Shown here: positions 1-64,000 of the stretch, one piece after another | Layout: the number at the start of each line of letters is the position of its first letter | How positions within the stretch are numbered: the stretch's first letter is position 1 | DNA from: an uncultured Planctomycetaceae bacterium | GTDB lineage: Bacteria; Planctomycetota; Planctomycetia; Pirellulales; UBA1268 | Assembly (NCBI GenBank): GCA_903885565.1 | Contig: CAISJI010000142.1 | Location: 1 to 64,000 of the forward strand | Length of the DNA: 64,000 bases | Reading direction: 5' to 3' | The notes under the pieces: generated by a model | Told to the model about the DNA's origin: nothing | Seen by the model: only the letters and a program-made list of their open reading frames with translations | The model's database searches: none | Made by a program: the position numbers and the translations under genes

Positions 1-238
1 AGCCCTTGGCTATGAACATTTCATCAATTTGGGCAGGAGTCTTTCCCTTGAAAGGATTGCCTAATCCCGTGTTCCCAACCGCCCGTGCCGCACCTCGCGC
101 CACATCCGCCACTACATCCGCCGACCTCACGGCAGCACCACCGATTCGCGTGAGTCCCTTGAGCCCGACCTTGCCTCCCGGAATCAGACCCGCGCCGATG
201 CCAGCGGCGGCAACAAATCGGTCAGACGGGATGGAGGA
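1..238 (-). pseudogene. 5'-truncated polymorphic-toxin paralogue (third copy), cut by window edge
   Basis: The minus-strand frame encodes SDRFVAAAGIGAGLIPGG and the following VGLKGLTRIGGAAVRSAD, the same pre-toxin segment as in the two complete toxin genes at 689-1630 and 3101-3988. A TGA at 241-239 closes the frame just upstream, so the signal peptide and roughly the first 140 residues are missing, and similarity to the other copies stops abruptly near position 228. After the shared ARGAARA block the tail differs from both paralogues and begins GNPFKGKTPAQIDEMF, a motif I associate with the start of C-terminal toxin domains of polymorphic toxins. The 3' end lies outside the window. It is either a displaced silent cassette able to recombine with an intact copy, or a decaying fragment; the sequence alone does not decide. 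Confidence 0.7.
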
Positions 239-437
239 TCAGGGTACTGACGTATGCGAAGGAGCGGCTTTGCAACCACGGCGAAAAAAGGCCGGAATCC
301 CATACTCAAAATGGACAAAACGTACCGTCCAATCGCATCCGGACCCCCCCTGACGGAATGGCGGCAGGTTGAGACGCTTTTCAGGACGACTATCGGCCCC
401 AAAGCGTTTCGGGGATGGCCGTGGGGGAAATCCCGGT

Positions 438-692
438 TCAATGTGATAGTCCAGGCTGCACCTGAGCCATGAGACAGTGGGCGAACTCTCTAAGCTGTTC
501 TTCAGCCATTTCAAATTCCGGGCCTTCCTCCATCGACACCACCTTCATGACTTCTTTTTTAAGTAGAGGGTCGATACAGCCACAGTTCTTCAAGTAGATG
601 GCCATCGCCCATCGTGAAATCCGGACGACATCGTACCCGCGTTTTAATTCACTCAAAAGGTCTCGCCCAAAATCGGTTGCTTGATATGTCAT
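438..692 (-). CDS. Small immunity-like protein of toxin module 1
   Basis: 84-residue soluble protein starting MTYQATDFGRDLLSELKRGY and rich in charged helices, with no signal peptide or membrane segment. Its ATG (692-690) overlaps the toxin stop as ATGA, and AAAGGAG sits 8 bases upstream, so translation is probably coupled to the toxin gene. A small gene directly behind a polymorphic toxin, with a cytoplasmic acidic/amphipathic product, is the standard position for the cognate immunity protein that neutralises the toxin in the producing cell and its sisters. I do not recognise the family with certainty; MafI-like small immunity proteins are similar in size. Function is inferred from context. 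The longer upstream frame (to 836) is out of frame with the toxin and unlikely to be used. Confidence 0.72.
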   Translation of the reverse strand: MTYQATDFGRDLLSELKRGYDVVRISRWAMAIYLKNCGCIDPLLKKEVMKVVSMEEGPEFEMAEEQLREFAHCLMAQVQPGLSH

Positions 693-1630
693 CGAGTTAA
701 CTCCTTTCCTGTCGCAGGATAATGGGGTCCAAAGACTTGTTGACCGTTCATCGTCTTGGGATGGACACGAATTACGTTCCCTGCGTGATCGTAACTCTCC
801 ATCCATTGCCGCACGGATCCAGTCTTTTGGTCCCACTCCGTGACGAATGACGCACCCCGAGTACGTCCGGGCGATGAAGCCGCAGTCTCTGGGTCGTAGT
901 AGCGAATTCGTCCGTCAGAGAAAGTACGGGAACTAGCTGCAGTTTTCTGGGCATCCTGTAGACCAGACAACTTTGCTCTAAGTGCTTCAGCGGCATTTAC
1001 GTTTGGAGCTTGTCGAATCGTGCTCTTCCCCGCCGCCGCGGCGTTGTCAACGCTGCCCGCCGCCCGTGCCGCTCCTCGCGCCACATCCGCCACTTCATCC
1101 GCCGACCTCACGGCAGCACCAGCGACACGCATTATCCCCTTGAGCCCGACCTTGCCTCCTGGAGTCAGCCCCGCGCCGATGCCAGCGGCGGCAACAAATC
1201 GGTCAGACGGTCTATCGGCGACGTAGTCGTAGGCGGTGACAAACTCAACGAGCGATAGAACCGAGCCGACCACCGGCAAAAGTCCCGCCCCGATCGAAGC
1301 GGCGTCGCGGATCCCAAACTCCGAGGCTGATTGCTGTGCAGACTCGTCTCGGGTTTGCGTCGCGTCCCCAGCCCCACTCCCAATGGAGCTCCCACCGCTG
1401 GTGGCCGGCAGAAAGCCATTGCCGCCTGTCACGTTTCCAAGGGGCTGTCCTGCTTGCGAGGGCCCAGCTGACATTGTCGAGGGCATCTCTTCAGATCCGG
1501 CGGCGGGAACTGCGCAGATGATCCCCACGGCTACCACCAGCGTTCCGACAATCCGCGTAGCGTTGGCCTTAAGCCTCGTGACACAACCCTGGCCAAACGT
1601 TGGCTCGTTTGGATTCTTGGCTGGGTTCAT
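689..1630 (-). CDS. Secreted polymorphic toxin 1 (signal peptide, pre-toxin region, C-terminal toxin domain)
   Basis: 313 residues from the ATG at 1630 (GAGGG about 10 bases upstream). Residues 27-45 form a hydrophobic stretch ending VPAAG, a likely export signal after a long n-region. Residues 50-100 are a Gly/Ser linker. Residues 105-192 (GAGLLPVVGSVLSLVEFVTA onward, then AGIGAGLTPGGKVGLKG) are a pre-toxin segment nearly identical to that of toxin 2. From about residue 195 the protein is unique; the C-terminal domain contains RIRYYDPET, YDHAGNVIRVHPK and GPHYPATGKE, typical of polymorphic-toxin tails, probably an enzyme acting inside a rival cell. Its activity (nuclease or other) cannot be read off. 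The frame stays open upstream to about 1960, so a longer product from a non-ATG start is possible, but the second copy is not open there. Immunity gene follows with ATGA overlap. Confidence 0.75.
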   Translation of the reverse strand: MNPAKNPNEPTFGQGCVTRLKANATRIVGTLVVAVGIICAVPAAGSEEMPSTMSAGPSQAGQPLGNVTGGNGFLPATSGGSSIGSGAGDATQTRDESAQQSASEFGIRDAASIGAGLLPVVGSVLSLVEFVTAYDYVADRPSDRFVAAAGIGAGLTPGGKVGLKGIMRVAGAAVRSADEVADVARGAARAAGSVDNAAAAGKSTIRQAPNVNAAEALRAKLSGLQDAQKTAASSRTFSDGRIRYYDPETAASSPGRTRGASFVTEWDQKTGSVRQWMESYDHAGNVIRVHPKTMNGQQVFGPHYPATGKELTR

Positions 1631-1891
1631 TGTTCGCAACGCCCTCGGGTCCTCCACGGATGACTGTTGTTTTTTACTGCCGGGGGCCGCGGGAACGTCA
1701 TTCTTCCCCGCCTGCGCCAACGAGTCAACCATCGCTGCAACGCGCGGATAAGCCGTTAACAGCGTGCTCAGGCGGAGATTTTCCAGTTGAACGATCCCCA
1801 AACACCCCGGAGCTTGTGGCCCCTCAAAAAAACTATCAATCTTCTGCCAATCTGGCAACAAACGGGTCTGTGGGTGATTGCGCTGGGCGGG
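1035..1891. repeat. Direct repeat copy 1 (front half of toxin gene plus leader)
   Basis: About 857 bases that match 3394-4250 almost base for base in the same orientation. It covers the toxin signal peptide, linker, pre-toxin region and about 260 bases of upstream leader. Identity ends sharply on the C-terminal side at the toxin-domain boundary and on the other side just beyond the shared GTGGGTGATTG stretch. Long near-identical tracts of this kind are substrates for homologous recombination or gene conversion that would swap toxin tails. Confidence 0.85.
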
Positions 1892-1950
1892 TGTCAGTCG
1901 CGCCCTGCTGCCGCCGAGCGACAGCCGATCGAGTAGCCGTTGCCAAAAAA

Positions 1951-2355
1951 CTACGATTCAAATTCGCGGCCGACCGGCAAATTACTTGCGTCGCTGTGTG
2001 CGGCACTGCTGTGCCTGTTCTCGATTCCGAACTCTGCGCGGGAGCCGCTATCCAATAATCCCCACAGTCCTATGACACCCAGCGGAAGAAACAACGTAGG
2101 CACATAGAAACCGAAAATGCAGAGGCCAGCTACCCATGCCCAGGACTTGCGACGACGGAGACCGTAGACAACGAACTCGATGCCGCAGGCAAGGGCAAGA
2201 CAAAGCAATAACACACCAGCCGCAAAGGGAAATCCAAGGCCTGATTTGTCGTCGGATATGAGCAACGCAAACAGGGCCAACCCAGCGATAACGTACACCG
2301 CGGCACTGATATGAAGACAAGCAGTTGCTCGTCCAAGTTTGTGTTGATTTGCCAC
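1951..2355 (-). CDS. Small multi-pass membrane protein, possible immunity protein of orphan module
   Basis: 134 residues from a GTG at 2355, with AAGGAG five to six bases upstream. Three to four hydrophobic segments (about residues 14-34, 38-62 and 72-98) separated by a short RRRKSW basic loop; the C-terminus is hydrophilic. It starts 27 bases after the stop of the orphan toxin tail at 2383-2682 and precedes toxin 1. Integral membrane proteins are known immunity proteins for toxins that act on membranes or enter through them, so this is the candidate partner of the orphan tail, but the same sequence would also fit an ordinary uncharacterised membrane protein. I do not recognise the family. 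Confidence 0.6.
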   Translation of the reverse strand: MANQHKLGRATACLHISAAVYVIAGLALFALLISDDKSGLGFPFAAGVLLLCLALACGIEFVVYGLRRRKSWAWVAGLCIFGFYVPTLFLPLGVIGLWGLLDSGSRAEFGIENRHSSAAHSDASNLPVGREFES

Positions 2356-2382
2356 TGTCTCTCCTTTTTCAAACGGCCCCGA

Positions 2383-2682
2383 TCAGCGGACCGCGACCTG
2401 GGGTGTATCGACACTGTGGTCTTTACGCATATGATCTCCCGCTCGCTCTTGGGCATCAGTCACGCGATGCCGCGGCAGCGTCTCGCCGGTGTCGCCATAG
2501 CGATGAACAATCTGTCCGCTCACACCACCTTTTGTTCGGAAGCCCGTCGCCGGCTCAGGGTGAATCGACTGGGCCTTCCGGTTGACCTGATTCTGATTGT
2601 AGTCCGCGAGCCACTCCCTCGGTTTGCAAGCTCGCCTCGGCCGGGGACACATCGCGATTTGCAGAAAGAATGTTGCAATCAC
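2383..2682 (-). pseudogene. Orphan C-terminal toxin-domain fragment
   Basis: Open frame of about 99 codons (possible GTG start at 2682) between the immunity gene of module 2 and the membrane-protein gene. The product includes ACKPREWLADYNQNQVN, GGVSGQIVHRYGDTGE and RHRVTDAQERAGDH, a style of sequence seen in toxin tails, but there is no signal peptide and no pre-toxin region attached. Polymorphic-toxin loci often carry such displaced tails with their immunity genes behind a full-length toxin. It may be silent until recombined, expressed from a cryptic start, or dead. Identification as toxin-derived is inference from position and composition. Confidence 0.45.
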
Positions 2683-2829
2683 AGATCAGCGACGAGCAAA
2701 TGTCGCAGAAACGACTGCGACACTGTCGCTTCCACGGCGACTAAAACTGCACCATCCGGCTACGGCGCAGCGGAGCACGATCCCGGATCTAGCCAAGGTT
2801 CCACATGGCCTCCATCACGACGCCTGCCG

Positions 2830-3099
2830 TTACGAACATTCCCATTCCTCAGGTTTGATCTCAAACTCAAACTCGGCCTGAGCCTTGGCTTCGGCGATGC
2901 TCTCGTGGTAGGTGTCCGTGAGCTCCGTACCGGTAGCGTCGTGATACAAGAGGTAGAATCCTGGGTCATCTGAAAACTGGACGATCCGCAGTTCGGCTGG
3001 CGGTGGGCATGCCTCGCCACTGCGATAGTGGCGCGTCTTGCCCGTGGGCCGGTGACTACCGCCCAGCTTCATCTTGCAGCACAATCGATGGTCCGCCAT
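2830..3099 (-). CDS. Small immunity-like protein of toxin module 2
   Basis: 89 residues from the ATG at 3099, one base after the toxin 2 stop, with GGAG seven bases upstream; an in-frame TTG at 3111 is an alternative. The N-terminus is basic with two adjacent cysteines (RLCCKMKLGG), the second half acidic, with DDPGFYLLYHDATG and a final AEFEFEIKPEEWE. No membrane segment or signal peptide. The position directly behind toxin 2 and the acidic surface expected of a nuclease-toxin antagonist make it the likely cognate immunity protein. It has no resemblance to the immunity gene of module 1, in keeping with the different toxin tails. Family not recognised. Confidence 0.7.
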   Translation of the reverse strand: MADHRLCCKMKLGGSHRPTGKTRHYRSGEACPPPAELRIVQFSDDPGFYLLYHDATGTELTDTYHESIAEAKAQAEFEFEIKPEEWECS

Positions 3100-3100
3100 T

Positions 3101-3988
3101 TCATTCTCCAATAATGTCTACTCGCGTATTCTCGATAACTCGCCCGCCGGCGTGGCCATAAGCCTCGAAGTGCCCGTGAAGTCCGGATCCACGGACTTCG
3201 TGTGCGCCAAACCGGACCTGCCGCAGCCCGTCGGCAGAGATATACCTTCCCGTTCCCGGCGACAACTCCAGATAACCGGACCCAAGATACTTGGCCGCTG
3301 CATCGAGAAACCCTGTCTGTCCGATCCGGCCTCCCACGAACTCTGGAGCCCTTCCGCCAACGTTACCAGTAATTCCTCCACGGGCGGCCGCTACCGCGGC
3401 GTTGTCAACGCTGCCCGCCGCCCGTGCCGCACCTCGCGCCACATCCGCCAATTCATCCGCCGACCTCACGGCAGCACCAGCGATTCGCGTGAGTCCCTTG
3501 AGTCCGACCTTGCCTCCCGGAATCAGCCCCGCGCCGATGCCAGCGGCGGCAACCATCCGGTTAGCTGGTCTGTCGGCGACGTAGTCGTAGGCGGTGACAA
3601 ACTCAACGAGCGATAGAACGGAGCCGACCACCGGCAAAAGTCCCATCCCGAGCGAGGCGGCGTCGCGGATCCCAAACTCCGAGGCTGACTGCTGTGCAGA
3701 CTCGTCTCCGGTTGTCGTTGCGTTTCCAGTCCCACTCCCAACTGAGCTCCCACCACTTGTGGCCGGCAGAAAGCCATTGCCGGCTGTCACGTTTCCAAGG
3801 GGCTGCCCGGCCTGTGAAGGCCCGGCTGAGATAGTCGAGGGCATCTCTTCAGATCCGGCGGCGGGAACTGCGCAGATGATTCCCACGCCTACCACCAGCG
3901 GCACGGCGATCCGCGTAACGCTAGCCTTAAGCCTCGTGACACAACTCTGGCCGAACGTTGGCTCGTTTGGATTCTTGGCTGGGTTCAT
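3101..3988 (-). CDS. Secreted polymorphic toxin 2 (same front half as toxin 1, different tail)
   Basis: 295 residues from the ATG at 3988 (MNPAKNPNEPTFGQ). The hydrophobic export segment, Gly/Ser linker and pre-toxin region match toxin 1 nearly throughout, to about residue 195. The tail then reads GGITGNVGGRAPEFVGG, FLDAAAKYLGSGYLELSPGT, GRYISADGLRQVRFGAHE and LHGHFEAYGHAGGRV, ending VDIIGE. The GYxEL...GRYIS...HE...HGHFE pattern is one I know from RHS and other polymorphic toxins and suggests a small RNase-like or related fold with histidines in the active site, but I cannot name the family. The immunity gene starts one base after its stop. Upstream of the ATG the frame equivalent to the toxin 1 extension is broken by a frameshift, which supports the ATG chosen here for both copies. 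Confidence 0.75.
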   Translation of the reverse strand: MNPAKNPNEPTFGQSCVTRLKASVTRIAVPLVVGVGIICAVPAAGSEEMPSTISAGPSQAGQPLGNVTAGNGFLPATSGGSSVGSGTGNATTTGDESAQQSASEFGIRDAASLGMGLLPVVGSVLSLVEFVTAYDYVADRPANRMVAAAGIGAGLIPGGKVGLKGLTRIAGAAVRSADELADVARGAARAAGSVDNAAVAAARGGITGNVGGRAPEFVGGRIGQTGFLDAAAKYLGSGYLELSPGTGRYISADGLRQVRFGAHEVRGSGLHGHFEAYGHAGGRVIENTRVDIIGE

Positions 3989-4250
3989 TGTTCGCAACCC
4001 TCGGGCCCTTCCAAGGATGACTGGTCAGTTTTTTTGCTGCCGGGGGCCGCGGGAACGTCATTCTTCCCCGCCTGCGCCAACGAATCAACCTGCGCTGCAA
4101 GGCGCGGATACGCCGTAGATCGCGTGCTCAAGCGGAGATTTTCCGGTTGAACGATCCCCAAACACCTCGGTGCGGTGCCCCCCTCGGAAATTACCAATCT
4201 GCCGCCAACCTGTCAAAAAACCGGTCTGTGGGTGATTGAGCTGGGCGGGC
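3394..4250. repeat. Direct repeat copy 2 (front half of toxin gene plus leader)
   Basis: Partner of the repeat at 1035-1891, same orientation, 857 bases, with scattered substitutions and a few small indels that lie mostly in the untranslated leader. In both copies the leader ends with a matching frame RPAQSPTD...RLA followed by a stop, then toxin translation begins about 200 bases further on. Confidence 0.85.
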
Positions 4251-4407
4251 GACCCGATGCGAGGATGGGATGCCGATCTTGTTACGGGCTCTTTTACGCC
4301 ATCGGCACAGAGCCGCTCCATCGCATCCGCCAGGATAGACTTTCTCCATCAGGCCCGAGAGAACGTCGCTTACCGGAGCGACACAGAGCGGGCGAGTGCC
4401 TGATTCA

Positions 4408-4428
4408 GCCGGTGGACCTGCCACCGGC
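4408..4428 (-). terminator. Hairpin downstream of the DUF11 gene
   Basis: Perfect 8-base inverted repeat GCCGGTGG / CCACCGGC around a 5-base loop, about 40 bases past the stop of the minus-strand gene at 4467. There is no T-tract directly after it, so intrinsic termination is uncertain; it may only stabilise the 3' end. Confidence 0.35.
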
Positions 4429-4466
4429 CGGGCCATGGCCGGCTTTTTCCAAAGATATACAGATAT

Positions 4467-5828
4467 TTAGTGGACGATCGTGCGGAAGCGCACAAAGCCG
4501 CCTTCGCCGGGGCGGAGGGTCTCCAGCATTCGCCACTTGAGTAACACCGAGCCGTCGGGAGCTTCGCTCGTCGAGATGTCGGCGGGCAGATTGGAGGCAG
4601 GACTCCCCTCGATTACTTTCAGACGCTGCGGGACCGCATCGACCAGCACGATGTCGGTGAGCGGCCGGTCACCGGAGTTGAGCAGGAAGATCGTGAAATC
4701 GAGTTCCTCGCCAGGACGGGCCGTGTCGCTGCCGGCCCGCTTGCAGAGCGTGAGTTCACAGCGGCCCGGTTCCTCCAGCCGCAGCGTGGCCGTGCCATGG
4801 TCGACCGCCACCACATCGGCAGCCTCGCCGCTGACAGTCACCTGGGCAGCGGAGACGCACATCCAGGCGTAGGGCACAGCAAAGCCCTTCTTGATGGCCG
4901 GGGCCTGCACGCCGGTGAAGCGTTCTGGCGGCAGTTCGTTGACGCGGGCTGCGGGGCCGCTTACGCCATCCCGCTCGTAAGGCAGGATCGTGCGGTCGAC
5001 CGCCAGCGGGGGCAGGCGTTCTTCAACCGCCAGGCCGGGCAGCGCGCGGCGGGCGGCCACGAGCGAAGTGTGCTGTGTTTTTCCGCAGACCGGCTGGCGG
5101 GCGGTGCCAGCCTCAATGAGCGTGTCGTGCGCGACGCCGCGGGGACCATTGCCAGCGGCGTCTTCGAAGGGGCGGGTGATCTGCCGGACTGACGAAAAGC
5201 GCGGGGCATAGACGCAGGTGCAGTTGGAGGCGACGAGGCAGGCCTCTTCGCAGTCGGTCCCGTCATCGGCCCGGTAGCGGGCCACGGTGTCGCCGCTGGT
5301 GAGATTGGCGATGCCATGCCGGCCGACCGGCTGGGCCGGCTGGCGATGATCGCCGCCATCGCACACCAGATAGGGGCCCACCACCGGAACCGGCGGCGGG
5401 GGCAGGGGGGGAGCACAGAACTCAGGCTGACACGATTCTGGCTGACAGCTCGGCCCTTGGCATGCCTGGCAGGAACCGGTCGGTCCGCAGGGGGATAGCG
5501 GGGCAGCCCGGCCGCACTGGTGCCGCGGCAGGCGGGGCAGGGGAGGGCAGGGGACTTCCAGGCCGACACGCTCCACGCGACTTTCTGGAGCGACCGCGGC
5601 GAGCGGGGCGCGTGGCTCAAAGGCGGCCTGCTCTCCAGCATCTGCCAAGGGCAGCGCGGAAGTATCGGGGAGGCTGGCGGGGGGGCCGTCGGCCAGTTCA
5701 CTGCTGGTGATCGTGGCTAAGGGGGCCGCTGCCGGCAGCGCAAATGAGCGGCAGGAGGCCAGCGGCAGGGTCGCTGCCACCAGCACAAGAAGCCGCAGGC
5801 GCAGGCTCACCGGCCGACAGGCATTCAT
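4467..5828 (-). CDS. Cysteine-rich envelope lipoprotein with C-terminal DUF11 domain
   Basis: 453 residues. A basic start and hydrophobic stretch lead to the lipobox LASC (cysteine about residue 26), so a lipid-anchored export product is expected. Residues ~95-150 are Pro/Cys-rich (CQACQGPSC, CQPESCQPEFC) and could be disulfide- or metal-linked. The last ~110 residues form a DUF11-type beta-sandwich: ELTLCKRAGSDTARPGEELD, NSGDRPLTDIVLVD and WRMLETLRPGEGG, a repeat seen in bacterial and archaeal surface proteins. Its ATG overlaps the stop of the preceding gene as ATGA. It is the last gene of a three-gene envelope cluster. Probably structural or adhesive; no enzyme motif is visible. Confidence 0.75.
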   Translation of the reverse strand: MNACRPVSLRLRLLVLVAATLPLASCRSFALPAAAPLATITSSELADGPPASLPDTSALPLADAGEQAAFEPRAPLAAVAPESRVERVGLEVPCPPLPRLPRHQCGRAAPLSPCGPTGSCQACQGPSCQPESCQPEFCAPPLPPPPVPVVGPYLVCDGGDHRQPAQPVGRHGIANLTSGDTVARYRADDGTDCEEACLVASNCTCVYAPRFSSVRQITRPFEDAAGNGPRGVAHDTLIEAGTARQPVCGKTQHTSLVAARRALPGLAVEERLPPLAVDRTILPYERDGVSGPAARVNELPPERFTGVQAPAIKKGFAVPYAWMCVSAAQVTVSGEAADVVAVDHGTATLRLEEPGRCELTLCKRAGSDTARPGEELDFTIFLLNSGDRPLTDIVLVDAVPQRLKVIEGSPASNLPADISTSEAPDGSVLLKWRMLETLRPGEGGFVRFRTIVH

Positions 5829-6571
5829 GGCACCACTCCCGGCGCCGGCACCCGGTCGCCAATGATCACTTCGGCCACCGGATCACCCAGCGTGGCGGCG
5901 ACATCCATGCCGTCGTCCCCCGGCCGCACGTCGAACCAGTTCGTGGGCTGGATGTCGGGCGTGTCGGGCTCGCAGGCGGCATAGACGATCCGGCGAACAT
6001 GGGCGCCGGCGAGGGCTTCGGTGAGATCGCTGGCGTCGAGCACCACCTCAACCGGAAACCGCCAATCCATCCCGGGCGGGCTGGCCAGTCGGGCCAGAAT
6101 GCGCACCGTGGGGAAGAGTTCCCGTTCTTCGTAGCCCTGGATGCCGGCGATCCGCAGGCGATAGGGTTGGCCCACCACGAGTCCAGTGCGCACAGGCGTC
6201 GGCTGGAGGGGGGACCAGCCATAGGCCGTTTCCACCGCCACCAGCATCCCCTTCGGCCCCTGAATCGACACCGGCTGAACTCGATCCACCAGCCATTCTT
6301 CCGGACAGGAACCGGCCTGCGGGCGTTGTTGGGCGCCAATCGCTCCCGGTGCTGTTTTCCCGGCGATGATCACCCCCCTCGATTCAGCACCGTCGCCGGC
6401 CGGAGCCGGTGCCGATGCCCAACCGAGGAAGGAGGTCGCCAGGAGCCCGCAAACGACCCGCAGCACGGTTCCTGTCCGGACGGCTCCAGTGAGCTTGGTC
6501 CACGCTGTCATCCACCGCTGCTGCTGTCCGGCCGTGCGTCCGGTTATGCGGTGGTGATTCATGAGCGGCAC
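5825..6571 (-). CDS. Exported protein sharing a domain with the neighbouring lipoprotein
   Basis: 248 residues with a hydrophobic segment near residues 35-57 ending APAPAG, probably a signal peptide after a long basic start (a later ATG at about residue 21 is possible). The rest is soluble and beta-rich. The stretch YRLRIAGIQGYEERELFPTV, followed by RFPVEVVLDASDL, VRRIVYAAC and LGDPVAEVIIGDR, aligns with YRLKLTDIPGRAGVELYPSL, IPFQLTEEDLDQ, VTKVVYLPD and GSILAIIRIGNKD of the upstream gene product, so the two are tandem paralogues or share a module. Translation of the downstream DUF11 gene is coupled by ATGA. Function unknown; probably periplasmic or surface-associated. Confidence 0.65.
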   Translation of the reverse strand: MPLMNHHRITGRTAGQQQRWMTAWTKLTGAVRTGTVLRVVCGLLATSFLGWASAPAPAGDGAESRGVIIAGKTAPGAIGAQQRPQAGSCPEEWLVDRVQPVSIQGPKGMLVAVETAYGWSPLQPTPVRTGLVVGQPYRLRIAGIQGYEERELFPTVRILARLASPPGMDWRFPVEVVLDASDLTEALAGAHVRRIVYAACEPDTPDIQPTNWFDVRPGDDGMDVAATLGDPVAEVIIGDRVPAPGVVP

Positions 6572-6635
6572 GAGATTGAAGACGAGAAAGGAGGGGGGAG
6601 AAACGGAGAGTCAGGAGATTGAGCTGAGACAGCCT

Positions 6636-6672
6636 GGATACCCCTCCCCCGCAGTTCGGGAGAGGGGTGTCC
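6636..6672 (-). terminator. Long hairpin between two envelope genes
   Basis: A 16-base stem with two imperfect pairs and a 5-base loop (CAGTT) starts 7 bases after the stop of the lipoprotein gene at 6679. No T-run follows. The next gene begins about 65 bases later on the same strand, so this could be a weak terminator or a processing element setting the ratio between the genes. Confidence 0.4.
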
Positions 6673-6678
6673 CGCAGC

Positions 6679-7950
6679 TTATTGATAATCCTCAGGAGCG
6701 GGGGGGCAGTTGCCACCGGGAGGGCAGTTGGCTGCGGCTTCTGCATCTGGATCGGGTCCGCCGTTGTTGGAGAAGCGGGTGCGATCTTCCTTCGGCTGCT
6801 TGAGAATGATCCCCGGCACGTCAGACCGTTCGGCGATGTAGGCCCGGTGTGCCGGCTTGGGATAGCTCAGGCCAGGATACTGCTGCACATGGATCTTCAT
6901 CTCACGCGTCGGCCCGGGGATATGCATCTTCGTGTGGTTGGTGATCGTGTGCTTCTGCAGGCCGGCGGGGATCCCCAGCGGGATGTGGGCCGGACCGGGC
7001 AGGCCGATCGGAGTGCCCGTGATCGGCATTCCGTATTGCGGCGCTGTCACACCGGCAATGAAGGGGGGCGGTCCCTGCGAACCATCGCTGCCGCAGGGGG
7101 CACCCAGCAGCAGGCCACCGCCTGGGCCACCACTTCCCATCCCCATGCCGCTGCCGGCAGCCATGTTGGCCAGAGCGCCGCGGCCGGGAGATTCAAGATC
7201 CTTGTTGCCGATCCGGATGATCGCCAGGATCGAGCCGCGCCGGTCGGCCTCGACCACCGGGTCGCAGCCCGGATCGAGCCGCGTGCTGACGAGAGTCTCA
7301 ACCCCCGCCACCGCCAGTTCCTGGTATTCAGGATCGGGCAGGTAGACCACCTTGGTAACGAAGTTTCCCGAGGTGACCTGATCGAGGTCTTCTTCGGTGA
7401 GCTGGAAGGGGATGGCATTGTGGGCCAGGAAAGCGTCGGTGCGCGGGGTGACGGGGGCCACTTCCAGCGAAGGATAGAGTTCCACGCCGGCCCTGCCGGG
7501 GATGTCGGTCAGCTTGAGCCGATAGATCGCTCCCTGAGCGAAGTCATACCGGCCGGGCACGACGAGCGGTTCGGAGTCGAAGCCCCCCGCCTCGGTCACA
7601 TCCCACAGCACCCGCATGCCATCGGGGCCGATGAAGCCGATTTGATGGGCGGGCACCTGCATGCTTTCCGGGAGCATTCCTCCCCCGTCACCCATGCCCC
7701 CTGCTTCGGCGCCAGCCGCCTCGAGGGCCGCCTCATAGGAGACCGGGGCGATCACGCCTGGCCCCGGGCCTTCCACGCCCGGACCGGGATGCTGCAGCAT
7801 GGCAGCGGGCGGCAGCACGTTGGTGTGCGGCGTCGCCACCGGACGGATCTGGGCCAGACCCGTCAGGGGGGAGTTGGCCGGAATATGACAGCCAGTCAGC
7901 GCTGCTGCCATCGACAGGCCAACAAACGGGTGTAGATGTCGTTTCACCAT
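6679..7950 (-). CDS. Lineage-specific envelope lipoprotein
   Basis: 423 residues from an ATG preceded by GGAGGTGA, a very strong ribosome site. MVKRHLHPFVGLSMAAALTG leads to Cys at about residue 21, a lipobox. Residues 60-100 are Pro/Gly-rich; the centre (GFIGPDGMRVLWDVTEAGG to GSILAIIRIGNKD) is a beta-rich module also present in the next gene; the C-terminal part is Gly/Met-rich and ends in a Pro/Cys tail (NCPPGGNCPPAPEDYQ). The centre resembles proteins annotated only as planctomycete hypothetical. It heads the minus-strand envelope cluster and is divergent from the LolA-like gene at 8196. No catalytic motif is visible. Confidence 0.7.
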   Translation of the reverse strand: MVKRHLHPFVGLSMAAALTGCHIPANSPLTGLAQIRPVATPHTNVLPPAAMLQHPGPGVEGPGPGVIAPVSYEAALEAAGAEAGGMGDGGGMLPESMQVPAHQIGFIGPDGMRVLWDVTEAGGFDSEPLVVPGRYDFAQGAIYRLKLTDIPGRAGVELYPSLEVAPVTPRTDAFLAHNAIPFQLTEEDLDQVTSGNFVTKVVYLPDPEYQELAVAGVETLVSTRLDPGCDPVVEADRRGSILAIIRIGNKDLESPGRGALANMAAGSGMGMGSGGPGGGLLLGAPCGSDGSQGPPPFIAGVTAPQYGMPITGTPIGLPGPAHIPLGIPAGLQKHTITNHTKMHIPGPTREMKIHVQQYPGLSYPKPAHRAYIAERSDVPGIILKQPKEDRTRFSNNGGPDPDAEAAANCPPGGNCPPAPEDYQ

Positions 7951-8195
7951 CGCGTCACCTCCAAAGCCAACGGTCGGATGCGAATTGTGGGGCCGGGGGC
8001 CCGCACGGGAGTTGTGCAGTCGTTGTGTGTGCGGGCAGCGGGCGTTTCCGCCTTGGGCCGGTCGGGGGTGTTTTCGTACACTGACATTTGCTGGGCAGCC
8101 TGCAGCCAGGTGTCCGGAAGGCGACCATCCGACACCCTTGTGTTCGTCGTTTCGGCCCCCGGTTCTTTGGCAAAATCCGCAAAGTCGGTGCGACC

Positions 8196-9287
8196 GTGAA
8201 CAACACCCCTCCCCGCAGATTCCCCCACCTGCGTCGTTCACCGGCGTTCCGGGGGCCGGCGCGGGTTTCAATGGCTGTATGGCCCCTGATGGGGCTGTTG
8301 GCTGTTTGGGAGACCGGCAGTGGTCTTTCCCATGCCCAGCCCGGCACTGCGGGCAGCATCTACAGCCGGCCGGTCGCGGTGGCGGGTGACGGAGCCCAGC
8401 CGGGGGGCGGGGAAGGGACGGTCGTCCCGCTGGCAGCCGCCGCCGGGGCGGGGCAGGGGGGAGTCCAGGGGGTGGAACAGGCAGATCAGGCAGGCAAGGC
8501 GGAGCGGGTGGTGGCGGCGGCGCTGGCCGGCTTGGCCCGGGCGCCCTCCATTTCCGCCCGGGTACGGCAGCTGGTCCGCGTGGGAAACATGGTGCTCAAG
8601 GGGAGCGGTCGCTACATCCAGTCGGGAACGGGGGAGGAGCAGCGCTATCGCTATGAAACGACGCTCAATACAACCTCAGAAGAATTCGAGATGCTGGAGG
8701 TATGCGATGGGCTGTTCGCGTGGAGCTATCGCAAGCTCGGTCCGCAGTCGGCTCAGGTGGAGCGGGTCGACATTCGTCAGGTGCGCGACCGGCTCACCGC
8801 CTTGCAGGTCGCCGATCGCACCGATATTTCCAGCCATTTGGGCGGCATCCAGCGGCCGTTGGCGCGGGTTCGGCAGTGGTTTCGCTTCACAACCGTCACA
8901 TCTGCGGTGATGGACGAGGTGCCGATCTGGCTCGTCGAGGGGGCCTGGGATCGCGAGAGCCTCGCCCTGATTCTGCCGGGGCAGGCCGAACAGATCAGAA
9001 GCCCAGCCGGCATCGGGCCGGCCGATCTTCCCGAGGGAGTGCCGTGGAGCGTGCGGCTCTCGATCAGCAAGCGGGAGCTGTTTCCCTGTCGGGTCGAATG
9101 GCTGGCGATTCCCGGCCCGCGGCCGGTGGGTGTGGCGCAACCGGAAGTGGTGGCGGTTCTTGAGCTCTACGACGTGCGGATCGGCGAGCCGGTCGACGCC
9201 ACGGCGTTCGTCTACAAGCCAGCCACCGAGGGCTTGCTCGACACCACCGACACCGCCGTCAGCCAGGTGGCCCCTTGGCGGCCGTGA
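8196..9287 (+). CDS. Exported LolA-like protein of unknown role
   Basis: 363 residues from a GTG at 8196; an internal ATG at 8271 directly in front of the hydrophobic segment is an alternative start. The hydrophobic stretch VWPLMGLLAVWETG followed by SHAQ looks like a signal peptide. After a Gly/Ala-rich linker, residues from about 110 read VRQLVRVGNMVLKGSGRYIQ, YETTLNTTSEEFEMLEVCDG and LFAWSYRKLG, a pattern like the half-barrel of LolA/LppX-type periplasmic lipid carriers, ending with a VAVLELYDVRIGEPVD strand. Fold assignment is tentative. It is divergently placed from the lipoprotein gene at 7950, with about 245 bases between them. Confidence 0.6.
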   Translation: MNNTPPRRFPHLRRSPAFRGPARVSMAVWPLMGLLAVWETGSGLSHAQPGTAGSIYSRPVAVAGDGAQPGGGEGTVVPLAAAAGAGQGGVQGVEQADQAGKAERVVAAALAGLARAPSISARVRQLVRVGNMVLKGSGRYIQSGTGEEQRYRYETTLNTTSEEFEMLEVCDGLFAWSYRKLGPQSAQVERVDIRQVRDRLTALQVADRTDISSHLGGIQRPLARVRQWFRFTTVTSAVMDEVPIWLVEGAWDRESLALILPGQAEQIRSPAGIGPADLPEGVPWSVRLSISKRELFPCRVEWLAIPGPRPVGVAQPEVVAVLELYDVRIGEPVDATAFVYKPATEGLLDTTDTAVSQVAPWRP

Positions 9288-9330
9288 GACTTTTGCCATC
9301 CCGAAGCTGACGCGCCGATGACGTCGCAGG

Positions 9331-10431
9331 TTATGTCGCACAGCCTGAAGAAGGCACCAGTGCCAGCGCCGCCTCGATCGCCGCCAGCATGCTGGCCGGG
9401 TCGGCCTGGCCGGTGCCGACGATATCAAAGGCCGTTCCATGCGCAACACTGGTGCGCACCAGCGGCAGCCCCAGCGTGATGTTGACTGCCCGGTGCATGC
9501 CGAGCAGCTTGATGGGGATGTGGCCCTGATCGTGGTATTGGGCAACGATGCCATCGAACGCGCCGCGGCTGGCCCGCAGAAAGAGCGTGTCGGCGGGGAG
9601 CGGGCCGGCCACATCGATGCCAGCCTCGGCCAAGGCCGCCACGGCCGGGAGGATGATGCGTGTTTCCTCGTCGCCAAAGAGCCCCCCTTCGCCGCCGTGG
9701 GGATTGAGGGCGGCCACGGCGATGCGGGGGGAACGCTGCAGTAATGCCTGCAGCAGGGTGGCCAGCCGCAGGCCAGCCTGCACGATTCTCTCGGTGGAGA
9801 GGTGCTCCAGGGCGCTGGCGAGCGCCTCATGGAGCGTGGCATGCACAACGCCCAGCCCGGCCGCCGGCCCAGCCGCTCCGGCAGCGGCAGGGAGCCAGAG
9901 CATCATTGAGGCGGCGCTGTCTGCCAGACCGCAGGCCCTTGCCAGCCATTCGGTGTGACCCGGCACCTGTTCCCCGGCGGCATGGAGCGCCTCCTTGTGG
10001 AGCGGTCCGGTAACGAGGGCATCGATCGAGCCATCATGGGCCGGGGCAGCCGGCGTTTCGGCGCGGCGGAGGTGGGCATGGGCGGTGCGGAGGGCGGCGA
10101 GGGCGCTGCGTCCGCCCGCGGCGCTGATCTGGCCCCGGAGCACGTCCTCGGTGGGGCCTGCGGAGGGGATCACCAGCACGGTGGCTGGCGTCGAGGGGCG
10201 TTGGTCCTGCGGCGCGACGGCGACGATCTCCAGCCGGGGGAGCGTGGGGATTTCCGCCACCAAGCGGCGCAAAAGATGTGGATCGGCCACGACTCGCAGC
10301 CGTGCTTCCGCATGGGCTGGTGTGGCGGCCCAGGCGGCAAGCACCACCTCTGGGCCGATCCCTGCGGAATCGCCGCAGGTCAGCGCCAGGGTCGGTTGGT
10401 CGGGCCGGCTGGCGGATGGGGCGCTAGGCAT
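9331..10431 (-). CDS. pdxA: 4-hydroxythreonine-4-phosphate dehydrogenase
   Basis: 366 residues, the usual PdxA length. The enzyme oxidises 4-phosphohydroxy-L-threonine with NAD+ in the DXP-dependent pathway to pyridoxal phosphate, in the cytoplasm. The start TLALTCGDSAGIGPEVVLAA is the family signature; LVTGPLHKEAL and GHTEWLA supply the first metal-binding His; LNPHGGEGGLFGDEE and PADTLFL...YHDQGHIPIK carry the remaining metal ligands and substrate-binding residues. A GTG at 10473 in the same frame is an alternative start; neither start has a clear ribosome site. It is convergent with the LolA-like gene and divergent from the membrane protein at 10533. Confidence 0.93.
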   Translation of the reverse strand: MPSAPSASRPDQPTLALTCGDSAGIGPEVVLAAWAATPAHAEARLRVVADPHLLRRLVAEIPTLPRLEIVAVAPQDQRPSTPATVLVIPSAGPTEDVLRGQISAAGGRSALAALRTAHAHLRRAETPAAPAHDGSIDALVTGPLHKEALHAAGEQVPGHTEWLARACGLADSAASMMLWLPAAAGAAGPAAGLGVVHATLHEALASALEHLSTERIVQAGLRLATLLQALLQRSPRIAVAALNPHGGEGGLFGDEETRIILPAVAALAEAGIDVAGPLPADTLFLRASRGAFDGIVAQYHDQGHIPIKLLGMHRAVNITLGLPLVRTSVAHGTAFDIVGTGQADPASMLAAIEAALALVPSSGCAT

Positions 10432-10532
10432 GCGATGCTCGGCAGAGGGGGCGGGGGGAGCGCTACACTTCACCAGCCCACCAGCCTATAACCGAGGTGG
10501 TGAGGCTGCGAACAGGTTCTGTTGTGGCCGTG

Positions 10533-11114
10533 ATGGATCAATTGGCACTGGAGTTTGGCACAGGCATGGAACGAGTCTATTCCCTGGCGGCCATGTTTGC
10601 GGTGGCGCTGATGGTAGCCACGGCTGGTTTGGGTCTGTGGCTCGGGGATCTGCACGGGCAGATCGATCCAGCGGTGCTGCGCTGGGGCACGGTCCACCGG
10701 CTCTCGGGTGTGCTGGCGGCGCTGATGGTGGTGCTGGTCAACAGCATCTCCGTCACCTACTTCATCGGCACCGGTCGCTGGTGCCGCGAGGTGGTGGAAA
10801 CCTACGCTCTTGCGCCCGCTTTGATCGAGCGCAGCCGGCGGATCAAGCGAGCCGCTTTTCCCGCTTCGTTGCTCGGCATGCTGGCGGTGGTGGCGATTGT
10901 GGCCCTGGGTGGGGCGGCCGATCCAGCAACGGGCCGGCCTGGCACGGAGGCGTGGGTAACGCCGCATCTGGTTGGGGCGCTGGGCTTGGTGGCCGCCATC
11001 GCCTGGTGCTTTCAATCGCAATTGCCTCAGTTCCGCCGGCAGCATGCACTCATCGAAGAGGTGCTCGCGGAAGTGCGGGCGGTGCGGCTGGCCCGGGGTC
11101 TCGATGTGGGGTAA
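10533..11114 (+). CDS. Four-helix membrane protein of unknown function
   Basis: About 193 residues from ATG 10533 (in-frame GTG at 10497 and ATG at 10566 are alternatives; none has a strong ribosome site). Four hydrophobic segments: MFAVALMVATAGLGLWLGD, the segment after VHRLSGV, AFPASLLGMLAVVAIVALGG and PHLVGALGLVAAIAWCF. Histidines sit at the start of helices 2 and 4 (VHRLSG, PHLVGA), an arrangement that could bind haem b as in small di-haem cytochromes, but that is speculation. The C-terminal helix is cytosolic and charged. The last 65 bases overlap the 3' end of the convergent ZIP gene. Confidence 0.6.
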   Translation: MDQLALEFGTGMERVYSLAAMFAVALMVATAGLGLWLGDLHGQIDPAVLRWGTVHRLSGVLAALMVVLVNSISVTYFIGTGRWCREVVETYALAPALIERSRRIKRAAFPASLLGMLAVVAIVALGGAADPATGRPGTEAWVTPHLVGALGLVAAIAWCFQSQLPQFRRQHALIEEVLAEVRAVRLARGLDVG

Positions 11115-12087
11115 GCGGCACGCTACCGCCATGCCCGCGGTGGGAATGCGAACTGCGCTCCACCACCGTGATCCCCCAGGCAATGGTGATTCCCAGTGCG
11201 AGTGCCGCAGAGAGGAGGAGCCTGTCGTGGCTGTGAAACTCCACCTCCGGGAGCAGATCGGCCGCCGCGATGCAGAGGAAGGCGCCGGCAGCCAGCGCCA
11301 GCGCGATACCGAGCAGGGGGCTGCGGTCGCCGCCGAAGAACTGCAGGCTGAGGAGAAATGCAAAGGCCCCCAGCGGCACCACCAGCGCGTAGATCGCGTT
11401 GACCAGGCGCCGCGCCTTGGCCGTGGCTCCCGATTGAATCATCAGCGTGGCGATGATGCCGGCATCGAACGGCTTGTGGAGCACGATTGCCAGAAACGCC
11501 GCAAATCCCGCGAGCAGGCCCCCTCCGTCGGCATCCACGGCGGCGGCCAGAGCGGCACCGTCGGCGAGGCTGTGCAGGGCCAGTCCCGAAAAGGCGCCAC
11601 ACCAGGCCCAGCTGTGGCCATGGGCTGATGGCTTGCCGGCGGCAGGGACGGGGGAAGGCCCATGGTGGTTGGGGGCATGGTCGTGCCCCTCGTGGGCTCC
11701 CCGGCAGTGGCCATCGTGGGTGCCATCGGCGGCATGGTGGGCGTGGCTGCGAAAGGCCCGCTCCAGCAGAAACATCCCGAAAAAGCCCGCCAGCACCCAG
11801 GGCATTGTGTCGTCGAGCCGGCCGTTGAGTTCGAGGACTGCGTGGGGCAACAGATGGAGCAACCCCACTCCCAGCATGATGCCGCCGGTGAGCGAGAGGA
11901 GCACCTGCATGCGGCGGTGCCCCAGCGACAGGAAGGCGATGCTCGAGCCTCCGGCAAGGGCGGCCCCCACGATCAACAGCAGATAGAATGCCAGCCCCAT
12001 GGATGATGCCGGGGGGAGTGCTGCCACGAATGCGTGCATGGGGGGCCTGAAGGAACGCGCCAGAGAAACCGTCTGGTCAAACTGCAC
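11050..12087 (-). CDS. ZIP-family metal transporter
   Basis: 345 residues from a GTG with GGCAGGA four to five bases upstream; ATG at 12039 (MHAFVAALPP) is an alternative. Seven to eight hydrophobic segments, with a His-rich cytosolic loop (about residues 115-160, HAHHAADGTHDGHCRG and HEGHDHAPNHHGPS), the usual metal-sensing loop of ZIP carriers. The transport-site helices are visible as LALHSLADGAALA and IVLHKPFDAG (canonical HSxxDG and HKxxE/D motifs), and a third as AAADLLPEVEFHSHD. It probably imports Zn2+ or a similar divalent ion. The dispersed leader motif GTGAAAAAAGTC lies about 45 bases upstream (12133-12148). Confidence 0.88.
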   Translation of the reverse strand: MQFDQTVSLARSFRPPMHAFVAALPPASSMGLAFYLLLIVGAALAGGSSIAFLSLGHRRMQVLLSLTGGIMLGVGLLHLLPHAVLELNGRLDDTMPWVLAGFFGMFLLERAFRSHAHHAADGTHDGHCRGAHEGHDHAPNHHGPSPVPAAGKPSAHGHSWAWCGAFSGLALHSLADGAALAAAVDADGGGLLAGFAAFLAIVLHKPFDAGIIATLMIQSGATAKARRLVNAIYALVVPLGAFAFLLSLQFFGGDRSPLLGIALALAAGAFLCIAAADLLPEVEFHSHDRLLLSAALALGITIAWGITVVERSSHSHRGHGGSVPLTPHRDPGPAAPPALPRAPLR

Positions 12088-12132
12088 ATGATCCTGCCGC
12101 CATCCCCGCGGAACAAGTCCCCCGGCCCGACA

Positions 12133-12148
12133 GGAGGACTTTTTTCAC
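12133..12148 (-). promoter_or_regulatory. Dispersed leader motif, copy C
   Basis: Minus-strand sequence GTGAAAAAAGTCCTCC, in the leader of the ZIP gene. Similar motifs lie upstream of accA (15826-15844), at the MFS gene (26545-26563 and 26667-26685), the ketosynthase-like gene (47857-47872) and, shorter, the SDR gene (26738-26747), always on the same strand as the gene that follows. Confidence 0.5.
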
Positions 12149-12175
12149 CGACTACCGGAGGCTTTTCCGGGGGTA

Positions 12176-13018
12176 TCAGCGGCGGTAATTCAACTGGGCG
12201 GGGGCGACCTGCTGCGTGCGCATCGCCTGTTCCGTCTGTTGCCGGGCATACTGCCGCATCTGCAACGACTGCTCGCTCCAGGCGGCATCGGTGGCAGCCA
12301 GCGCTCCCAAGCCAATGGCCAGCACGTAGGTGAGGAGATTCGACCAGGCTTCCGGCCCGTGGAATTTCAGTGCTGTTCCGAACGACTTTTTGAATTTCGG
12401 ACCGAACATCCCCATCTGCACGCTCCAGATCTCGTCCAGAATGAGGTGGGTCAGGAAGCCGAGCACTACGGCGCTGGCGATGAAGTAGCGGCGGAGGGGA
12501 TCTTCGGCGCCGAAGGCAAGAAATGCCACTTGGCCAGAAATCGCCGCCGCCGGCAGGCTGTGGAACATTCCCCGGTGAACGGAATAGTTGTGCAGCAGCC
12601 AAGTCGCGCCAAACCGGATCGCCATATAAATAGCCGCGCCGACAAGGATCATCGCCTCCATGGGCAGGCCGGCCTGATGAAACCTGTGGATCATCAACAT
12701 CGGCACCACGGCCGCAGCGAACGCCACGCTCTCGCGCAGCGGAATGCCTGGACCGCTGTCGAGGTCGGGAAGCATGCCTGCTACGGCACACAGCCCACCC
12801 GCAAGCACACAGGTGATGGGCGGCATCTCACCGATGAACAGGGCCGCGGCGGCATAGCCGACGCCGACCACTGACGATCCGGTGATGTGCACGCGGAATC
12901 CGGGCACTGCAATCCCCCAGTCGAAAGCTGCTTCGCCCGTCGCCGATCGAGAAGAACGATCGGCGACGGAGATCCCGCGTTCCCGCCGCTCAGCCGGCAG
13001 AGAACGCAGTCTCATCAT
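12176..13018 (-). CDS. YdjM/DUF457-type integral membrane protein (putative metal-dependent hydrolase)
   Basis: 280 residues from one of two adjacent ATGs (13018, 13015). The sequence has the conserved His/Asp pattern of the YdjM family: GMLPDLDS near the start of the membrane part, VHRGMFHSLPA in the centre and LTHLILDEIWSV near the end, set among about five hydrophobic helices. Proteins of this family are predicted membrane-bound metal hydrolases; in E. coli ydjM is SOS-regulated, but no LexA site is seen here. The C-terminus is a hydrophilic Gln/Arg-rich tail. Divergent from the cvpA-like gene. Confidence 0.75.
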   Translation of the reverse strand: MMRLRSLPAERRERGISVADRSSRSATGEAAFDWGIAVPGFRVHITGSSVVGVGYAAAALFIGEMPPITCVLAGGLCAVAGMLPDLDSGPGIPLRESVAFAAAVVPMLMIHRFHQAGLPMEAMILVGAAIYMAIRFGATWLLHNYSVHRGMFHSLPAAAISGQVAFLAFGAEDPLRRYFIASAVVLGFLTHLILDEIWSVQMGMFGPKFKKSFGTALKFHGPEAWSNLLTYVLAIGLGALAATDAAWSEQSLQMRQYARQQTEQAMRTQQVAPAQLNYRR

Positions 13019-13421
13019 TGGTTTCGGCAGGATGCACGCAGGTCCGTCAACGCGCTTCTCCCGCGCCCCCTGCACTGCCGGAACCTAAAGGTCGCTCTCT
13101 GTCTGGGCTCCCGGCAGCGATTGCCCGGTGGGCATGCACAGGATGGGTCGTATGGGCTTTTTGGGCCGATCTGTAGCTTTGGGTTGGATGGGTTTATTCA
13201 GACTTTCGGTCGCTTTTTGTCGCCTGGGGGCTCTGGGCGATATGCGTTGAATTGAATTTTGGAATTCTCTGATGTCATGCCTCCTCCATCTCCTGCCTGC
13301 TGCCGGCAGACGGGCCTGATTCCGTCGCGATTGGTCTTCGTGTCCCTGTCAGACTCCCCTACACTCCCCCGTCGAGCGGTTGGAATATCGCGATTCACGC
13401 ACACATTCCTGGGAGACGCAC
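13019..13421. other. Divergent intergenic region without a recognisable gene
   Basis: About 400 bases between the YdjM-type gene (minus) and the CvpA-like gene (plus). No frame looks coding. A TACACT at 13360-13365, about 57 bases before the GTG start at 13422, could be a -10 box of the plus-strand gene, with only a weak -35 (TTCGTG, 17 bases upstream). No repeats or strong hairpins were seen. Confidence 0.4.
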
Positions 13422-14447
13422 GTGGCCCTTGAAGGGTACGACCTTGTGATGCTGGGCATTCTGGCCGGAGCGGCCCTGCTCGGATATTTCAAGGGGATGG
13501 TATGGCAGTTGGCCTGGATCGCTGGCATCGCCGCGAGTTCGGTCGTGTCGTTTCGGTTTGCCCACCAGCTGGCCCCTTATTTTGGGCAGCAGGCCCCTTG
13601 GAATCGCTTCGCGGCGATGCTGGCTCTCTATGTCGGCACATCGCTGGTGGTCTGGCTGCTGTTTCGGGCAGTTTCCGGGGCGATCAAGAGCGTTCACCTG
13701 TCGGCGTTCGACCAGCAGCTGGGGCTTTTGCTCGGCCTCGCCAAGGGAGCCCTGCTGTGCATCATTGTCACTTTCTTTGCAGTCACGCTCGCCCCCGACT
13801 ACCGCCACCAAATCGTGGGGAGCAGAAGCGGACGGCTCGTTGCCGACCTGATCGTTCGTGCCGACACCTACCTGCCCAAGGACATCCACGACACGGTTGA
13901 TCCTTTCGTCCGGCAGTTCGAGCAGCACTTCCAGGATGGCGGGGCTTCCGATGGCGGCATGGAGGGGAATGTGATGGCAAGTCTGGCGGCCGGACAGGCC
14001 TCCACGTTCGCACGCTCCCAAGGTGCCGGTGGCCAGGCGGCAGGCGGCCAGTCGTCCCTTCAGGCGGCTGTGAACTCGGCAGCCGCATGGGCCAACATGG
14101 ATCAGGGAGGGCAGGGGGTTCAGCAGGCGGTCGGCACGCTGCCGTCGGGCAGCGCCTGGTTTGTGCCCAAGGCCCAGCCGCAGTCGGCTGCCCAGCCAAT
14201 CGGCCAGCCGCAGCCAGCGGTGCAGCGTGCATCGGAGAGCGCGTTCTCCAAGAGCCCGCCGCCGAGCGCCTATGGGGCGCCGGCACAGGCCTCGTACCAG
14301 CAGCCGTTGCAGGCGTACCAGCAGCCTCCGCAGTCCTTTCAGCAACAGCCTCCGCAGCAGTACCAGCAACAGCCTCCGCAGCAGTTTCAGCAGCAACCTC
14401 CGCAGTCGTTTCCGCGGGGCGCTCAGACCCCGCTGCCGGTGCGGTGA
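13422..14447 (+). CDS. CvpA-family membrane protein with Gln/Pro-rich tail
   Basis: 341 residues from a GTG with GGGAG seven bases upstream. The first 165 residues form the four-helix CvpA (colicin V production) domain: YDLVMLGILAGAALLGYFKG, VWQLAWIAGIAASSVVSFRF and ALYVGTSLVVWLLFRAVSG, with LLGLAKGALLCIIVTFFAV. Family members are linked to envelope stress, purine-starvation phenotypes and peptide export, but the molecular role is unknown. The rest is a long soluble region ending in tandem PPQQYQQQ/PPQQFQQQ repeats (about 14290-14420), which is unusual for the family and suggests a flexible interaction tail. Stands alone between divergent and convergent neighbours. Confidence 0.8.
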   Translation: MALEGYDLVMLGILAGAALLGYFKGMVWQLAWIAGIAASSVVSFRFAHQLAPYFGQQAPWNRFAAMLALYVGTSLVVWLLFRAVSGAIKSVHLSAFDQQLGLLLGLAKGALLCIIVTFFAVTLAPDYRHQIVGSRSGRLVADLIVRADTYLPKDIHDTVDPFVRQFEQHFQDGGASDGGMEGNVMASLAAGQASTFARSQGAGGQAAGGQSSLQAAVNSAAAWANMDQGGQGVQQAVGTLPSGSAWFVPKAQPQSAAQPIGQPQPAVQRASESAFSKSPPPSAYGAPAQASYQQPLQAYQQPPQSFQQQPPQQYQQQPPQQFQQQPPQSFPRGAQTPLPVR

Positions 14448-14658
14448 AAGCCCGCCGCCGAAACGTTTGCAGAGGACCTGCAGCGGCAGGGGAGCAGAGG
14501 CCGGTCAGACGCGAAAAGGCCTAGATTCATAGGCCCTCAACCGGACATAAGAGACATTATCGGACGTTGGGGGCAGGGGGCTTTCGGCCTGTTTTCCGGG
14601 CCTGAGTGCTCACCCAGATATCCATGCCAGACCGATGGCTCGCTGGCAGCATGGCCGC

Positions 14659-15633
14659 CTACGCAGTGGCTGCACCGGGCTCGAGAAACTTCCCCATCCG
14701 GCGGAACTTTTCGTAGCGGCCGGCCACCAGGGCGGCCGGCGGTTGGGCGACCAGCTCACGGAGCGTGCGCACCAGATAGTTCTTCAGCCGACTGGCCGTC
14801 TGCCGGGGATCGCGATGCGCGCCACCCGGCGGTTCCTCGATCACCGCATCGACCACACCAAACGACTTCAGGTCGTGCGATCGCATCCGCAGCGCCCGGG
14901 CCGCCTCGGCCTTGTGGTCGGCGCTCTTCCAGAGAATCCCTGCGCAGCCTTCCGGGCTGATCACGCTGTAGTAGGCATGCTCCAGAATGGCCACCCGGTC
15001 GCCGACGCCGATGCCCAGCGCCCCTCCGGAGCCCCCCTCGCCGATCACCGTGCAGACGACCGGCACCGGCAGCGTCGCCATGAGGAACATGCTTTCGGCG
15101 ATCACCTGGGCCTGGCCGCGTTCCTCAGCCCCCACGCCTGGATAGGCTCCGGGGGTATCGATCAGGCAGATCACCGGCAGTCCAAACTTGGCCGCCAGCC
15201 GCATCTTGCCCATCGCCTTGCGGTAGCCCTCCGGGTGGGCGCAGCCGAAATGACAGGCTTGGCGTTCGGTCAGCGTTTTTCCTTTTTGATGACCAATCAC
15301 CAGCACCTTGTGCCGATCGAGCTTGGCAAACCCGGTGAGCATCGCCGGATCGTCGCCAAACGACTTGTCGCCGTGCAGTTCCACGAATTCGTCAAACAGC
15401 AGCGAAAGATAGTCGCTCGTCTTGGGGCGGTCTGGATGGCGGGCAACCTCCACGGTCTGCCAGGGATCGAGGCTGCCAAAAATCCTTTTCTGAACCTCGA
15501 CCACCTCGCGTTTGAGCCGGCGGAGCTCCTCCTGCTGCTGGGCGCCCAGCGGCGCCGACTCAAGGGCCGAAATCCGATCCTCGATCTCGTAAATCGGCTT
15601 TTCCAGCGGCAGGCGATGCAGACCACGCGACAT
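14659..15633 (-). CDS. accA: Acetyl-CoA carboxylase carboxyltransferase subunit alpha
   Basis: 324 residues from ATG 15633, typical AccA length. Works with AccD to move the carboxyl group from biotin carrier protein to acetyl-CoA, the first step of fatty-acid synthesis. Visible features are the N-terminal coiled coil (PIYEIEDRISALE to LKREVVEVQKRIF), HPDRPKTSDYLS, GDKSFGDDPAMLTG, the CoA-binding region FGCAHPEGYRKA and LIDTPGAYPGVGAEERGQ, and the oxyanion-hole glycines VIGEGGSGGALGIG followed by YYSVISPEGCAGILWK. The 5' region carries leader element A. The AccD subunit is not in this window. Confidence 0.95.
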   Translation of the reverse strand: MSRGLHRLPLEKPIYEIEDRISALESAPLGAQQQEELRRLKREVVEVQKRIFGSLDPWQTVEVARHPDRPKTSDYLSLLFDEFVELHGDKSFGDDPAMLTGFAKLDRHKVLVIGHQKGKTLTERQACHFGCAHPEGYRKAMGKMRLAAKFGLPVICLIDTPGAYPGVGAEERGQAQVIAESMFLMATLPVPVVCTVIGEGGSGGALGIGVGDRVAILEHAYYSVISPEGCAGILWKSADHKAEAARALRMRSHDLKSFGVVDAVIEEPPGGAHRDPRQTASRLKNYLVRTLRELVAQPPAALVAGRYEKFRRMGKFLEPGAATA

Positions 15634-15768
15634 GGGAACGGTTCCGACGGGAGGCGGATGCAGGAAGATTCTCAGGCGGCGGAAGAAAGCCTCCACAGCC
15701 CTGACGAAAAGAGGATTGTCCCACGCGCCCAGAAGCCGCGTCAATTCGAAATCATTTGCCTATCAGGA

Positions 15769-15844
15769 TGTGGATACAGTGCCGTATCGCTGGATGCGAT
15801 GTGGTCTGGCTTCCATCCTCAGGGGCATGGAGGACTTTTTCCAC
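15769..15844 (-). promoter_or_regulatory. Leader element A upstream of accA (A-rich motif plus hairpin with TGGAT loop)
   Basis: On the minus strand: GTGGAAAAAGTCCTCCATG (15844-15826), a spacer, then a hairpin whose plus-strand form is GTATCGC-TGGAT-GCGATGT (7 pairs including two G-U if transcribed), then ACTGTATCCACA (15780-15769). The same arrangement with a different stem sequence and longer spacer occurs at 26578-26685. It lies between the kinase stop and the accA start, about 135-210 bases before the accA ATG. Could be a structured leader RNA, a protein-binding site, or a small repetitive element. Confidence 0.5.
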
Positions 15845-15856
15845 GGGCAGCCAGAT

Positions 15857-16708
15857 TCATGATCCGTGGGGATCCCGCTCCAAAAACCGAATGCGGCGCA
15901 GCTGCTGCACCACGTCCTGCATCGTGGCGGGACGCTGGGCCGGCTGCTTGGCCATCATCTGCCTCAGCAGCCGCGACGCCTCGGCGGTCACCGCCGGATT
16001 GAGCGCATCGACCGCCGGTGGTGGCGCTGTGATGTGCTTGTTGAGCAGGTCGTTGGTGTGGGTGGCGGTGAAGGGAGGCCGGCCCCCGAGGAGTTCGAAG
16101 ATCAGGCAGCCGAGCGAGTAGATGTCGGCCCGGCCATCGACAGGCTGGCCGCGGATCTGCTCCGGAGGCATGTAGCTGGGAGAGCCCTGCGCCGGTCGGT
16201 GGGGACGCAGGATACGGGAGAACCATCCCGGCATGCGGGTGGCTATGGCGAGATCGATCAACACGATCTGCCCATCGGGGGCTCCGAGCACGTTGTCTGG
16301 TTTGACATCGCGGTGCACCCAGCCGCGCTGGTGCATGTGGGCGAGGGCTGAGGCCATGGCAACACTCCAGGCCTGGGCATGCTGGAGGACCGCTGCGTGG
16401 TCGGTGACAATCTGTCGCTTGAGGTTTGGGAACGGACAGAAATCCATCACCAAGTAGGGCAGACCTTTCGACTCTCCCAGCCGGTCGATGCGGATGATCG
16501 ACGGGTGGTGGACCGCGCGGGCCACGTGGAGTTCGTGCTGCAGTTGCCTGCGCTGCGAGCGGTCGCGGGCCGCCTCCGGCACCACCACCTTCACGGCGAC
16601 ATGTTTTCCGGAGTCGTTCTCACGTGCCTCCCACACCTCGCACAGCTTACCGCTGCCGAGTTGCTTGGTGAGGGTCAGGCCGCCGAGATGTTCTGGGATG
16701 TGAGTCAT
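15857..16708 (-). CDS. Small soluble Ser/Thr protein kinase with atypical DFG motif
   Basis: 283 residues, kinase domain only, no membrane anchor. Hanks-type motifs: G-loop LGSGKLCEVWEA (residues 18-29), Lys40 in HVAVKVV, Glu59, HRDVKPDN (132-139, catalytic Asp134), APE-like MPPEQIRG, and DIYSLGCLIFELLGG. The metal-binding DFG is DLA (IDLAIATR, Asp152), so the Asp is retained and activity is plausible. Its ATG overlaps the truA stop as ATGA, so it is translated with a tRNA-modification gene; substrates cannot be deduced. Planctomycetes have many such kinases. Confidence 0.9.
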   Translation of the reverse strand: MTHIPEHLGGLTLTKQLGSGKLCEVWEARENDSGKHVAVKVVVPEAARDRSQRRQLQHELHVARAVHHPSIIRIDRLGESKGLPYLVMDFCPFPNLKRQIVTDHAAVLQHAQAWSVAMASALAHMHQRGWVHRDVKPDNVLGAPDGQIVLIDLAIATRMPGWFSRILRPHRPAQGSPSYMPPEQIRGQPVDGRADIYSLGCLIFELLGGRPPFTATHTNDLLNKHITAPPPAVDALNPAVTAEASRLLRQMMAKQPAQRPATMQDVVQQLRRIRFLERDPHGS

Positions 16709-17532
16709 GGTGAAATCTCATCATACCGTGCGTGGCCAGAGCGATCCGGCGGAGGTGTGCGCCTGCGATTCGGATCGAGTTCGATCGACACCAGCACCAG
16801 CCCCTCCGGGGGCGCGGTCGGGCCGGCAGCGGGGCGGTGCCGGGCGGCAAGCACCTCTGTCAGCCAGTGCGGCTGACGTTTGCCCGAACCCACCATCACG
16901 AGTGATCCCGCGATGATCCGCACCATATTGTAAAGGAACCCGTTTCCCTCGACCTCGATCCACACTTCTGAATCGGGCACGTCATCCTGGCCCGGGGGCC
17001 GGCGCACATCCAGCCGATGGATGGTGCGCACCTTCGACAGCCGCGTGGAGGGAACGGTCTCGAAGCTGGTGAAGTCGTGCTCGCCCAGAAGGTGGTTTGC
17101 CGCCGCCTGCATGGCTGGCGCGTCGAGCCTCGATCTCCAGCGCCACACCAGGTTTCGGGAGAGCACGGGGCGCCAGGGGGCGTCGTGGATGCGATAGCGG
17201 TAGAATTTGCGAACCGCCGCCCACACCGGATCGAACTCGGCCGACACCTCAAAGCCAGAGAGCACCGTGACGTCGGGGGGTAGATTGGCATTGATCGCGT
17301 TGACCCACACCCCAGCCTCGAGGTCGCTCCGGCTGGTGAAAGCCACCACCTGCCCAAGGGCATGGACGCCGGAATCGGTGCGGCTCGAGCCGCGTGGCAG
17401 GATCTCCTCGCCGGTCACCTTCCGGATCGCCTCGGCGAGCACCCCCTGCACCGTGACCTGCCCGGGCTGCACCTGCCATCCGGAGAACCGCGTGCCCTCG
17501 TAGGCCACGCGCAGGCAGATCGAACGCGTCAT
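16705..17532 (-). CDS. truA: tRNA pseudouridine(38-40) synthase
   Basis: 275 residues from ATG 17532. Converts uridines 38-40 in the anticodon arm of many tRNAs to pseudouridine. SICLRVAYEGTRFSGWQVQP is the N-terminal signature, and SSRTDSGVHALGQVVAF contains the catalytic Asp (residue 53). KFYRYRIHDAPW and FLYNMVRIIAGSLVMVGSG are the conserved structural motifs of the family. The ATG overlaps the asd stop, and the kinase gene overlaps its own stop, so the three are translationally chained. Confidence 0.95.
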   Translation of the reverse strand: MTRSICLRVAYEGTRFSGWQVQPGQVTVQGVLAEAIRKVTGEEILPRGSSRTDSGVHALGQVVAFTSRSDLEAGVWVNAINANLPPDVTVLSGFEVSAEFDPVWAAVRKFYRYRIHDAPWRPVLSRNLVWRWRSRLDAPAMQAAANHLLGEHDFTSFETVPSTRLSKVRTIHRLDVRRPPGQDDVPDSEVWIEVEGNGFLYNMVRIIAGSLVMVGSGKRQPHWLTEVLAARHRPAAGPTAPPEGLVLVSIELDPNRRRTPPPDRSGHARYDEISP

Positions 17533-18569
17533 GCACGCACCGCTGGCCGCTCCCATGAGAGCTTGGCCGGATGGGCCACCAGATATTCCGCGATCTGCAC
17601 GGCGTTGGTGGCAGCCCCTTTCCGCAGGTTGTCGGAAACACACCACAGGGCGATGCCGGTGGGACTCGAGGCATCCTCGCGGATGCGGCCCACAAAGACA
17701 TCGTCGCTGCCGCTGCAGGTTCTGGGGAGCGGATAGAGCTTGGCGTCGAGGTCGTCCTCCACCACGATGCCCGGCGCCGCTGCCAGCAACCGGCGCACAT
17801 CGGCCACGGAGAGCTTCTTTTCCGTTTCGATCAAAATCGATTCGCTGTGGCAGTTGGCCACCGGCACCCGCACGCAGGTGGCGCACACGCCGATCGATTC
17901 ATCGCCAAGGATCTTGCGGGTCTCGTACACCATCTTCAGTTCTTCGCTGGTCGATCCACCGGGACGCGGCGAACCGATCTGGGGAATCAGATTGGCGGCG
18001 ATCAGATGGGGGAAAACGCTCTTGGTTTCCCCCTTCCCCGCCAGCCAGGCGGCAGTCCCCTGCTCCATCTCGCGCGAGGCCGCCAAGCCGCCACCGCTGA
18101 CTGCCTGGTAGGTGCTGACGATCACACGCCGCACGCGGGCCGCATCGTGGAGCGGCTTCATCACCATCACCATCTGGGTGGTCGAGCAGTTGGGGCTGGC
18201 GATGATGCCGGTGTGGGTGTCGATCGCCCCGGGGTTCACCTCGGGGATCACCAGTGGCACAGTGGGCTGCATCCGGAAGAAGCCGCTCTCGTCGACCACT
18301 ACCGTGCCCCGCGCCACCGCCCAGGGAACGAACTCCGCCGCGACTTCGTCAGGAGTGCTGCCGATAGCGATGGCGACCCCATCAAAGGATTCAGGCCGCA
18401 GCACCTCGACGTCAAAAGAAACGCCCCCCACCTCCATCGGCTTTCCGGCCGAACGCTCCGAGGCGAGCAGCTTGATGCGCCGGGCCGGAAACTTCCTGGC
18501 CAGCAGCATCTCCACGATGATTCTTCCCACGGCGCCCGTGGCGCCAACGACTGCAATCGTGTCGATCAT
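17529..18569 (-). CDS. asd: Aspartate-semialdehyde dehydrogenase
   Basis: 346 residues from ATG 18569. Reduces aspartyl phosphate to aspartate semialdehyde with NADPH, the branch point to lysine/diaminopimelate, threonine and methionine. The NADP-binding start is IAVVGATGAVGRIIVEML; the catalytic Cys128 is in IASPNCSTTQMVMV; YQAVSGGGLAASREME and the later substrate-binding block SSEELKMVYETRKILGDE are also conserved. A later cysteine, VCATCVRVPVANCHSES, matches the GTCVRVPV...H motif with the active-site His. ATGA overlaps join it to the membrane gene upstream and truA downstream. The frame stays open upstream through the HTTM gene, but that stretch is the other gene in a different frame. Confidence 0.95.
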   Translation of the reverse strand: MIDTIAVVGATGAVGRIIVEMLLARKFPARRIKLLASERSAGKPMEVGGVSFDVEVLRPESFDGVAIAIGSTPDEVAAEFVPWAVARGTVVVDESGFFRMQPTVPLVIPEVNPGAIDTHTGIIASPNCSTTQMVMVMKPLHDAARVRRVIVSTYQAVSGGGLAASREMEQGTAAWLAGKGETKSVFPHLIAANLIPQIGSPRPGGSTSEELKMVYETRKILGDESIGVCATCVRVPVANCHSESILIETEKKLSVADVRRLLAAAPGIVVEDDLDAKLYPLPRTCSGSDDVFVGRIREDASSPTGIALWCVSDNLRKGAATNAVQIAEYLVAHPAKLSWERPAVRA

Positions 18570-19552
18570 GCGAGGTTTTCCGAAATATCCTGAGGGGGAA
18601 CGGAACGGTTGAAACACCAGTTGAGCAGACTGCGGAACACGGGCGCGGGCACAAAGGACAGATTGGCGAGGATCATCGTCAGGCCGAATTCCATCATGCC
18701 CATCGCCACTCCGATCCCCAGATGCACCAGCACTCCCATCGCCAGCGCCAACCGGCGCGTGAGACGCGGCCAGACCAAGGCGGGATAGGAGAGCTCCCAG
18801 AAGAGCGTGCCGAGCGTGAGCGCATTGGTCAGCAGCGGATGGCTCGCCAGCCAGCGCAGATCGAGCGTGCGGTAGCGATCGTTGGCGACGGATCCCCACA
18901 GCGCCGTGCCCTCCCACCAACTCGCTCCCAGCAGCTTGCCGGCACCGGAGAAGAAATAGACGACGCAGAGGTGGATTTGGATCAGTCGCAGGCAGATGTT
19001 GGCCAGCACGGAGGGGCCTGTTCCATCCCGTCGCAGCCCCCACCGGCGGTCGAGCGACAGCACGGCGCCCGAGGGCCCCAGCGCCACGGGGATCAGCAGC
19101 ATGCCGAGAATGTCGTCGAAGCCGAACACATTCAGCGGAGCCCGATTGGAGGCGCTCAAGAATCCCACCAGGGCAAAAATCGCCGCCACGGGGGTGGCCA
19201 GGCCGAGCATCAGGCAGAGAGCCGCGACCAGCGTGATCGCCGCCAGCAGGTGGATGGCAGTGGTGGACGAGGTGAGAAAAAACCAACTCCATTGCCAGGG
19301 TTGGTCGTTCATCCGCCAGGTTTCCTCCGGCGGCAGCCAGGCGGAGGTGCCGAAGAAGGCGTCGGCATCAAGGAGCCACACCACACTCGACCAGGCGAGC
19401 AGCCCCCCTGCCCCAATGCGGATGATCGCCAGCGGCAGCGGGTCGGCCGGAGTGAACCAAAACATGTTCCAGGCGGTGGCCCAGGCAGCCAGCCACCCCT
19501 CCCCTGCCCTCCCCTGCGGGAGCTTTCCGACGCTGGTGTGTGGTGTGGTCAT
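18566..19552 (-). CDS. HTTM-domain membrane protein (gamma-carboxylase-like)
   Basis: 328 residues from ATG 19552. About eight hydrophobic helices. Features of the HTTM domain, which is also the membrane part of vitamin K-dependent gamma-carboxylase, are visible: PADPLPLAIIRIGAGGLLAW at the start, WSWFFLTSSTTAIHLLAAI, RAPLNVFGFDDILGMLLIP and RLIQIHLCVVYFFSGAGKLLG, then SWWEGTALWGSVAND. The lysine/histidine arrangement of true carboxylase sites cannot be confirmed by eye. It is translated right after its 205-residue partner (ATGA overlap), a pair I associate with planctomycetes, and before asd. Confidence 0.8.
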   Translation of the reverse strand: MTTPHTSVGKLPQGRAGEGWLAAWATAWNMFWFTPADPLPLAIIRIGAGGLLAWSSVVWLLDADAFFGTSAWLPPEETWRMNDQPWQWSWFFLTSSTTAIHLLAAITLVAALCLMLGLATPVAAIFALVGFLSASNRAPLNVFGFDDILGMLLIPVALGPSGAVLSLDRRWGLRRDGTGPSVLANICLRLIQIHLCVVYFFSGAGKLLGASWWEGTALWGSVANDRYRTLDLRWLASHPLLTNALTLGTLFWELSYPALVWPRLTRRLALAMGVLVHLGIGVAMGMMEFGLTMILANLSFVPAPVFRSLLNWCFNRSVPPQDISENLA

Positions 19553-20166
19553 GGCTGCCGGTCCCCGGCGAAGGCATAGGTTCCCAGGGGCGTGACGAGA
19601 TCCGCGCCGCGGGTGGAAGCGATCGATTCCTCGGGGGTGGGCAGATAGTGCTCCACCATCGATAGCTCCACCAGCCTCCCGCCGTGGCGGAGCAGCAGTT
19701 GCGCTGCGATGCCCTTCACCAGCGGCTGCCACTGTGGCTTGGCGGCATCGCGCACCGCCGGCGGCGCATCGGGCGCCGGCACGAGGGAGGCCACCTTCTC
19801 GCTGATCATGAACCGGCGGTGATAGAGCAGACGCGGCCGATCGGAATCTGGATCGGGCAGCGATCCTGTTTGCCACGATCCATCGGGGAGGGAAACGCGC
19901 CAGCGGATCGAATGGCCGGGGCCAGGATCGGGCGCAAAGAACCGGTAGCCGTGGCCCAGATAGAGGGCACCGATCAGGGGCCGCAGCGGCTGGATCAGGG
20001 CGCTTGCCAAGGCGCTGGCGGGTGGAGGGCCTGCCAACGGCGCGATGATCACAGCCAGCAGATAGCCCAGAATCAGCAGCGATGCTCCCCAGCGGGTGCT
20101 GCGATTCCAGATGCAGTCCTGGGTGCAGTTCCGGGGGGAGTCGGGGCGTGGCAATGGAGCGGGCAT
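19549..20166 (-). CDS. Membrane-anchored partner of the HTTM protein
   Basis: 205 residues. One hydrophobic segment near residues 28-46 (ASLLILGYLLAVIIAPLAG) after a basic start, then a soluble domain with LGHGYRFFAPDPGPGHSIRW, LLYHRRFMISEKVASLVP and YLPTPEESIASTRG. The GYRFFAPDPGPG stretch is conserved in planctomycete proteins found beside HTTM genes. It heads the five-gene block ending with the kinase. Most likely a periplasmic or membrane-surface subunit working with the HTTM protein; no catalytic motif is evident. Confidence 0.7.
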   Translation of the reverse strand: MPAPLPRPDSPRNCTQDCIWNRSTRWGASLLILGYLLAVIIAPLAGPPPASALASALIQPLRPLIGALYLGHGYRFFAPDPGPGHSIRWRVSLPDGSWQTGSLPDPDSDRPRLLYHRRFMISEKVASLVPAPDAPPAVRDAAKPQWQPLVKGIAAQLLLRHGGRLVELSMVEHYLPTPEESIASTRGADLVTPLGTYAFAGDRQP

Positions 20167-20274
20167 GGCCTGGGCCTGGGGCGCACTGGGGTGGCTCGGC
20201 AGAAGAGCCTATTGAAAGGGAATCACTGTAGCAGCCAGCGGAATTCTCCCGCCATGGAGGTTTTGGGTTGGCAT

Positions 20275-20310
20275 AAAAAAGCTCCCGCGCGGCACCTGCC
20301 GCGCGGGAGC
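20275..20310 (-). terminator. Rho-independent terminator of the TIGR03000 gene
   Basis: Perfect 14-base inverted repeat GCTCCCGCGCGGCA / TGCCGCGCGGGAGC with a 2-base centre (20281-20310), followed on the minus strand by six T (20280-20275). It begins 28 bases after the stop at 20339. The best intrinsic terminator in the window. Confidence 0.9.
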
Positions 20311-20338
20311 GATAGAAACGGGGGAATCAGCCCGTGGA

Positions 20339-21538
20339 TTACTTCAGCGAAACCGTGGCATCGGCCGACGCTGTGCGTGCAGCGGGATCGAGCGACAGTT
20401 CCACCGTGCCGCCAGCCACCAGATTGATGGTCTTGGAGACCACCTTCTCGCGGCCGTCGACCACCGTGGCCACGCGGATCTCATAGTTCTGCCACGTCTG
20501 GCCAGAACGCAGATTCGAGGTCTCGAACAGCCGGGTGGCCCCGGTGGAGGAGGTCTCGTTGCCAGCCAGCCACACCCGAGCATCGGCGGGGACGTGGAGG
20601 GTCAGGCTCGTCTTCTGCTTGGCAGACTCTTCGCCGAAGGTCACCGTCGACCGGCCGCCGGCCGAAAGCGTGACCTTCTTCATCTCTTCGCGGGCCGAGC
20701 CGTCGCGGTTGACGACCATCTTCACCACAAACTCGTAGTCCTTGTCGGCAGCCAGACCGCGCGACACGAAGCGACGGACGCCGCCGGTGGCCGCAGTCTT
20801 CTCGCCGTTGACAAACACCTGAGCATCGGCCGGCAGATTCACCACCAGCAGAGCGCTGTCGGCAGCCACCGGGGCTTCAATGAACGTCGACGAGGTGGGC
20901 GGAGCGACCACGCTGGAGGGCGTGCCGATCACTTCGTTGCCGTAGACGGTGGAGCCTTCGATCACGCGGCTGGTTTCCACCGGCACGCCGGAGGAGTAGC
21001 CCATGTCAACGTCGGAGGAATAGCCGCTGGAGTAGACCGTGGCGGGGGAGGAGTAGCCGCCGTAGGAACCGTAGCTGCCGGCACCACCATAGCTGCCACC
21101 GCCGTACGAGCCGCCGCCCGACGAACCACCGCCGTAGCTGCCGCCCGACGAACCACCGCTGGAGCCGCCTGACGAACCACCACCGTAGCTACCGCCGCTG
21201 GAGTGGGCCGAGTGCCGGTAGGCACGCATCGCCTTCTTGGCGGCATGGTGGCCACCAAAGGAGCCGTACGACGAGCCATACGATCCATAGGAGCCGTAGC
21301 TGCCACCGGAGGAGCCGCCGGCGCCGTAGCCGCCCGAGCTGCCGCCCGACGAGCCGCCGTAGGAACCACCCGAGGAGCCGCCCGAGCTTCCCCCCGAGGA
21401 ACCACCTGAGCTACCAGCGGAACCGTAGGCAGCGCGATAGCGATGGTTCCAGCCAGCATGCGCGTCGCAGGCTGTCGCCACGACCGCAATAAAAGTGACA
21501 ACGCCTGCAAATCTGCAGCAATGACGAAGGACCGACAT
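20339..21538 (-). CDS. Secreted Gly/Ser-repeat protein with TIGR03000 domains
   Basis: 399 residues from ATG 21538 with GGGAG nine bases upstream. Signal peptide: CCRFAGVVTFIAVVATA ending ACDAHA. Residues ~42-165 are an almost uninterrupted Gly/Ser/Tyr repeat (GGSSGGSSGGSYGG-type units). The C-terminal half holds two copies of a planctomycete-specific module (TIGR03000-like), each with a strand-rich LVVNLPADAQVFVNGEKTAA or LTLHVPADARVWLAGNETSS start, then RRFVSRGL/TRLFETSNL and a YEFVV/YEIRV strand. Probably a cell-surface or extracellular structural protein. Has its own promoter-like sequence and a strong terminator, so it is monocistronic. Confidence 0.85.
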   Translation of the reverse strand: MSVLRHCCRFAGVVTFIAVVATACDAHAGWNHRYRAAYGSAGSSGGSSGGSSGGSSGGSYGGSSGGSSGGYGAGGSSGGSYGSYGSYGSSYGSFGGHHAAKKAMRAYRHSAHSSGGSYGGGSSGGSSGGSSGGSYGGGSSGGGSYGGGSYGGAGSYGSYGGYSSPATVYSSGYSSDVDMGYSSGVPVETSRVIEGSTVYGNEVIGTPSSVVAPPTSSTFIEAPVAADSALLVVNLPADAQVFVNGEKTAATGGVRRFVSRGLAADKDYEFVVKMVVNRDGSAREEMKKVTLSAGGRSTVTFGEESAKQKTSLTLHVPADARVWLAGNETSSTGATRLFETSNLRSGQTWQNYEIRVATVVDGREKVVSKTINLVAGGTVELSLDPAARTASADATVSLK

Positions 21539-21626
21539 CAGTATCAATCTCCCTGAACGAGGTGGTGTGTGCCCATGCAGACGACGTCCGTCGACGAACG
21601 GACTGCGAACATGTGCCGATGAGCCA

Positions 21627-21654
21627 AACATAGTTTGCCGATCAAGCAAAGCAA
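21627..21654 (-). promoter_or_regulatory. Possible promoter of the TIGR03000 gene
   Basis: On the minus strand, TTGCTT (21654-21649), 16 bases, then TATGTT (21632-21627), about 90 bases before the ATG at 21538. Matches to the sigma70 consensus are moderate. Confidence 0.4.
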
Positions 21655-21877
21655 GCAGTCTAGGCAGAATGCGTAGAGTATGCCGTGGCCCCCACATTTC
21701 GAGCAACGAATCGGAGGAATAAAACGATTCTTCCGCCGCGAGATTCGGGCGGAAAAGCGCCGCCAGGCACCGCAGCGCCGAAAAAAGAGGCCGGAGGGGA
21801 GTTGCCTGAGCAGGCCTTCTCCGCTGGCAGGCTGACCGCTACACCCCGGTGGGGGGGAATAAGGGACCGTGGCCTGC

Positions 21878-21923
21878 CCCGCTGAAACAATTCCGGCGGT
21901 AACCGCCTCCGGAACCGAGCGGG
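21878..21923 (-). terminator. Nested hairpin after the HEAT-repeat gene
   Basis: Outer arms CCCGCT / AGCGGG enclose a second inverted repeat TTCCGG-CGGT / ACCG...CCGGAA with a small bulge. It starts 22 bases past the stop at 21945. There is no T-tract, so it is a probable but unproven terminator. Confidence 0.45.
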
Positions 21924-21944
21924 AATCGAACTCTTTCAGGGCCT

Positions 21945-24101
21945 TCAGGGGGTTGAAGGGGAGCCCTTGATCCGCCCCAGTGCCGCCTGGGCGGCCTTCC
22001 GTACCCCGTCGACCGGATCGTCTTCCGCAACCAGTTCCAGAATTGGTATGGCGCTGGCGGCCTTGGGCCCGATGTCGCCCAGAGCGACTGCGGCCTCCAA
22101 ACGCACCAGTTCAGCGTCGCCGCGGAGAGCCTTCCTGAGGAGCGGAACTGCCGTCTCGAAGCGTTCGGCCTTGGTCGGCTCAATCTTCAACAGCGCCCAG
22201 ACGGCAACGGTGGCCATCAGCGGGTCGTCTGAGGTGGAGAATGCCTGGAGAGCTTCCATTGCCGGTGCAGCGGCTGTGCCGATCCGCCCCAGAGCAAAGG
22301 CCGACGTATACCGCAGGCTGGCGGAATCGTCTGCCGCAACGGTCGGGTCAGTCAAGATTTTTTGCAGCGCCGGAACCGCCTCGGCTGCGTCCGGGCCGAT
22401 CGCAGCCAGGGCCACGGCGGCATCCCCACGGGCTTCAATCGTCCCCTCTCCCAGCGATTCGATCAGACCATCGACAGCCGGTTTCGAGGCCGCCCCAGCC
22501 GCGGCAAGCAATTGGGTGGCGACTGGCCGGAGAGCGGGATTAGCGAGCGCCCGTTCGAGCGCCGCGACCCCATTGCCTCCCAGCCGCGATAGCCCCGTGG
22601 CGGCACTCCCCCGCACACCTGGCACCGGGTCTTCCAGCATGGTCACAAACTTCTCAGCGAGCGCCTGCTCTTCGGTGTCATCGAGACTGCCCAGCAGATC
22701 GGTCAGGGCTGATACAGCACCGCTGCGGGTGTTGGCCCGGTCGCTGCTGAGGCCAGCCGAGAGCGTTTTGAAAGCGGCTCCCACCAGATCCTTGTTGTCG
22801 GGGTGGATGCGGGCCCGGGCCCAGGAGGCGATGGCCGCCAGAAAACCATCGGGATCGGCGGCGGCCTGTTCCAAGGCGGCATCAGCAGCCACGGCCCGGA
22901 TCTGTCCCAGCGAGTAGGCGGAGGCAAATCGCACCGCTCCCTCTGGGTCGGAGAGGTTTTTGATCAGAACTTCGGCCGCTTCCGCCGCCGGTGCGCCGAT
23001 GGCGCCCAAAGCGAGGATCGCCTGCATCCGCTCCTCAATGGCCCCCTGCTGGGCAGCTTCCTTGAGCAGCCCCACGGCCGGGGCGGCTGCCGGGCCGATC
23101 TCGGCCAGAGCCAGGCTGGCCCAGTAGCGAGCCTTCGGGTTTTTCAGCGATTCTGTGAGGAACGGCACCGCCGGGGCGCCGATCTCGGCGAGCGAATTGA
23201 TCGCCGGGAGGATCACTGACGGATCGGAGTCGGAGAGCCGCTCATTGAACAGCGGCACCAACACCTCAGGGGCCGGCCGGAGCGCGTTGAGTGCCAGCAG
23301 CGAGGCGCGGCGAACACGCGGATCAGGATGAACCGTGGTCGCCACCAGCCCCTTTGTGGCCGCCCCATAGGCGGCTGCATCGGCGGCCGGCAGCTCTGCG
23401 GTCGCCCGCCCGTCGTCATTCCGCACGGACCGGATCGCCGCCGCAGCCTGCGTGGCCACGATCGGATCGGCGTCACTGAGCAGGTCAACCAGTCGCGGGA
23501 GGGCTGCGAGGGCATCTTCCCCAATCCGGCCGAGCGCCCGGGCGGCATGCCAACGCACGCGGATGTTGTCGTCGAACGTGTATTTCAGAAGGTCGTCGAA
23601 GGCTCCACGGGCGTTTTGACCGAGCGCGGCGATCTCGTCGATCGCCTCCACCCGGGCATCCTCGTCGTCTGACGCCGCGAGGCGGTTTTGGAGGTCGGGG
23701 AGTGTCACGGCAAAGTGGTCGGTCGTCACGGCCGCAGGAGGCGCGGCGGCAGCGGCGGGAGATGGTTGCGGCGCAGCATTGGCTGGCGGGGCCAGCGTCA
23801 GGCTCTCTTCCGGCAGCGTCTTCTCGGCGACAAAACGGGGATCGACCGCCGGAGTGGCGGCGGGAGGTGTGGCTGCCGCGGGTTCGGCAGGTGTTGCCGG
23901 AGCGCCGTACGAGATCTCAGGCAGCTGGGCAGGAGCGGCCGCCGCCGGGGGATTGGAAGGTGGTTTGGAATTGGAACAGCCGCTTGAAGTCAGGCTGCCG
24001 ATCGTGGTCATGCCCAATACCGCGAAATGCAGTGCCGTCATGCCCACTGCCGCGCTGCTGCGCTGCCTCCACACGCCATCGACCCACGCCGCTTGCCTCA
24101 T
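21945..24101 (-). CDS. HEAT-repeat lipoprotein
   Basis: 718 residues from an ATG with GGGAG nine bases upstream. After a hydrophobic segment the lipobox is TSSGC (Cys about residue 42; in-frame ATG at 24041 is an alternative start). Residues ~45-130 are a Pro/Ala linker. The rest is about 14 tandem HEAT/PBS-lyase-like repeats of ~35-40 residues, recognisable by recurring D-A-R-V/DPIV...A-AALGxIGxxAxxAxPxL, for example WHAARALGRIGEDALAALP and ALGAIGAPAAEAAEVLIKN. Such superhelices are protein-binding scaffolds. A single-gene unit on the outer side of the membrane, divergent from the secreted protein at 24272. The partner is unknown. Confidence 0.85.
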   Translation of the reverse strand: MRQAAWVDGVWRQRSSAAVGMTALHFAVLGMTTIGSLTSSGCSNSKPPSNPPAAAAPAQLPEISYGAPATPAEPAAATPPAATPAVDPRFVAEKTLPEESLTLAPPANAAPQPSPAAAAAPPAAVTTDHFAVTLPDLQNRLAASDDEDARVEAIDEIAALGQNARGAFDDLLKYTFDDNIRVRWHAARALGRIGEDALAALPRLVDLLSDADPIVATQAAAAIRSVRNDDGRATAELPAADAAAYGAATKGLVATTVHPDPRVRRASLLALNALRPAPEVLVPLFNERLSDSDPSVILPAINSLAEIGAPAVPFLTESLKNPKARYWASLALAEIGPAAAPAVGLLKEAAQQGAIEERMQAILALGAIGAPAAEAAEVLIKNLSDPEGAVRFASAYSLGQIRAVAADAALEQAAADPDGFLAAIASWARARIHPDNKDLVGAAFKTLSAGLSSDRANTRSGAVSALTDLLGSLDDTEEQALAEKFVTMLEDPVPGVRGSAATGLSRLGGNGVAALERALANPALRPVATQLLAAAGAASKPAVDGLIESLGEGTIEARGDAAVALAAIGPDAAEAVPALQKILTDPTVAADDSASLRYTSAFALGRIGTAAAPAMEALQAFSTSDDPLMATVAVWALLKIEPTKAERFETAVPLLRKALRGDAELVRLEAAVALGDIGPKAASAIPILELVAEDDPVDGVRKAAQAALGRIKGSPSTP

Positions 24102-24200
24102 CTCAATATGCTCCCGGAAATGCAGGGTGGTAAGGAGTCAATGCCGGAGGGAATCTGCCTCCGGGGGGCGGGGAACCGGTGTCGCTCCCCGCAGAGCGGA

Positions 24201-24212
24201 AGAGTATACTCT
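24201..24212. promoter_or_regulatory. Palindrome AGAGTATACTCT in a divergent intergenic region
   Basis: A perfect 12-base palindrome containing TATACT, midway between the HEAT gene (start 24101, minus) and the secreted-protein gene (start 24272, plus). TATACT is a good -10 candidate for the plus strand, though the -35 region is weak; the symmetry also suits a dimeric regulator. Confidence 0.35.
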
Positions 24213-24271
24213 GGAGATCATTTCTCCCACTGGAGTTTTGCCCGGATCGTATTCGGGGAAACCGACCACCA

Positions 24272-24970
24272 ATGAGGATGGCCATGCGGTTGCATAAGAC
24301 TCTGTCCCTGGTTCAGGCTGCGGCCCCCCTGCTCTTCGCTGTGGGACTGCTCGGTTTTTCCGCCTCGCGTGTCGAAGCCCAATGGGGTGGGATGGGGTGG
24401 GGCTACGGCATGGGAGGGGGCTATGCTTCGACTGCCGAGCAGGGGGCAGCCTACGGGCTTTCCTCGGTGGTGCGCGCCGAAGGCTACACCAATCTGAAGA
24501 ATTCCGAGGCGGCGAAGAACTGGGAAGAGGCCAAGACCCAGGAGATTCAAAACCGCCAGCGGTGGACCGAAACCTATTTCGATATGCGCAAGACAAACAC
24601 CGAGGCTCGGACGGCCGAAGAGGGGCCGCGCGTCACGCGGGAGCAGGCTGTGCGACTGGCCCAGATGCAGGCACCCCGCCGGCTCACCTCCACCCAGCTC
24701 GATCCGGTCACCGGGCATATCGAATATCCGCTTGTGCTGACGTCGAATGTGTATAAGCCCTACCGCAGCGAGGTCGACAAGCTGTTTTCCGATCGCGCTT
24801 CCTCCGGGGGGAGCCTGCAGTACGAAGACTTCCAGCGCATTCAGGGCGTGGTGACGAACTGGACTGAATCGCTCAAGGAGCATGTCAAGGAGTATCCGGC
24901 CGGCGAGTATGGCAAGGCCCGCACATTTCTTGACAGTTTGGCCAACGAAGCGAAGTATCCCGCTGGCTAG
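24272..24970 (+). CDS. Small secreted protein of unknown function
   Basis: 232 residues from ATG 24272 (two more in-frame ATGs within four codons). Signal peptide: LVQAAAPLLFAVGLLGFSA ending VEAQ. A short Gly/Trp/Tyr-rich stretch (WGGMGWGYGMGGGY) follows, then an Ala/Glu-rich helical body with NLKNSEAAKNWEEAKTQEIQ, LTSTQLDPVTGHIEYPLVLT and YEDFQRIQGVVTNWTESLKE. No enzyme motif. The LDPVTGxIxYPLxL phrase recurs in planctomycete secreted proteins I know only as hypothetical. Probably periplasmic. Confidence 0.65.
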   Translation: MRMAMRLHKTLSLVQAAAPLLFAVGLLGFSASRVEAQWGGMGWGYGMGGGYASTAEQGAAYGLSSVVRAEGYTNLKNSEAAKNWEEAKTQEIQNRQRWTETYFDMRKTNTEARTAEEGPRVTREQAVRLAQMQAPRRLTSTQLDPVTGHIEYPLVLTSNVYKPYRSEVDKLFSDRASSGGSLQYEDFQRIQGVVTNWTESLKEHVKEYPAGEYGKARTFLDSLANEAKYPAG

Positions 24971-25095
24971 TGGCTCGTGGCGAGTGTTGTATTCGGCTGG
25001 CGTGAAGCTTGGGCTGGCGTGGAGAATTCGGCTGCGGGACGGCAAAAGTTTCGTCGCGTGCGCTCCTCAAGCGTTCGCCGATCCCTCCGCCTCCG

Positions 25096-26547
25096 TCACC
25101 CTCGAGCAGGCTGATTTGTATCCACAGCCTGTAAACCGGTCGCACGGAAGCGGAGGAGCAGCGGGATCGTGGCCAATCGCAACAGGCTCGAGGCCGCAAA
25201 GAGCGCGAAATAGGCTGTCTGGTCTTCTCCGAGGCTGCGCAGCAAGAGACCTCCCGCCGCGGCGCCGGCCACTGTGGCGATCGCCTGCCCGAGGTTGTAG
25301 GCGGTGACCACGCCGGTGCGTTCCCCGGGGGGTACAGCTGCAAAAAACAGCAGCGACATCGCCAGTTCGTAGCCCGCCCAACAGGTGCCGGCCAACACCT
25401 GCACGGCCATCAGATAGCCAATGTTGGCCGAGGGAATCCACAGCAGCGACAGCGGAATGATGGCCAGGCCGGCCCAGCCGAGCAGCCGGGCCGGCCCCAG
25501 CCTGGCCCCCAGCCTGCCGAGGCTCGGCAGCGCGAGCGCCTTGGCCAGAAAACTGGTCGCCACGATGAGCATGTAGGCTTCGTAGGAGAGGTGGAGTTCC
25601 CGCAGCATGTAGGGAGTGAAATAGGGGGCGGTGAATTGGCAGGCGAAGGCCACGGCCCAGAGATAGCAGACGAGCGTTCCGGAAGGGCTCCGCACCAAAG
25701 CTGTCAGCCGGGCCCAGAGGGGGGCGGCGCCGGGATCATCCTCAGCAGTCTCCCCCGCGAGGTTCTCCAGGCGTGCCGCTGGGGAAGGCTCATGCATCTT
25801 CTGGGTCGCATCGCCGGTAGGGAGAGCGTCGAAGCCGGGTGGCTTCAGTTCGCGGCAGATCGCCAGACACGCTGTGGAGACCAGCCGGCAGAGGCCCGCC
25901 AAGATGAACAGCGCCGCAAACGTGGCCAGCGTGACGCCGTGGGTCTGGCCCCATTGCAGGAGCAGGCCGCCGCTGACGAATCCCCCCAGCACACCAAACT
26001 GGCTGAGGCGGTGTCGATGAGCGAAGTAGGGGGTGCGCATCCGCTCCGGCACCAGCGTGCCCATCCAGGCATTCCAAGCCGGCACCCCTGCCATCCCGGC
26101 CGCCCAGTAGATGCTCACCGCCACGAGCAGTTCCCAGAGCTCCGCATGGCCGCGCAGTGCCCACCAGGCCAACGGGAGAAAGCTCAACGCCTGCACGACG
26201 GTGGACCACACAACCCAGCCCCGGTTGCTGCGCAGCCGGTGCACCACCAGGGGCGTCACCAACTGAAAGCAGGCTCCCGCCAGAACAGGCAGGCTGGCCA
26301 TCATCCCCGCCGCCACCGGCCCCAGCCCCAGTGCCAACGCAAAAGCAGGGATATACGTTTCCCCACAGCCCACCATCACGCTGTAGGCTGCGCCGTCGGC
26401 GGTGGAGGCCCACAGATCGCGGCGCAGATTGCCCCGGGGGAGCCATGGTCGCTGGGGCTGATCCGCGCCCGGAAGGCTCCGTTGGCTGCGGGAAGACCGG
26501 GGAAACCCGAGGCGTTTCCAGCGGTCGATCGAGTGGAAAAAGGTCAT
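25096..26547 (-). CDS. Major facilitator superfamily transporter
   Basis: About 483 residues from ATG 26547, which lies inside the upstream repeat element; an in-frame GTG at 26685 is possible but would encode the repeat itself. Twelve hydrophobic segments in two halves of six, with a central hydrophilic loop (PTGDATQKMHEPSPAARLEN region). Typical MFS start DLWASTADGAAYSVMVGCGE and loop motif SLGRLGARLGPARLLG. MFS carriers of this size move small solutes; substrate cannot be read. Note the 5' end: residues 1-25 (MTFFHSIDRWKRLGFP...) are encoded by the 63-base repeat, so the true start may be further in. Confidence 0.8.
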   Translation of the reverse strand: MTFFHSIDRWKRLGFPRSSRSQRSLPGADQPQRPWLPRGNLRRDLWASTADGAAYSVMVGCGETYIPAFALALGLGPVAAGMMASLPVLAGACFQLVTPLVVHRLRSNRGWVVWSTVVQALSFLPLAWWALRGHAELWELLVAVSIYWAAGMAGVPAWNAWMGTLVPERMRTPYFAHRHRLSQFGVLGGFVSGGLLLQWGQTHGVTLATFAALFILAGLCRLVSTACLAICRELKPPGFDALPTGDATQKMHEPSPAARLENLAGETAEDDPGAAPLWARLTALVRSPSGTLVCYLWAVAFACQFTAPYFTPYMLRELHLSYEAYMLIVATSFLAKALALPSLGRLGARLGPARLLGWAGLAIIPLSLLWIPSANIGYLMAVQVLAGTCWAGYELAMSLLFFAAVPPGERTGVVTAYNLGQAIATVAGAAAGGLLLRSLGEDQTAYFALFAASSLLRLATIPLLLRFRATGLQAVDTNQPARG

Positions 26548-26685
26548 GGAGGACTTTTTCCACAACAGCCAGCAGACTGTGGATACAGTGGTCCGCCGCT
26601 GGATGCGGCGGTGGTCGACCCAGGAAACCCTCGGCGTTTCCTGCGGTCGATCGAGTGGAAAGAGGTCATGAATGACTTTTTCCAC
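26501..26685. repeat. Tandem 63-base repeat with hairpin spacer (leader element B)
   Basis: Two 63-base units (26501-26563 and 26623-26685) begin GGAAACCC and end CTTTTTCCAC, differing at about ten positions, in the same orientation. The 59-base spacer contains TGTGGATACAGTG (26578-26590) and a perfect hairpin CCGCCGC-TGGAT-GCGGCGG (26593-26611). Each unit ends with the minus-strand motif GTGGAAAAAGTC followed by CTCCATGACC or ATTCATGACC. The arrangement matches element A upstream of accA. Units sit at the start of the MFS gene. Confidence 0.7.
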
Positions 26686-26737
26686 GGAAAGCTGGGGAGC
26701 TGGTTGGACAAGGGGGCGGAGGTCCGGAAAGGCGGCG

Positions 26738-26747
26738 GGAAAAAGTC
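26738..26747 (+). promoter_or_regulatory. Short leader-motif match upstream of the SDR gene
   Basis: GGAAAAAGTC on the plus strand, 120 bases before the TIGR01777 gene start. Identical to the core of the other leader motifs, but only 10 bases long, so it may be chance. Confidence 0.3.
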
Positions 26748-26867
26748 GGTGGGCAGGAAGATGTTTATACTTCCGTGCCGCTTGTCGCGGCCAGATCAGC
26801 CCGTATGACCCTGTCCCCCCGTTCTCCCCGTCCCACCTTTTTTTAGATCAACAGCAGAGGAACAGCG

Positions 26868-27779
26868 ATGAAGGCATTGGTTACCGGCGCCACCGGGTTT
26901 GTGGGCCCCCGACTGCTGCGGCTGCTGGACAAGCCGATTGTGCTCTCGCGAAACCCGCAGCGGGCCCAGGCATCGATCAGCTCTCTGGCAGAACGGATCA
27001 TCCGCTGGGATCCACTCCAGGGCCCCCCTGCCCCAGAGGCCTTCGCCGGTGTCGATACGGTGTTTCACCTGGCGGGAGAATCGGTGGCCGAAGGGCGCTG
27101 GACGGTGGCCCAGAAGCAGAAAATCAAAGACAGTCGTGTCATCGGCACCCGCCACCTCGTGCAGGGTATTGGTCAGGCTGAGCACCAGCCGAAAGTGCTC
27201 GTGTCGGCATCGGCGGTGGGCTATTACGGCAACCGGGGCGAAGAGGAGCTGACAGAAGCGGCAGCACCGGCGCGAGACTTCCTCGCCGAGGTGTGCATCG
27301 ACTGGGAACGCGAGGCATTGCTTGCAGAACAGTTTGGCGTGCGCGTGGTGACGGCCCGCACAGGCATTGTGCTGGGAGCGGGAGGCGGAGCGCTGGGGAA
27401 GATGTTGCTGCCGTTCCAGCTTGGGGCCGGCGGCCCGCTCGGCAACGGCCGGCAATGGATGCCTTGGATCCATGTCGCAGATCTGGCCCGGCTCTATGTG
27501 CATGGTGCCGAGATGGCTGGAATCAGCGGGGCGATGAACTCCGTGGCCCCCCATCCGGTGCGCAATAGCGAGTTCACCCGGGCACTCGGCCGGCAGTTGC
27601 ACCGGCCCGCCTTCATCCCGGCCCCCTATTTCGGACTGCGGTTGGCCTTCGGCGAGTTTGCCCAGGTGCTGTTTGCCTCGCAGCGCGTGGTGCCGCAGGT
27701 GGCGCTCGATACCGGCTTTGTGTTCCAGTATCCAACCATTGCTGAAGCCCTGCAAAACATCCTCGCGCCGGCGGCCTGA
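26868..27779 (+). CDS. TIGR01777-family SDR epimerase/reductase
   Basis: 303 residues, full length for the family. Start ATG with GAGGAACAGCG upstream. N-terminal NAD(P) motif MKALVTGATGFVGPRLLRLL, then HLAGESVAEGRW, the SxxGYYG block VSASAVGYYGNRGEEELTE with Tyr of the catalytic triad, MPWIHVADLARLYVHG and, at the end, GAMNSVAPHPVRN with a DUF1731-like C-terminus. Members are extended SDRs of poorly known substrate, often near envelope or plastid-type functions. Monocistronic as far as can be seen. Confidence 0.85.
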   Translation: MKALVTGATGFVGPRLLRLLDKPIVLSRNPQRAQASISSLAERIIRWDPLQGPPAPEAFAGVDTVFHLAGESVAEGRWTVAQKQKIKDSRVIGTRHLVQGIGQAEHQPKVLVSASAVGYYGNRGEEELTEAAAPARDFLAEVCIDWEREALLAEQFGVRVVTARTGIVLGAGGGALGKMLLPFQLGAGGPLGNGRQWMPWIHVADLARLYVHGAEMAGISGAMNSVAPHPVRNSEFTRALGRQLHRPAFIPAPYFGLRLAFGEFAQVLFASQRVVPQVALDTGFVFQYPTIAEALQNILAPAA

Positions 27780-27808
27780 GGGGTGCGCGGGGTTTCAGAC
27801 GAGCAGGT

Positions 27809-28144
27809 TCACGTCACCCGCACCCGTTCGATTGCATGGTCGTGCAGCCAGCGGATGAACCGCTCCTGATCCTCTGTGATCTCCACCTCCGTGGCATGCG
27901 CTGCATCGAGGGGCGAAACCAACAGCAGCACGCCGCTCTCCAGCCATTCCTGCACGCTGGCCGGATCGAAGATGAATTCCCCCTCAGGCGGCCGCGCGAC
28001 GCCGGGGGGAGCCGATTTGAAGTAGGCGATGTCGGTGCGGAATCGCCCCGGCATCGGGCAGGGAGGCACATCGGGCCGCCCCACGGCATGCACGGTGACG
28101 CCGGATCGGCCCGGGGAATTGGGGAAATTCGGCTCAGTCGTCAT
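27809..28144 (-). CDS. Small soluble protein of unknown function
   Basis: 111 residues from ATG 28144, overlapping the end of the sua5 gene by 11 bases, so translation may be coupled. No signal peptide or membrane segment. The body reads PGRFRTDIAYFKSAPPGVAR, EGEFIFDPASVQEWLESG, VLLLVSPLDAAHATEVEITE, and QERFIRWLHDHAIERVRVT. The alternation of strands and helices suggests a small alpha/beta fold. I do not recognise it. Placement after a tRNA-modification gene may be functional or simply operon end. Confidence 0.6.
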   Translation of the reverse strand: MTTEPNFPNSPGRSGVTVHAVGRPDVPPCPMPGRFRTDIAYFKSAPPGVARPPEGEFIFDPASVQEWLESGVLLLVSPLDAAHATEVEITEDQERFIRWLHDHAIERVRVT

Positions 28145-29210
28145 TGGCTGTCTCGGCGGGAGTTGCGGCGCGGGAGAGGCGGTCGTGCACCGCCACCCAG
28201 GCTGCGGAGGTGGGGGGCGCTTCCACGACAATTCGATCGAGGCCCCGTTTGTCGATCGCATGGAGCACAGCGTACAGCAAGGCCGCGTAGGCGGCTGGTT
28301 CGGCTGGCATCGGCACCACGATCATCTGGAAGGCGGCAGCAATGCGGCGGGTTTGGGGGGCATCGGGGGAGAGAGTCAACCAGCCGACTTGCTTCCCCTC
28401 CTCGGCCAAGCCTGCCACACGCTCGGCAGCTGCCGCCGAAACCTCCAGCGGCGTGGCAGGAGCGTAGTGACGCCGCTGTTGGCCGGGGGCACGGGCAGGC
28501 GCCTCGGCTGCGACGTCGGCGGCCAACTCCCGGCTGATCACCGCGCCGCCAAGCACCTCAGCCAACCGCACAAGTGTCACCGGCCCGGGCCTGAGAACGA
28601 CCGCCGGTTGCTGTGTGCAGTCGACCACCGTCGACTCGATCCCCCGGCCGCAGGGACCGCCGTCGAGGATCAGGTCGACCCGGGCCCCGAGGCTCTCCAG
28701 AACATGGGCCGCGGTGGTGGGCGAAACGCCCAGCGACCGGTTGGCACTCGGAGCGGCCAGGGGCTGGCCCAGTTTTTCGATCAGCCGCCGGGTGAGCCGC
28801 TGGTCTGGGCAACGCAGCGCCACCGTCTCTCCGCCGGCAGTCACCTCCAGCGGCACAACTGCCGCCTTGGGCACGACCACCGTCACCGGTCCCGGCCAGA
28901 GGGCTGCCGTGATCCGCTCGGCTGCGGCGGGCCACTCGGCTGCCAGCCCCCGGGCCATCGTGGCGTCGGCCACATGCACAATCAGCGGATTGGTGGCCGC
29001 CCGGCCCTTCGCCTTGAAGATGCGGGCCACGGCTGCGGTGTCGAGGGCCAGTGCCGCCAGCCCATAGACCGTTTCGGTGGGGATCGCCACCAGCCCTCCC
29101 GCAGCCAACACACCGGCAGCCCGCTCGAGCGCCTGCTCTGTGGCTGGCGGGGGAAGAGGATCGCCGGCAGGCCAGCGGATCGCCAGCGTATCAGGCAGCG
29201 CATGTTCCAT
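28134..29210 (-). CDS. Threonylcarbamoyl-AMP synthase (Sua5-type)
   Basis: 358 residues with two domains. The N-terminal YrdC/TsaC fold uses ATP, bicarbonate and threonine to make threonylcarbamoyl-AMP for t6A37 of ANN-decoding tRNAs: GLVAIPTETVYGLAALALD, KGRAATNPLIVHV, LWPGPVTVVVPK, APSANRSLGVSPTTA and DLILDGGPCGRGIESTVVD are all present. The C-terminal ~130 residues, from RRHYAPATPLEV onward, form the Sua5-specific domain, so this is the Sua5 rather than the short TsaC type. Divergent from purE. Confidence 0.93.
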   Translation of the reverse strand: MEHALPDTLAIRWPAGDPLPPPATEQALERAAGVLAAGGLVAIPTETVYGLAALALDTAAVARIFKAKGRAATNPLIVHVADATMARGLAAEWPAAAERITAALWPGPVTVVVPKAAVVPLEVTAGGETVALRCPDQRLTRRLIEKLGQPLAAPSANRSLGVSPTTAAHVLESLGARVDLILDGGPCGRGIESTVVDCTQQPAVVLRPGPVTLVRLAEVLGGAVISRELAADVAAEAPARAPGQQRRHYAPATPLEVSAAAAERVAGLAEEGKQVGWLTLSPDAPQTRRIAAAFQMIVVPMPAEPAAYAALLYAVLHAIDKRGLDRIVVEAPPTSAAWVAVHDRLSRAATPAETANDD

Positions 29211-29394
29211 GGGATGGTTGGCCGATGGGGGAAAAGAGGGGTGAAAGGGGTGGCTGTCTGTTGTCTGGTGTGGCGTGGCGGGGAGTCAATTCCGCGCGAT
29301 GGCTGGGGGGATCGCCGGCCGCCGTTGCAACTCCAGCCCTGCGCCAGCAAGATACTCTTTTTCAGCTCCCTTTCCTCCGAAAGCGACTGCGGTC

Positions 29395-29946
29395 ATGAAC
29401 CCTGTCTCGGACGCACCTCCGCCGGCCCTTCCCCTGGTCGGCATTGTGATGGGCAGCCGGTCTGACTGGGCCACGCTCCAGCGGGCGGCCGTGCTGCTGG
29501 AACAGTTGGGCGTGCCCCATGAATATCAGATCGTGTCGGCCCACCGCACTCCTGAGCGTCTCGCCGACTATGCCCGTACGGCGGCCGGCCGCGGGCTCCA
29601 GGTGATCATCGCCGGTGCCGGTGGCGCTGCCCATCTGCCTGGGATGATCGCGGCCCAAACGCATCTGCCGGTGCTGGGCGTTCCGGTGGAGTCGGCAATC
29701 CTGCGGGGCGTCGACTCGCTGCTGTCGATCGTGCAGATGCCGGCGGGCATTCCGGTCGGCACGCTGGCGATTGGGCCGGCGGGGGCCGCCAATGCAGCAC
29801 TGCTGGCAGTGGCGATTCTGGCCCTCCAGGACGCCAGTCTGCGGACACGGCTCCAAAAATTCCGCGCGGACCAGACGCAGGCCGTGCTGGCCGACGAGTT
29901 GGAATCCCCCCCTGCCCCGATGCCAGTTCGAGCTTCCGAAAAATGA
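29395..29946 (+). CDS. purE: N5-carboxyaminoimidazole ribonucleotide mutase
   Basis: 183 residues from ATG 29395. Converts N5-CAIR to CAIR in purine biosynthesis. Class I PurE motifs: [34 protein letters not shown] (active-site His) and [20 protein letters not shown], followed by GVPVES and [15 protein letters not shown]. The stop overlaps the purK start as ATGA, matching the coupled use of N5-CAIR made by PurK. Confidence 0.95.
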
Positions 29947-31172
29947 GCGCCGATCGGCCCCGCTTGATGCCCCACCCACTCGTGCCGCCGGGCGATCCTG
30001 TCGCGCCCCAGACTCTGTCGGGGGGAGAGCGTGTGTTGCTGCCCGGGGCCAGGCTGGGCGTGCTGGGAGGGGGCCAGCTCGGGGCGATGTTCGCCGTGGC
30101 GGCCCGGCGGATGGGATATGCCGTGGAGTGCGTCACCGACGAGGCTGATTGTCCGGCGGCCCGCCACTGTGACCGGCTCCATGTCGGCGCCCTCGACGAT
30201 CCGGAGCGACTCGCGCAGATCGGCGCCACGCTCGATGCAGTGACGTTTGAATTCGAGAACGTGCCGGTCGACGCGGCGCGGGTGCTGGAGCGGGTGGTGC
30301 CGGTGCGGCCCGCCCCAGACGTGCTCTTCATCACGCAGCAGCGGGCCCGGGAGAAGGAATTTCTGGTGCGGCATCGGTTTCCCTGTGTGCCTCACCGGGT
30401 GGTGCGTTCGCGGGAGGAACTGCACGCAGCCGTGGCGGCGCTGGGGATCCCGGCGGTGCTCAAGACGGCGGCCTCCGGCTACGACGGCAAGGGGCAGGTG
30501 CGGATCGTCACGGCCGAGGCGGTCGATGCCGCCTGGGAGCGTCTCGGTCCTGAGGAGCTGGTGCTGGAGGCCTGGGTCGACGCTGCCGTGGAGATCTCGG
30601 TGGTGGCCGCCCGGGGCCTCGACGGTTCGTCAGCCGTCTACGAGCCCTCCCTCAACCTCCACCGCAACCATATCCTCGATCTCTCCTCCGCGCCGGCGGG
30701 GCTCCCGCGGCCGCTGCTGACTGCGGCGCAGAGAATGGCTGCGGCCATCCTTGAGCGGTTGGGGGTGGTGGGAGTGACCTGCGTCGAATTTTTCGTGACC
30801 TCCGCGGGCGAACTGCTCGTCAACGAGATCGCTCCTCGGCCGCACAACTCGGGCCATCTCACACTTCAGGCCTGTGCCACATCGCAGTTTGAGCAGCAGG
30901 TGCGGGCCGTGTGCGGGCTGCCGCTGGGTTCCCCGCGGCTGGTGACGCCGGCCGCCATGTCCAATCTGCTGGGCGATTGCTGGGCCCACGGCGAACCTGA
31001 CTGGGCTTTGGCGCTCGCCGTGCCCGGGGTGGGGCTCCATCTCTATGGGAAGGCCGAGCCGCGGCCGGGACGCAAGATGGGGCATCTCACCGCCGTCGCC
31101 ACGACGGTGGAAGAGGCACTGGCGAACGTGCGTCTGGCCCGCTCTCTCGCGGCGCGACAGCCGTTGGGCTGA
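29943..31172 (+). CDS. purK: N5-carboxyaminoimidazole ribonucleotide synthase
   Basis: 409 residues, starting within the purE stop. ATP-grasp enzyme that carboxylates AIR with bicarbonate and ATP to N5-CAIR. Visible: an N-terminal Rossmann-like part [20 protein letters not shown], then [15 protein letters not shown], the ATP-grasp lid [19 protein letters not shown], and the metal-binding [20 protein letters not shown] followed by [20 protein letters not shown]. The first ~32 residues before the core are longer than usual, perhaps a start-site effect (a GTG or ATG further in is possible). Confidence 0.94.
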
Positions 31173-31188
31173 GAGGCGGGGCCACCGC

Positions 31189-32382
31189 TTACTGCGGCTG
31201 GAGGGGCCGCCCCCGCCAGCTCGTTTTCAGGCCTAGGAAACGGCGCACAAACGCCACCCACTGGATGCCCAAAAAGATCAGGATCGCCAGCGGATGCGCC
31301 AGGGCACTGGTGAATGCGCCGAGTCCCCCACCGAAGCGGGCCGCCTCCAGCAGCCGCGGCAGCCAAACGCAGATCGCGGCGGCGGCCAAGAATGCCATTC
31401 CCCACACCGTCCAGCCCTGCCAGCCGGTGGCCAGCCCCTGGCAGAGGAGCAGCAGCGGCAGCACCTGCCCGCCGGCCAACAGGAGCGTGAAGGGGAGGAT
31501 CGTGCCGGGAGAGGCGATCCCCTCGGTAGCGTTCTTGGCCAGTCCCGTCAGCACATCGCTGCTGCGGGAATACATCCGACAACTCGCCAGATCGGAGGCA
31601 TCGAAGATATCGGTTCGTAGTCCGGCCCGCCGGTAGGCCCGGGGCAGTTTGAGGCCGTCATGCAGCGATGCCCGAATGGCGGCATGCCCCCCTGCCCTCT
31701 TGTAGGACTCCCGGTCGGTGATGAAGAGCTGACCGCAGCCCGCCGCCAGTCCGGGAGACCCGTCGCGACGGCTGAGCCCCAGGGGCAGGAAGCCGAGCAG
31801 AATGAACTGGATCAGCGGCAGCAGCAGCCAGTCGAGCACAGCCCCGGTCAATTGCCGGGGGAATCCGCTCACCAAGCCCGCCCCTTGCTGGTGCAAAAAT
31901 GCGACGCTGCGGGCAATCGCCTCAGGACCCAGCAGCACATCAGCGTCGAGGAATACCAGCGTGTCGTAGCGGGCCTCCTCTGCCAGTTGCGCGCAGGCAT
32001 GCTGTTTGCCACACCAGCCGGCAGCCAGCGGCTTCCCCGCCACCAGACGCACCCGCGGATCAGCCTTTGATACCTCCGCCACGAGCGACGCGGTGGCGTC
32101 GCGGCTGTCGTCGTCGAGCACCACCAGTTCCAAGGCCACGCCCCGGCTCGCCAGCACAGCGGTGGCCATGCGCACGATCGTGGCCGCCTCGTTGCGGGCC
32201 GGCACAAGCACCGACACCGCTCCGGCGGCTTGTGCGCCTGCTTCATTGCGATCTTCCTCCCCTCCCCCGGTGAATTCTGGCGCGCGGGCAAAGAGCTTCA
32301 GGTTGGCCAGCGTGAGCAAGGCGGGCAGCGCTGCCAGCAGAAATGCGGCCACTGCCAGCGCACCGAGCAGGAAAGAGCTCAT
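31189..32382 (-). CDS. Family-2 glycosyltransferase of the carotenoid operon (CrtQ-like)
   Basis: 397 residues. N-terminal membrane segment (LLGALAVAAFLLAALPALLT), GT-A domain with SVLVPARNEAATIVRMATAV, LVVLDDDSRDATASLVAEV, the DxD-type FLDADVLLGPEA, and CGKQHACAQLA; three C-terminal membrane helices. Similar enzymes glycosylate C30 carotenoid acids in staphyloxanthin-type pathways. Its ATG overlaps the plsC-like stop, and two desaturases precede it, so a role in adding a sugar to a carotenoid is the natural inference; hopanoid or lipid glycosylation is the alternative. Confidence 0.8.
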   Translation of the reverse strand: MSSFLLGALAVAAFLLAALPALLTLANLKLFARAPEFTGGGEEDRNEAGAQAAGAVSVLVPARNEAATIVRMATAVLASRGVALELVVLDDDSRDATASLVAEVSKADPRVRLVAGKPLAAGWCGKQHACAQLAEEARYDTLVFLDADVLLGPEAIARSVAFLHQQGAGLVSGFPRQLTGAVLDWLLLPLIQFILLGFLPLGLSRRDGSPGLAAGCGQLFITDRESYKRAGGHAAIRASLHDGLKLPRAYRRAGLRTDIFDASDLASCRMYSRSSDVLTGLAKNATEGIASPGTILPFTLLLAGGQVLPLLLLCQGLATGWQGWTVWGMAFLAAAAICVWLPRLLEAARFGGGLGAFTSALAHPLAILIFLGIQWVAFVRRFLGLKTSWRGRPLQPQ

Positions 32383-33188
32383 GTCTCGGCCCCCTCTTCC
32401 GCTCCGCCATGCGAGGCATCGAATCGTTCGCCGCGCCTCCAGGCCCCTGCCCGACGGGCCAGATCATAGATGCCGCCCACACCCACTTTTCCGGTGAGCA
32501 ACGTGTGGAATTTGGCCCGATTGCGCTCTGCAGCCGCGGCGGCGAGCCGGTCCTGAGTCGCCTCCAGGCGAGCGGCCAGCAGGGTGGTCCAGGCAGCGGC
32601 ATCCCGGGCAGGGGCGGCAGCACCGTCGATCGCCTCGCCAAAGGCCACCAGCGCCTCCGGCAACCGCTCGTTCCAAAAGGGATATTCGACCGCCAGCGGC
32701 ACGATCAGCCCCTGCGTCATGCCCGCCATGGCATGCCCCACGCCCGGACGAATCTCCAAGGGGCGTTGGCGGGGATCGGCAAAGGCTCCCTGCGCTGTGA
32801 TCCAGAAAATCACATCGCTCCTGCGGCTGGCAGCGCGGGCAGTGCGCAGAAACGTGGCCGCGCCCCGGCGCGTGCCAGCCTCGATCCCCACAAACCCGAT
32901 CCGTTCGAGGAATCGGTATTTGCCCAGAGCCCCCGCATCGATCGGCCCGTAGCTCATCCGGTTGGGATAGAGTTCCTGGGCCACGGTGAGAAACACCAGC
33001 GGATCCCACCAGCCGGGATGGTTGGTGTAGATGATCACCGGGCGGTCGGCCAACGTGGGCTGGGTGGGGATCGGGCCCTCGCCGCGCAACACGCGCAAGG
33101 CGTGGAAATGCCGCCGCAGATACCAGCGCACATACACCATGAACCAGTGGTGCAGCGACCGCGAAAACGGCGGCAGTTGCTCAGTCAT
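32379..33188 (-). CDS. PlsC-type acyltransferase of the carotenoid operon
   Basis: 269 residues. The acyltransferase motif is VIIYTNHPGWWDPLVF (NHxxxxD form), followed by GFVGIEAGTRRGAATFLRTA and a FWITAQGAFADPRQRPLEIR block in place of the usual FPEGTRS. One N-terminal amphipathic/hydrophobic region (LHHWFMVYVRWYLRR). It starts 7 bases after the first desaturase ends and is coupled to the glycosyltransferase, so it most likely esterifies a glycosylated carotenoid with a fatty acid, as CrtO does in staphyloxanthin synthesis, although it belongs to another family. A general phospholipid acyltransferase role cannot be excluded. Confidence 0.75.
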   Translation of the reverse strand: MTEQLPPFSRSLHHWFMVYVRWYLRRHFHALRVLRGEGPIPTQPTLADRPVIIYTNHPGWWDPLVFLTVAQELYPNRMSYGPIDAGALGKYRFLERIGFVGIEAGTRRGAATFLRTARAASRRSDVIFWITAQGAFADPRQRPLEIRPGVGHAMAGMTQGLIVPLAVEYPFWNERLPEALVAFGEAIDGAAAPARDAAAWTTLLAARLEATQDRLAAAAAERNRAKFHTLLTGKVGVGGIYDLARRAGAWRRGERFDASHGGAEEGAET

Positions 33189-33195
33189 ACGGCGT

Positions 33196-34761
33196 TCAAA
33201 CAGCGCATTTCGCCCGGGCTCCGGCCGGCGCCGTCGGCTCGACGACCTTGTCCTGATCGACGCAGTCGGCCGCGATCCATCCCGACATCATCACCATCGG
33301 CATTCCCGGCCCCGGATGGGCCGAACCACCGGCGAGATAGAGCCCCTCGATGTCTGGGGAGCGGTTGGAGGGCTTGAAGGCACCGAGGAACCGCCCGTGG
33401 CTGGCCAGGCCGTAGATCGCGCCGTTGAGGACGTGGTAGCGATCGTTGATGTCCTGCGGCGTGAGGGCTCTTTCAAACACGATGTGCTCCTCAAGATCCT
33501 TCATGCCAGCCGTCTGCTTCAATTTCTCGATGATTCGCCGGCGGTAGGGGGCGAACATCTTCGACCAGTCGTGATGGGGACGGAGGTAGGGAGTGTGGAC
33601 CAGCACATAGAGCGCCTCGCCCCCCGGTGGCGCCACCCCCGGCTCAGTGACCGCCGGTGCGCAGACATAGCAGGTGGGATCGTCGGCCGGTTCGCCGCGG
33701 CCATAGATCGAGGCAAATTCCTCGTGCGGATCGGCCGAGAAGACAAAGTTGTGGTGGATGAGTTGCTCGTAGCGCTTGTTGAGCCCGAGATAGAGCACAA
33801 CACCTGAGCAGGCCGGCTCATACTTGCGGCGCTTGAGAAACTTTTCCCTGGCCGGTGGCCCGACGAGTTCCTTGTGGGTACGAACGCTGTCGGAATTACT
33901 CACCACGACTCCGGCGGGGATGATTTCGCCGCTGGCCGTTTCGACGCCGCGCACTTTTCCACCCTCCACGACGATCCGCACGATCGGGGTGCGGGTGCGG
34001 ATTTCCACGCCCAGATCGATGGCGAGGTTGGCCAGAGCCCGCGGCACGGCTGCCGTTCCGCCCCGCGGATACCAGACACCCTCGTTCGCTTGCATATGGG
34101 CGATGCCACACAGAACAGCCGGCGAGGCCTCCGGCGAGCTGCCGACATACTGGGTGAAATGGTCGAGCATCTGGGCGGTCCGATGGTCGCTCACAAACGA
34201 CCGCACGGTGCCTGCCACAGTGTGGCCAGGACGCATGCCGATCACTTCCTTGACCATGCCCAGCGACAGCGAGCGGCGGGGATTGAACATATCCTTCATG
34301 CCGCCCACGGCCCGCCAGAAGAAGAAATCATCCGAGAGCCGGTGGAGGCGTTCGGCCAGAGCCATAAACCGGGCATAGCCCTCGCCGGAGCCGGTGCCGG
34401 GGGCATAGGCATTGAGCGTTTCGCGCATCTGGGCCACATCGGATACCAGATCGAGCGTGGAGCCATCGGTGAAGAAGCTGCGCCACTGCGGATCGAGCGG
34501 CACCAGATCGACCGAGTCGGCCAGATCCCGGCCCGCTTCGGCGAAGATCCGTTTGAGCACCGCCGGAATCGTGAGGATTGTCGGGCCCATGTCAAAGCGG
34601 AAGCCCTGCTCCGCCAGGACGGCTGCCTTGCCCCCCACCCAGGCGTTGGTGTCGCAGAGTGTGACGGCATAGCCGCGCGCTGCCAGCGTGCAGGCTGCGG
34701 CGAGGCCACCCAATCCGCCACCCACGACCACCACCCTGTTCTGCTCACAAACCACGTTCAT
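33196..34761 (-). CDS. CrtN/CrtP-type carotenoid desaturase/oxidase, copy 1
   Basis: 521 residues. FAD-dependent amine-oxidase-like desaturase. N-terminal dinucleotide site VVVVGGGLGGLAAACTLAAR, then GFRFDMGPTILTIPAVLKR; centre WYPRGGTAAVPRALANLAID; C-terminal FAD motif LYLAGGSAHPGPGMPMVMMS, all canonical for phytoene/diapophytoene desaturases. Planctomycetes are known to make C30 carotenoids from squalene with CrtN/CrtP-like enzymes, so this is probably a desaturase or a CrtP-like oxidase of that route rather than a lycopene-pathway enzyme. Neither squalene synthase (hpnCDE) nor crtM is in this window. Confidence 0.88.
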   Translation of the reverse strand: MNVVCEQNRVVVVGGGLGGLAAACTLAARGYAVTLCDTNAWVGGKAAVLAEQGFRFDMGPTILTIPAVLKRIFAEAGRDLADSVDLVPLDPQWRSFFTDGSTLDLVSDVAQMRETLNAYAPGTGSGEGYARFMALAERLHRLSDDFFFWRAVGGMKDMFNPRRSLSLGMVKEVIGMRPGHTVAGTVRSFVSDHRTAQMLDHFTQYVGSSPEASPAVLCGIAHMQANEGVWYPRGGTAAVPRALANLAIDLGVEIRTRTPIVRIVVEGGKVRGVETASGEIIPAGVVVSNSDSVRTHKELVGPPAREKFLKRRKYEPACSGVVLYLGLNKRYEQLIHHNFVFSADPHEEFASIYGRGEPADDPTCYVCAPAVTEPGVAPPGGEALYVLVHTPYLRPHHDWSKMFAPYRRRIIEKLKQTAGMKDLEEHIVFERALTPQDINDRYHVLNGAIYGLASHGRFLGAFKPSNRSPDIEGLYLAGGSAHPGPGMPMVMMSGWIAADCVDQDKVVEPTAPAGARAKCAV

Positions 34762-34823
34762 CTACGTTCCTCGGCTGCATAGTGGGGGGCTTGGGCGCGT
34801 GACGCTTCAGCCGATCAAAAAAA

Positions 34824-36374
34824 CTACAACGCGGCCGCCGGTTCTCCATCCCGCACAGGATACTCCCGCAGGGGCTTCTGCGCCGGGGCTGCGACCCCCA
34901 GATCCTCCAGCAGCAGCCGAGAGGTGATGCGGGCTGAGGAATAGATCACCGGCAGGCCACTGCCCGGATGCGTTCCTCCCCCCACGAGATACGTGCTCTC
35001 CAGATCCTCAAACCGGTTGTGCGGCCGCTTGTGCAGCATCTGGCCCAGATCGTGGGAGAGATTGAACGTCGCGCCGCGGTAGATTTCGTAGTCGTTTTGC
35101 CAGTCGTCGGGCGTGATCATCCTCTCATAGCGGATGCGCTCGCGAACGCCGCTGATGCCGACGCGCTCGAGTTGGTCGAGCGCCACCTCGCGGTAGCGGG
35201 GAGCCTCGCGGCTCCAGTCGACATTGGGATGGCGATGCGTGACCGGGATGAGGAGATAGAGCGTGCTCTGGCCGGCCGGCGCCAACGAGGGATCGGTGAC
35301 GCAGGCGTTTTGCACATACATCGAGGGGTCGGTGCCGAGCACGTGGCGGGTTTCGATGTCGATCAGGTTCTCCCGGTAGTTCTCGGAGAGGTAGATGTTG
35401 TGGTGGGGGATGGAGTCGTAGGCCCCGTCAATCCCCAGATAGAGCATGAAGGTGGAGCAGGAAAACCGCTTGGAGGCGATCGTTCGGTCGCTCCAGCGCC
35501 GCCTGAGCCGATCGGGCACCAGCCGGGTCATGCTGCGGGCGAAATCGGCGTTGACGACGGTGGCGTCGGCCGCGTAGCGGCCCTGCGCGGTGCGGACAGC
35601 CGTCACCTTTTTGCCGGCAAATTCCAGCGATTCGACCGGCTGGTCATAGAGAATCTCAACGCCCATCTCCTGGGCCAGACGGGCCATCACCGTCGAAACC
35701 GCGCCGCAGCCGCCGATCGGATGGTAGACGCCGTGTTCGTATTCGAGGAACGAAAGAATCGAGAACAGGCTCGGGCAGCGGAACGGAGACATCCCCAAAT
35801 ATTTCGACTGAAACGTGAAGGCCAGCCGAATGCGTTCGTCGGAGAAAAACGACCCCAATTCCGCATCGAGGCTCTTCCAGGGCTTCAGCAGCGGCATCAG
35901 CTTGAGCAGATCGGGGTTGGCCAGATCCCGCCAGCTCTCAAACGGCTGCTCGAGGAAGGGGGCGAAGCGATTGAACTTCTTGCGGGTGGCCTCCATAAAA
36001 CGTGTGAACGAGCCCCTGTCCCGCGGGGAAACCCGTGAAACCTCCGCCTCCATCCGCCCGACGTCGGGGGTGGCCAAGAGTTCGTCCCCTGCGCCGAAGA
36101 CGAGCCGGTACTGGGGATCGAGCCGCACCATCTCGACTTCCCGCCGCAGGTCGTAGCCGCAGGCGGTGAAGATCTCGTCGAGCACCCGCGGGTAAAGAAA
36201 AAACGTCGGCCCCAGATCGAACCGAAATCCCTCAGGGGTGGTGATCGTGCTGGTACGCCCCCCGGGGAACGCCAGCCGCTCCAGCACCCGCACGCGGATT
36301 CCAGCGGCCGCCAGAAGCATAGCGCAGGCCAAACCACCAGGACCTGCACCGACGATATTGACCGTGTGGGACAT
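34824..36374 (-). CDS. CrtN/CrtP-type carotenoid desaturase/oxidase, copy 2
   Basis: 516 residues from ATG 36374. Same fold as the next gene but clearly diverged: VNIVGAGPGGLACAMLLAAA at the start, GFRFDLGPTFFLYPRVLDE, YHPIGGCGAVSTVMARLAQ in the centre and YLVGGGTHPGSGLPVIYSSA at the C-terminus. Having two paralogues in sequence suggests stepwise desaturation followed by terminal oxidation. First gene of the operon; promoter 77 bases upstream (TTGACC, 16 bases, TATAGT). Confidence 0.88.
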   Translation of the reverse strand: MSHTVNIVGAGPGGLACAMLLAAAGIRVRVLERLAFPGGRTSTITTPEGFRFDLGPTFFLYPRVLDEIFTACGYDLRREVEMVRLDPQYRLVFGAGDELLATPDVGRMEAEVSRVSPRDRGSFTRFMEATRKKFNRFAPFLEQPFESWRDLANPDLLKLMPLLKPWKSLDAELGSFFSDERIRLAFTFQSKYLGMSPFRCPSLFSILSFLEYEHGVYHPIGGCGAVSTVMARLAQEMGVEILYDQPVESLEFAGKKVTAVRTAQGRYAADATVVNADFARSMTRLVPDRLRRRWSDRTIASKRFSCSTFMLYLGIDGAYDSIPHHNIYLSENYRENLIDIETRHVLGTDPSMYVQNACVTDPSLAPAGQSTLYLLIPVTHRHPNVDWSREAPRYREVALDQLERVGISGVRERIRYERMITPDDWQNDYEIYRGATFNLSHDLGQMLHKRPHNRFEDLESTYLVGGGTHPGSGLPVIYSSARITSRLLLEDLGVAAPAQKPLREYPVRDGEPAAAL

Positions 36375-36450
36375 TCGCACTCTTGCGTCGACTGAGCAGT
36401 CAGTGCAGCGGGACATTGCGCCACCGGCTCGTCACTACCACAACGCCCGT

Positions 36451-36478
36451 ACTATAGAAGGAGCTACAGACCGGTCAA
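36451..36478 (-). promoter_or_regulatory. Sigma70-like promoter of the carotenoid operon
   Basis: Minus strand: TTGACC (36478-36473), 16-base spacer, TATAGT (36456-36451), five of six consensus bases in each box, about 77 bases before the first desaturase ATG. The best promoter match I see in the window. Confidence 0.65.
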
Positions 36479-36603
36479 GAAACCCCACCCTTTTCCTTGG
36501 GCAATCACCAGTGGAAAGAGGGCTTTTTGCGGGCCGATATGCCGATTCGACCCGTCGGAACGCAGGCCGACTCAGGAGGCGGGCCGAAGGCGGACGACGC
36601 GGC

Positions 36604-37203
36604 TCACCGCATCGGCCGCAGGCCGCCGAACAGACCCCGACGCAGCGGTACCAGCACCGTGGCGGGGGCCAACGGCACCGGTGCCGGGGCGTAGTAGGTG
36701 GTGGTCTGTGCGTAGCTCGCCGGAGCATAGACCTCGCTCATGACGGCCACGGGAGCCGACTCGCCGCCGTAGTAGGCGGTCGTGGCCTGCCCATAGCTCT
36801 GAGCGTAGGTGGGGGCGTAGGTGGGGGCGTAGTAAGCGGTCACCGGCCGGGCGACCTGCATCATCGCCGGAGCGGCGTAGCTGGTGACAGCCACTGAGCT
36901 GGAAGGCACCATCGCCGCCACCGGCGTGGAAACCACGGCTGTTGGCACACCGGCGTAGACGGGGGGGGAAAACGCCGTCACTGCGGCGTAGTTTCCCGAG
37001 GGTGTGTAGTTGGCGGTGTAAGGGCCGGCGGCTGGGGCAAACATCGGCACAACCGGCCTGTAGACCACCGTCTGTGCGTCGGCAGTGCCGAGGCAGGCCA
37101 CGGCAGCGCCCAGAGCCACCGCCGGTGCCAAGGCCCGCCGCCAGAGGCAGACTCGCGGCGTCAGACACAGGGTGGCAGAGCGATTGGAGAACGAGGCGGT
37201 CAT
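36604..37203 (-). CDS. Secreted Tyr/Ala/Val/Pro-rich protein
   Basis: 199 residues from ATG 37203. Signal peptide: RRALAPAVALGAAVACLGT ending ADAQ. The mature part is low-complexity, with recurring Y-A-P, T-Y-A and PVV units (YYAPTYAPTYAQSYGQ, VYAPASYAQTTTYYAPAP), and ends LRRGLFGGLRPMR. No domain is recognisable. Such Tyr-rich repeats occur in exported structural proteins of planctomycetes. It is divergent from the MFS-acyltransferase fusion. Confidence 0.65.
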   Translation of the reverse strand: MTASFSNRSATLCLTPRVCLWRRALAPAVALGAAVACLGTADAQTVVYRPVVPMFAPAAGPYTANYTPSGNYAAVTAFSPPVYAGVPTAVVSTPVAAMVPSSSVAVTSYAAPAMMQVARPVTAYYAPTYAPTYAQSYGQATTAYYGGESAPVAVMSEVYAPASYAQTTTYYAPAPVPLAPATVLVPLRRGLFGGLRPMR

Positions 37204-37456
37204 GGCGGGGGATCCTGTCTGCGATGGGCGGTGCGAACGTGTCGATTCAGTGAAGAATACGTCCCCACCCTCCGGGTGTGCAAACGTGGAACCCCCTTCC
37301 TGCCAGATTCCTGATCGCCCGAGTCTGCCTGTATGGCCTGCGCCGGATATGCTGTTGCCCGTCTGGCAGCGGCCAGCCGCTGGGATGGCAGAAAAGCCGT
37401 TCCACGCGTCGCAATCACAGCACCGCAGACGCGGGGGAGACGACACCTTGGCAGAG

Positions 37457-40360
37457 ATGCACTCCGGCACAACGCCGCCAGTTTCGGGCGGGCTGGGCCC
37501 GCTCCTGACGCTTCGCGCCCTGACGGTGGCCAACGACAACATCCTCCGCTGGCTGGCGATTGGCTTGGGCAAGCGGGCTGTGGGAAGTGGGCAGGTGGCG
37601 CTGGTGCTCACCCTCGGCACCGCTGGCTTCGTGCTCCCCTTTGTGGTGCTGGCGTGGCTGGCAGGGTATCTCGCCGATCGATATCCCAAGCGGTCGGTCA
37701 TTCTGTGGTGCAAGTTCGCCGAAATCGGGATTGTGCTGGCCGCCGCCGGGGCGATCGCCTGGGGGGTGCAGTCGGGGGGCCTGCTCGGCGGATTGCCGGT
37801 GGGGCTGTGGCTGCTCATGGGCAGCGTGGTTCTCATTGGCTGCCAGGCGGCGCTGCTGGCGCCGAGCATGATCGGCGCGCTCCCGGAGACGGTGCCGGCG
37901 GGCCGGCTCTCGGCCGCCAACGGCCTCTTTGCGATGATCACGCTGGTGGCCACGCTCGTCGGCACGGCGGGGGGCAACTGGCTGGCGGACCAAACACCGC
38001 TGCCGGGGTTCGCTGCCGGCGCCGTCGCCTCCCCTTCCTGGTCGGCCGCGGCGCCGGCGGCAGCCCTGCTGGCCGCGGTGGCGGTGGCGGGGTGGCTGGC
38101 CGCTTTCAGGCTGCTGCCGCGCCCGGCGGCCGATCCGACGGCGCCTCCCCCGTGGAATGCGCTGAGACGCACGTGGGCCGATCTGGCCGAGCTGTTCCGT
38201 TCTCGGGAGCTCACCGCCGCCGCCGCTGGGAGCGCTTTTTTCTGGGCGCTCGGGGCAGTCGGCAATCTCAATATCGATCAGTTTGGCTCCGAAGGGGGCG
38301 CCTTGGCGCAGACGCAGATCGTGCCGCTGCTGGTGGCACTCGGGGCGGGCATTGGGCTGGGCAGCCTGCTGGCGGGGCGGTTGTCCTCGCGCGGCGTGAA
38401 TCTGGGGCTGGTGCCGCTCGGGGCGGTGGTGGTGGCGGCGTCCTCGTTCTGTTTGGCTGGCTGTCCGCAGCCGATTTTCACGCCGGAGGGCACGGTGGGA
38501 TTTGCCTGGTGGTGGGCGATGGGCTGGCTGCTGCTGTTGGGGCTGGGGGCAGGTGTGTTTGACGTGCCGCTGGAGGCCTATTTTCAGGAGCGGAGCCCGC
38601 CGGCCCGCCGCGGCGCTCTCCTGGCGGCCCTCAACCTTCTCGTCTTCACCACGATGTTTGCCGCCTCGATGCTCTACGGGGTGTTGCGGGTCTCCTCCCC
38701 CGTGACCCACCTGCCGCTGGTCTCGGCCCGGGGGGTGTTTGGCCTGTTCGGTTGTCTGGCGCTGGTTGCCGCCGGACTGGCTGTCTACTGCGCGCCACGC
38801 TCGACCCTCCGCGCCGTGGCCGCGGGACTCGTGCATGCGTTCTATCGGTTTCGCATCCGGCGGGACGACCTCCTGCCTGCTACCGGCCCGGCGCTGGTTG
38901 TCGCCAACCACCTTTCCTGGCTGGACGGGTTTATCGTCGTGCTCGCCGCGCCGCGGCCGATCCGGTTGGTGGTCTTTGGGCCCAACATTCAGGGCCGCTT
39001 CCTGCGCATGCTTGCCGACCAGTGGCGGTTCATCCTGTTTGATCCGCGCCCCAAATCGATTGGCGTGGCGCTCAAGACGATGCAGGCGGGGCTCCGCGAG
39101 GGGGATGTGGTCGGCATTTTCTCGGAGGGGGGCATCTCGCGCACCGGGCAGATCATGGGCTTCAAGCGGGGGCTCGAGTGGATCCTCCAGCGTGTGGAGG
39201 CGCCGATTGTGCCCCTCCATATCGACGGCATGTGGGGCAGCCTGCTCTCCTTCTCGGAGGGGCTGTTTTTCAACAAACGCATCCGCGGTTTCCGCCGTCC
39301 GATCACACTCACCTTCGGCACCCCGCTCCCTGTCGGAACGCCTCCGCCCAAGGCCCGCCAGGCGCTGCAGGAACTCTCCGCAGAGGTGGTGCGCAGGCGG
39401 ATGCTCGCGACCCGGTCGCCGCAGCGGGAGGTCGCGGCGTGGCTGCGACTGCAGCGGGGCAACGTGGTGGCGATCGATGCTGCCGGACGGACCCTCACGG
39501 GGGCCGACGTGCTGGCGGCGGGAGGCTCTCCAGCGAGTGGCGCTGTGGCAGCGGTCAAGGGGCTGCTCGGCTGGGCCGCGGGGCATGGCGTTACCGGCGG
39601 GCCTGACTGGGCAGCTCTGGCAGCCATGGCCGAGGCCTTTGACGGCGCCTGTCTGGTGCGGCGCACCGACCGGATGCTCAGTTCGCTGGGGAACGCTGAT
39701 CCGCTGGGGGACTCTCTGGGAGTGTGCGCTGGACCGCTGCTGGGCATCGAGTGCATCGTGGCCGATCCCGCCCTGTCTGTGGCGAGCCTCCGCGAGACGG
39801 TGCAGCAACGGGGCATCACGCTCTGGCTGGCTGGTCTCGAGCAGGTGCTGGCCGTGGTCGACGAACCGGAGACCGCCGCCTCTCCTCTGCCCGGCTGGTG
39901 CAGCACGCTGGATGTGGTGGTGATCCCGGTCGGATCGTGGGCCGAGGGGGTGCGGGCGCAGGAGGCTGCCAGCCGGTTCCACAGGGCGCTGGGGATCGAG
40001 CCGGTTGTGGCCTTTGCCCCCCGCACAGCCGGCGGCCTGGTGGCGATGAACTCGCCGCCATCGCGGGCCGCCACCGAACACGAAATAACGCTCAAGGCCG
40101 ACACGCTCGGACGGGTTCTCAATGGAGTGGTGGTCTGGCCCCGGCGGGATGATCGCGATGGGCTGGGGCTGCCCCCCTGCGGCGCAGGGGCGGATGCCGA
40201 CACGCTGGTCATCGGCGCCACTCTGGCCGGACCCCCGGCCACGCCCGAGGGGCCGGCTGTGTGGGTGGCTGTTGAGCCCCTGGATGTCGATCAGGAGGGC
40301 TTTCTGGTGCCCCGGGGCATGCTGCCGGCCCCCCCTGCCGAGAAGCCGCCCCGGCGCTGA
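37457..40360 (+). CDS. MFS transporter - PlsC acyltransferase fusion with degenerate adenylation domain
   Basis: About 967 residues from ATG 37457; a TTG at 37448 (GGGGGAG upstream) and ATG 37385 are alternatives. Residues ~15-440: twelve hydrophobic helices of an LplT-like MFS carrier (LTLRALTVANDNILRWLAIG, AGYLADRYPKRSVILW). Residues ~465-640: PlsC acyltransferase with NHLSWLD (484-490), FSEGGISRTGQ and APIVPLHIDGMWGS. Residues ~650-967 correspond in position to the acyl-ACP synthetase domain of LplT-Aas type fusions, but I see no AMP-binding P-loop (S/T-S/T-G-T-T-G-x-P-K-G), so it appears inactive or reduced. The known fusion flips lysophospholipids and reacylates them; here reacylation would need acyl-ACP or acyl-CoA from elsewhere. 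Confidence 0.85.
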   Translation: MHSGTTPPVSGGLGPLLTLRALTVANDNILRWLAIGLGKRAVGSGQVALVLTLGTAGFVLPFVVLAWLAGYLADRYPKRSVILWCKFAEIGIVLAAAGAIAWGVQSGGLLGGLPVGLWLLMGSVVLIGCQAALLAPSMIGALPETVPAGRLSAANGLFAMITLVATLVGTAGGNWLADQTPLPGFAAGAVASPSWSAAAPAAALLAAVAVAGWLAAFRLLPRPAADPTAPPPWNALRRTWADLAELFRSRELTAAAAGSAFFWALGAVGNLNIDQFGSEGGALAQTQIVPLLVALGAGIGLGSLLAGRLSSRGVNLGLVPLGAVVVAASSFCLAGCPQPIFTPEGTVGFAWWWAMGWLLLLGLGAGVFDVPLEAYFQERSPPARRGALLAALNLLVFTTMFAASMLYGVLRVSSPVTHLPLVSARGVFGLFGCLALVAAGLAVYCAPRSTLRAVAAGLVHAFYRFRIRRDDLLPATGPALVVANHLSWLDGFIVVLAAPRPIRLVVFGPNIQGRFLRMLADQWRFILFDPRPKSIGVALKTMQAGLREGDVVGIFSEGGISRTGQIMGFKRGLEWILQRVEAPIVPLHIDGMWGSLLSFSEGLFFNKRIRGFRRPITLTFGTPLPVGTPPPKARQALQELSAEVVRRRMLATRSPQREVAAWLRLQRGNVVAIDAAGRTLTGADVLAAGGSPASGAVAAVKGLLGWAAGHGVTGGPDWAALAAMAEAFDGACLVRRTDRMLSSLGNADPLGDSLGVCAGPLLGIECIVADPALSVASLRETVQQRGITLWLAGLEQVLAVVDEPETAASPLPGWCSTLDVVVIPVGSWAEGVRAQEAASRFHRALGIEPVVAFAPRTAGGLVAMNSPPSRAATEHEITLKADTLGRVLNGVVVWPRRDDRDGLGLPPCGAGADADTLVIGATLAGPPATPEGPAVWVAVEPLDVDQEGFLVPRGMLPAPPAEKPPRR

Positions 40361-40392
40361 AGTGCCCCATGACTGCCGAATTCCAACCAACC

Positions 40393-40421
40393 TTGGAGCG
40401 GAAGCCGCTGTGCTGTATCCT
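40393..40421 (+). promoter_or_regulatory. Possible promoter of tRNA-Arg
   Basis: TTGGAG (40393-40398), 17-base spacer, TATCCT (40416-40421), 25 bases before the first tRNA base. Spacing is ideal; both boxes are moderate matches. Confidence 0.45.
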
Positions 40422-40445
40422 CTCTCTCGGCGGCCTGCCGCCTGC

Positions 40446-40519
<74 letters not shown>

Positions 40520-40610
40520 GTTCTACTTCTGTCTGCCCCTATCCTCGGCAGCCATGGCACATGGCAATTGGCCTAGGGCGGTTCCTGCCGCTGGGCTACA
40601 GTCTTTGGGC

Positions 40611-41174
40611 ATGAAGAGACAGCCCCCTGCCGCCGCGGCCCTGAGCGAATCTGTGCGGGTCGTCGGCTTCGATCCCGGCCTGAACATCACCGGCTATGGC
40701 GTCGTCGATTGCACGACCGAGGGGGTTCGCCTGGTGGAGGCGGGAACCGTGCGTGGCCGGGGCGCGACGCTCGAAGAGCGGTTGCTCGCGATCCACACCG
40801 GGATTCGCGAGGTGTTGGAGGCGTTTCGCCCCACCGAAATGGCCATCGAACAACTCTTCGTCCATGCCCGCTTTCCCCGCACCGCGATCCTCATGGGGCA
40901 CGCCCGAGGGGTGATCTGCCTGGCGGCAGCGCAGGGGGGGCTGGGAGTCCATCACTACGCCCCCACGCGGGTGAAAAGCCTGCTTACCGGCAGCGGCCAT
41001 GCCGGCAAGGAACAGATGCAACTGGCGGTGCAACGGGAACTTTCGCTGGCGACGCGACCAGAGCCGGCCGACGCGGCCGATGCCCTCGCGGTGGCGCTGG
41101 CCGACTACCATCTGCGGGTTCGCCCGGGGCGGGCCGGACTGACTGCTGCCAACCTGGGAGACCTGCGCCGATGA
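40611..41174 (+). CDS. ruvC: Holliday junction endonuclease
   Basis: 187 residues from ATG 40611. Dimeric nuclease that resolves Holliday junctions with RuvAB. RNase H-like catalytic acids: Asp21 in GFDPGLNITGYGVV, Glu80 in MAIEQLFVHARFP, and Asp154/Asp157 in EPADAADALAVALADYH. The HARGVICLAAAQGG and YAPTRVKSLLTGSGHAGKEQ blocks are standard. The stop overlaps the ruvA start as ATGA. Confidence 0.96.
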   Translation: MKRQPPAAAALSESVRVVGFDPGLNITGYGVVDCTTEGVRLVEAGTVRGRGATLEERLLAIHTGIREVLEAFRPTEMAIEQLFVHARFPRTAILMGHARGVICLAAAQGGLGVHHYAPTRVKSLLTGSGHAGKEQMQLAVQRELSLATRPEPADAADALAVALADYHLRVRPGRAGLTAANLGDLRR

Positions 41175-41800
41175 TCAAGAAAATAGCTGGTGTGCTCGAG
41201 CGTGTTGAAGCGACCGCCATCGATCTGGCCGTGGGGCCGGTGGTGCATGAGGTGCTTGTGCCCGACATGGTGCGACGCGAACTGCAGAACAAGATCGGCC
41301 AGGGGGTGACGCTCCACACACTGGAATTCCTGGAAGGAAGTCCGGGCCGGGGCAACCTCGTGCCGCGGCTGGTGGGGTTTCTTTCGGAGGTGGAACGGGA
41401 ATTTTTCGACCTCATCTGCGAGGTGGATGGCGTGGGGGTGCGCAAGGCCCTGCGGGCGATGGTGCGGCCGGTGGGAGAAATCGCCCGCGGGATCGAGGAG
41501 CAGGATGCGGTATTGCTGGCCACGCTGCCCGGGATCGGGGCCGCCACCGCCGAACGGATGATCGCCAAACTGCGCCGCCGCATGCCGAAATTCGCCCTGC
41601 TGGTGGCCCACGAGGGGCCGGGAGAGGCGCTGGTCAGTGGCGACGTGCTGTCGGAGACGTTCGAAGTGCTGCGGTCGCTGGGCCACTCCGACACCGATGC
41701 CCGCCGGTTGGTCGACGCCCTTCGGGAGGGGAAGAAAAAGTACCGCGATGTGCAGGAGGCTCTGGAAGCGATCTATCGCCAGCTCCACCGCCCCCGCTGA
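41171..41800 (+). CDS. ruvA: Holliday junction DNA-binding protein
   Basis: 209 residues from ATG 41171 inside the ruvC stop. Tetramer that binds the four-way junction and loads RuvB. N-terminal OB fold (MIKKIAGVLERVEATAIDLA), two helix-hairpin-helix repeats (EVDGVGVRKALRAM and TLPGIGAATAERMIAKL), and a C-terminal three-helix domain that contacts RuvB (EALVSGDVLSETFEVLRSLG with later VDALREGKKKYRD). Confidence 0.95.
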   Translation: MIKKIAGVLERVEATAIDLAVGPVVHEVLVPDMVRRELQNKIGQGVTLHTLEFLEGSPGRGNLVPRLVGFLSEVEREFFDLICEVDGVGVRKALRAMVRPVGEIARGIEEQDAVLLATLPGIGAATAERMIAKLRRRMPKFALLVAHEGPGEALVSGDVLSETFEVLRSLGHSDTDARRLVDALREGKKKYRDVQEALEAIYRQLHRPR

Positions 41801-41863
41801 GCGCTTGTCGGGAACGGTTTTCTGTCTGCGCGGTAGGCTTGGTGACCTTCAAAAGGAACGTGC

Positions 41864-42886
41864 ATGACCAGCTTCCGTGAACCGACAATCAAGGCCGCCG
41901 AGGAGTTCGTCGCCGACGACCGGGCGCTGCGACCGCAGCGCATGGCCGACATGGTCGGGCAACGCGACGTCTATGAGCGGCTCACCATCGCCATCGATGC
42001 CGCCCGCAAGCGGGGGGAGACGCTGGGGCATATTCTCCTCGACGGACCTCCCGGGCTCGGAAAAACCACGTTCGCCACCTGCATTCCCCGGGAGATGGGG
42101 ACCACGCTGCAGATCGCCAGCGGCGCGGCGCTGGCCGCCCCCAAGGATCTGTTGCCCTATCTGAGCAACGCGGCCGAAGGATCGGTGCTGTTCATCGACG
42201 AGATCCACCGGCTGCCGATCGCGGTGGAGGAATTCCTCTATCCCGCCATGGAGGATTTTCGCATCGATATCACGCTCGGGGATGGGGTGGCGGCACGCAC
42301 GATCAACATGCCGCTGCGCCCCTTTACGCTGCTGGGGGCCACCACCCGGGCGGGCCTCATCTCGGCTCCCCTCCGCGACCGCTTCCAGATGCGGGAGCAC
42401 CTCGATTTCTACTCCGTGGAGGAGCTGGCGGAAATCGTTCGCCGCTCCGCCGCCAAGCTCGATATGCCGATGGATGACGCTTCGGCCGACGAAATCGCCC
42501 GCCGCAGCCGGGGCACGCCGCGGTTGGCCAACAACCGGCTGCGCTGGATCCGCGATTTCTCCACCAGCCGGGCCGGCGGCCAACTCGATCTGAAGATCGC
42601 ACGCACGGCGCTGGAAATGCAGGGGATCGATGCCCTGGGGCTCGATAGCTTCGATCGCAAGTATCTCGACACCATCCACCGGGTGTTTGCGGGGGGGCCG
42701 GTGGGGATTGAGGCGATCGCCCACACCATGAGCAGCGCCACCGATACCCTGGAAGACGACGTCGAGCCGTTTCTGCTGCGGTGCGAACTCGTGATCCGCA
42801 CGCCGCGGGGCCGCCGGATCACGCCGCGGGGGGAAGACCATCTCGGGGCCGCTCCCAAAACGGTCGCCCCGGGCCGATTATTCTGA
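41864..42886 (+). CDS. ruvB: Holliday junction branch-migration ATPase
   Basis: 340 residues. AAA+ motor that drives branch migration. Walker A GPPGLGKTTFA, Walker B VLFIDEIHRLP, sensor LLGATTRAGLISAPLRDRF with the arginine finger region, and the C-terminal winged helix FAGGPVGIEAIAHTM and CELVIRTPRGRRITP. Follows ruvA by 63 bases on the same strand, completing a compact ruvCAB cluster, which is less common than separated ruvC. No LexA-like box was seen upstream of ruvC. Confidence 0.96.
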   Translation: MTSFREPTIKAAEEFVADDRALRPQRMADMVGQRDVYERLTIAIDAARKRGETLGHILLDGPPGLGKTTFATCIPREMGTTLQIASGAALAAPKDLLPYLSNAAEGSVLFIDEIHRLPIAVEEFLYPAMEDFRIDITLGDGVAARTINMPLRPFTLLGATTRAGLISAPLRDRFQMREHLDFYSVEELAEIVRRSAAKLDMPMDDASADEIARRSRGTPRLANNRLRWIRDFSTSRAGGQLDLKIARTALEMQGIDALGLDSFDRKYLDTIHRVFAGGPVGIEAIAHTMSSATDTLEDDVEPFLLRCELVIRTPRGRRITPRGEDHLGAAPKTVAPGRLF

Positions 42887-42910
42887 GCCGGCAGGTTTTT
42901 CCGGTGGAGA

Positions 42911-42940
42911 TTGACCCCGCGGGCATCCCCCGTTTACACT
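42911..42940 (+). promoter_or_regulatory. Sigma70-like promoter of rpmF
   Basis: TTGACC (42911-42916), 18-base spacer, TACACT (42935-42940), 37 bases before the rpmF ATG. Same TACACT -10 variant seen upstream of cvpA. Confidence 0.5.
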
Positions 42941-42977
42941 CACGGGCTTCACTGACTCAGGACTTCTAGGTGCATCT

Positions 42978-43157
42978 ATGGCCGTTCCAAAGCGTCGCCA
43001 ATCGAATCAGAAAACAGGCTCGCGTCGGGCCCACGATTTTCTCACTCCCCGGCAATTGACCTTCTGCTCAACCTGCGGCAAGGCTGTTCCCACGCACCGC
43101 ATCTGCGGAAACTGCGGGTATTACATGGGCCGCGCCGTCATCAAATCCGAGGGCTGA
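42978..43157 (+). CDS. rpmF: 50S ribosomal protein bL32
   Basis: 59 residues. MAVPKRRQSNQKTGSRRAHD is the standard N-terminus; two CxxC pairs (CSTCGKAVPTHRICGNCG) make a zinc site, and YYMGRAVI ends the family motif. In many bacteria rpmF leads the fatty-acid gene cluster, as it does here. The GAGGG near its stop serves as ribosome site for fabD, which starts 4 bases later. Confidence 0.95.
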   Translation: MAVPKRRQSNQKTGSRRAHDFLTPRQLTFCSTCGKAVPTHRICGNCGYYMGRAVIKSEG

Positions 43158-43161
43158 TGCC

Positions 43162-44115
43162 TTGGCCATCCCGAACGACGTGAGTCAGGGAACCGGGACG
43201 CCAGGAGCCAGTCGAACCGCAGTGCTGTTTCCCGGACAGGGAGCCCAGGCGGTTGGCATGGTTGGCCAGTGGTGCGAGCAGTCGCCCGCGATTGCGGCGC
43301 TCTTTGTCCGAGCCAACGCGATACTCGGCTACGACCTGGAAGCGATCTGCCGCCAGGGGCCGGCGGAGGCTCTCGACAGTACTGCGGTCAGCCAGCCGGC
43401 GATTTTGGTCACCAGCTTGGCTGCCTTGGAACTGTTGAAGCAGCGGCCCGACCGGCTGCTCGACTCGGTGACGGCCACTGCCGGCCTGTCGCTCGGCGAA
43501 TACACCGCTTTGGTATTTGCCGGAGCCATCGATTTCGAGGATGCAGTGCGGCTTGTCGACATTCGTGGGCGGGCCATGCAGGCCTGCGCGGATGCCCATC
43601 CAGGCGGCATGCTGGCAGTGCTCGGCCTCTCCCGCGAGCAGGTTGCGAGCCTGTGCGACGACGTGCGCGGCGGAGAAGTGCTCGAGGTTGCCAATGTGCT
43701 CTGCCCGGGGAATGTGGTCGCCTCCGGCACCGTGGCTGCGTGCACGCGGTTGGCCTCTGCGGCCGGAGCGGCGGGGGCGATGAAGTCCGTTCGGCTGGGA
43801 GTGGCCGGGGCCTTCCACACCAGTCTCATGCAGCCGGCCGTGGAGGCCTTGAGCCTGGCGCTCGCCAGCACCACGATCCGCGCTCCGCGCATGCCTGTGG
43901 TGAGCAATGTTGATGCCCGGCCGCATCACGATCCTGACGAAATCCGGCATCTGCTGGCGCGGCAGGTGGTGGGTGTCGTGGAGTGGCAGGCCTCGGTGGA
44001 GCATCTGCTGGCCGATGGCATACGGACAATCTACGAGGTGGGGCCCGGACGGGTGCTGCGGGGACTCATGAAGCGGATCGACCGCACCGTCGCCTGTTTC
44101 GGGGCGTTGGACTGA
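43162..44115 (+). CDS. fabD: Malonyl-CoA:ACP transacylase
   Basis: 317 residues from a TTG at 43162 with GAGGG 8 bases upstream; a GTG at 43180 is an alternative. Moves malonyl from CoA to acyl carrier protein. N-terminal TAVLFPGQGAQAVGMVGQW, nucleophile Ser110 in GLSLGEYTALVFAG, the catalytic His in GVAGAFHTSLMQPAV, and NVLCPGNVVASG with the Q/N-type motif VGPGRVLRGL. Next to rpmF with no plsX or fabH between. Confidence 0.95.
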   Translation: MAIPNDVSQGTGTPGASRTAVLFPGQGAQAVGMVGQWCEQSPAIAALFVRANAILGYDLEAICRQGPAEALDSTAVSQPAILVTSLAALELLKQRPDRLLDSVTATAGLSLGEYTALVFAGAIDFEDAVRLVDIRGRAMQACADAHPGGMLAVLGLSREQVASLCDDVRGGEVLEVANVLCPGNVVASGTVAACTRLASAAGAAGAMKSVRLGVAGAFHTSLMQPAVEALSLALASTTIRAPRMPVVSNVDARPHHDPDEIRHLLARQVVGVVEWQASVEHLLADGIRTIYEVGPGRVLRGLMKRIDRTVACFGALD

Positions 44116-44145
44116 TTCAAAGCTCATTTTCAAAGGACCCAATCG

Positions 44146-44934
44146 ATGGCGAATGAGAGCAAGCTGCCGGCAGTGGAGCCGAAGCGGTTGGCAGTCGATC
44201 TGACGGGGCAGGTGGCGATCGTGACGGGGGCCTCCCAGGGCCTCGGACGGGCGATCGCTGAGTGCCTGGCGGCCAACGGTGCCAGCGTGGCGATTGTCGC
44301 CCGCAATGCCGCCAAGCTGGCCGAGGTCGCGGCGGGGATCCGCGCTGCCGGCGGTCAAGCCGAGGAGTTTCCCTGCGATGTGTCGCAGGCTGAGGCTGTC
44401 AGCGCCGTGGTTGAGGCGATCCACGCCAAGCTCGGCCGGATCGATATTCTGGTCAACAACGCCGGCGTGACCCGGGATACGCTGCTGCCGAGAATGAGCG
44501 ACGAGGAGTGGGACGAGGTCTTGGCCACGAACCTCCGCGGGCCGTTTCTGTTCATGCGGGCCGCCAGTCGCCCGATGATGCAGCAACGCTACGGACGGAT
44601 CATCAACGTGGCCAGCGTCTCGGGCCTCATCGGCAATCCCGGCCAGGCCAACTACTCCGCCTCAAAGGCGGGCCTTGTCGGTCTCACCCGGACTGTGGCC
44701 AAGGAACTCGCCGGACGAAAAATCACGGTCAATGCGGTTGCCCCCGGCTTCATCGCCAGCGACATGACAGCAGCTCTCGGCCCTGCCCTGCTCGACGAGG
44801 TGAAGAAACGGGTCCCCGCCAAGCGGCTCGGAGAGGCTTGGGAAATCGCCCAGGCAGTGCTGTTTCTGGCTTCGCCATCGTCGGGATACATCACGGCACA
44901 GGTAGTGACCGTCGATGGTGGACTGATTGGATAA
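44146..44934 (+). CDS. fabG: 3-oxoacyl-ACP reductase
   Basis: 262 residues. NADPH-dependent short-chain reductase of the elongation cycle. VAIVTGASQGLGRAIAECLA is the cofactor motif, NNAGVTRDTLLPRM the NNAG block, INVASVSGLIGNPGQANYSA with SKAG the Ser-Tyr-Lys triad, and LAGRKITVNAVAPGFIASDM the C-terminal hallmark. The N-terminus is about 15 residues longer than usual (MANESKLPAVEPKRLAVDLT). Confidence 0.95.
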   Translation: MANESKLPAVEPKRLAVDLTGQVAIVTGASQGLGRAIAECLAANGASVAIVARNAAKLAEVAAGIRAAGGQAEEFPCDVSQAEAVSAVVEAIHAKLGRIDILVNNAGVTRDTLLPRMSDEEWDEVLATNLRGPFLFMRAASRPMMQQRYGRIINVASVSGLIGNPGQANYSASKAGLVGLTRTVAKELAGRKITVNAVAPGFIASDMTAALGPALLDEVKKRVPAKRLGEAWEIAQAVLFLASPSSGYITAQVVTVDGGLIG

Positions 44935-45215
44935 TGCCGGTGGAGCAGTTTGGGTGATCCGGTCTGGACAGGTTTGGTAAGGAGCGGTTATATCTTCGCT
45001 GGCGGTGGTGTGTGTGGGCTGTCGACGGGTCGCTATCCTGTTGCCAGCCGCCAGTTTCCGTCGCTCGTTGGTTCTGTTTGCAGCGTCCGTTTCAAGAGCC
45101 GGAGAGATTGCATTGGGCCGGGAATCATCCCGGCGTGGATGGGATCTGAGTCGGTCATGGTTTCACTCTCGTCATCTGCGGGGAACGCGGATGAACTGTC
45201 AGGAGGATTCATAAG

Positions 45216-45452
45216 GTGGCGTCCGTCCAAGAACGTGTGATCGACATCGTGGCGTCCCAATTGGGCGTCAGCAAGGATCAGATCACTGCGGAAACTTCGT
45301 TCATTAACGATCTCGGTGCCGATTCCCTCGACACGGTCGAACTGGTGATGGAACTCGAGGAGGAGTTTGAGATCAACATCTCGGACGACGCCGCGGAGAA
45401 GATCCAGACCGTCGGCCAGGCGGTTGAGTTCATCGAAAAGCACCAGGCTTGA
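45216..45452 (+). CDS. acpP: Acyl carrier protein
   Basis: 78 residues from a GTG with AGGAGG eight bases upstream. Four-helix carrier with the phosphopantetheine site [14 protein letters not shown] (Ser37). Acidic, as expected. 281 bases separate it from fabG, more than for other members of the cluster, so it may have its own promoter to reach the high level ACP needs; no clear consensus boxes were found. fabF follows 11 bases on. Confidence 0.96.
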
Positions 45453-45463
45453 CGGTACTTTGA

Positions 45464-46705
45464 ATGAAGCGTCGCGTCGTTGTTACCGGTTTGGGCGTTG
45501 TCACCTCTCTCGGGCGGGCCGTCGATCTCTTCTGGGATCGCTTGGTTCGCGGCGATAGCGGTGTCGGTCCGATCACGCTCTTTGACGTGACCGGCTACCG
45601 GGTGCAGTTCGCCGGCCAGGTTCACTGGAAGCCGGAGGAAGAGGGAATCGCCAACCTCAAGGAATTGAGGAGGCTCGATCGGTTTTCGCAGTTTGCCCTG
45701 GCGGCAGCTGCCGATGCCGTTTCCGACTCGGGACTCGACTTTTCCCGGGAAGAGCCCTACCGCTGCGGCGTGGTGATCGGTTCCGGTATCGGCGGACTGG
45801 CGGAGTTCGAGGCCCAGCATGAGCGGCTGCTCACGAAGGGGATCGACAAAGTCTCTCCGTTTACGATTCCCAAGCTCATCGTCAACTCAGCCAGTGGCCA
45901 CGTTTCGGCGATGCATGGGGTCAAGGGACCGAATTTCGCTGTGGCCACCGCCTGCGCCAGTGCTGCCAACTCCATGGGGGACGCGCTCCGGGCGATCCAA
46001 TATGACGACGCCGATATCATGATCACCGGCGGCAGCGAAGCGGCCCTGACGCCGATGGGTTTGGCTGGCTTCCAGAACATGCGGGCTCTTTCCGAACGCG
46101 TCGACGCTCCGCAGCGGGCCAGCCGGCCGTTCGATGCCCAGCGCGACGGCTTCGTGCTCGCCGAGGGGGCCGGGGTGGTGGTGCTGGAGGAGTTGGAGCA
46201 TGCCCGGCGGCGGGGAGCCAGAATCTACGGCGAACTCAAGGGCTACGGCGCCAGCGGCGACGCGGGCCACATCACGCAGCCTGACGAGCAGGGACGCGGC
46301 GCGGCGTGGGCCATGGGCCGGGCGCTGGCCGATGCCGGACTGAATATTGACGCCGTCGACTACATCAACGCCCACGGCACGAGCACTCCACTGGGCGACA
46401 AGGCCGAAACGCTCGCCGTGAAGAGTGTCTTCGGTGCCCATGCCAAGCGGCTGGCGATCTCGAGCACCAAGAGCCAGCTGGGGCACACCTTGGGGGCCAG
46501 TGGCGGCATCGAGATGGTGGCCTGTGCGCTCACGTTGTCGCGGGGTGTGATCGCCCCGACAATCAACCTGGAAAATCCCGATCCTGATTGCGATCTCGAC
46601 TATGTGCCCTTGGTGGCGCGTGAGGCGAATGTCCGGGTGGCGATGAGCAATAGCTTTGGATTTGGTGGCCACAATGCGAGTTTGATTCTGGCCCGTCTGG
46701 ATTGA
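45464..46705 (+). CDS. fabF: Beta-ketoacyl-ACP synthase II
   Basis: 413 residues. Condensing enzyme with complete catalytic set: Cys164 in FAVATACASAANSMGDA, His304 in INAHGTSTPLGDKAE, and Lys336/His341 in SSTKSQLGHTLGASGG. N-terminus MKRRVVVTGLGVVTSLGRAV is canonical. Part of rpmF-fabD-fabG-acpP-fabF; compare with the non-canonical homologue at 48048. Confidence 0.96.
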   Translation: MKRRVVVTGLGVVTSLGRAVDLFWDRLVRGDSGVGPITLFDVTGYRVQFAGQVHWKPEEEGIANLKELRRLDRFSQFALAAAADAVSDSGLDFSREEPYRCGVVIGSGIGGLAEFEAQHERLLTKGIDKVSPFTIPKLIVNSASGHVSAMHGVKGPNFAVATACASAANSMGDALRAIQYDDADIMITGGSEAALTPMGLAGFQNMRALSERVDAPQRASRPFDAQRDGFVLAEGAGVVVLEELEHARRRGARIYGELKGYGASGDAGHITQPDEQGRGAAWAMGRALADAGLNIDAVDYINAHGTSTPLGDKAETLAVKSVFGAHAKRLAISSTKSQLGHTLGASGGIEMVACALTLSRGVIAPTINLENPDPDCDLDYVPLVAREANVRVAMSNSFGFGGHNASLILARLD

Positions 46706-46809
46706 AGCTCTGCGGCCCCTTCCGGGGGCAGCCAGACTGAGGCCGCAATGCGGCCGGAGTGACCGTTGGAAGTCGCGGCATGCCCCGCCGCCCGGGAAGG
46801 ATGGTCGCG

Positions 46810-47850
46810 ATGATCCCTCGCGCTGCTCCGCGACCGGCCGGTGTGCCAGTGACACTGCGCTCTATCCGCGGCCTGATCGCGGCGCTCTGCTGGGCGAGTC
46901 TGTCGCTCGGGCTGGGCTGGTGTGGCGAGGCGGCGTGGGGGCAACTCCCGGCCGACGCCGGACAGGTCTGGAAAACCTACGACATCGCGCCGTTTGTTCA
47001 GCAGGCGGGTGAGGGCAGCCAGAAGCATGTGGTCGACTGGATTCTCCAGGACACCGGCTATGGCAGCTGGCATGGCGACACGGTCGCTGTCCTCTCGGCC
47101 AACGCGAAGAGCCTGCGGTGCTTTCACACGCCCGAGATCCAGGAGCGGGTGGCGGAGACGGTAGCCCGTTTCGTGGAGGATGCCGCCGCTCCCCACCGGT
47201 TCGCCGTGCGGGTTTTGGGAGTCGGCTCGCCCGCCTGGAGGGCCGATGCCCGTCCCCTGCTCCGGCCGATTCCCACTTCCACCCCGGGAGTGCAGGCCTG
47301 GATGATGTCGCGCGAGGAGGCGGCGATTCTGGTGGCCACGCTGCGGCGGCGGGGGGACTGCCAGGAACTCCCCACCGGCCCGGTGCAGGCGGCCAATGGC
47401 CTGCCAGCGACGCTCTCCGGGGGGCGCAAACGAGCCTATGTGCAGGATATTGCCCTCCGGCCCGACATCTGGCCCGGTTGGCAGACGCTGGGAGCCTCGT
47501 GCGACGAAGGGATGCTGATCGACGTTCATCCGCTGATCAGTCGCGACGGGACGGCTGTTGAGGCGGTGCTGCGCTGCCGGATCGACCAGATTGAGAGGAT
47601 GGCTTCCGTGCCGGTCAATCTGGCTGATGCTCAGGGGAAGCGTTTGCAGATCGAGGTGCCGCAGATGGTGGCGGTGCGGGTCGGCGAGCGGTTCCGCTGG
47701 CCGATTGGGCAGGTTTTGGTCATCGGGTTGGGATTGGTGCCTTGGCCCGTGCCAAGGCAGAATACCGACGGCTCGGCTGCCCACCCGGCGACCGCTTCCC
47801 GCACGGATGTGGTGTTGGTGGTTGAGCCCCGATTGAGCGGTGTTCCGTAG
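46810..47850 (+). CDS. Secreted protein with secretin-like N-domain features
   Basis: 346 residues from ATG 46810 (GGAAGG nine bases upstream; ATG 46801 is also possible). Signal peptide: IRGLIAALCWASLSLGLGW ending EAAWGQ. The first mature domain reads YDIAPFVQQ...VVDWILQDTGYGSWHGDTVA, VLSANAKSLRCFHTPEIQER, VAETVARFVED, resembling the small N domain of secretin-like proteins in which a strand/helix module tests and wraps a peptide. The end VGERFRWPIGQVLVIGLGLV with DVVLVVEPRLSG also suits such proteins, but no beta-barrel secretin domain is present. Function unknown. Confidence 0.6.
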   Translation: MIPRAAPRPAGVPVTLRSIRGLIAALCWASLSLGLGWCGEAAWGQLPADAGQVWKTYDIAPFVQQAGEGSQKHVVDWILQDTGYGSWHGDTVAVLSANAKSLRCFHTPEIQERVAETVARFVEDAAAPHRFAVRVLGVGSPAWRADARPLLRPIPTSTPGVQAWMMSREEAAILVATLRRRGDCQELPTGPVQAANGLPATLSGGRKRAYVQDIALRPDIWPGWQTLGASCDEGMLIDVHPLISRDGTAVEAVLRCRIDQIERMASVPVNLADAQGKRLQIEVPQMVAVRVGERFRWPIGQVLVIGLGLVPWPVPRQNTDGSAAHPATASRTDVVLVVEPRLSGVP

Positions 47851-47856
47851 AGAGTC

Positions 47857-47872
47857 GTGAAAAAAGTCATCC
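47857..47872 (+). promoter_or_regulatory. Dispersed leader motif, copy D
   Basis: GTGAAAAAAGTCATCC, on the plus strand, 175 bases before the ketosynthase-like gene at 48048 and just after the stop at 47850. Same core as the copies at 12133, 15826, 26545 and 26667. Confidence 0.45.
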
Positions 47873-48047
47873 CTGTCCGTCCGCACCCCAACCCTCCCCC
47901 GTGTAGCCGACCACCGGCACATGCCCCCTGCGCGGCACCCACTGGCGTTGCCAGGATCAACAACTTCCGCAGCCAGCGATGGCCGAATGTATGCACAGCC
48001 CGCGAGCAGGCTGTGACTGAGATCCCCCTTGGAGCAGGAATTCGTTC

Positions 48048-49388
48048 ATGACTACCGGCAAGCAACGACGTGTGGTGATCACGGGTATGGGAACGGTCTG
48101 TCCGCTCGGCCTGACGCTGGAGGATGTGTGGGCCGGATTGCTGGCCGGCACCAGCGCCATGGGGCCGTTGGAATCGTTTCCGGCGGAGGGCCTGCCGCTC
48201 CACCATGCCGCCGAAGCCCGCTGCTTCACCGGAGAGATCGACAACTTCGGTCCGCTCGATGCGGAGAAGAAAAAGGCGATCCGCAAGGGGCTCAAGGTGA
48301 TGTGCCGGGAAAGCCAGATGGCGGTGGCCGCGGCGCAGCGGGCGCTGCACGGCTGCGGGCTCGGTGCCGACCAACACCATCCGGAGCGGTTTGGCTGTGT
48401 GTTTGGCTCTGATTACATGCTCACGCTCCCGGAGGATTTCACCGCCGGTGTGGCCAAGTGCCGCAATGCCTCGGGGGGCTTTGATTTCCAGCGCTGGGCC
48501 GTTGACGGCATGCCGCAACTGACGCCGCTGTGGTTGCTGAAGTATCTGCCGAACATGCCCGCCAGCCACATTGCCATCTACAACGACCTCCGCGGCCCCA
48601 GTAATTCGATCACCGTGCGTGAAGCCAGCGGCCATCTGGCGATTGGTGAGGCCACAGTCACGATCCAGCGTGGCGCGGCCGACATGATGCTCGCTGGTGC
48701 CACCGGAACACGGGTGCATCCGATGAAAACAGTGCATGCGCTGCAGAGCGAGCAGGTGGCGCTGGGCAATGGTCTGCTGGAAAATGCCCCCCCCGCCAGC
48801 TGGAGCCGTCCGTTCGACAAGAATCGCCAGGGAATGGTGTTGGGCGAGGGAGCGGCCGTGCTGGTGCTTGAAGAACTGGAGCATGCGACGGCCCGCGGCG
48901 CGACGATCTACGGCGAAATTCTCGGTCACGCTGCCCGCAATGCCGGCGACGCCCGGGGGGTCGGCAGGAAGCACCGCGCCATGGCCTTGGCGCTGGGGCG
49001 GGCACTGGAAATCTCGGGCCTCTCCCCCGACCGGATCGGCCACATCCATGCCCACGGTGCCAGCACCGTGGCGGGAGACCGCGAGGAGGCCCGGGCGCTG
49101 CACGATTGCCTGGGGGATGTGGCCCACACAATTCCCACCGTGGCAGCCTCCAGCCACTTCGGCAATCTCGGGGCGGCCGGCGGGGTTGTGGAGTGCATCG
49201 CCAGCGTGTTGGCGATGCGGCACAAGACGCTCTTTCCACTGCTCAATTTCCAAATCCCCGATCCGGAATGTGCCATCCGCGCGGCCCGGGCCGGTGATCC
49301 CCCTGGCGACGTGTTTATCTCCTCGTCCGTGACGCCCCAGGGGCAGGCGGGAGCGATTGTGGTCGGCGCATGGGACATGCCGGCCTGA
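48048..49388 (+). CDS. Ketosynthase-like protein with replaced catalytic residues
   Basis: 446 residues, thiolase-fold homologue of FabF over its whole length (VVITGMGTVCPLGLTLEDVW to GQAGAIVVGAWDMPA). The catalytic residues are changed: the Cys position is Glu192 (TVREASGHLAIGEA against FabF TACASAANSMGDA), the second-half Lys is Ser368 and the second His is Asn373 (SSHFGNLGAAGG); only the first His (336, HAHGAST) is kept. It therefore should not condense acyl chains in the normal way. It may act like a KS-beta/chain-length-factor partner, a decarboxylase (as KSQ domains do with Gln), or a scaffold. It follows the fab cluster and has a leader motif upstream. Confidence 0.85.
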   Translation: MTTGKQRRVVITGMGTVCPLGLTLEDVWAGLLAGTSAMGPLESFPAEGLPLHHAAEARCFTGEIDNFGPLDAEKKKAIRKGLKVMCRESQMAVAAAQRALHGCGLGADQHHPERFGCVFGSDYMLTLPEDFTAGVAKCRNASGGFDFQRWAVDGMPQLTPLWLLKYLPNMPASHIAIYNDLRGPSNSITVREASGHLAIGEATVTIQRGAADMMLAGATGTRVHPMKTVHALQSEQVALGNGLLENAPPASWSRPFDKNRQGMVLGEGAAVLVLEELEHATARGATIYGEILGHAARNAGDARGVGRKHRAMALALGRALEISGLSPDRIGHIHAHGASTVAGDREEARALHDCLGDVAHTIPTVAASSHFGNLGAAGGVVECIASVLAMRHKTLFPLLNFQIPDPECAIRAARAGDPPGDVFISSSVTPQGQAGAIVVGAWDMPA

Positions 49389-49436
49389 CACGGGCAGCGG
49401 TCTGCCGGTGGCTGACGGCCGCGGCGGGCATGCTCC

Positions 49437-49465
49437 TTGACAGTGAGGGGCCGTTGCCATAGGTT
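49437..49465 (+). promoter_or_regulatory. Possible promoter of nusA
   Basis: TTGACA (49437-49442), perfect -35, 17-base spacer, then TAGGTT (49460-49465), a weak -10. Leaves a leader of about 210 bases before the nusA ATG. Confidence 0.5.
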
Positions 49466-49523
49466 TCACGGGTTGGTGCTCGTGGAGTGGGTTCTGGAAG
49501 CGGATGCGCCCCCAGGCCCTATT

Positions 49524-49570
49524 CGCTGTTTTTGTGGCATTTTCCCGTTCGGGAGGATGTCGAAACAGCG
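49524..49570 (+). promoter_or_regulatory. Nested hairpin in the nusA leader
   Basis: An 8-base outer stem CGCTGTTT / AAACAGCG encloses a hairpin TTTCCC / GGGAGG with loop GTTC. It is in the transcribed leader about 115 bases before the ATG. Could stabilise the transcript or serve in control of the operon; family not recognised. Confidence 0.4.
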
Positions 49571-49683
49571 GGTGGCGGCGTGGCGGGTGGTTTCGTGTCG
49601 TGTGTGGCGTCGGCTCGCCGGCAGTGCCATTCGCAGGCAGTGCCTCTCTCTCGTGCGCCCCCCAATACGTCCTGCCAGAATCG

Positions 49684-51054
49684 ATGTCCGAGAATTCCAT
49701 GAAGCCAGAAGAAATTCTTCGTATCGTTGATGCCATCCATCGCGATAAGAACATCGACAAGGAGATCGTCTTTCAGGCGATTGAAGCAGCACTGGTCACC
49801 GCTTTGTCGCGGCAGTATGGTGAAACCTCCGTCATCACGATCGACATCAATCGGGTTGATGGCAATCTCACCGGGTTGCGTGACGGCGTGGCGATTGACA
49901 CTCAAGAACTTTCCGGCCGCATCGGCGCCCAGACCGCCAAGCAGGTGATCATCCAGAAGATCCGCGAAGCGGAGCGGGATGCGATCCACGATGAGTTCGA
50001 GGAGCAGATCGGCCAGATGGTGTCGGGTGTGGTGAGCCGATTTGAGGGCGCCACCGCAACTGTCACACTCGGAGCCACTGAGGCCATCCTGCCCCGGAGC
50101 GAGCAGATCCCGGGCGAGTCGTTCCATCCCAACGAACGGATCCGGGCCACCATCTTCGAGGTGCGCAAGGTCGGCAGTCGGGTGAAGATCATTCTGTCGA
50201 GGATCCGGCCCCAACTGGTGCAGCGGCTGTTTGAGCAGGAGATCCCCGAGATCGCCGACGGCATCATCGAAATTCGGGCCATTTCCCGGGAGCCGGGCTA
50301 CCGCAGTAAGGTGGCCGTTATCAGTTCCGACAACCGGGTCGACTGTGTGGGGGCCTGCGTTGGCGTGCGTGGCAACCGCATCAAAAATATTGTTGAGGAG
50401 CTCGGCGGCGAACGTATCGACATCGTGCGCTGGAGCGAGGATCTGCAGGTGCTCGTGCCCAATGCTCTGCAGCCGGCAGAGGTGGATGAGGTGATCCTCT
50501 GCCAGATGCTCGGCCGGGGCATCGTGCTGGTGCGCGAGGATCAGCTCTCTCTGGCCATCGGCCGCCGCGGGCAGAATGTGCGTCTCGCAAGCAAGCTGTG
50601 TGGCTGGGATATCGAAATCATGACCCGCGAGGAACTCGATCAGCAGATCGAGCGGGCGGTGTCAGGCTTCTCGTCTATCGAGGGCTTGGACGAATCGCTC
50701 GCCGAGAAGTTGGTGGGCGAGGGCTTTTTGTCCTACGACGATCTCTCGGTGATGGAGCCGTCCGACCTGATGGAGATGGGCGGCCTGTCGCTGGAAGCAG
50801 TTGATCAGATCGTGCTCGAGGCCGAGCGTCGCGCGGCGATGGCGGAGGTGGCTGCGGCTGACGAGCGCCGCAAGCAGCGGGAGCATGATCGCGTTGAAAA
50901 GGCCACGGCCGAAGCCGATGCGGTGGAGGCAGCGCTGGTACAGGCTGCTGCTGCGGCGGAGGATGCGGCTGTGGGGGAAGCGGGTGAGGCTGTCGCGGAA
51001 GAGGGGGCTGTCAGCCCGTCTGGCGGTTCCCCAGCCCCGACTCCAGGGGCTTAA
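49684..51054 (+). CDS. nusA: Transcription termination/antitermination factor NusA
   Basis: 456 residues from ATG 49684 (ATG 49699 is an alternative). N-terminal RNAP-binding domain ([36 protein letters not shown]), S1 domain ([20 protein letters not shown]), and KH domains ([40 protein letters not shown]). A HhH-like C-terminal segment ([20 protein letters not shown]) then an acidic Ala/Glu-rich tail. It leads infB-rbfA, but rimP, usually upstream, is absent. Confidence 0.95.
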
Positions 51055-51218
51055 AGGGCTTTTCGGTGCTCCCTGCTTGGGTCGGTGTTTCGGGCCTGAA
51101 AACAGGCTCGAAAGTCTGAGTTCGGGGCAATTGTTCTGGTGTGGCGTGGCCACAGTGGGTGGTGCGCTGTTTTGCAGGTCTGGGGCTGGCGGTTAGCCTT
51201 AGAACTGCCGTTGGATGG

Positions 51219-51237
51219 GATCCGATGCGTTCGGATC
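51219..51237 (+). promoter_or_regulatory. Hairpin before infB
   Basis: Perfect 7-base inverted repeat GATCCGA / TCGGATC, loop TGCGT, in the 230-base gap between nusA and infB. No T-tract follows, so it is not a standard terminator; it might be a processing or attenuation site. Confidence 0.35.
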
Positions 51238-51284
51238 GGTACTGATGAGATAGACATATCGGCCGGTGGCCTGAAGAGGTGGGC

Positions 51285-54236
51285 GTGGCGGTTCGCATTT
51301 ATACACTCGCAAAAGAGCTCAAGATCGACAGCAAAGAGCTGGTCGAGATCTGCACTCGCGCTGGCATTCAGGACAAGGGTTCGGCGCTGGCCAGCATGTC
51401 CGACGAGGAAGTCGTCAAGCTCAAGGAATTCATCGCCGGCCGATCGCGTCCCGCGGAGCGTCCGGCTAGCGGTGCGCCACCGATGACGCGGCCCCAGTTG
51501 CCGGCAGCGAATGCCAGCAAGGCGCCGGCGACCCCCTCGAAGCCTGCGGCCAGCAAGCCGGCCGTGTTTCGCACGCCACCGGCTATCCCCAGCCAACGCG
51601 CAGGCGCGGCTGCGGGCACCGAGTCTGGCTCTGGCAGTTCGCGGCCGGTGGGACAATCCCCACTGTCTGCGGCGATCCGTGGGGGGGCTGCGCCGATTGC
51701 TCCCCTCCCGAAGCCACCAGCAGGAGGTGCGCTGGGAGGCAGTGTGGCTGGAGTTGCTGCGGAGGGTGGATCGCCAGGCGAAGCTGCCGGTGCCGCGCCT
51801 CCCCCGACACCGCGTTACACCGGTGCTCTCCGCCGGGAAGATTACATCGCCCCGATGGGAGCGAATCGTGGGAAGATGACCGATGTGGCCGTGCCGAAAT
51901 CGGGTGAGGCGAGGCCGCGGCCAGCCGGGCTGCGGCCTGCTGGCGATGGTCCCAAGCCAGCCCCCCGGCCCGCCTTCAAGCTGGCCCCGTTGCCAGCCGC
52001 TGGCCGGCCGCCGGTGACGCCGCGCACCCCACAGGAACCGGCGGCTCAAAAGCCCGATGTCAAACTTCCGCTCGATGCCATTCGCAGTGCGAAGGCGGGC
52101 GGTTCCAAGCCGTTGGCCGATCACATGCGGAAGCATGAACAGCGTCAGGCCGATGTGGCCAGGCAACGCACCGGTACCGGGGCGGGCGGGGGTTTGCTGC
52201 GCGGTGGCGGTGGCCGCACCGGCCCCGGCATGGCGCCGGTGCCTCCGCCGATGGAATCTGGTGTGCGTCCGCGGCGGACTCCGACCAAGGCTCAGCCTGG
52301 CAAGGCCGAAGATCTGCTCGGAGGGCGCGAAGCTCGCCAAATCAGCCGCAAACGCAGTGACGGGCGGGGCATCGGCGACGATGACGACGGTGCCATGCGG
52401 CGACGGCGGGCCAACCGCCATCGGCGGGGCACCACGGTGTCAACGGCAGCCCCGCGGAAAACCAACGCCTCCATTCAGGTTCCCTGCACGGTGCGTGCCT
52501 TCTCTGAAGCGATCGGTCTGTCGGCCGCTGAGGTGCTCAAGAAACTCCTGACGTTCGGCACCGAAACGATGCCGAGCATGGGGGCCTTTCTCGATCGCGA
52601 CACGGTGGAGATGCTGGCGTCGGAACTCGGCGTGCAACTCGACTTGAAGACGGCCGAGGATCTCGAAAAGGAACTCATGGTCGGCTTCGATGCCGTGGAT
52701 GAGGATCCTGCCCTGCGGGTTTCCAGGGCGCCGATCGTGACGTTTCTGGGCCACGTCGATCATGGCAAGACGTCGCTGCTCGACCGGATTTTGGGGATGA
52801 ACGTGGCTGCCCGCGAAAGCGGTGGCATCACGCAGCACATTCGCGCCTACACGGTGCGGCACCACGACAAGCCGATTACCTTTGTCGACACCCCGGGCCA
52901 CGAGGCCTTCACCCAGATGCGGGCTCGCGGTGCCAACGTGACCGATTGTGCCGTGTTGGTGATTGCCGCCGACGACGGCATCATGCCGCAGACGGAGGAG
53001 GCGATCAGCCATGCGAAGGCGGCTGGGGTGCCGATCGTGGTGGCGATCAACAAGATCGATCTGCCAGGGGCCGATGTGCAGAAGATTTACCAGCAGATGG
53101 CCGCCAACGATCTCCTCCCCACGGAGTGGGGAGGAGAGACCGAGGTGGTGAAGACCAGCGCCATGACCGGCGAGGGGGTCGACAACCTGCTCGACATGCT
53201 CCTCACGATCGCCGAACTCCACGACCTGCGCGCCAATGTCGAACGCAGCGCTGCCGGAGTCTGCCTCGATGCCTCGATCCACGAAGGACGCGGGGTGATG
53301 GCCTGCCTGATGGTTCAGAAGGGCACACTGCGGGTGGGGGATTCAGTCGTCTGCGGCGAGGCCAGCGGGCATGTGAAATCGATGCTCGATACGCTCGGCA
53401 AGCGGCGGATGCAGGAGGCGGGCCCTGCCCAGCCGGTGATGGTCAGCGGGCTCGACATCGCGCCTGCGGCTGGAGACCGGTTTCAGGTGGTGGAGTCGAT
53501 CGCCATGGCTCGCGAAGTGGCTCTCAAGCGGAGTGACATTCGTCGGCACAGCAACCTCTCGAGTGCTCCGGTGCATGTGACACTGGAAAATCTGCTCGAT
53601 CGCCTGGGGACCCAGAAGACACCCACGCTCAATCTCATTCTGAGGGCCGATGTGCGGGGGTCGATCGAGGCGATCCTGAAGGAGCTGAAGAAGCTCGACC
53701 ACCCCGAGGTCAAAATCAGGGTGTTGCAGTCGACGCTCGGCGGTGTTTCCGAGGCCGACGTCCAACTGGCAGATGCCTCCGACGCCGTCATCATCGCCTT
53801 CAATGTCGTGCCCGACGAGCGGGCCCGGGCCATGGCGGAGGATCTGGGGGTGCAGATCCGCCGCTACGAAATCATCTATCAGGTCACGGACGATTTGAAG
53901 AATGCCCTCGAGGGGATGCTTGCTCCGGAGAAGAGGGAGGCAGATCTTGGTCGAGCCATCGTGCAACGCACGTTCACCATCAGCCGAATCGGCACCATCG
54001 CCGGCTGCCGTGTGATTGCTGGCGTCATCGCCCGCAACGGCCGCATGCGTGTGATCCGCGATAACCGCATCCTCGGGGATTACGGGCTGGAATCGCTCAA
54101 GCGTGAAAAGGATGATGCCCGAGAGGTGCGCGACGGGTTGGAGTGCGGCATCAAGCTGAACGGTTTCAACGATATCAAGGAGGGCGACATCCTCGAGTGC
54201 TACCGGATCGAGGAAGTTGCACGTACCCTCTCGTGA
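51285..54236 (+). CDS. infB: Translation initiation factor IF-2
   Basis: 983 residues from a GTG at 51285 (GAGG six to seven bases upstream, product starting [20 protein letters not shown]); a GTG two codons earlier is possible. N-terminal ~490 residues are Ala/Pro/Arg-rich, long but usual for large IF-2. GTPase motifs: [13 protein letters not shown] (from residue 489), [11 protein letters not shown], and NKIDLPGAD; then domains II-IV ending [19 protein letters not shown]. Brings fMet-tRNA to the 30S subunit. The stop overlaps rbfA (GTGA). Confidence 0.96.
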
Positions 54237-54736
54237 GTACCCGACGACTTCTCAAGGCAGCCGAGGCGATTCGGGAGGTGGTCAGCATGGCCATCCTGAC
54301 CCAGGTGCGCGATCCACGCGTGCAACGAGTGACGGTCACCAGCGTGGAAATGGATCCCGACATGCGGGCTGCCACGGTGCACGTCTCGGTGATGGGCAGC
54401 CAGTCCCAGCAGGAATTGGCCATCCGTGGGCTGACCAGCTCGGCCGGTTTTCTGCAGGCCTGTGTGGCTGATCGGATTGAAACCAGGTACATACCCAAAC
54501 TGAAATTCGCACTCGACGGCGGGGTGAAGAAATCACTCGAAATCGCTCGGATGCTCGACGCCGTTCTGCCCAGTGCCGCCACGGAGGCCGCCGCCGAGGC
54601 TGCGGCGAAGGCGGTGGCGGAAGCGGGGATGCCTCCAGACCCTGGCACCGCCGGGGCCGAAGCAGCCTCTGAGCGTGCTGGCGATCGCGGGAGAGACCAA
54701 ACTGCCCGAGGGCAGGACCCAAAGGAAAAGGCATGA
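54233..54736 (+). CDS. rbfA: Ribosome-binding factor A
   Basis: 167 residues from a GTG (54233) overlapping the infB stop. KH-like protein of 30S maturation. Conserved blocks: REVVSMAILTQVRDPRVQRV, VTVTSVEMDPDMRAATVHVS, and RIETRYIPKLKFALDGGVKK. A ~50-residue Ala/Glu/Asp-rich tail (DPGTAGAEAASERAGDRGRD) is longer than in E. coli. Couples to the next gene by ATGA. Confidence 0.93.
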   Translation: MSTRRLLKAAEAIREVVSMAILTQVRDPRVQRVTVTSVEMDPDMRAATVHVSVMGSQSQQELAIRGLTSSAGFLQACVADRIETRYIPKLKFALDGGVKKSLEIARMLDAVLPSAATEAAAEAAAKAVAEAGMPPDPGTAGAEAASERAGDRGRDQTARGQDPKEKA

Positions 54737-55953
54737 CCACGTCCAGCAATCCGGAACCAAATCGTCAGCAGCTCAATCGCCAGCAACTTGTGGCCAAGAT
54801 GCACAAAGCATTGCGGGCCCATTACAAGCCTGTGGAGCCCGATGTGGGGCAGCCCATGCTCGAGCAGGTGCTGTTTGCCTGCTGTCTGGAGAATGCTCCC
54901 TACGAGATCGCGGCCCAGGCGCTCAAGCGACTGCGCGAAAGCTATTTCGACCTCAACGAAGTGCGGGTCACCACCGTCGCCGAGTTGGCCGAGACGCTGC
55001 AAGGGCTTCCCGATCCGGCCAAGGCGGCGCTCTCCCTGCGTCGCGTGCTGCAGAGCGTGTTTGAATCGAGCTACAGTTTTTCGCTCGACAATGCCAAGAA
55101 ACATTCGATCGCCCACGGCATCAAGACGCTCGAGCATCTCCATGGCATCCCGCCCTTTGTGGTGGCCTATGTCGGATCGACGGCGCTCGGTGGCCATTTT
55201 GTGCCGCTCGATCTGGGAGCGATGCAGGCCCTCTTTCTGACTGGAATCATTTCGGCCGAAGAATACGACGCCGGCAAGCAGCCGGGACTGGACCGCTACG
55301 TTCCCAAGAAGGCGGGGGTCGAGTTTGGTTCGCTGCTCCACCAATTTGGTGTTGAGGTATTGACCAACGTCCATGGGGCGGCGGTGAAGAAATTGCTGCA
55401 GGCGATCAACCCGGCTGCCAAGGACCGGTTTCCCAAGCGCGGCGAGGCGCTGCCCGCCCCGAATCCGCCCCCCGTGTCCCCCGGCAAAGACAGCCAGCGG
55501 GCTGCAGATGCTGCCGAGGCTGCCCGGACGGCTGCGGAGGAGCATCGGCCTGCCGGCCCTCAGGCCGCTGCCCGGCCCGCCGGCAGGACTCCCCTGCCCC
55601 CTCCCGGATCGGGCCCCAAGCGTGCCGCTGACGGCAAGCCGATCGCGGGGAGCAAGCCGGGCCCCAAGCCCTTTGTGGTGAAACCGAATGTGGGCCGGGC
55701 TCCGGCAGCCAATCAGCCCCCTGAGGTGCCGCCGCAGGCCCCGGCAGCCGGCAAGGGGGAGCCTGTCAAGAAGGCTGCTGTCCCGGCTAAAAAGCCACCC
55801 GTTGCCAAGAAAATGGCCGACAAGCCGGCCAAACCGGCACCGGCCAGCAAGCCGAAGGCGAAGGAATCGGCCGCCAAGAACGATCGGACGCCAGCGTCCA
55901 AGAAAGCGTCGAACCAGCACTCAGACCAACTCTCCCGCCGGAAGCCCCGCTGA
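54733..55953 (+). CDS. HhH/endonuclease III-like protein with histone H1-like tail
   Basis: 406 residues. Residues ~42-215 resemble the endonuclease III (HhH-GPD) fold: MLEQVLFACCLENAPYEIAA, LQGLPDPAKAALSLRRVLQS, then a helix-hairpin-helix LHGIPPFVVAY (136-146) and HFVPLDLGAMQALFLTGI with Asp160 at the catalytic-Asp position. The hairpin Lys used by bifunctional glycosylases is Phe142, and no Fe-S cysteine cluster is seen. Residues ~235-406 are a basic Pro/Ala/Lys tail (KKAAVPAKKPPVAKK, KPAPASKPKAKE) like histone H1. Probably a DNA- or RNA-binding protein rather than a repair glycosylase; coupling to rbfA hints at ribosome or nucleoid work. Confidence 0.7.
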   Translation: MTTSSNPEPNRQQLNRQQLVAKMHKALRAHYKPVEPDVGQPMLEQVLFACCLENAPYEIAAQALKRLRESYFDLNEVRVTTVAELAETLQGLPDPAKAALSLRRVLQSVFESSYSFSLDNAKKHSIAHGIKTLEHLHGIPPFVVAYVGSTALGGHFVPLDLGAMQALFLTGIISAEEYDAGKQPGLDRYVPKKAGVEFGSLLHQFGVEVLTNVHGAAVKKLLQAINPAAKDRFPKRGEALPAPNPPPVSPGKDSQRAADAAEAARTAAEEHRPAGPQAAARPAGRTPLPPPGSGPKRAADGKPIAGSKPGPKPFVVKPNVGRAPAANQPPEVPPQAPAAGKGEPVKKAAVPAKKPPVAKKMADKPAKPAPASKPKAKESAAKNDRTPASKKASNQHSDQLSRRKPR

Positions 55954-56011
55954 GGTTCGTTGGCGGTTTCGGTGGCCATGAGGCATTCAGGACCATTTTG
56001 AGGGTATCACC

Positions 56012-56761
56012 GTGGCAGGGCATTCACACTGGGCCAATATCTCCCGTAAGAAGTCGGTGATTGACGCCAAACGGGGCAAGCTCTGGAGCAAACTCGCCAA
56101 GGCGATCATCGTGGCGGCCAAGCATGGTGGGCCCGATCCCGATGCGAGTGTCCGGCTGCGATGCGCCATCGATGCGGCCAAGGCCGTCAGCATGCCCAAG
56201 GAAAATATCCAGCGGGCCATTCGCACCGGCACTGGCGAATTGAAGGGTGGCAATCTGGAAGAATCGCTCTACGAGGGCTACGCCAGCGGGGGTGTGGCCG
56301 TGTTGTGCGAGATTCTCACCGACAACAAAAACCGCACGGCCCCGGAGATCCGCAAGATCTTTGAGGTGTGCGATGGCAAGCTGGGCGCCACCGGCTGCGT
56401 GGCCTATCTCTTCCAGCGCAAGGGATTGGTGCGGGTGCCGCTGGCTTCCTGCACCGAGGATCGGCTGATGGAAGTTGCCCTCGAGGCGGGGGCCGACGAT
56501 GTGAAACATGCCGGGGATCGGTGGGATGTGATCTGCGAGCCGACCTCGATGGCAGCCGTGCTGGTGGCGCTTCAGCAGGCAGGCATGCCGGCGGAATCGA
56601 ATGAGATCGTCCGCATCCCAACCAACACGGTGGACGTCGACGATGTCGATACCGCGCGGAAGGTGCTCGATCTGATGGAGCGATTGGACGACCACGACGA
56701 CGTGCAAAGCGTCTCGGCCAATTTCAACATCCCGGACGCGGCCATGGCACAGTTGGAGTGA
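56012..56761 (+). CDS. yebC: YebC/TACO1-family translation/transcription factor
   Basis: 249 residues from a GTG at 56012. MAGHSHWANISRKKSVIDAK with RGKLWSKLAKAIIVAAK is the unmistakable N-terminus; SMPKENIQRAIRTGTGEL, YEGYASGGVAVLCEILTDNK and FEVCDGKLGATGCVAYLF follow. Homologues are reported to relieve ribosome stalling at proline-rich motifs or act as regulators; the numerous Pro-rich proteins nearby make the former plausible. Convergent with the cytochrome gene. Confidence 0.92.
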   Translation: MAGHSHWANISRKKSVIDAKRGKLWSKLAKAIIVAAKHGGPDPDASVRLRCAIDAAKAVSMPKENIQRAIRTGTGELKGGNLEESLYEGYASGGVAVLCEILTDNKNRTAPEIRKIFEVCDGKLGATGCVAYLFQRKGLVRVPLASCTEDRLMEVALEAGADDVKHAGDRWDVICEPTSMAAVLVALQQAGMPAESNEIVRIPTNTVDVDDVDTARKVLDLMERLDDHDDVQSVSANFNIPDAAMAQLE

Positions 56762-56822
56762 TGGCCTCTATCGCTCGATCTCTACCAAGTCGCCGATACA
56801 GTTCCGAATAACGCGGCGCGGC

Positions 56823-58442
56823 TCAGCCGCCGGTGTTCGCAGCGGCCGGTGGCGCCACTGCCGCCGCTTTCTTCTCGGAGTGTTCGACTTGCGGCCAGTA
56901 GGTGTCGAAGTCGAACTGCGGGCTGTTGTCGAGATCGTGGCATTCCAGGCAGTTGTTGATGGCCCGCTGCTTGGTTTCCGGGGTGTCGAGCGCCAGTCCC
57001 AGTTCCGTGCGGAGCCGATCGCGTTCAATCGTGCTGGCCCGCACATCGCCCCGCTCCACGGCAGCATGGGCAGCCGCCGGGCCGTGACAATTTTCACAGC
57101 CTTGGTGGGCCAGGTGCGGGGTCGTGGCCATGCCAGCAAAGCCCCCTTCGAACGGTTCATACTTCTGCGGAGCCCAGCCAACCACATGGCAGGAGAGGCA
57201 TTCCGGATCGCCGTCGCGGCGGGGGGCTTGGGTTTCCAGCGTGGTCAGGGCGGTGGCATGGGGCGTGTTGATCCAGACATCGTAGGAAGCCTGATGGCAT
57301 TCCGCGCAGGCGGCGCTGCCGGCAAATCGGCGGCCGCTGGGATGCCTCACCGGAGCGAGCCCCAAGCCGGTCAGCCCGAGCGATTCCAGCTGGTTTTGGT
57401 AGGAGGCCAGCAGGGAGATCATGTCTTTTGATTCCCCCCACCGAGCATCGAGCGGCACGCGTTGTGATCGCACCGGCATCGCCTCATCGTCGAAGAAGCC
57501 GATGGCCACAGCGAACATGCCTTTGTGGCCGAGTTCAATGAGTCGCGCGACCTTCCCGGCCGGCGCCGCACCTGAGGCGGGGCTGGGGAGGAGGCGGGGT
57601 TGGGCGGGGGGTTCATCGGCGCCACCGGCGGTGGCGACCAGATCAAACTGCGGATACCTGGCAGCCAGAGCCTTGGTTTCCTCCGGATCGGCCCACGAGA
57701 GCAGCACCTGATGTGTGCAGCCAGCCTTGGTGAAGGCGGCGGCGGGGGCCGCCAACGCTTCCGCCGCCGGAATCACCTCAATGGCGTCATTGCGAACCTG
57801 CGCCGCCTGCTTGTCACCGAGGACGGCCGTGATGCCGATGCGGAGGCCGCCGACCTCCACAATCCTCTGCCGCGGAGTGATGTTGTTGGCGAGCCCCAGC
57901 AGGCCAACGTTGGCGCTGAGGAACGGGGTCGGTTGATCTCCCACGGCCGCCACCGCCGCCACCAGTTCCTCGGCAGGGAGCCGCAGGTCATCAGGTCCGA
58001 GGCCGACGCCGGCGTAATTCATCGTCCGCAAGCCGTCAGAGATCGACTGAAACTTCACCTCCGACTGCCGTCCGAACCGCCTCACCTGTCCCCCCAGATC
58101 GACTGCCACCACCGACCAGCCCACCGAATGCAGCGCCTGCAGGAAGTTTTCCCGCCGGCTTAATCCCCCCTTCTGATTTTCCTTGCCGGTACAGCCGCAG
58201 GGCTCGATGTAGCCGTCGAGTTCGCCGGTGAACACGACAACGGCGCGGGGCTGAGCCCATCCCTGAAACACAGGGCCGTTGCGTTCCTGGAAACGGGCCA
58301 CGGTCTCGGGATCGATGCCCGCACCGCGATCAGGCACCGCTGGCTCGCCGCTGGCGGGAGGCGGATCGGCCCACGAGGGACCTGGCAGCCAGAAGCACAG
58401 GGCGACCAGCGCGCTGGCAGCGAGGCGGAGCGGGTGGAGCAT
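56823..58442 (-). CDS. Periplasmic metallophosphatase-like / tetraheme cytochrome c fusion
   Basis: 539 residues with signal peptide ALVALCFWLPGPSWA. Residues ~60-340 resemble the UshA/5'-nucleotidase-like fold seen in planctomycete cytochromes: VVVFTGELDGYIEPCGCTGK, NQKGGLSRRENFLQALH, and VVAVDLGGQV, then VGGLRIGITAVLGDK. Residues ~370-510 have four CXXCH haem sites at Cys379, Cys415, Cys449 and Cys498 (CAECH, CLSCH, CENCH, CLECH), the spacing of cytochrome c-554-type multihaem domains. Probably periplasmic electron transfer coupled to, or structurally derived from, a hydrolase. Divergence of metal ligands in the first domain cannot be judged fully by eye. Confidence 0.8.
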   Translation of the reverse strand: MLHPLRLAASALVALCFWLPGPSWADPPPASGEPAVPDRGAGIDPETVARFQERNGPVFQGWAQPRAVVVFTGELDGYIEPCGCTGKENQKGGLSRRENFLQALHSVGWSVVAVDLGGQVRRFGRQSEVKFQSISDGLRTMNYAGVGLGPDDLRLPAEELVAAVAAVGDQPTPFLSANVGLLGLANNITPRQRIVEVGGLRIGITAVLGDKQAAQVRNDAIEVIPAAEALAAPAAAFTKAGCTHQVLLSWADPEETKALAARYPQFDLVATAGGADEPPAQPRLLPSPASGAAPAGKVARLIELGHKGMFAVAIGFFDDEAMPVRSQRVPLDARWGESKDMISLLASYQNQLESLGLTGLGLAPVRHPSGRRFAGSAACAECHQASYDVWINTPHATALTTLETQAPRRDGDPECLSCHVVGWAPQKYEPFEGGFAGMATTPHLAHQGCENCHGPAAAHAAVERGDVRASTIERDRLRTELGLALDTPETKQRAINNCLECHDLDNSPQFDFDTYWPQVEHSEKKAAAVAPPAAANTGG

Positions 58443-58653
58443 GGGGGTTCAACGTGGGTTTCGGAGCGGTTCCGCAGGGCAGAAACGGCCAGAGAGAACG
58501 GTCCTGACAATTCTGGAAAACGGATGCCTTCAAAGGAATCCCATGCCGCGACAGCCAAGGCAAGACCACCCTGCACCGGTCCAAAAGAACCGGCGAGGAG
58601 TGACATCATTTTAGTGAGACTTGCGAAGATGCACAGTTTTCGGAGCGGGGCGG

Positions 58654-60177
58654 TCAGTAGGAACGGGCCAGAATGCTGCGACGGGCCACCGGTCCCCCCG
58701 TCACCACGCACACGCCCGGCTCATCTTCCCCCTCCATGGGAATGCAGCGAACCGTCACTTTCAGCGGTTCCAGAGCGGCGGCCACAGCCGGCACATCGGC
58801 AACATGCACGTGGGCGAATCCCCCCTGAATGGCTCCCTTGCCAGCCCCTGCCTCCTGCTCCGACTGGCCGAAGAATGCGATCACGTCTGCCATGCTCTCG
58901 AGCCGCACGGAGTGGGCTTCGCGGAACTGGCAGGCCTTCGCATAAAGCCCCGTCTGGAAGGCCTCAAGCAACCCCGGAGCGGCGGCGATGAATTCCGCCA
59001 CAGGCATGCTGGTGCGCTCGCGGGGCGGCCGGTCCCGGCGGGACAGGCTCAAGGCACCCGCGGCCAGATCACGCGGTCCGATCTCCACCCGGAGCGGCAC
59101 CCCCTGCTTGATATGCTGCCAGACCTTGTCGCCGCCGCGGAGATCGCGGGAATCGATCTTCACCCGCAACGGCTGATCGCCATACCGCGCAGTGGCCAGT
59201 TCGGCCGCCAGCGTCCGGCAGCAGGCCAGAACGGCCTCCTTTTCCTCAGCTGTTTTGTGGATCGGCAGCAGCACGATCTGCACCGGCGCGATGCGGGGGG
59301 GCAGCACCAGCCCATCGTCGTCGGCGTGGGTCATGATCACGGCGCCGATCAAACGGGTCGAAACGCCCCAGGAGGTTGTCCAGCAGAATTCCTCAACCCC
59401 GCTGGGGCCGGAAAACTTGATCTCCTGCGCCTTGGCAAAGTTTTGGCCGAGGAAGTGGGAGGTGCCGGCCTGCAGTGCCTTGCCGTCCTGCATCATCGCC
59501 TCGATCGAGTAGGTGTCGACGGCGCCGGGAAACCGTTCGGCGGCCGGCTTGGGGCCGCGGATCACCGGCATCGCCAGATCGCGCTGGGCGAACGTCGAGT
59601 ACACGTCGAGCATCCGCAGCGTCTCCTCCACGGCCTCGTCGCGGGTGGCATGGGCAGTGTGTCCCTCCTGCCACAGAAATTCTGAAGTCCGCAGAAAGAG
59701 CCGCGGCCGCATTTCCCAGCGCACCACATTGGCCCACTGGTTGATCAACAGCGGCAGATCACGCCACGATTGCACCCATTTGGCGAACATGGCGCCGATG
59801 ATCGTCTCGCTGGTGGGGCGGACAACGAGCGGTTCCTCCAGTTTGCCGGTGGGGATCAGTTTGCCGTCGGGGCCCAGTTCCAGCCGATGGTGGGTGACCA
59901 CCGCGCATTCCTTGGCGAAGCCCTCCACGTGCTGGGCCTCCTTTTCGAGGTATGACAGCGGAATGAAGAGTGGGAAGTAGGCATTTTGGTGTCCTGTTTC
60001 CTTGAACATGCCATCCAGAATGCCCTGCATGCGCTCCCATACCGCGTAGCCATGGGGCTTGATGACCATGCAGCCGCGCACCGGTGACTGTTCGGCCAGA
60101 TCGGCAGCACGTACCACCTGCTGATACCACTCGGGGTAGTTTTCGGCGCGGGTGGGGGAAATGGCATGATCGGGCAT
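58654..60177 (-). CDS. proS: Prolyl-tRNA synthetase (short, archaeal/eukaryote type)
   Basis: 507 residues from ATG 60177. Class II synthetase. Motif 1 region GCMVIKPHGYAVWERMQGIL, motif 2 WEMRPRLFLRTSEFLWQEGH, and EIGPRDLAAGALSLSRRDR with a C-terminal domain ending in Tyr (ARSY), which is the mark of the archaeal/eukaryote-type enzyme that lacks the bacterial insertion editing domain. Tyr at the C-terminus and length agree. No separate YbaK editing protein is seen in the window. Confidence 0.93.
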   Translation of the reverse strand: MPDHAISPTRAENYPEWYQQVVRAADLAEQSPVRGCMVIKPHGYAVWERMQGILDGMFKETGHQNAYFPLFIPLSYLEKEAQHVEGFAKECAVVTHHRLELGPDGKLIPTGKLEEPLVVRPTSETIIGAMFAKWVQSWRDLPLLINQWANVVRWEMRPRLFLRTSEFLWQEGHTAHATRDEAVEETLRMLDVYSTFAQRDLAMPVIRGPKPAAERFPGAVDTYSIEAMMQDGKALQAGTSHFLGQNFAKAQEIKFSGPSGVEEFCWTTSWGVSTRLIGAVIMTHADDDGLVLPPRIAPVQIVLLPIHKTAEEKEAVLACCRTLAAELATARYGDQPLRVKIDSRDLRGGDKVWQHIKQGVPLRVEIGPRDLAAGALSLSRRDRPPRERTSMPVAEFIAAAPGLLEAFQTGLYAKACQFREAHSVRLESMADVIAFFGQSEQEAGAGKGAIQGGFAHVHVADVPAVAAALEPLKVTVRCIPMEGEDEPGVCVVTGGPVARRSILARSY

Positions 60178-60395
60178 GGAGGTCTCCGGTTGGCGGTGGC
60201 GGGAACGGGGGGTGGAAAAGGGAATGTTCGGCTTGCGGCGCGAGGCAGGATTGTAGTCGGTGTCGGCCGTTTTTTGATCGGCTTTCCCCCCGCTTGGTAA
60301 ACTGCCGGAGTCTGCGGCGTCGGTTGGTTCCCTCACACGAGGAGCCTGGCCCCCCGCTGTTTGCCCGTTTGAGCCACCCTTCTCTGGATTCTCGC

Positions 60396-61436
60396 ATGGC
60401 TTCCTCTTCCCGCTACGAAACCACCGTTCCTCCCTCCAGCCCCGCGCGGGGGAGTGGAAAGCGGGGCGGTTCCGGACGCCGCTGCGCCACCGAACTCGGT
60501 CCGCAGACCACGGTCGATCAGGTCTTTCTCGCGACCCACAAGCAACTCCGGCCCAACCGCAACGGGCAGCTCTACCTGCAGGTGGAGTTGGCCGACCGCA
60601 GCGGAGCGATTACGGGACGCATGTGGAACGCCTCCGATGCCGAATTCGAGGCCTTCGACGACGGTGATTATGTCCGGGTGGAGGGCACCACACAGCTCTA
60701 TTCCGGATCGTTGCAGCTGATCGTGGCGGCGATTGGCCGGGTTGATCCGCGGACGGTCAACGAATCTGAATTTCTGGTGCTGTCGCCGGCCGATGTCGAA
60801 CGCCTGCGCGGCGAACTGGTGTCGCTGCTGGACACTGTTGGGCCAGAACCGCTCAGAGGTTTGGTGGCTGAGGTGCTCTCCGACTCCGAATTGATGAAGT
60901 CGTTCACCCGTTGCCCGGCGGGCGTCAAGCAGCACCATGCCCATGCCGGCGGGCTGCTGGAGCATGTGGTCAACCTGCTGCGTTTGGCCGATCGGGTGGC
61001 GCCGCTCTACCCGGCCATGGACCGCGATCTGCTGATGGTGGGAGTTTTGTTTCACGACATTGGCAAGACGATCGAACTGGAGAGCGAACGCGGCTTTTCC
61101 TACACCGATGTGGGGCAGTTGCTGGGGCATGTTCTGCTGGGGCTCGAAATTCTCGAGGCGAAAATCCAGGCCCTGCAGGTGCGGTCGGGCATCCCGTTTG
61201 ACCATGAACTATCGATGCGGCTCAAGCACATGATCGCCAGCCATCATGGCCAATATGAGTTTGGTGCCCCCAAGCTGCCGATGACGCTTGAGGCGCTGGC
61301 TCTGCACCATCTCGATCACCTCGACGCCCGCATGGCCGGCGTTTTGCAACTCCTTCAAAACGAGGCGGCCATGGATGGTGGCTGGACCCAATACCAGCAA
61401 ACCCTGGGACGCAAGTTTTTTCGCGGCCGCAGCTAG
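60396..61436 (+). CDS. HD-domain 3'-5' exoribonuclease, YhaM type
   Basis: 346 residues from ATG 60396, divergent from proS. N-terminal OB fold: LGPQTTVDQVFLATHKQLRP, GQLYLQVELADRSGAITGRM. HD domain: GVKQHHAHAGGLLEHVVNLL, VGVLFHDIGKTIELESERG, LKHMIASHHGQYEFGAPKLP and ALHHLDHLDARMAGV, with the metal-binding His/Asp set conserved. YhaM/CBF1 proteins trim RNA (and DNA) from the 3' end. It is followed by rnr, another 3'-5' exoribonuclease, so the two may share substrates. A ~35-residue Ser/Arg-rich N-terminal extension is not part of the core. Confidence 0.9.
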   Translation: MASSSRYETTVPPSSPARGSGKRGGSGRRCATELGPQTTVDQVFLATHKQLRPNRNGQLYLQVELADRSGAITGRMWNASDAEFEAFDDGDYVRVEGTTQLYSGSLQLIVAAIGRVDPRTVNESEFLVLSPADVERLRGELVSLLDTVGPEPLRGLVAEVLSDSELMKSFTRCPAGVKQHHAHAGGLLEHVVNLLRLADRVAPLYPAMDRDLLMVGVLFHDIGKTIELESERGFSYTDVGQLLGHVLLGLEILEAKIQALQVRSGIPFDHELSMRLKHMIASHHGQYEFGAPKLPMTLEALALHHLDHLDARMAGVLQLLQNEAAMDGGWTQYQQTLGRKFFRGRS

Positions 61437-61526
61437 CCGGCCGCCAAGTCCACAGAACCCTTCAGCCCCATTGCACACGCGTGGGGCCAAGCCCCCGAAG
61501 CCCGCTCAGCACAACGGAACCCGACC

Positions 61527-63686
61527 ATGGCCCGCCCCCATCCACCCCGCGACGGTAAAAATTCCGGCCGCCCACAGCCGCGTCGCGGGGCCGCGCCGCC
61601 GCCGCCGGCGGGCCAGCGCCCCCGGACGGGGAAGCCGCCAGCCGACACCCCGGCGGGAGAGCGGACTGCCAAGCCGGGGGATGTCATCGGTCTGTTTCGC
61701 CGGGCGGCCGGCGGCTATGGATTCGTGCATCCCCAGACCATTGCGGCCGGGGATCGCTCTGGCGACATTCACATCGCGCAGGCGGCCCAACTCGATGCCG
61801 CCAGCGGTGACACCGTCCGCGTCCGGGTGGCTCGTGGCCGGGATGTCCGGCGCCCGGGGCCCTCGGGGGAAATCGTGGAGGTGGTCGAGCGGCGCACGAC
61901 ACGGTTTGTCGGAACCTTCTTTCAGGCTGCCGGCAGCGGGTGGGTGCAGATCGATGGCACCGGGTTTCAGAAGCCGGTCTCGGTAGGAGATCCGGGGGCG
62001 AAGGGGGTGCGCGAAAAGGACAAAGTGGTGGTGGAGATGGTGCGGTTCCCCACCCACCTCCGCGACGGCGAGGGGGTCGTGGTTGAGGTTCTGGGACAGT
62101 CTGGGGAGCCGGGCGTCGACACGCTGACAGTGATCCATGAGTTTGGGCTGCCGGGCCCGTTTTCCGAGGCGGTGCTCGCCTCGGCCCGGGCGCAGGCGGA
62201 ACGCTTCACGGAAGAGGTTCCGGACGATCGTCGCGATCTCACCGGGCGGGTCATCGTGACCATCGACCCGATCGATGCCCGCGATTTCGACGATGCGATC
62301 TCGCTGGAGCGCCTGGAACGCGACCACTGGCTCCTGGGGGTGCACATCGCCGATGTGTCGTATTTTGTGCCGGAGGATTCCCCGCTCGATCAGGAGGCGC
62401 TGGCCCGGGGCACGAGTGTGTATCTCCCAGATCGGGTGATCCCGATGCTGCCTGAGATCGTGTCGAACAATCTGGCGAGCCTGCAGCCCGGTCGCGTGCG
62501 CTATGCCCGCACCTGCTGGATCGAGTTTTCGCCGGAGGGCATTCCGGTCCACACCCAGGTGGAGCGATCGGCGATCAAGAGCGTCCGCCGGTTCACCTAC
62601 GAGGAAGTCGATGTCTTCCTCGCCGATCCCGCCACGGTCGCGGTGGAGATGACTCCCGAAGTGCGGGCATTGCTCGGCCGCATGCGCGATCTGTCGCGTG
62701 TGCTGCGGCGACGGCGTTCATCGCGGGGGTCGCTGGAACTGCAAATGCCGGAAGTGAAGATCGATCTCGATCGCGATGGCCGCGTCTCGGGCGCGCATGT
62801 CGTGGAAAATACCGAGAGCCACAAGATCATCGAAGAATTCATGCTCTCGGCCAATGAAGCCGTGGCCGAAACGCTCGCTGCGGCCGGCGCCGGATTCCTG
62901 CGGCGGGTGCATCCCTCCCCCGATCTGCGGAAGCTCAGGCAACTCACAGAATTTGTTTCGGAGTTGGGCTTCGAGGTCGACACGCTGGAGAGCCGGTTCG
63001 AATTGCAGCGGTTGCTGGGGATGACCCGCGGCCGGCCGGAGGAGCATGCCGTGCACTACGCCGTGCTCCGCAGTTTGTCGCGGGCCGTCTATGGTCCACA
63101 GCCGGAGGGACATTTCGCCCTGGCCAGCGATTGCTACTGCCATTTCACCTCACCGATCCGCCGCTATCCCGATCTGACGATCCACCGGGCCCTCGACAGC
63201 CTCGCGCGCGGTCGGAAGGCGCCGGAGGAGGGGTTGGTGGCGCTCGGCGAGCAGTGTTCGCAACTGGAACGCCGGGCTGAATCGGCCGAGCGTGAACTGG
63301 TCAAGCTCAAGCTCCTCCTCTTTTTAAGCAGTCGCATCGGCTCAGAGATGGATGCAGTCGTGACCGGAGTGGAATCGTTCGGGCTGTTCGTGCAGGGACT
63401 GGAACTGCCCGCCGAGGGACTCGTCTCCCTCGATGCCTTGCCGAGTGATGTGTATCGGTATGAGCGGGCCAGCCACACCCTCACGGGGCGGCGTCCGGGG
63501 CATTCCTACCGGCTGGGCGACAGAGTTCGGGTGGTGGTGGCCAGAGTCGATCTCGACCGTCGGGCCCTGACCTGCCGGCTGGTGGAGCCTCCGGCGGCGG
63601 GCCCGCCGCGCAGGAAGACCCTCCCTGCGCAAGGCGCGGAACGTGGCCGCCCCGCCAAGGGGGCTGGGCGACGGCGGAAAAAGTAA
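61527..63686 (+). CDS. rnr: Ribonuclease R
   Basis: 719 residues. RNB-family 3'-5' exoribonuclease that degrades structured RNA. Basic N-terminal extension (Pro/Arg/Gly, ~50 residues), cold-shock domains ([20 protein letters not shown]), the RNB catalytic block [20 protein letters not shown] with metal-binding Asp residues, [38 protein letters not shown] and [18 protein letters not shown], and a C-terminal S1 domain ([20 protein letters not shown]) plus a basic tail [12 protein letters not shown] typical of RNase R. Confidence 0.93.
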
Positions 63687-63837
63687 TTTCGTGAAAAGAA
63701 GAGTTTCGCGAGAGGCCGGGTGGCAGCTTTGCGACGCTTTCCTACAATCCTCACTTCAGTGGCCGCCTGTCAGGATTCCCGGCAGGCAGCCGCGCACACG
63801 TTCAACGACCCCTCGACTCCTGTTCGGGAAGGATCTC

Positions 63838-64000
63838 ATGGAAGAGCACTCCGCGCTGCTGGAGACGCCGCTGTGCCGCTGGCACGAGGCGCATGGCGGG
63901 CGCATGGTCGATTTCGCCGGCTGGAAGATGCCGGTGCAGTATGCCTCGATCGTCGACGAACATCTGGCAACCCGTCAGGCGGCCGGCATGTTTGATGTGT
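63838..64000 (+). CDS. gcvT: Glycine cleavage system T protein, 5' end
   Basis: Starts at ATG 63838 with GGAAGGA six bases upstream and runs off the window. 54 residues visible: [54 protein letters not shown], the N-terminal aminomethyltransferase domain that binds tetrahydrofolate and takes methylene from the lipoyl H protein. The other gcv genes presumably follow outside the window. Confidence 0.9.

Follow-up and report, generated by a model that had tools for sequence, protein, structure and literature searches.

Bacterial MITEs with internal hairpins are known from the descriptions of ERIC, Correia/NEMIS, RUP and Nezha, which resemble the repeat reported here in size, abundance, inverted-repeat ends and secondary structure, and differ from it in sequence, host group and the insertion sequence (IS) that shares their ends. 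ERIC-like MITEs form one long fold-back, whereas the present element contains three short, separate hairpins. Also close are the planctomycete IS1182-type insertion sequences that we found in related genomes (L191/L227, L193, L202 and L198-L201), which share with the MITE its terminal inverted repeats and 4-bp duplications of the YTAR/CTAG type, while the MITE lacks a transposase gene and differs in its interior, the three hairpins.

Within the IS1182 family, mobility has also been tied to stem-loop DNA: according to PMC5678879, IS1272 of staphylococci moves by stem-loop-replacing transposition and is reported to replace a target stem-loop, whereas the MITE described here makes a direct 4-bp duplication, and no palindrome beyond CTAG was found at its targets. 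REPINs (PMC3116915) and GTAG/CGTC-tagged REPs (PMC3733652) are likewise dispersed and hairpin-rich, REPs being described as 20-40 bp long with a tag at one end; our element, in contrast, is bounded by inverted repeats, makes 4-bp duplications and shows no association with the Y1 gene. In full-text searches of the literature by term, we found no description of an IS1182 MITE of the hairpin type.

The window, which is the whole 64,000-nucleotide stretch of DNA analysed, contains two exact copies of the 12-mer TGTGGATACAGT (15769-15780 and 26578-26589), each followed by a hairpin with a TGGAT loop, so that motif and hairpin together span 15769-15802 and 26578-26611. A preliminary description had pointed out this pair, and we confirmed both of its stems: GTATCGC-TGGAT-GCGATGT is held by five Watson-Crick and two G-U pairs, and CCGCCGC-TGGAT-GCGGCGG by seven Watson-Crick pairs. 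The shared part proved longer than that description had seen: it is an element of 98-130 nt that carries one or two additional hairpins and is bounded by terminal inverted repeats, the left of which has the "leader motif" TGTGGATACAGT as its inner half. The features of the window are as follows.

15757..15854, + strand: decayed 98-nt copy without hairpin 2 (R1 match, 38.4 bits)
15784..15802, + strand: hairpin 1 of the 98-nt copy, GTATCGC-TGGAT-GCGATGT
15834..15850, + strand: right terminal repeat of the 98-nt copy, followed by CCAG at 15851-15854
26449..26572, + strand: decayed tandem copy upstream of the full-length copy (R1 match, 56 bits)
26566..26695, + strand: full-length hairpin MITE copy (R1 match, 145.8 bits, the second-best score in the genome)
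26569..26572, no strand: left flanking tetranucleotide CCAG, shared with the preceding tandem copy at its right end
26573..26589, + strand: left terminal inverted repeat CAGACTGTGGATACAGT, which includes the leader motif (sequence; consensus of copies)
26593..26611, + strand: hairpin 1, CCGCCGC-TGGAT-GCGGCGG
26614..26651, + strand: hairpin 2, with the conserved loop CCTCGGC
26655..26685, + strand: hairpin 3 (GTGGAAAGAG / CTTTTTCCAC)
26675..26691, + strand: right terminal inverted repeat ACTTTTTCCACGGAAAG (sequence; consensus of copies)

The 3' arm of hairpin 3 also serves as the inner portion of the terminal repeat on the right. In the decayed tandem copy, hairpins 2 and 3 are still recognisable at 26495-26563, and the 98-nt copy separates the reading frame of a kinase-like gene from that of accA. 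The full-length copy is one of the eight from which model R1 was built; its right flank (26692-26695) reads CTGG and its left flank CCAG, so this copy has no intact direct target duplication.

The preliminary description would have been undermined by a lack of further copies, and these are plentiful. The exact 12-mer TGTGGATACAGT occurs 14 times in the whole genome, against 0 for the reversed control pattern, and 12 of the 14 sit inside elements that match R1 at E<1e-5, both window copies included, although eight of these twelve are the copies used to build the model. At one of the remaining two loci (L010) the left terminus alone remains (9.9 bits, E 0.11), and the other (L011) has no R1 match at E≤1. 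Scoring 150 of 1,735 candidates gave at least 149 R1 matches in this genome, a lower bound like all copy numbers given here, with the eight model copies among them. Searches with the ends gave 152 matches for the left end (control 0) and 252 for the right end (reversed control 1); the genome carries a few hundred copies or fragments of the repeat. The element was found in 64 of the 72 genomes of the bacterial family, with counts per genome that are minimum values, given that 88, 47 and 9 candidates per genome were scored in different surveys. Outside the family, one of the 274 listed genomes of the same order matched at E≤1e-6.

For further analysis we used 119 copies from this genome, which were obtained from 126 matches after removal of seven that were weak, overlapping, short or cut, and which represent the better-scoring part of the at least 149 copies. 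They fall into two size classes of about 130 nt (129-132 nt in 65 copies) and about 143 nt (140-150 nt in 40). The element consists of imperfect 17-bp terminal inverted repeats enclosing the three hairpins; the consensus ends, CAGGCTGTGGATAAAGT on the left and CTGTCCGTGGAAAAAGT on the right (reverse complement), are equal at 13 of 17 positions. It is a short element without a transposase gene in many dispersed copies, as expected of a MITE; the transposase of the putative partner described below has 448 codons.

Direct 4-bp repeats of the YTAR/CTAG type flank the element. Exclusion of 21 of the 119 copies for poor ends left 98 in which both ends are conserved. Of these, 34 had identical flanking tetranucleotides, compared with 14.0 (sd 2.8) after shuffling, and 15 had identical non-palindromic pairs, compared with 3.1 (sd 1.6); in both cases, 0 of 10,000 shuffles reached the observed number. 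Inverted non-palindromic pairs were close to expectation (5 against 2.8; 1,416 of 10,000 shuffles). The other 64 copies, those of the window included, lack identical tetranucleotides. No palindromic target extending beyond CTAG was seen in 97 copies. The repeat therefore has both the terminal inverted repeats and the direct target-site duplications of a MITE.

An autonomous element with the same ends exists in the family. In one family member, locus L191 holds an IS1182-type insertion sequence of 1.49 kb, whose left 17 nt are the left end of the MITE and whose transposase (L191:2710-4053) is a full-length reading frame with NCBIfam NF033551 IS1182 as its best match (E 1.4e-53), at 182.5 bits, below the curated cut-off of 270. 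All 17 positions of the left end agree with the MITE consensus in L191 and in a piece from the window's own genome (L061), compared with 16, 15 and 13 of them in L202, L192 and L193, respectively; the right ends of four IS copies match the consensus at 13-17 of 20. Six of nine IS copies have the same tetranucleotide on both flanks, two of these six being non-palindromic, and three lack identical flanks. In the own genome, C235:1-141 corresponds to the initial 140 nt of the IS (91.4% identity with L191) and is broken off by the contig end, and a relic lies at C245:7258-7861; no intact IS1182 transposase is assembled there, nor does the genome have a match for IS701 (PF13546) or the generic DDE_Tnp_1 (PF01609). 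A match to an IS1182-type transposase, in many cases a fragment, was found in 21 of the 72 family genomes, compared with 64 for the MITE. Because R1 has no match at E≤1e-5 in seven IS loci (L190-L195 and L202), the MITE interior does not evidently derive from the IS1182-type element by deletion.

The copies, the inverted-repeat ends, the duplications and an IS with the same left end together point to a non-autonomous MITE whose ends an IS1182-type DDE transposase would bind and mobilise in trans, a reading to which we assign a probability of about 0.88. The family's IS1182-type element is the proposed source of this transposase. Of the two possibilities raised by the preliminary description, a structured RNA or an element of a mobile repeat, it is the second that is strongly supported. 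This reading also accounts for a large number of hairpins, in these planctomycete genomes, for which Rfam has no family.

The same description had proposed that the stems change while keeping their pairing, and the covariation in the stems is real. Relatives contributed 29 copies (31 matches minus one cut and one partial), giving 148 with the 119 from the own genome. In a table of 29 rows, with the window copy as its first row and L210 omitted as identical to L044, both partners differ in 17 of the 39 pairs, with 90 cells changed in this way compared with 29.0 in shuffles. One of five measures, the number of further pair types, did not rise above the shuffles (35 against 32.8; 98 of 500 shuffles gave as many). 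In hairpin 1, the outermost bases fail to pair in 18 of the 29 copies. A covariation test was run on the 102 distinct copies of 125-133 nt (28 from relatives) among the 148: under a tree-aware null, fitted to this very alignment and taking no account of recombination among copies, seven of the eight best column pairs were stem pairs, three of them at E≤0.05. The loops largely stay while the stems covary (GGAT, CCTCGGC and ATGGATG-like). RNAalifold gave a poor consensus for the mixed 102-copy alignment (-8.6 kcal/mol), which speaks against a perfectly kept structure and reflects the decayed copies, which break pairs.

We suggest that pairing may be kept for the element's own spread, as a cruciform or as single-stranded DNA, rather than for an RNA product. 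A stronger version, less likely than not, is that the transposon uses its array of hairpins, IS1182-type transposition in these bacteria acting on folded DNA or being strongly promoted by it. If true, pairing in three stems would have been under selection during spread through the bacterial family, and the element would be a MITE of a DDE transposase whose core is coded by structure, akin in spirit to the stem-loop-replacing transposition reported for IS1272. Should transposition need this pairing, the copies in the own genome and in other genera of the family would form a natural mutation series for structure-dependent DDE movement.

Paired changes could also arise in the same MITE without selection, since template-directed correction of imperfect palindromes during replication could keep hairpins perfect in a fast-copied neutral repeat. 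The decayed stems of many own-genome copies are consistent with such a process, which alone would not preserve the loop sequences, and the three-hairpin layout persists across the 8 genera from which copies were aligned; we consider it rather unlikely as the explanation.

Stems that covary around conserved loops, seen in copies drawn from 29 genomes spanning 8 genera, would also suit a structured RNA, small or cis-regulatory, that was dispersed by chance and whose hairpins are selected on the transcript, yet covarying stems alone are no proof of RNA, as hundreds of mobile copies may yield the signal at the DNA level. G-U pairs outnumber A-C in hairpin 2 (69 to 27; shuffled 94 to 61) and, for the set of 29 genomes, also in hairpin 3 (5 to 1), as an RNA would lead one to expect, whereas in the 102 copies the counts are nearly even in hairpin 1 (6 to 5, first pair excluded) and hairpin 3 (12 to 10). 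Of the genes to the right of the element, more lie on the minus than on the plus strand (38 to 27, raw counts), and those to the left are nearly balanced (36 plus, 35 minus). For 107 copies classified by a crude codon model, same-direction flanking pairs ran with the element in 14 cases and against it in 16, with 10 divergent, 9 convergent and 58 undecided on at least one side. Rfam recognised a tRNA alone in the window and gave one match at E≤5 for five copies (18.6 bits against a threshold of 80). With no clear orientation bias and no consistent G-U excess, a structured RNA is unsupported, and the G-U and gene-orientation data weakly favour a DNA-level role. Such an RNA would not predict terminal repeats and target duplications either, and we regard it as improbable.

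A REP/REPIN moved by a RAYT (Y1/HUH) transposase acting on folded single-stranded DNA would fit a hairpin-rich repeat, and the own genome has one Y1_Tnp match, by its best NCBIfam match a REP-associated tyrosine transposase (61.4 bits, cut-off 80). We rejected this assignment as very improbable: the element has direct 4-bp target duplications, which HUH enzymes are not known to make; no R1 match at E≤0.01 lies within 1.5 kb of the Y1 gene; and presence does not correlate, as Y1_Tnp occurs in 14 of 26 incomplete family genomes (the own and 25 others) and was not found in G019, G010, G021 and G015, likewise incomplete, which hold at least 88, 46, 23 and 18 copies. Least credible is an IS630/Tc1-type MITE duplicating TA within a preferred CTAG target, for although CTAG is the most frequent flank (on the left in 41 and on the right in 26 of 98 copies), flanks agree far beyond chance at the outer positions 1 and 4 (z 6.3 and 5.1) and weakly at the inner two (z 1.9 each), identical pairs without TA exist (CTGG/CTGG, CCAG/CCAG), and an IS1182-type element has the same ends.

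The first fold, of eight copies, showed a separate leader hairpin, CTGT-GGAT-ACAG, because those copies had been chosen by the TACAG motif; we rejected it, as TAAAG is the majority form among the 119 own-genome copies (58, compared with 11 for the self-complementary TACAG form and 21 unread), and the leader is therefore not a conserved hairpin by itself. The own-genome piece of the IS came to light through its end sequence. Two end-like matches in L062 that seemed to delimit a 1.35-kb element were rejected as chance; the interval holds a 374-codon frame on the opposite strand, which by its appearance may encode a flavoprotein reductase.

Reading of the window sequence showed the two hairpins with a TGGAT loop (15784-15802 and 26593-26611) and their common 5' flank to be present exactly as in the preliminary description, which had suggested a structured RNA or a mobile repeat. 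The flank, TGTGGATACAGT, has 14 exact occurrences in the source genome (4.46 Mb, 279 contigs) and its reversed control has none. Comparison of these sites, the two window copies and 12 further loci, revealed a longer common element, here called the hairpin MITE, whose left and right termini are imperfect inverted repeats. A full copy is composed as follows:

Left end: CTAG-CAGGCTGTGGATAAAGT, then hairpin 1
Hairpin 1: forms such as CATCGC-TGGAT-GCGATG and CGCCGC-NGGAT-GCGGCG
Hairpin 2: forms such as GTCGACCGTGGAAACCCTCGGCGTTTCCACCGGTCGAC
Hairpin 3: GTGGAAAAAGG.CATGGATG.CTTTTTCCAC
Right end: GGACAG-CTAG, directly after hairpin 3

Among 119 copies read in the source genome, 65 measure 129-132 nt and 40 measure 140-150 nt; in the long copies aligned first (L002 and L004), the additional 13 nt are located inside hairpin 3. 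A minimal form of about 50 bp, in which the two termini enclose nothing but the hairpin 3 loop, lies on source-genome contig C230 (L059:3129-3178, about 59.63-59.68 kb). In the window, the copies and their neighbours (listed reading frames) are:

14659-15744, minus: accA
15757-15854: copy without hairpin 2, exactly between accA and the next gene
15857-16708, minus: protein-kinase-like gene
25096-26685, minus: MFS transporter frame as listed, extending across the hairpin MITE; the listed start is provisional
26449-26572: decayed copy in tandem with the next copy
26566-26695: copy scoring 145.8 bits (rank 2) with R1, a covariance model built from 8 copies; hairpin locus between the MFS frame and the next gene
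From 26868, plus: epimerase/DUF1731 gene
47880-48009, minus: weak R1 match (24.1 bits, E 2e-4), either a chance hit or a degraded copy

The insertion signature was assessed in 98 source-genome copies with both ends conserved, against a null of 10,000 shuffles of flank pairing. Flanking tetranucleotides were directly identical in 34 copies (14.0 expected; 0/10,000 shuffles as high). When palindromes such as CTAG were excluded, 15 direct identities remained against 3.1 expected (0/10,000), compared with 5 reverse-complement agreements against 2.8 expected (1,416/10,000). This excess of direct over inverted agreement indicates that the tetranucleotide acts as a target duplication, separate from the inverted repeat. 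No further palindrome was found at the target sites of 97 copies. Tandem copies have one tetranucleotide in common (L007/L015 and the window pair), as expected if insertion hit an existing duplication. A second dispersed repeat also starts with CTAG (CTAG-AGCGCATCCGACTTACGTGTAGCG...GGGGCGGCAAAAG; seen in the right flank of L024, in the left flanks of L022 and L102, and on the plus strand at L125:313 and L156:363), and three hairpin-MITE copies lie directly in its CTAG.

Two PF01609 matches in related genomes (L077 and L078) terminate in CTAG-CAG.CCGTGGCC. The use of L078 as query against named genomes gave 16 loci, nine of them with both ends recognisable at a spacing of about 1.1-1.5 kb; six of these nine have identical flanking tetranucleotides (CTAG four times, CTAA and TTAG). 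The left end of one IS locus, L191 (1.49 kb), is identical to the MITE consensus CAGGCTGTGGATAAAGT, and NCBIfam places the transposase nearest to IS1182, with a score below the curated cut-off. Movement is most likely due to an IS1182-type transposase, which would bind the 17-nt ends common to IS and MITE and then excise or copy the MITE for insertion at YTAR with duplication of 4 bp. Profile searches of the source genome for PF01609 and PF13546 gave no match. Contig C235 of this genome carries 140 nt of the IS left part, 91.4% identical to L191 and reaching the contig end, and C245 carries two transposase pieces (65 and 69% identity), where end-like matches are spaced by about 0.7 kb (L237), so that the missing intact gene is plausibly an assembly gap. 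The Y1_Tnp profile had one match in the source genome, a single RAYT-like gene (L072:1204-1878; C247:15535-15873) whose best match, a REP-associated tyrosine transposase, is below cut-off; no hairpin MITE was found within 1.5 kb of it.

R1 matched 149 of the 150 source-genome candidates scored, and since 1,735 first-look candidates were available, 149 copies is a lower bound. Independently of structure, the left end alone gave 152 matches (≤2 mismatches; control 0) and the right end alone 252 (≤3 mismatches; control 1). Across the bacterial family, matches occur in 64/72 genomes and 12/12 genera; seven of the eight genomes without a match belong to genus g3, where three of the ten sampled genomes (G012, G081 and G082) have 8-26 matches and the element may have been lost or gained. 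A search of 346 genomes of the order scored 9 candidates in each; at E≤1e-6 it gave 64 matching genomes, namely 63 from the family and one (E 8.6e-7) from the 274 outside it; a smaller search of 39 genomes gave weak matches (E≤0.01) in two outside genomes, G024 and G026. One family genome, G059, carries a transposase identical to that of a named Planctomycetota record; through its family, the source genome probably belongs to the same phylum. Identical 130-nt copies occur in genomes of two genera (L044, G019 C79; L210, G060 C94), reflecting either contamination or recent transfer.

Pairing was tabulated for 29 copies from 29 genomes and 8 genera (39 pairs, 1,129 cells). In this set, 92.8% of cells pair (84.1 shuffled), 17/39 pairs changed on both sides (10.0 shuffled), and 90 cells changed on both sides, against 29.0 shuffled and at most 22 with slid partners. 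Because kinship of sequences can beat such shuffles, a tree-aware null was run on 102 sequences. It comprised 300 simulated alignments (GTR+G, inferred tree), and covariation was scored by a G-statistic with average-product correction. Pairs 101-110, 63-71 and 57-77 reached E≤0.05; pairs 31-43, 50-85 and 30-44 additionally fell at E<0.1, and 56-78 at 0.29. Seven of the eight top-ranked pairs are stem pairs, distributed over all three hairpins; pair 30-43, in the top eight, and the ninth pair, 31-44, are off-register inside hairpin 1. Further copies thus exist and their stems covary, the opposite of no copies and no covarying pairs; with three pairs at the usual threshold, the covariation evidence is moderate.

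Selection on a transcript is expected to tolerate G-U more than A-C. In the 102 copies, G-U and A-C numbered 6 and 5 in hairpin 1 (first pair excluded), 12 and 10 in hairpin 3, and 69 and 27 in hairpin 2 (94 and 61 after shuffling). The corresponding counts for the 29 genomes were 0/0, 5/1 and 20/10 in hairpins 1, 3 and 2. A crude codon model applied to 107 copies with sufficient flank showed no clear orientation preference, as same-direction flanking genes ran with the element in 14 cases and against it in 16; flanking genes were divergent in 10 and convergent in 9, and in 58/107 copies one or both sides gave no decision. Genes to the right of the element lean minus (38 vs 27), and those to its left are 36 plus and 35 minus. 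Together, the mismatch counts and gene orientations favour, only weakly, a DNA-level cause of hairpin pairing. Replacement of target stem-loops is reported for IS1272, of the IS1182 family, in a paper that cites other work for palindrome-targeting family members (PMC5678879); by analogy, it is reasonable that folded DNA may take part in hairpin-MITE movement. A study of freshwater Planctomycetes treats transposase numbers and intergenic spacers (PMC6461901), and its passages on these two subjects make no mention of the hairpin MITE.

The window also holds long direct repeats (79-229, 1030-1891 and 3388-4249), 81-93% identical at a spacing of about 2,358 bp, which perhaps represent a tandem gene duplication.

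Follow-up and report, generated by a model that had tools for sequence, protein, structure and literature searches.

What does a ketosynthase homologue do when three of the four catalytic residues of its fold have been replaced, and what does it share with the fatty-acid genes that it follows? This question is raised by a gene at positions 48048–49388 (+) of the window, the 64,000-nucleotide stretch of an uncultured Planctomycetaceae bacterium analyzed here. Its 446-residue product, P0001, matched both Pfam ketosynthase domains (E-values 4.7e-35 and 1.3e-19), and an AlphaFold2 model built from an alignment of 55 relatives confidently predicted a FabF-type fold for nearly all of its length (mean pLDDT 92.7, pTM 0.92). 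In comparisons with the PDB, the top match was the FabF structure 4ls8 (TM-score 0.85/0.90) and the other best matches were also FabF enzymes, a ranking in solved-structure and fold searches that does not separate FabF-like function from that of a chain length factor (CLF). FabF/KAS II enzymes are defined by a Cys-His-Lys-His set together with the NCBIfam cut-off; P0001 has Glu-His-Ser-Asn and scored 263 bits against a TIGR03150 (fabF) cut-off of 494. By contrast, the FabF encoded at 45464 has an intact Cys/His/Lys/His set, as originally noted. Minus-strand ORFs over the P0001 gene (e.g., 47631–49760) were not accepted as genes; they are shadow ORFs opposite a GC-rich coding strand.

Alignment to the FabF of E. 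coli (from NC_000913) placed Glu192, His336, Ser368, and Asn373 of P0001 at the positions of Cys163, His303, Lys335, and His340, in agreement with the original prediction of Cys-to-Glu, Lys-to-Ser, and His-to-Asn replacements in a thiolase fold that keeps its first catalytic histidine. The corresponding plus-strand codons are at 48621–48623 (GAA, Glu192), 49053–49055 (His336), 49149–49151 (TCC, Ser368), and 49164–49166 (Asn373), and a TPQGQ sequence (49332–49346) stands in place of the GFGG gating loop, with Pro430 at the Phe400 position. Homologues were sought in 147 genomes of the order (Pirellulales-type, including Blastopirellula, Rhodopirellula, and Rubripirellula), 119 of the class, and 149 of the phylum, and sequence from some 120 regions and 80 named loci was retrieved for comparison. 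All 134 distinct orthologues from the order have Glu at the Cys site, so its presence there is not a matter of chance, and none of them restores Cys, as a sequencing error in P0001 would have required. Outside the order, Asp is the alternative (Glu in 21 of 34 KS-β sequences, Asp in 12, and Asn in one). Asn at the His340 site (125/134) and Pro at the Phe400 site (123/134) are also widespread. The Lys335 site is different: because Lys is kept in 130/134 orthologues, Ser368 is a quirk of this genome among its close relatives, and the GAA and TCC codons are unambiguous, with more than a one-base error needed to turn a Lys codon into TCC. Judged from these alignments, Glu and Asn are family features among the changed sites and Ser is not. 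Even the first catalytic His, although present in P0001, is not conserved family-wide (107/134). In two genera (g53, loci L088, L092, and L093; g76, loci L118 and L119), this His and also the Asn or Lys have drifted, giving the signatures EDKA, EDKS, ENKE, ENAN, and EASN; Glu stays throughout, which suggests that it is the most constrained of the four sites.

A maximum-likelihood tree of 128 sequences, calculated with the catalytic columns removed, grouped P0001 with other KS-β proteins (83 sequences, support 99) as the sister of a Cys-bearing KS-α clade (23 sequences, support 98), and the two clades together were separate from FabF (support 96). KS-β proteins of family f39 were basal and retained Cys; every other KS-β has Glu, Asp, or once Asn at this site. 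The tree resembles the duplication pattern of KS/chain-length-factor pairs (PMC10132072).

Gene order also couples the two clades. Outside the order, seven families (f21, f23–f26, f56, and f70) encode ACP, KS-β, and KS-α together, mostly with FabG, in clusters that read (FabG), ACP, KS-β, KS-α; gene calling and Pfam searches of representative loci added two dehydratases as well as a hydrolase and a GH3 protein downstream. Within the order, a DH1-(FabG)-ACP-DH2-KS-α arrangement is retained, with KS-β sited elsewhere. Nearly every genome of the order has this cluster; in the genome of P0001, DH1-ACP-DH2-KS-α lies at 7500–11173 of another locus (L123, contig C193), with FabZ/FabA-type dehydratases and an ACP of about 130 residues, longer than AcpP. 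KS-α and KS-β co-occur nearly everywhere among the 147 genomes of the order, and the genomes with KS-β that gave no KS-α match (e.g., G146 and G138) are draft metagenome-assembled genomes, in which absence was not counted as evidence. In classical CLFs, the usual residue at the Cys site is Gln, which is typical of, and not strictly defining for, the actinobacterial proteins. P0001 has the Cys-less, KS-type thiolase fold of a CLF and is sister to a Cys-bearing KS with which its relatives in other families are paired in adjacent genes, whereas the two genes are unlinked in its own genome. Because the KS-β family has Glu, Asp, or Asn instead of Gln, we call P0001 CLF-like and do not file it as a classical CLF.

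In the window, the KS-β gene is part of a plus-strand string comprising fabD (43162–44115; TIGR00128 above cut-off), fabG (44146–44934; TIGR01830 above cut-off), acpP (45216–45452; 78 residues, PF00550), fabF (45464–46705; TIGR03150 above cut-off), a gene X (46759–47850), KS-β, and nusA (49504–51054; TIGR01953 above cut-off). The nusA start probably lies near 49684, where a conserved internal Met served as the start of the query in homologue searches. Gene X has no Pfam match and a single weak NCBIfam match (MshL-type, E-value 4e-4); it is positionally conserved (31–76% identity), and copies with 31–60% identity lie upstream of KS-β in many loci of the order, where fabD-fabG-acpP-fabF-X-KSβ-nusA-infB is the usual arrangement. 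Comparison of these gene orders indicates that, in Pirellulales, KS-β moved from the KS-α cluster into this string. Upstream, a 1091-residue frame (37085–40360, +) appeared by eye to combine transporter-like and PlsC-like acyltransferase halves and resembles lysophospholipid transporter–acyltransferase fusions.

Which residues might allow a protein with this active site to work with another ketosynthase? P0001 contains a basic motif, R79-K80-x-x-K83-x-x-x-R87 (48282–48308, +), in which K80 and K83 align with the ACP-docking residues K65 and R68 of E. coli FabF. The K65 site is Lys in all 173 distinct acidic KS-β sequences and all four Cys-bearing ones and is basic in only 4 of 43 KS-α sequences; the R68 site is Lys or Arg in 173/173 acidic KS-β sequences versus basic in 14/43 KS-α sequences. 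Trp162 (48531–48533, +) lies where E. coli FabF has Phe133, which we take to be a dimer-interface residue of the acyl pocket that projects into the pocket of the partner subunit, and Trp is found there in 134/134, 5/5, and 34/34 acidic KS-β sequences (173/173 in all) and in 4/4 Cys-bearing ones. KS-α, in turn, has all of the catalytic residues C163, H303, and H340 as well as the F400 gate, and at the site of I108, which gates the acyl pocket in FabF, it carries Glu in 39 and Lys in 4 of 43 sequences. The partition is imperfect, as KS-β lacks the FabF docking residues K69 and R206 and 14/43 KS-α proteins are still basic at the R68 site. Lys65, Arg68, and Lys69 form region 1 of the interface in the AcpP–FabF crystal structure, where ACP is contacted mostly by the FabF monomer to which it is not crosslinked (PMC7138838), so the KS-α and KS-β halves complement each other. 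The docking and pocket split is already visible in family f39, in which both ketosynthases keep Cys, and specialization therefore preceded loss of the Cys. The f39 loci L135, L137, L138, and L139 encode tandem KS pairs with a full active site in both subunits, a natural intermediate.

We consider it probable that P0001 is a catalytically silent, CLF-like KS-β that forms a heterodimer, in trans, with the dedicated Cys-bearing KS-α encoded on contig C193; the residue partition is what points to a physical heterodimer. P0001 would be unable to build fatty chains by itself. In the proposed complex, KS-α would supply the Cys-His-His active site, with the chemistry taking place at its Cys, KS-β would supply much of the ACP-docking surface, and the bulky Trp of KS-β would reach across the interface between the subunits to shape the acyl pocket. 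Working alongside FabG, both dehydratases, and the special ACP, the pair could then carry out repeated rounds of condensation, reduction, and dehydration, yielding a planctomycete-specific acyl chain. The original proposal that P0001 may partner a real ketosynthase probably holds in this form, and the sequence and gene-cluster evidence points to KS-α instead of the neighboring FabF. Counting against this assignment, the two genes are unlinked in their own genome and KS-β lies by fabF. The same genome also encodes a second KS-β, with Asp at the Cys site (L122, 7932–9254, contig C10), which could be the true KS-α partner instead of P0001; it stands alone, with no lipid genes recognized beside it on contig C10. 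On a broader and more tentative reading, to which we give somewhat less than an even chance, the pair would be a near-universal core second ketosynthase of the class, in which catalysis (KS-α) and docking plus pocket (KS-β, with Glu or Asp) became divided while both subunits had Cys, and the silent subunit then moved into the fatty-acid/nusA string in one large order, tying a planctomycete lipid to core metabolism.

First among the alternatives, P0001 might partner the neighboring FabF, or the primary AcpP, and modulate how long the chains of ordinary fatty acids become or how fast they are made. Its place in a conserved gene order speaks for this possibility, with FabF upstream of KS-β in 35/52 and NusA downstream in 46/58 named loci with enough flank, and FabF also adjoins KS-β in some members of the related family f22. 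When per-genome identities of KS-β, KS-α, FabF, and NusA were compared across 68 genera, a crude measure in which identities refer to a single reference, the partial rate correlations with NusA controlled for were weak, at 0.17 and 0.23 (for FabF, r = 0.23, p = 0.06), did not favor KS-α over FabF, and fell to zero at the family level. Moreover, in at least 61/63 sequences FabF keeps every catalytic residue and a docking patch of its own, as expected of a self-sufficient homodimer; several complete genomes (G082, G079, G122, and G005) keep KS-β with FabF far away; and the string also includes two genes outside lipid metabolism, X and nusA. We therefore regard partnership with FabF as unlikely.

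Second, P0001 might act without a ketosynthase partner, as a homodimeric acyl-ACP or lipid sensor, as a scaffold, or as a new enzyme that uses R191 and E192 in the old active site. These residues are almost fixed in the order (131/134 and 134/134, respectively), KS-β lies outside the KS-α cluster, and the genome has its second KS-β. However, the pocket and docking signatures of P0001 equal those of KS-β proteins that adjoin KS-α, conservation of the Arg does not extend beyond the order, and such an enzyme has no candidate substrate; we think a role of this kind improbable. Third, the original suggestion of malonyl-ACP decarboxylation would make P0001 a KSQ-like enzyme that generates acetyl-ACP starters, with Glu in the role of Gln. 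A polar residue does replace Cys, and the Lys and the ACP-docking residues are conserved in the family. According to a passage by the authors of PMC2649909, however, decarboxylation requires both histidines. As only 7/194 acidic KS-β sequences (1/134 distinct sequences of the order) keep both, H340 is Asn in 125/134, and the GFGG gate is lost, this suggestion fares poorly, and we judge it very unlikely. Finally, decay of a pseudogene or degeneration in a single strain, for which the Ser at the Lys site is the one argument, is scarcely credible, as the frame is open across the order, Glu is invariant, the end branch of P0001 is 0.18 (0.06–0.27 for most near relatives), and the tree and order-wide conservation indicate a constrained family, not one in decay.

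Substitution of the active-site Cys by Glu or Asp is already on record, having been tabulated for Rhodopirellula baltica in 2009. In the part of that paper concerned, RB4527 (NP_866153) and RB3714 (NP_865682) are described as 'divergent fabF paralogues' that lack Cys163, and the active-site table gives Glu163/His298/Leu300/Asp302/Lys328/Asn333/Pro392 for NP_866153, with the other paralogue an Asp form (Rattray et al., 2009; PMC2649909). Compared through the published table only, the NP_866153 signature is that of the Rhodopirellula-type KS-β proteins found here (EHKN-P with HGLSD), and P0001 differs from it in having Ser at the Lys site. The passages of PMC2649909 that bear on these paralogues contain no heterodimer or chain-length-factor reading of them. 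Searches for literature on planctomycete chain length factors, RB4527/RB3714, and planctomycete type II PKS lipids, which left aside subscription journals and preprints, yielded nothing beyond the 2009 table and a catalogue of type II PKSs with Planctomycetes among its phyla; the literature searched did not describe the family-wide conservation, the pairing of KS-α with KS-β, the partition of docking and pocket residues, or the move to the fab–nusA string.

Among known systems, KS-β resembles the CLFs of type II PKSs, such as the actinorhodin CLF (1tqy_B), in two respects: it is a Cys-less KS fold, and its sister is a Cys-bearing KS whose gene is often its neighbor, along with genes for ACP, reduction, and dehydration. 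It differs in having Glu or Asp at the Cys site and, in this order, in being unlinked from its KS, and 1tqy_B is less similar in sequence to P0001 than FabF chains are. KSQ loading decarboxylases likewise have a KS fold in which Cys is replaced, but KS-β has Glu rather than Gln and does not keep the His pair. The gene set of a highly reducing type II PKS (KS, CLF, KR, DH, and ACP) is present, as in the ishigamide system, in which the Iga11–Iga12 KS/CLF pair works with KR and DH and a charged residue lies in the KS pocket (PMC8358021); by analogy, the KS-α Glu at the I108 site (39/43) may be the counterpart of Iga11 Asp113. Unlike that system, the planctomycete pair is near-universal in its order rather than sporadic, and its presence in almost every sampled genome makes a widespread acyl product more probable than a secondary metabolite of occasional occurrence.

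The family forms a natural series, from pairs in which both subunits have Cys to pairs with Asp or Glu in one, and so illustrates the passage of a homodimeric ketosynthase to a catalytic subunit and a helper. Homology would name such genes FabF or β-ketoacyl-ACP synthase II, and mis-annotation is likely. The genome of P0001 also contains, on contig C197 (L124, 9131–13417), a single 1429-residue frame, truncated where the contig stops, in which two ketosynthase domains lie in tandem, an arrangement that we take to be reminiscent of KS-CLF proteins of the PUFA-synthase type.
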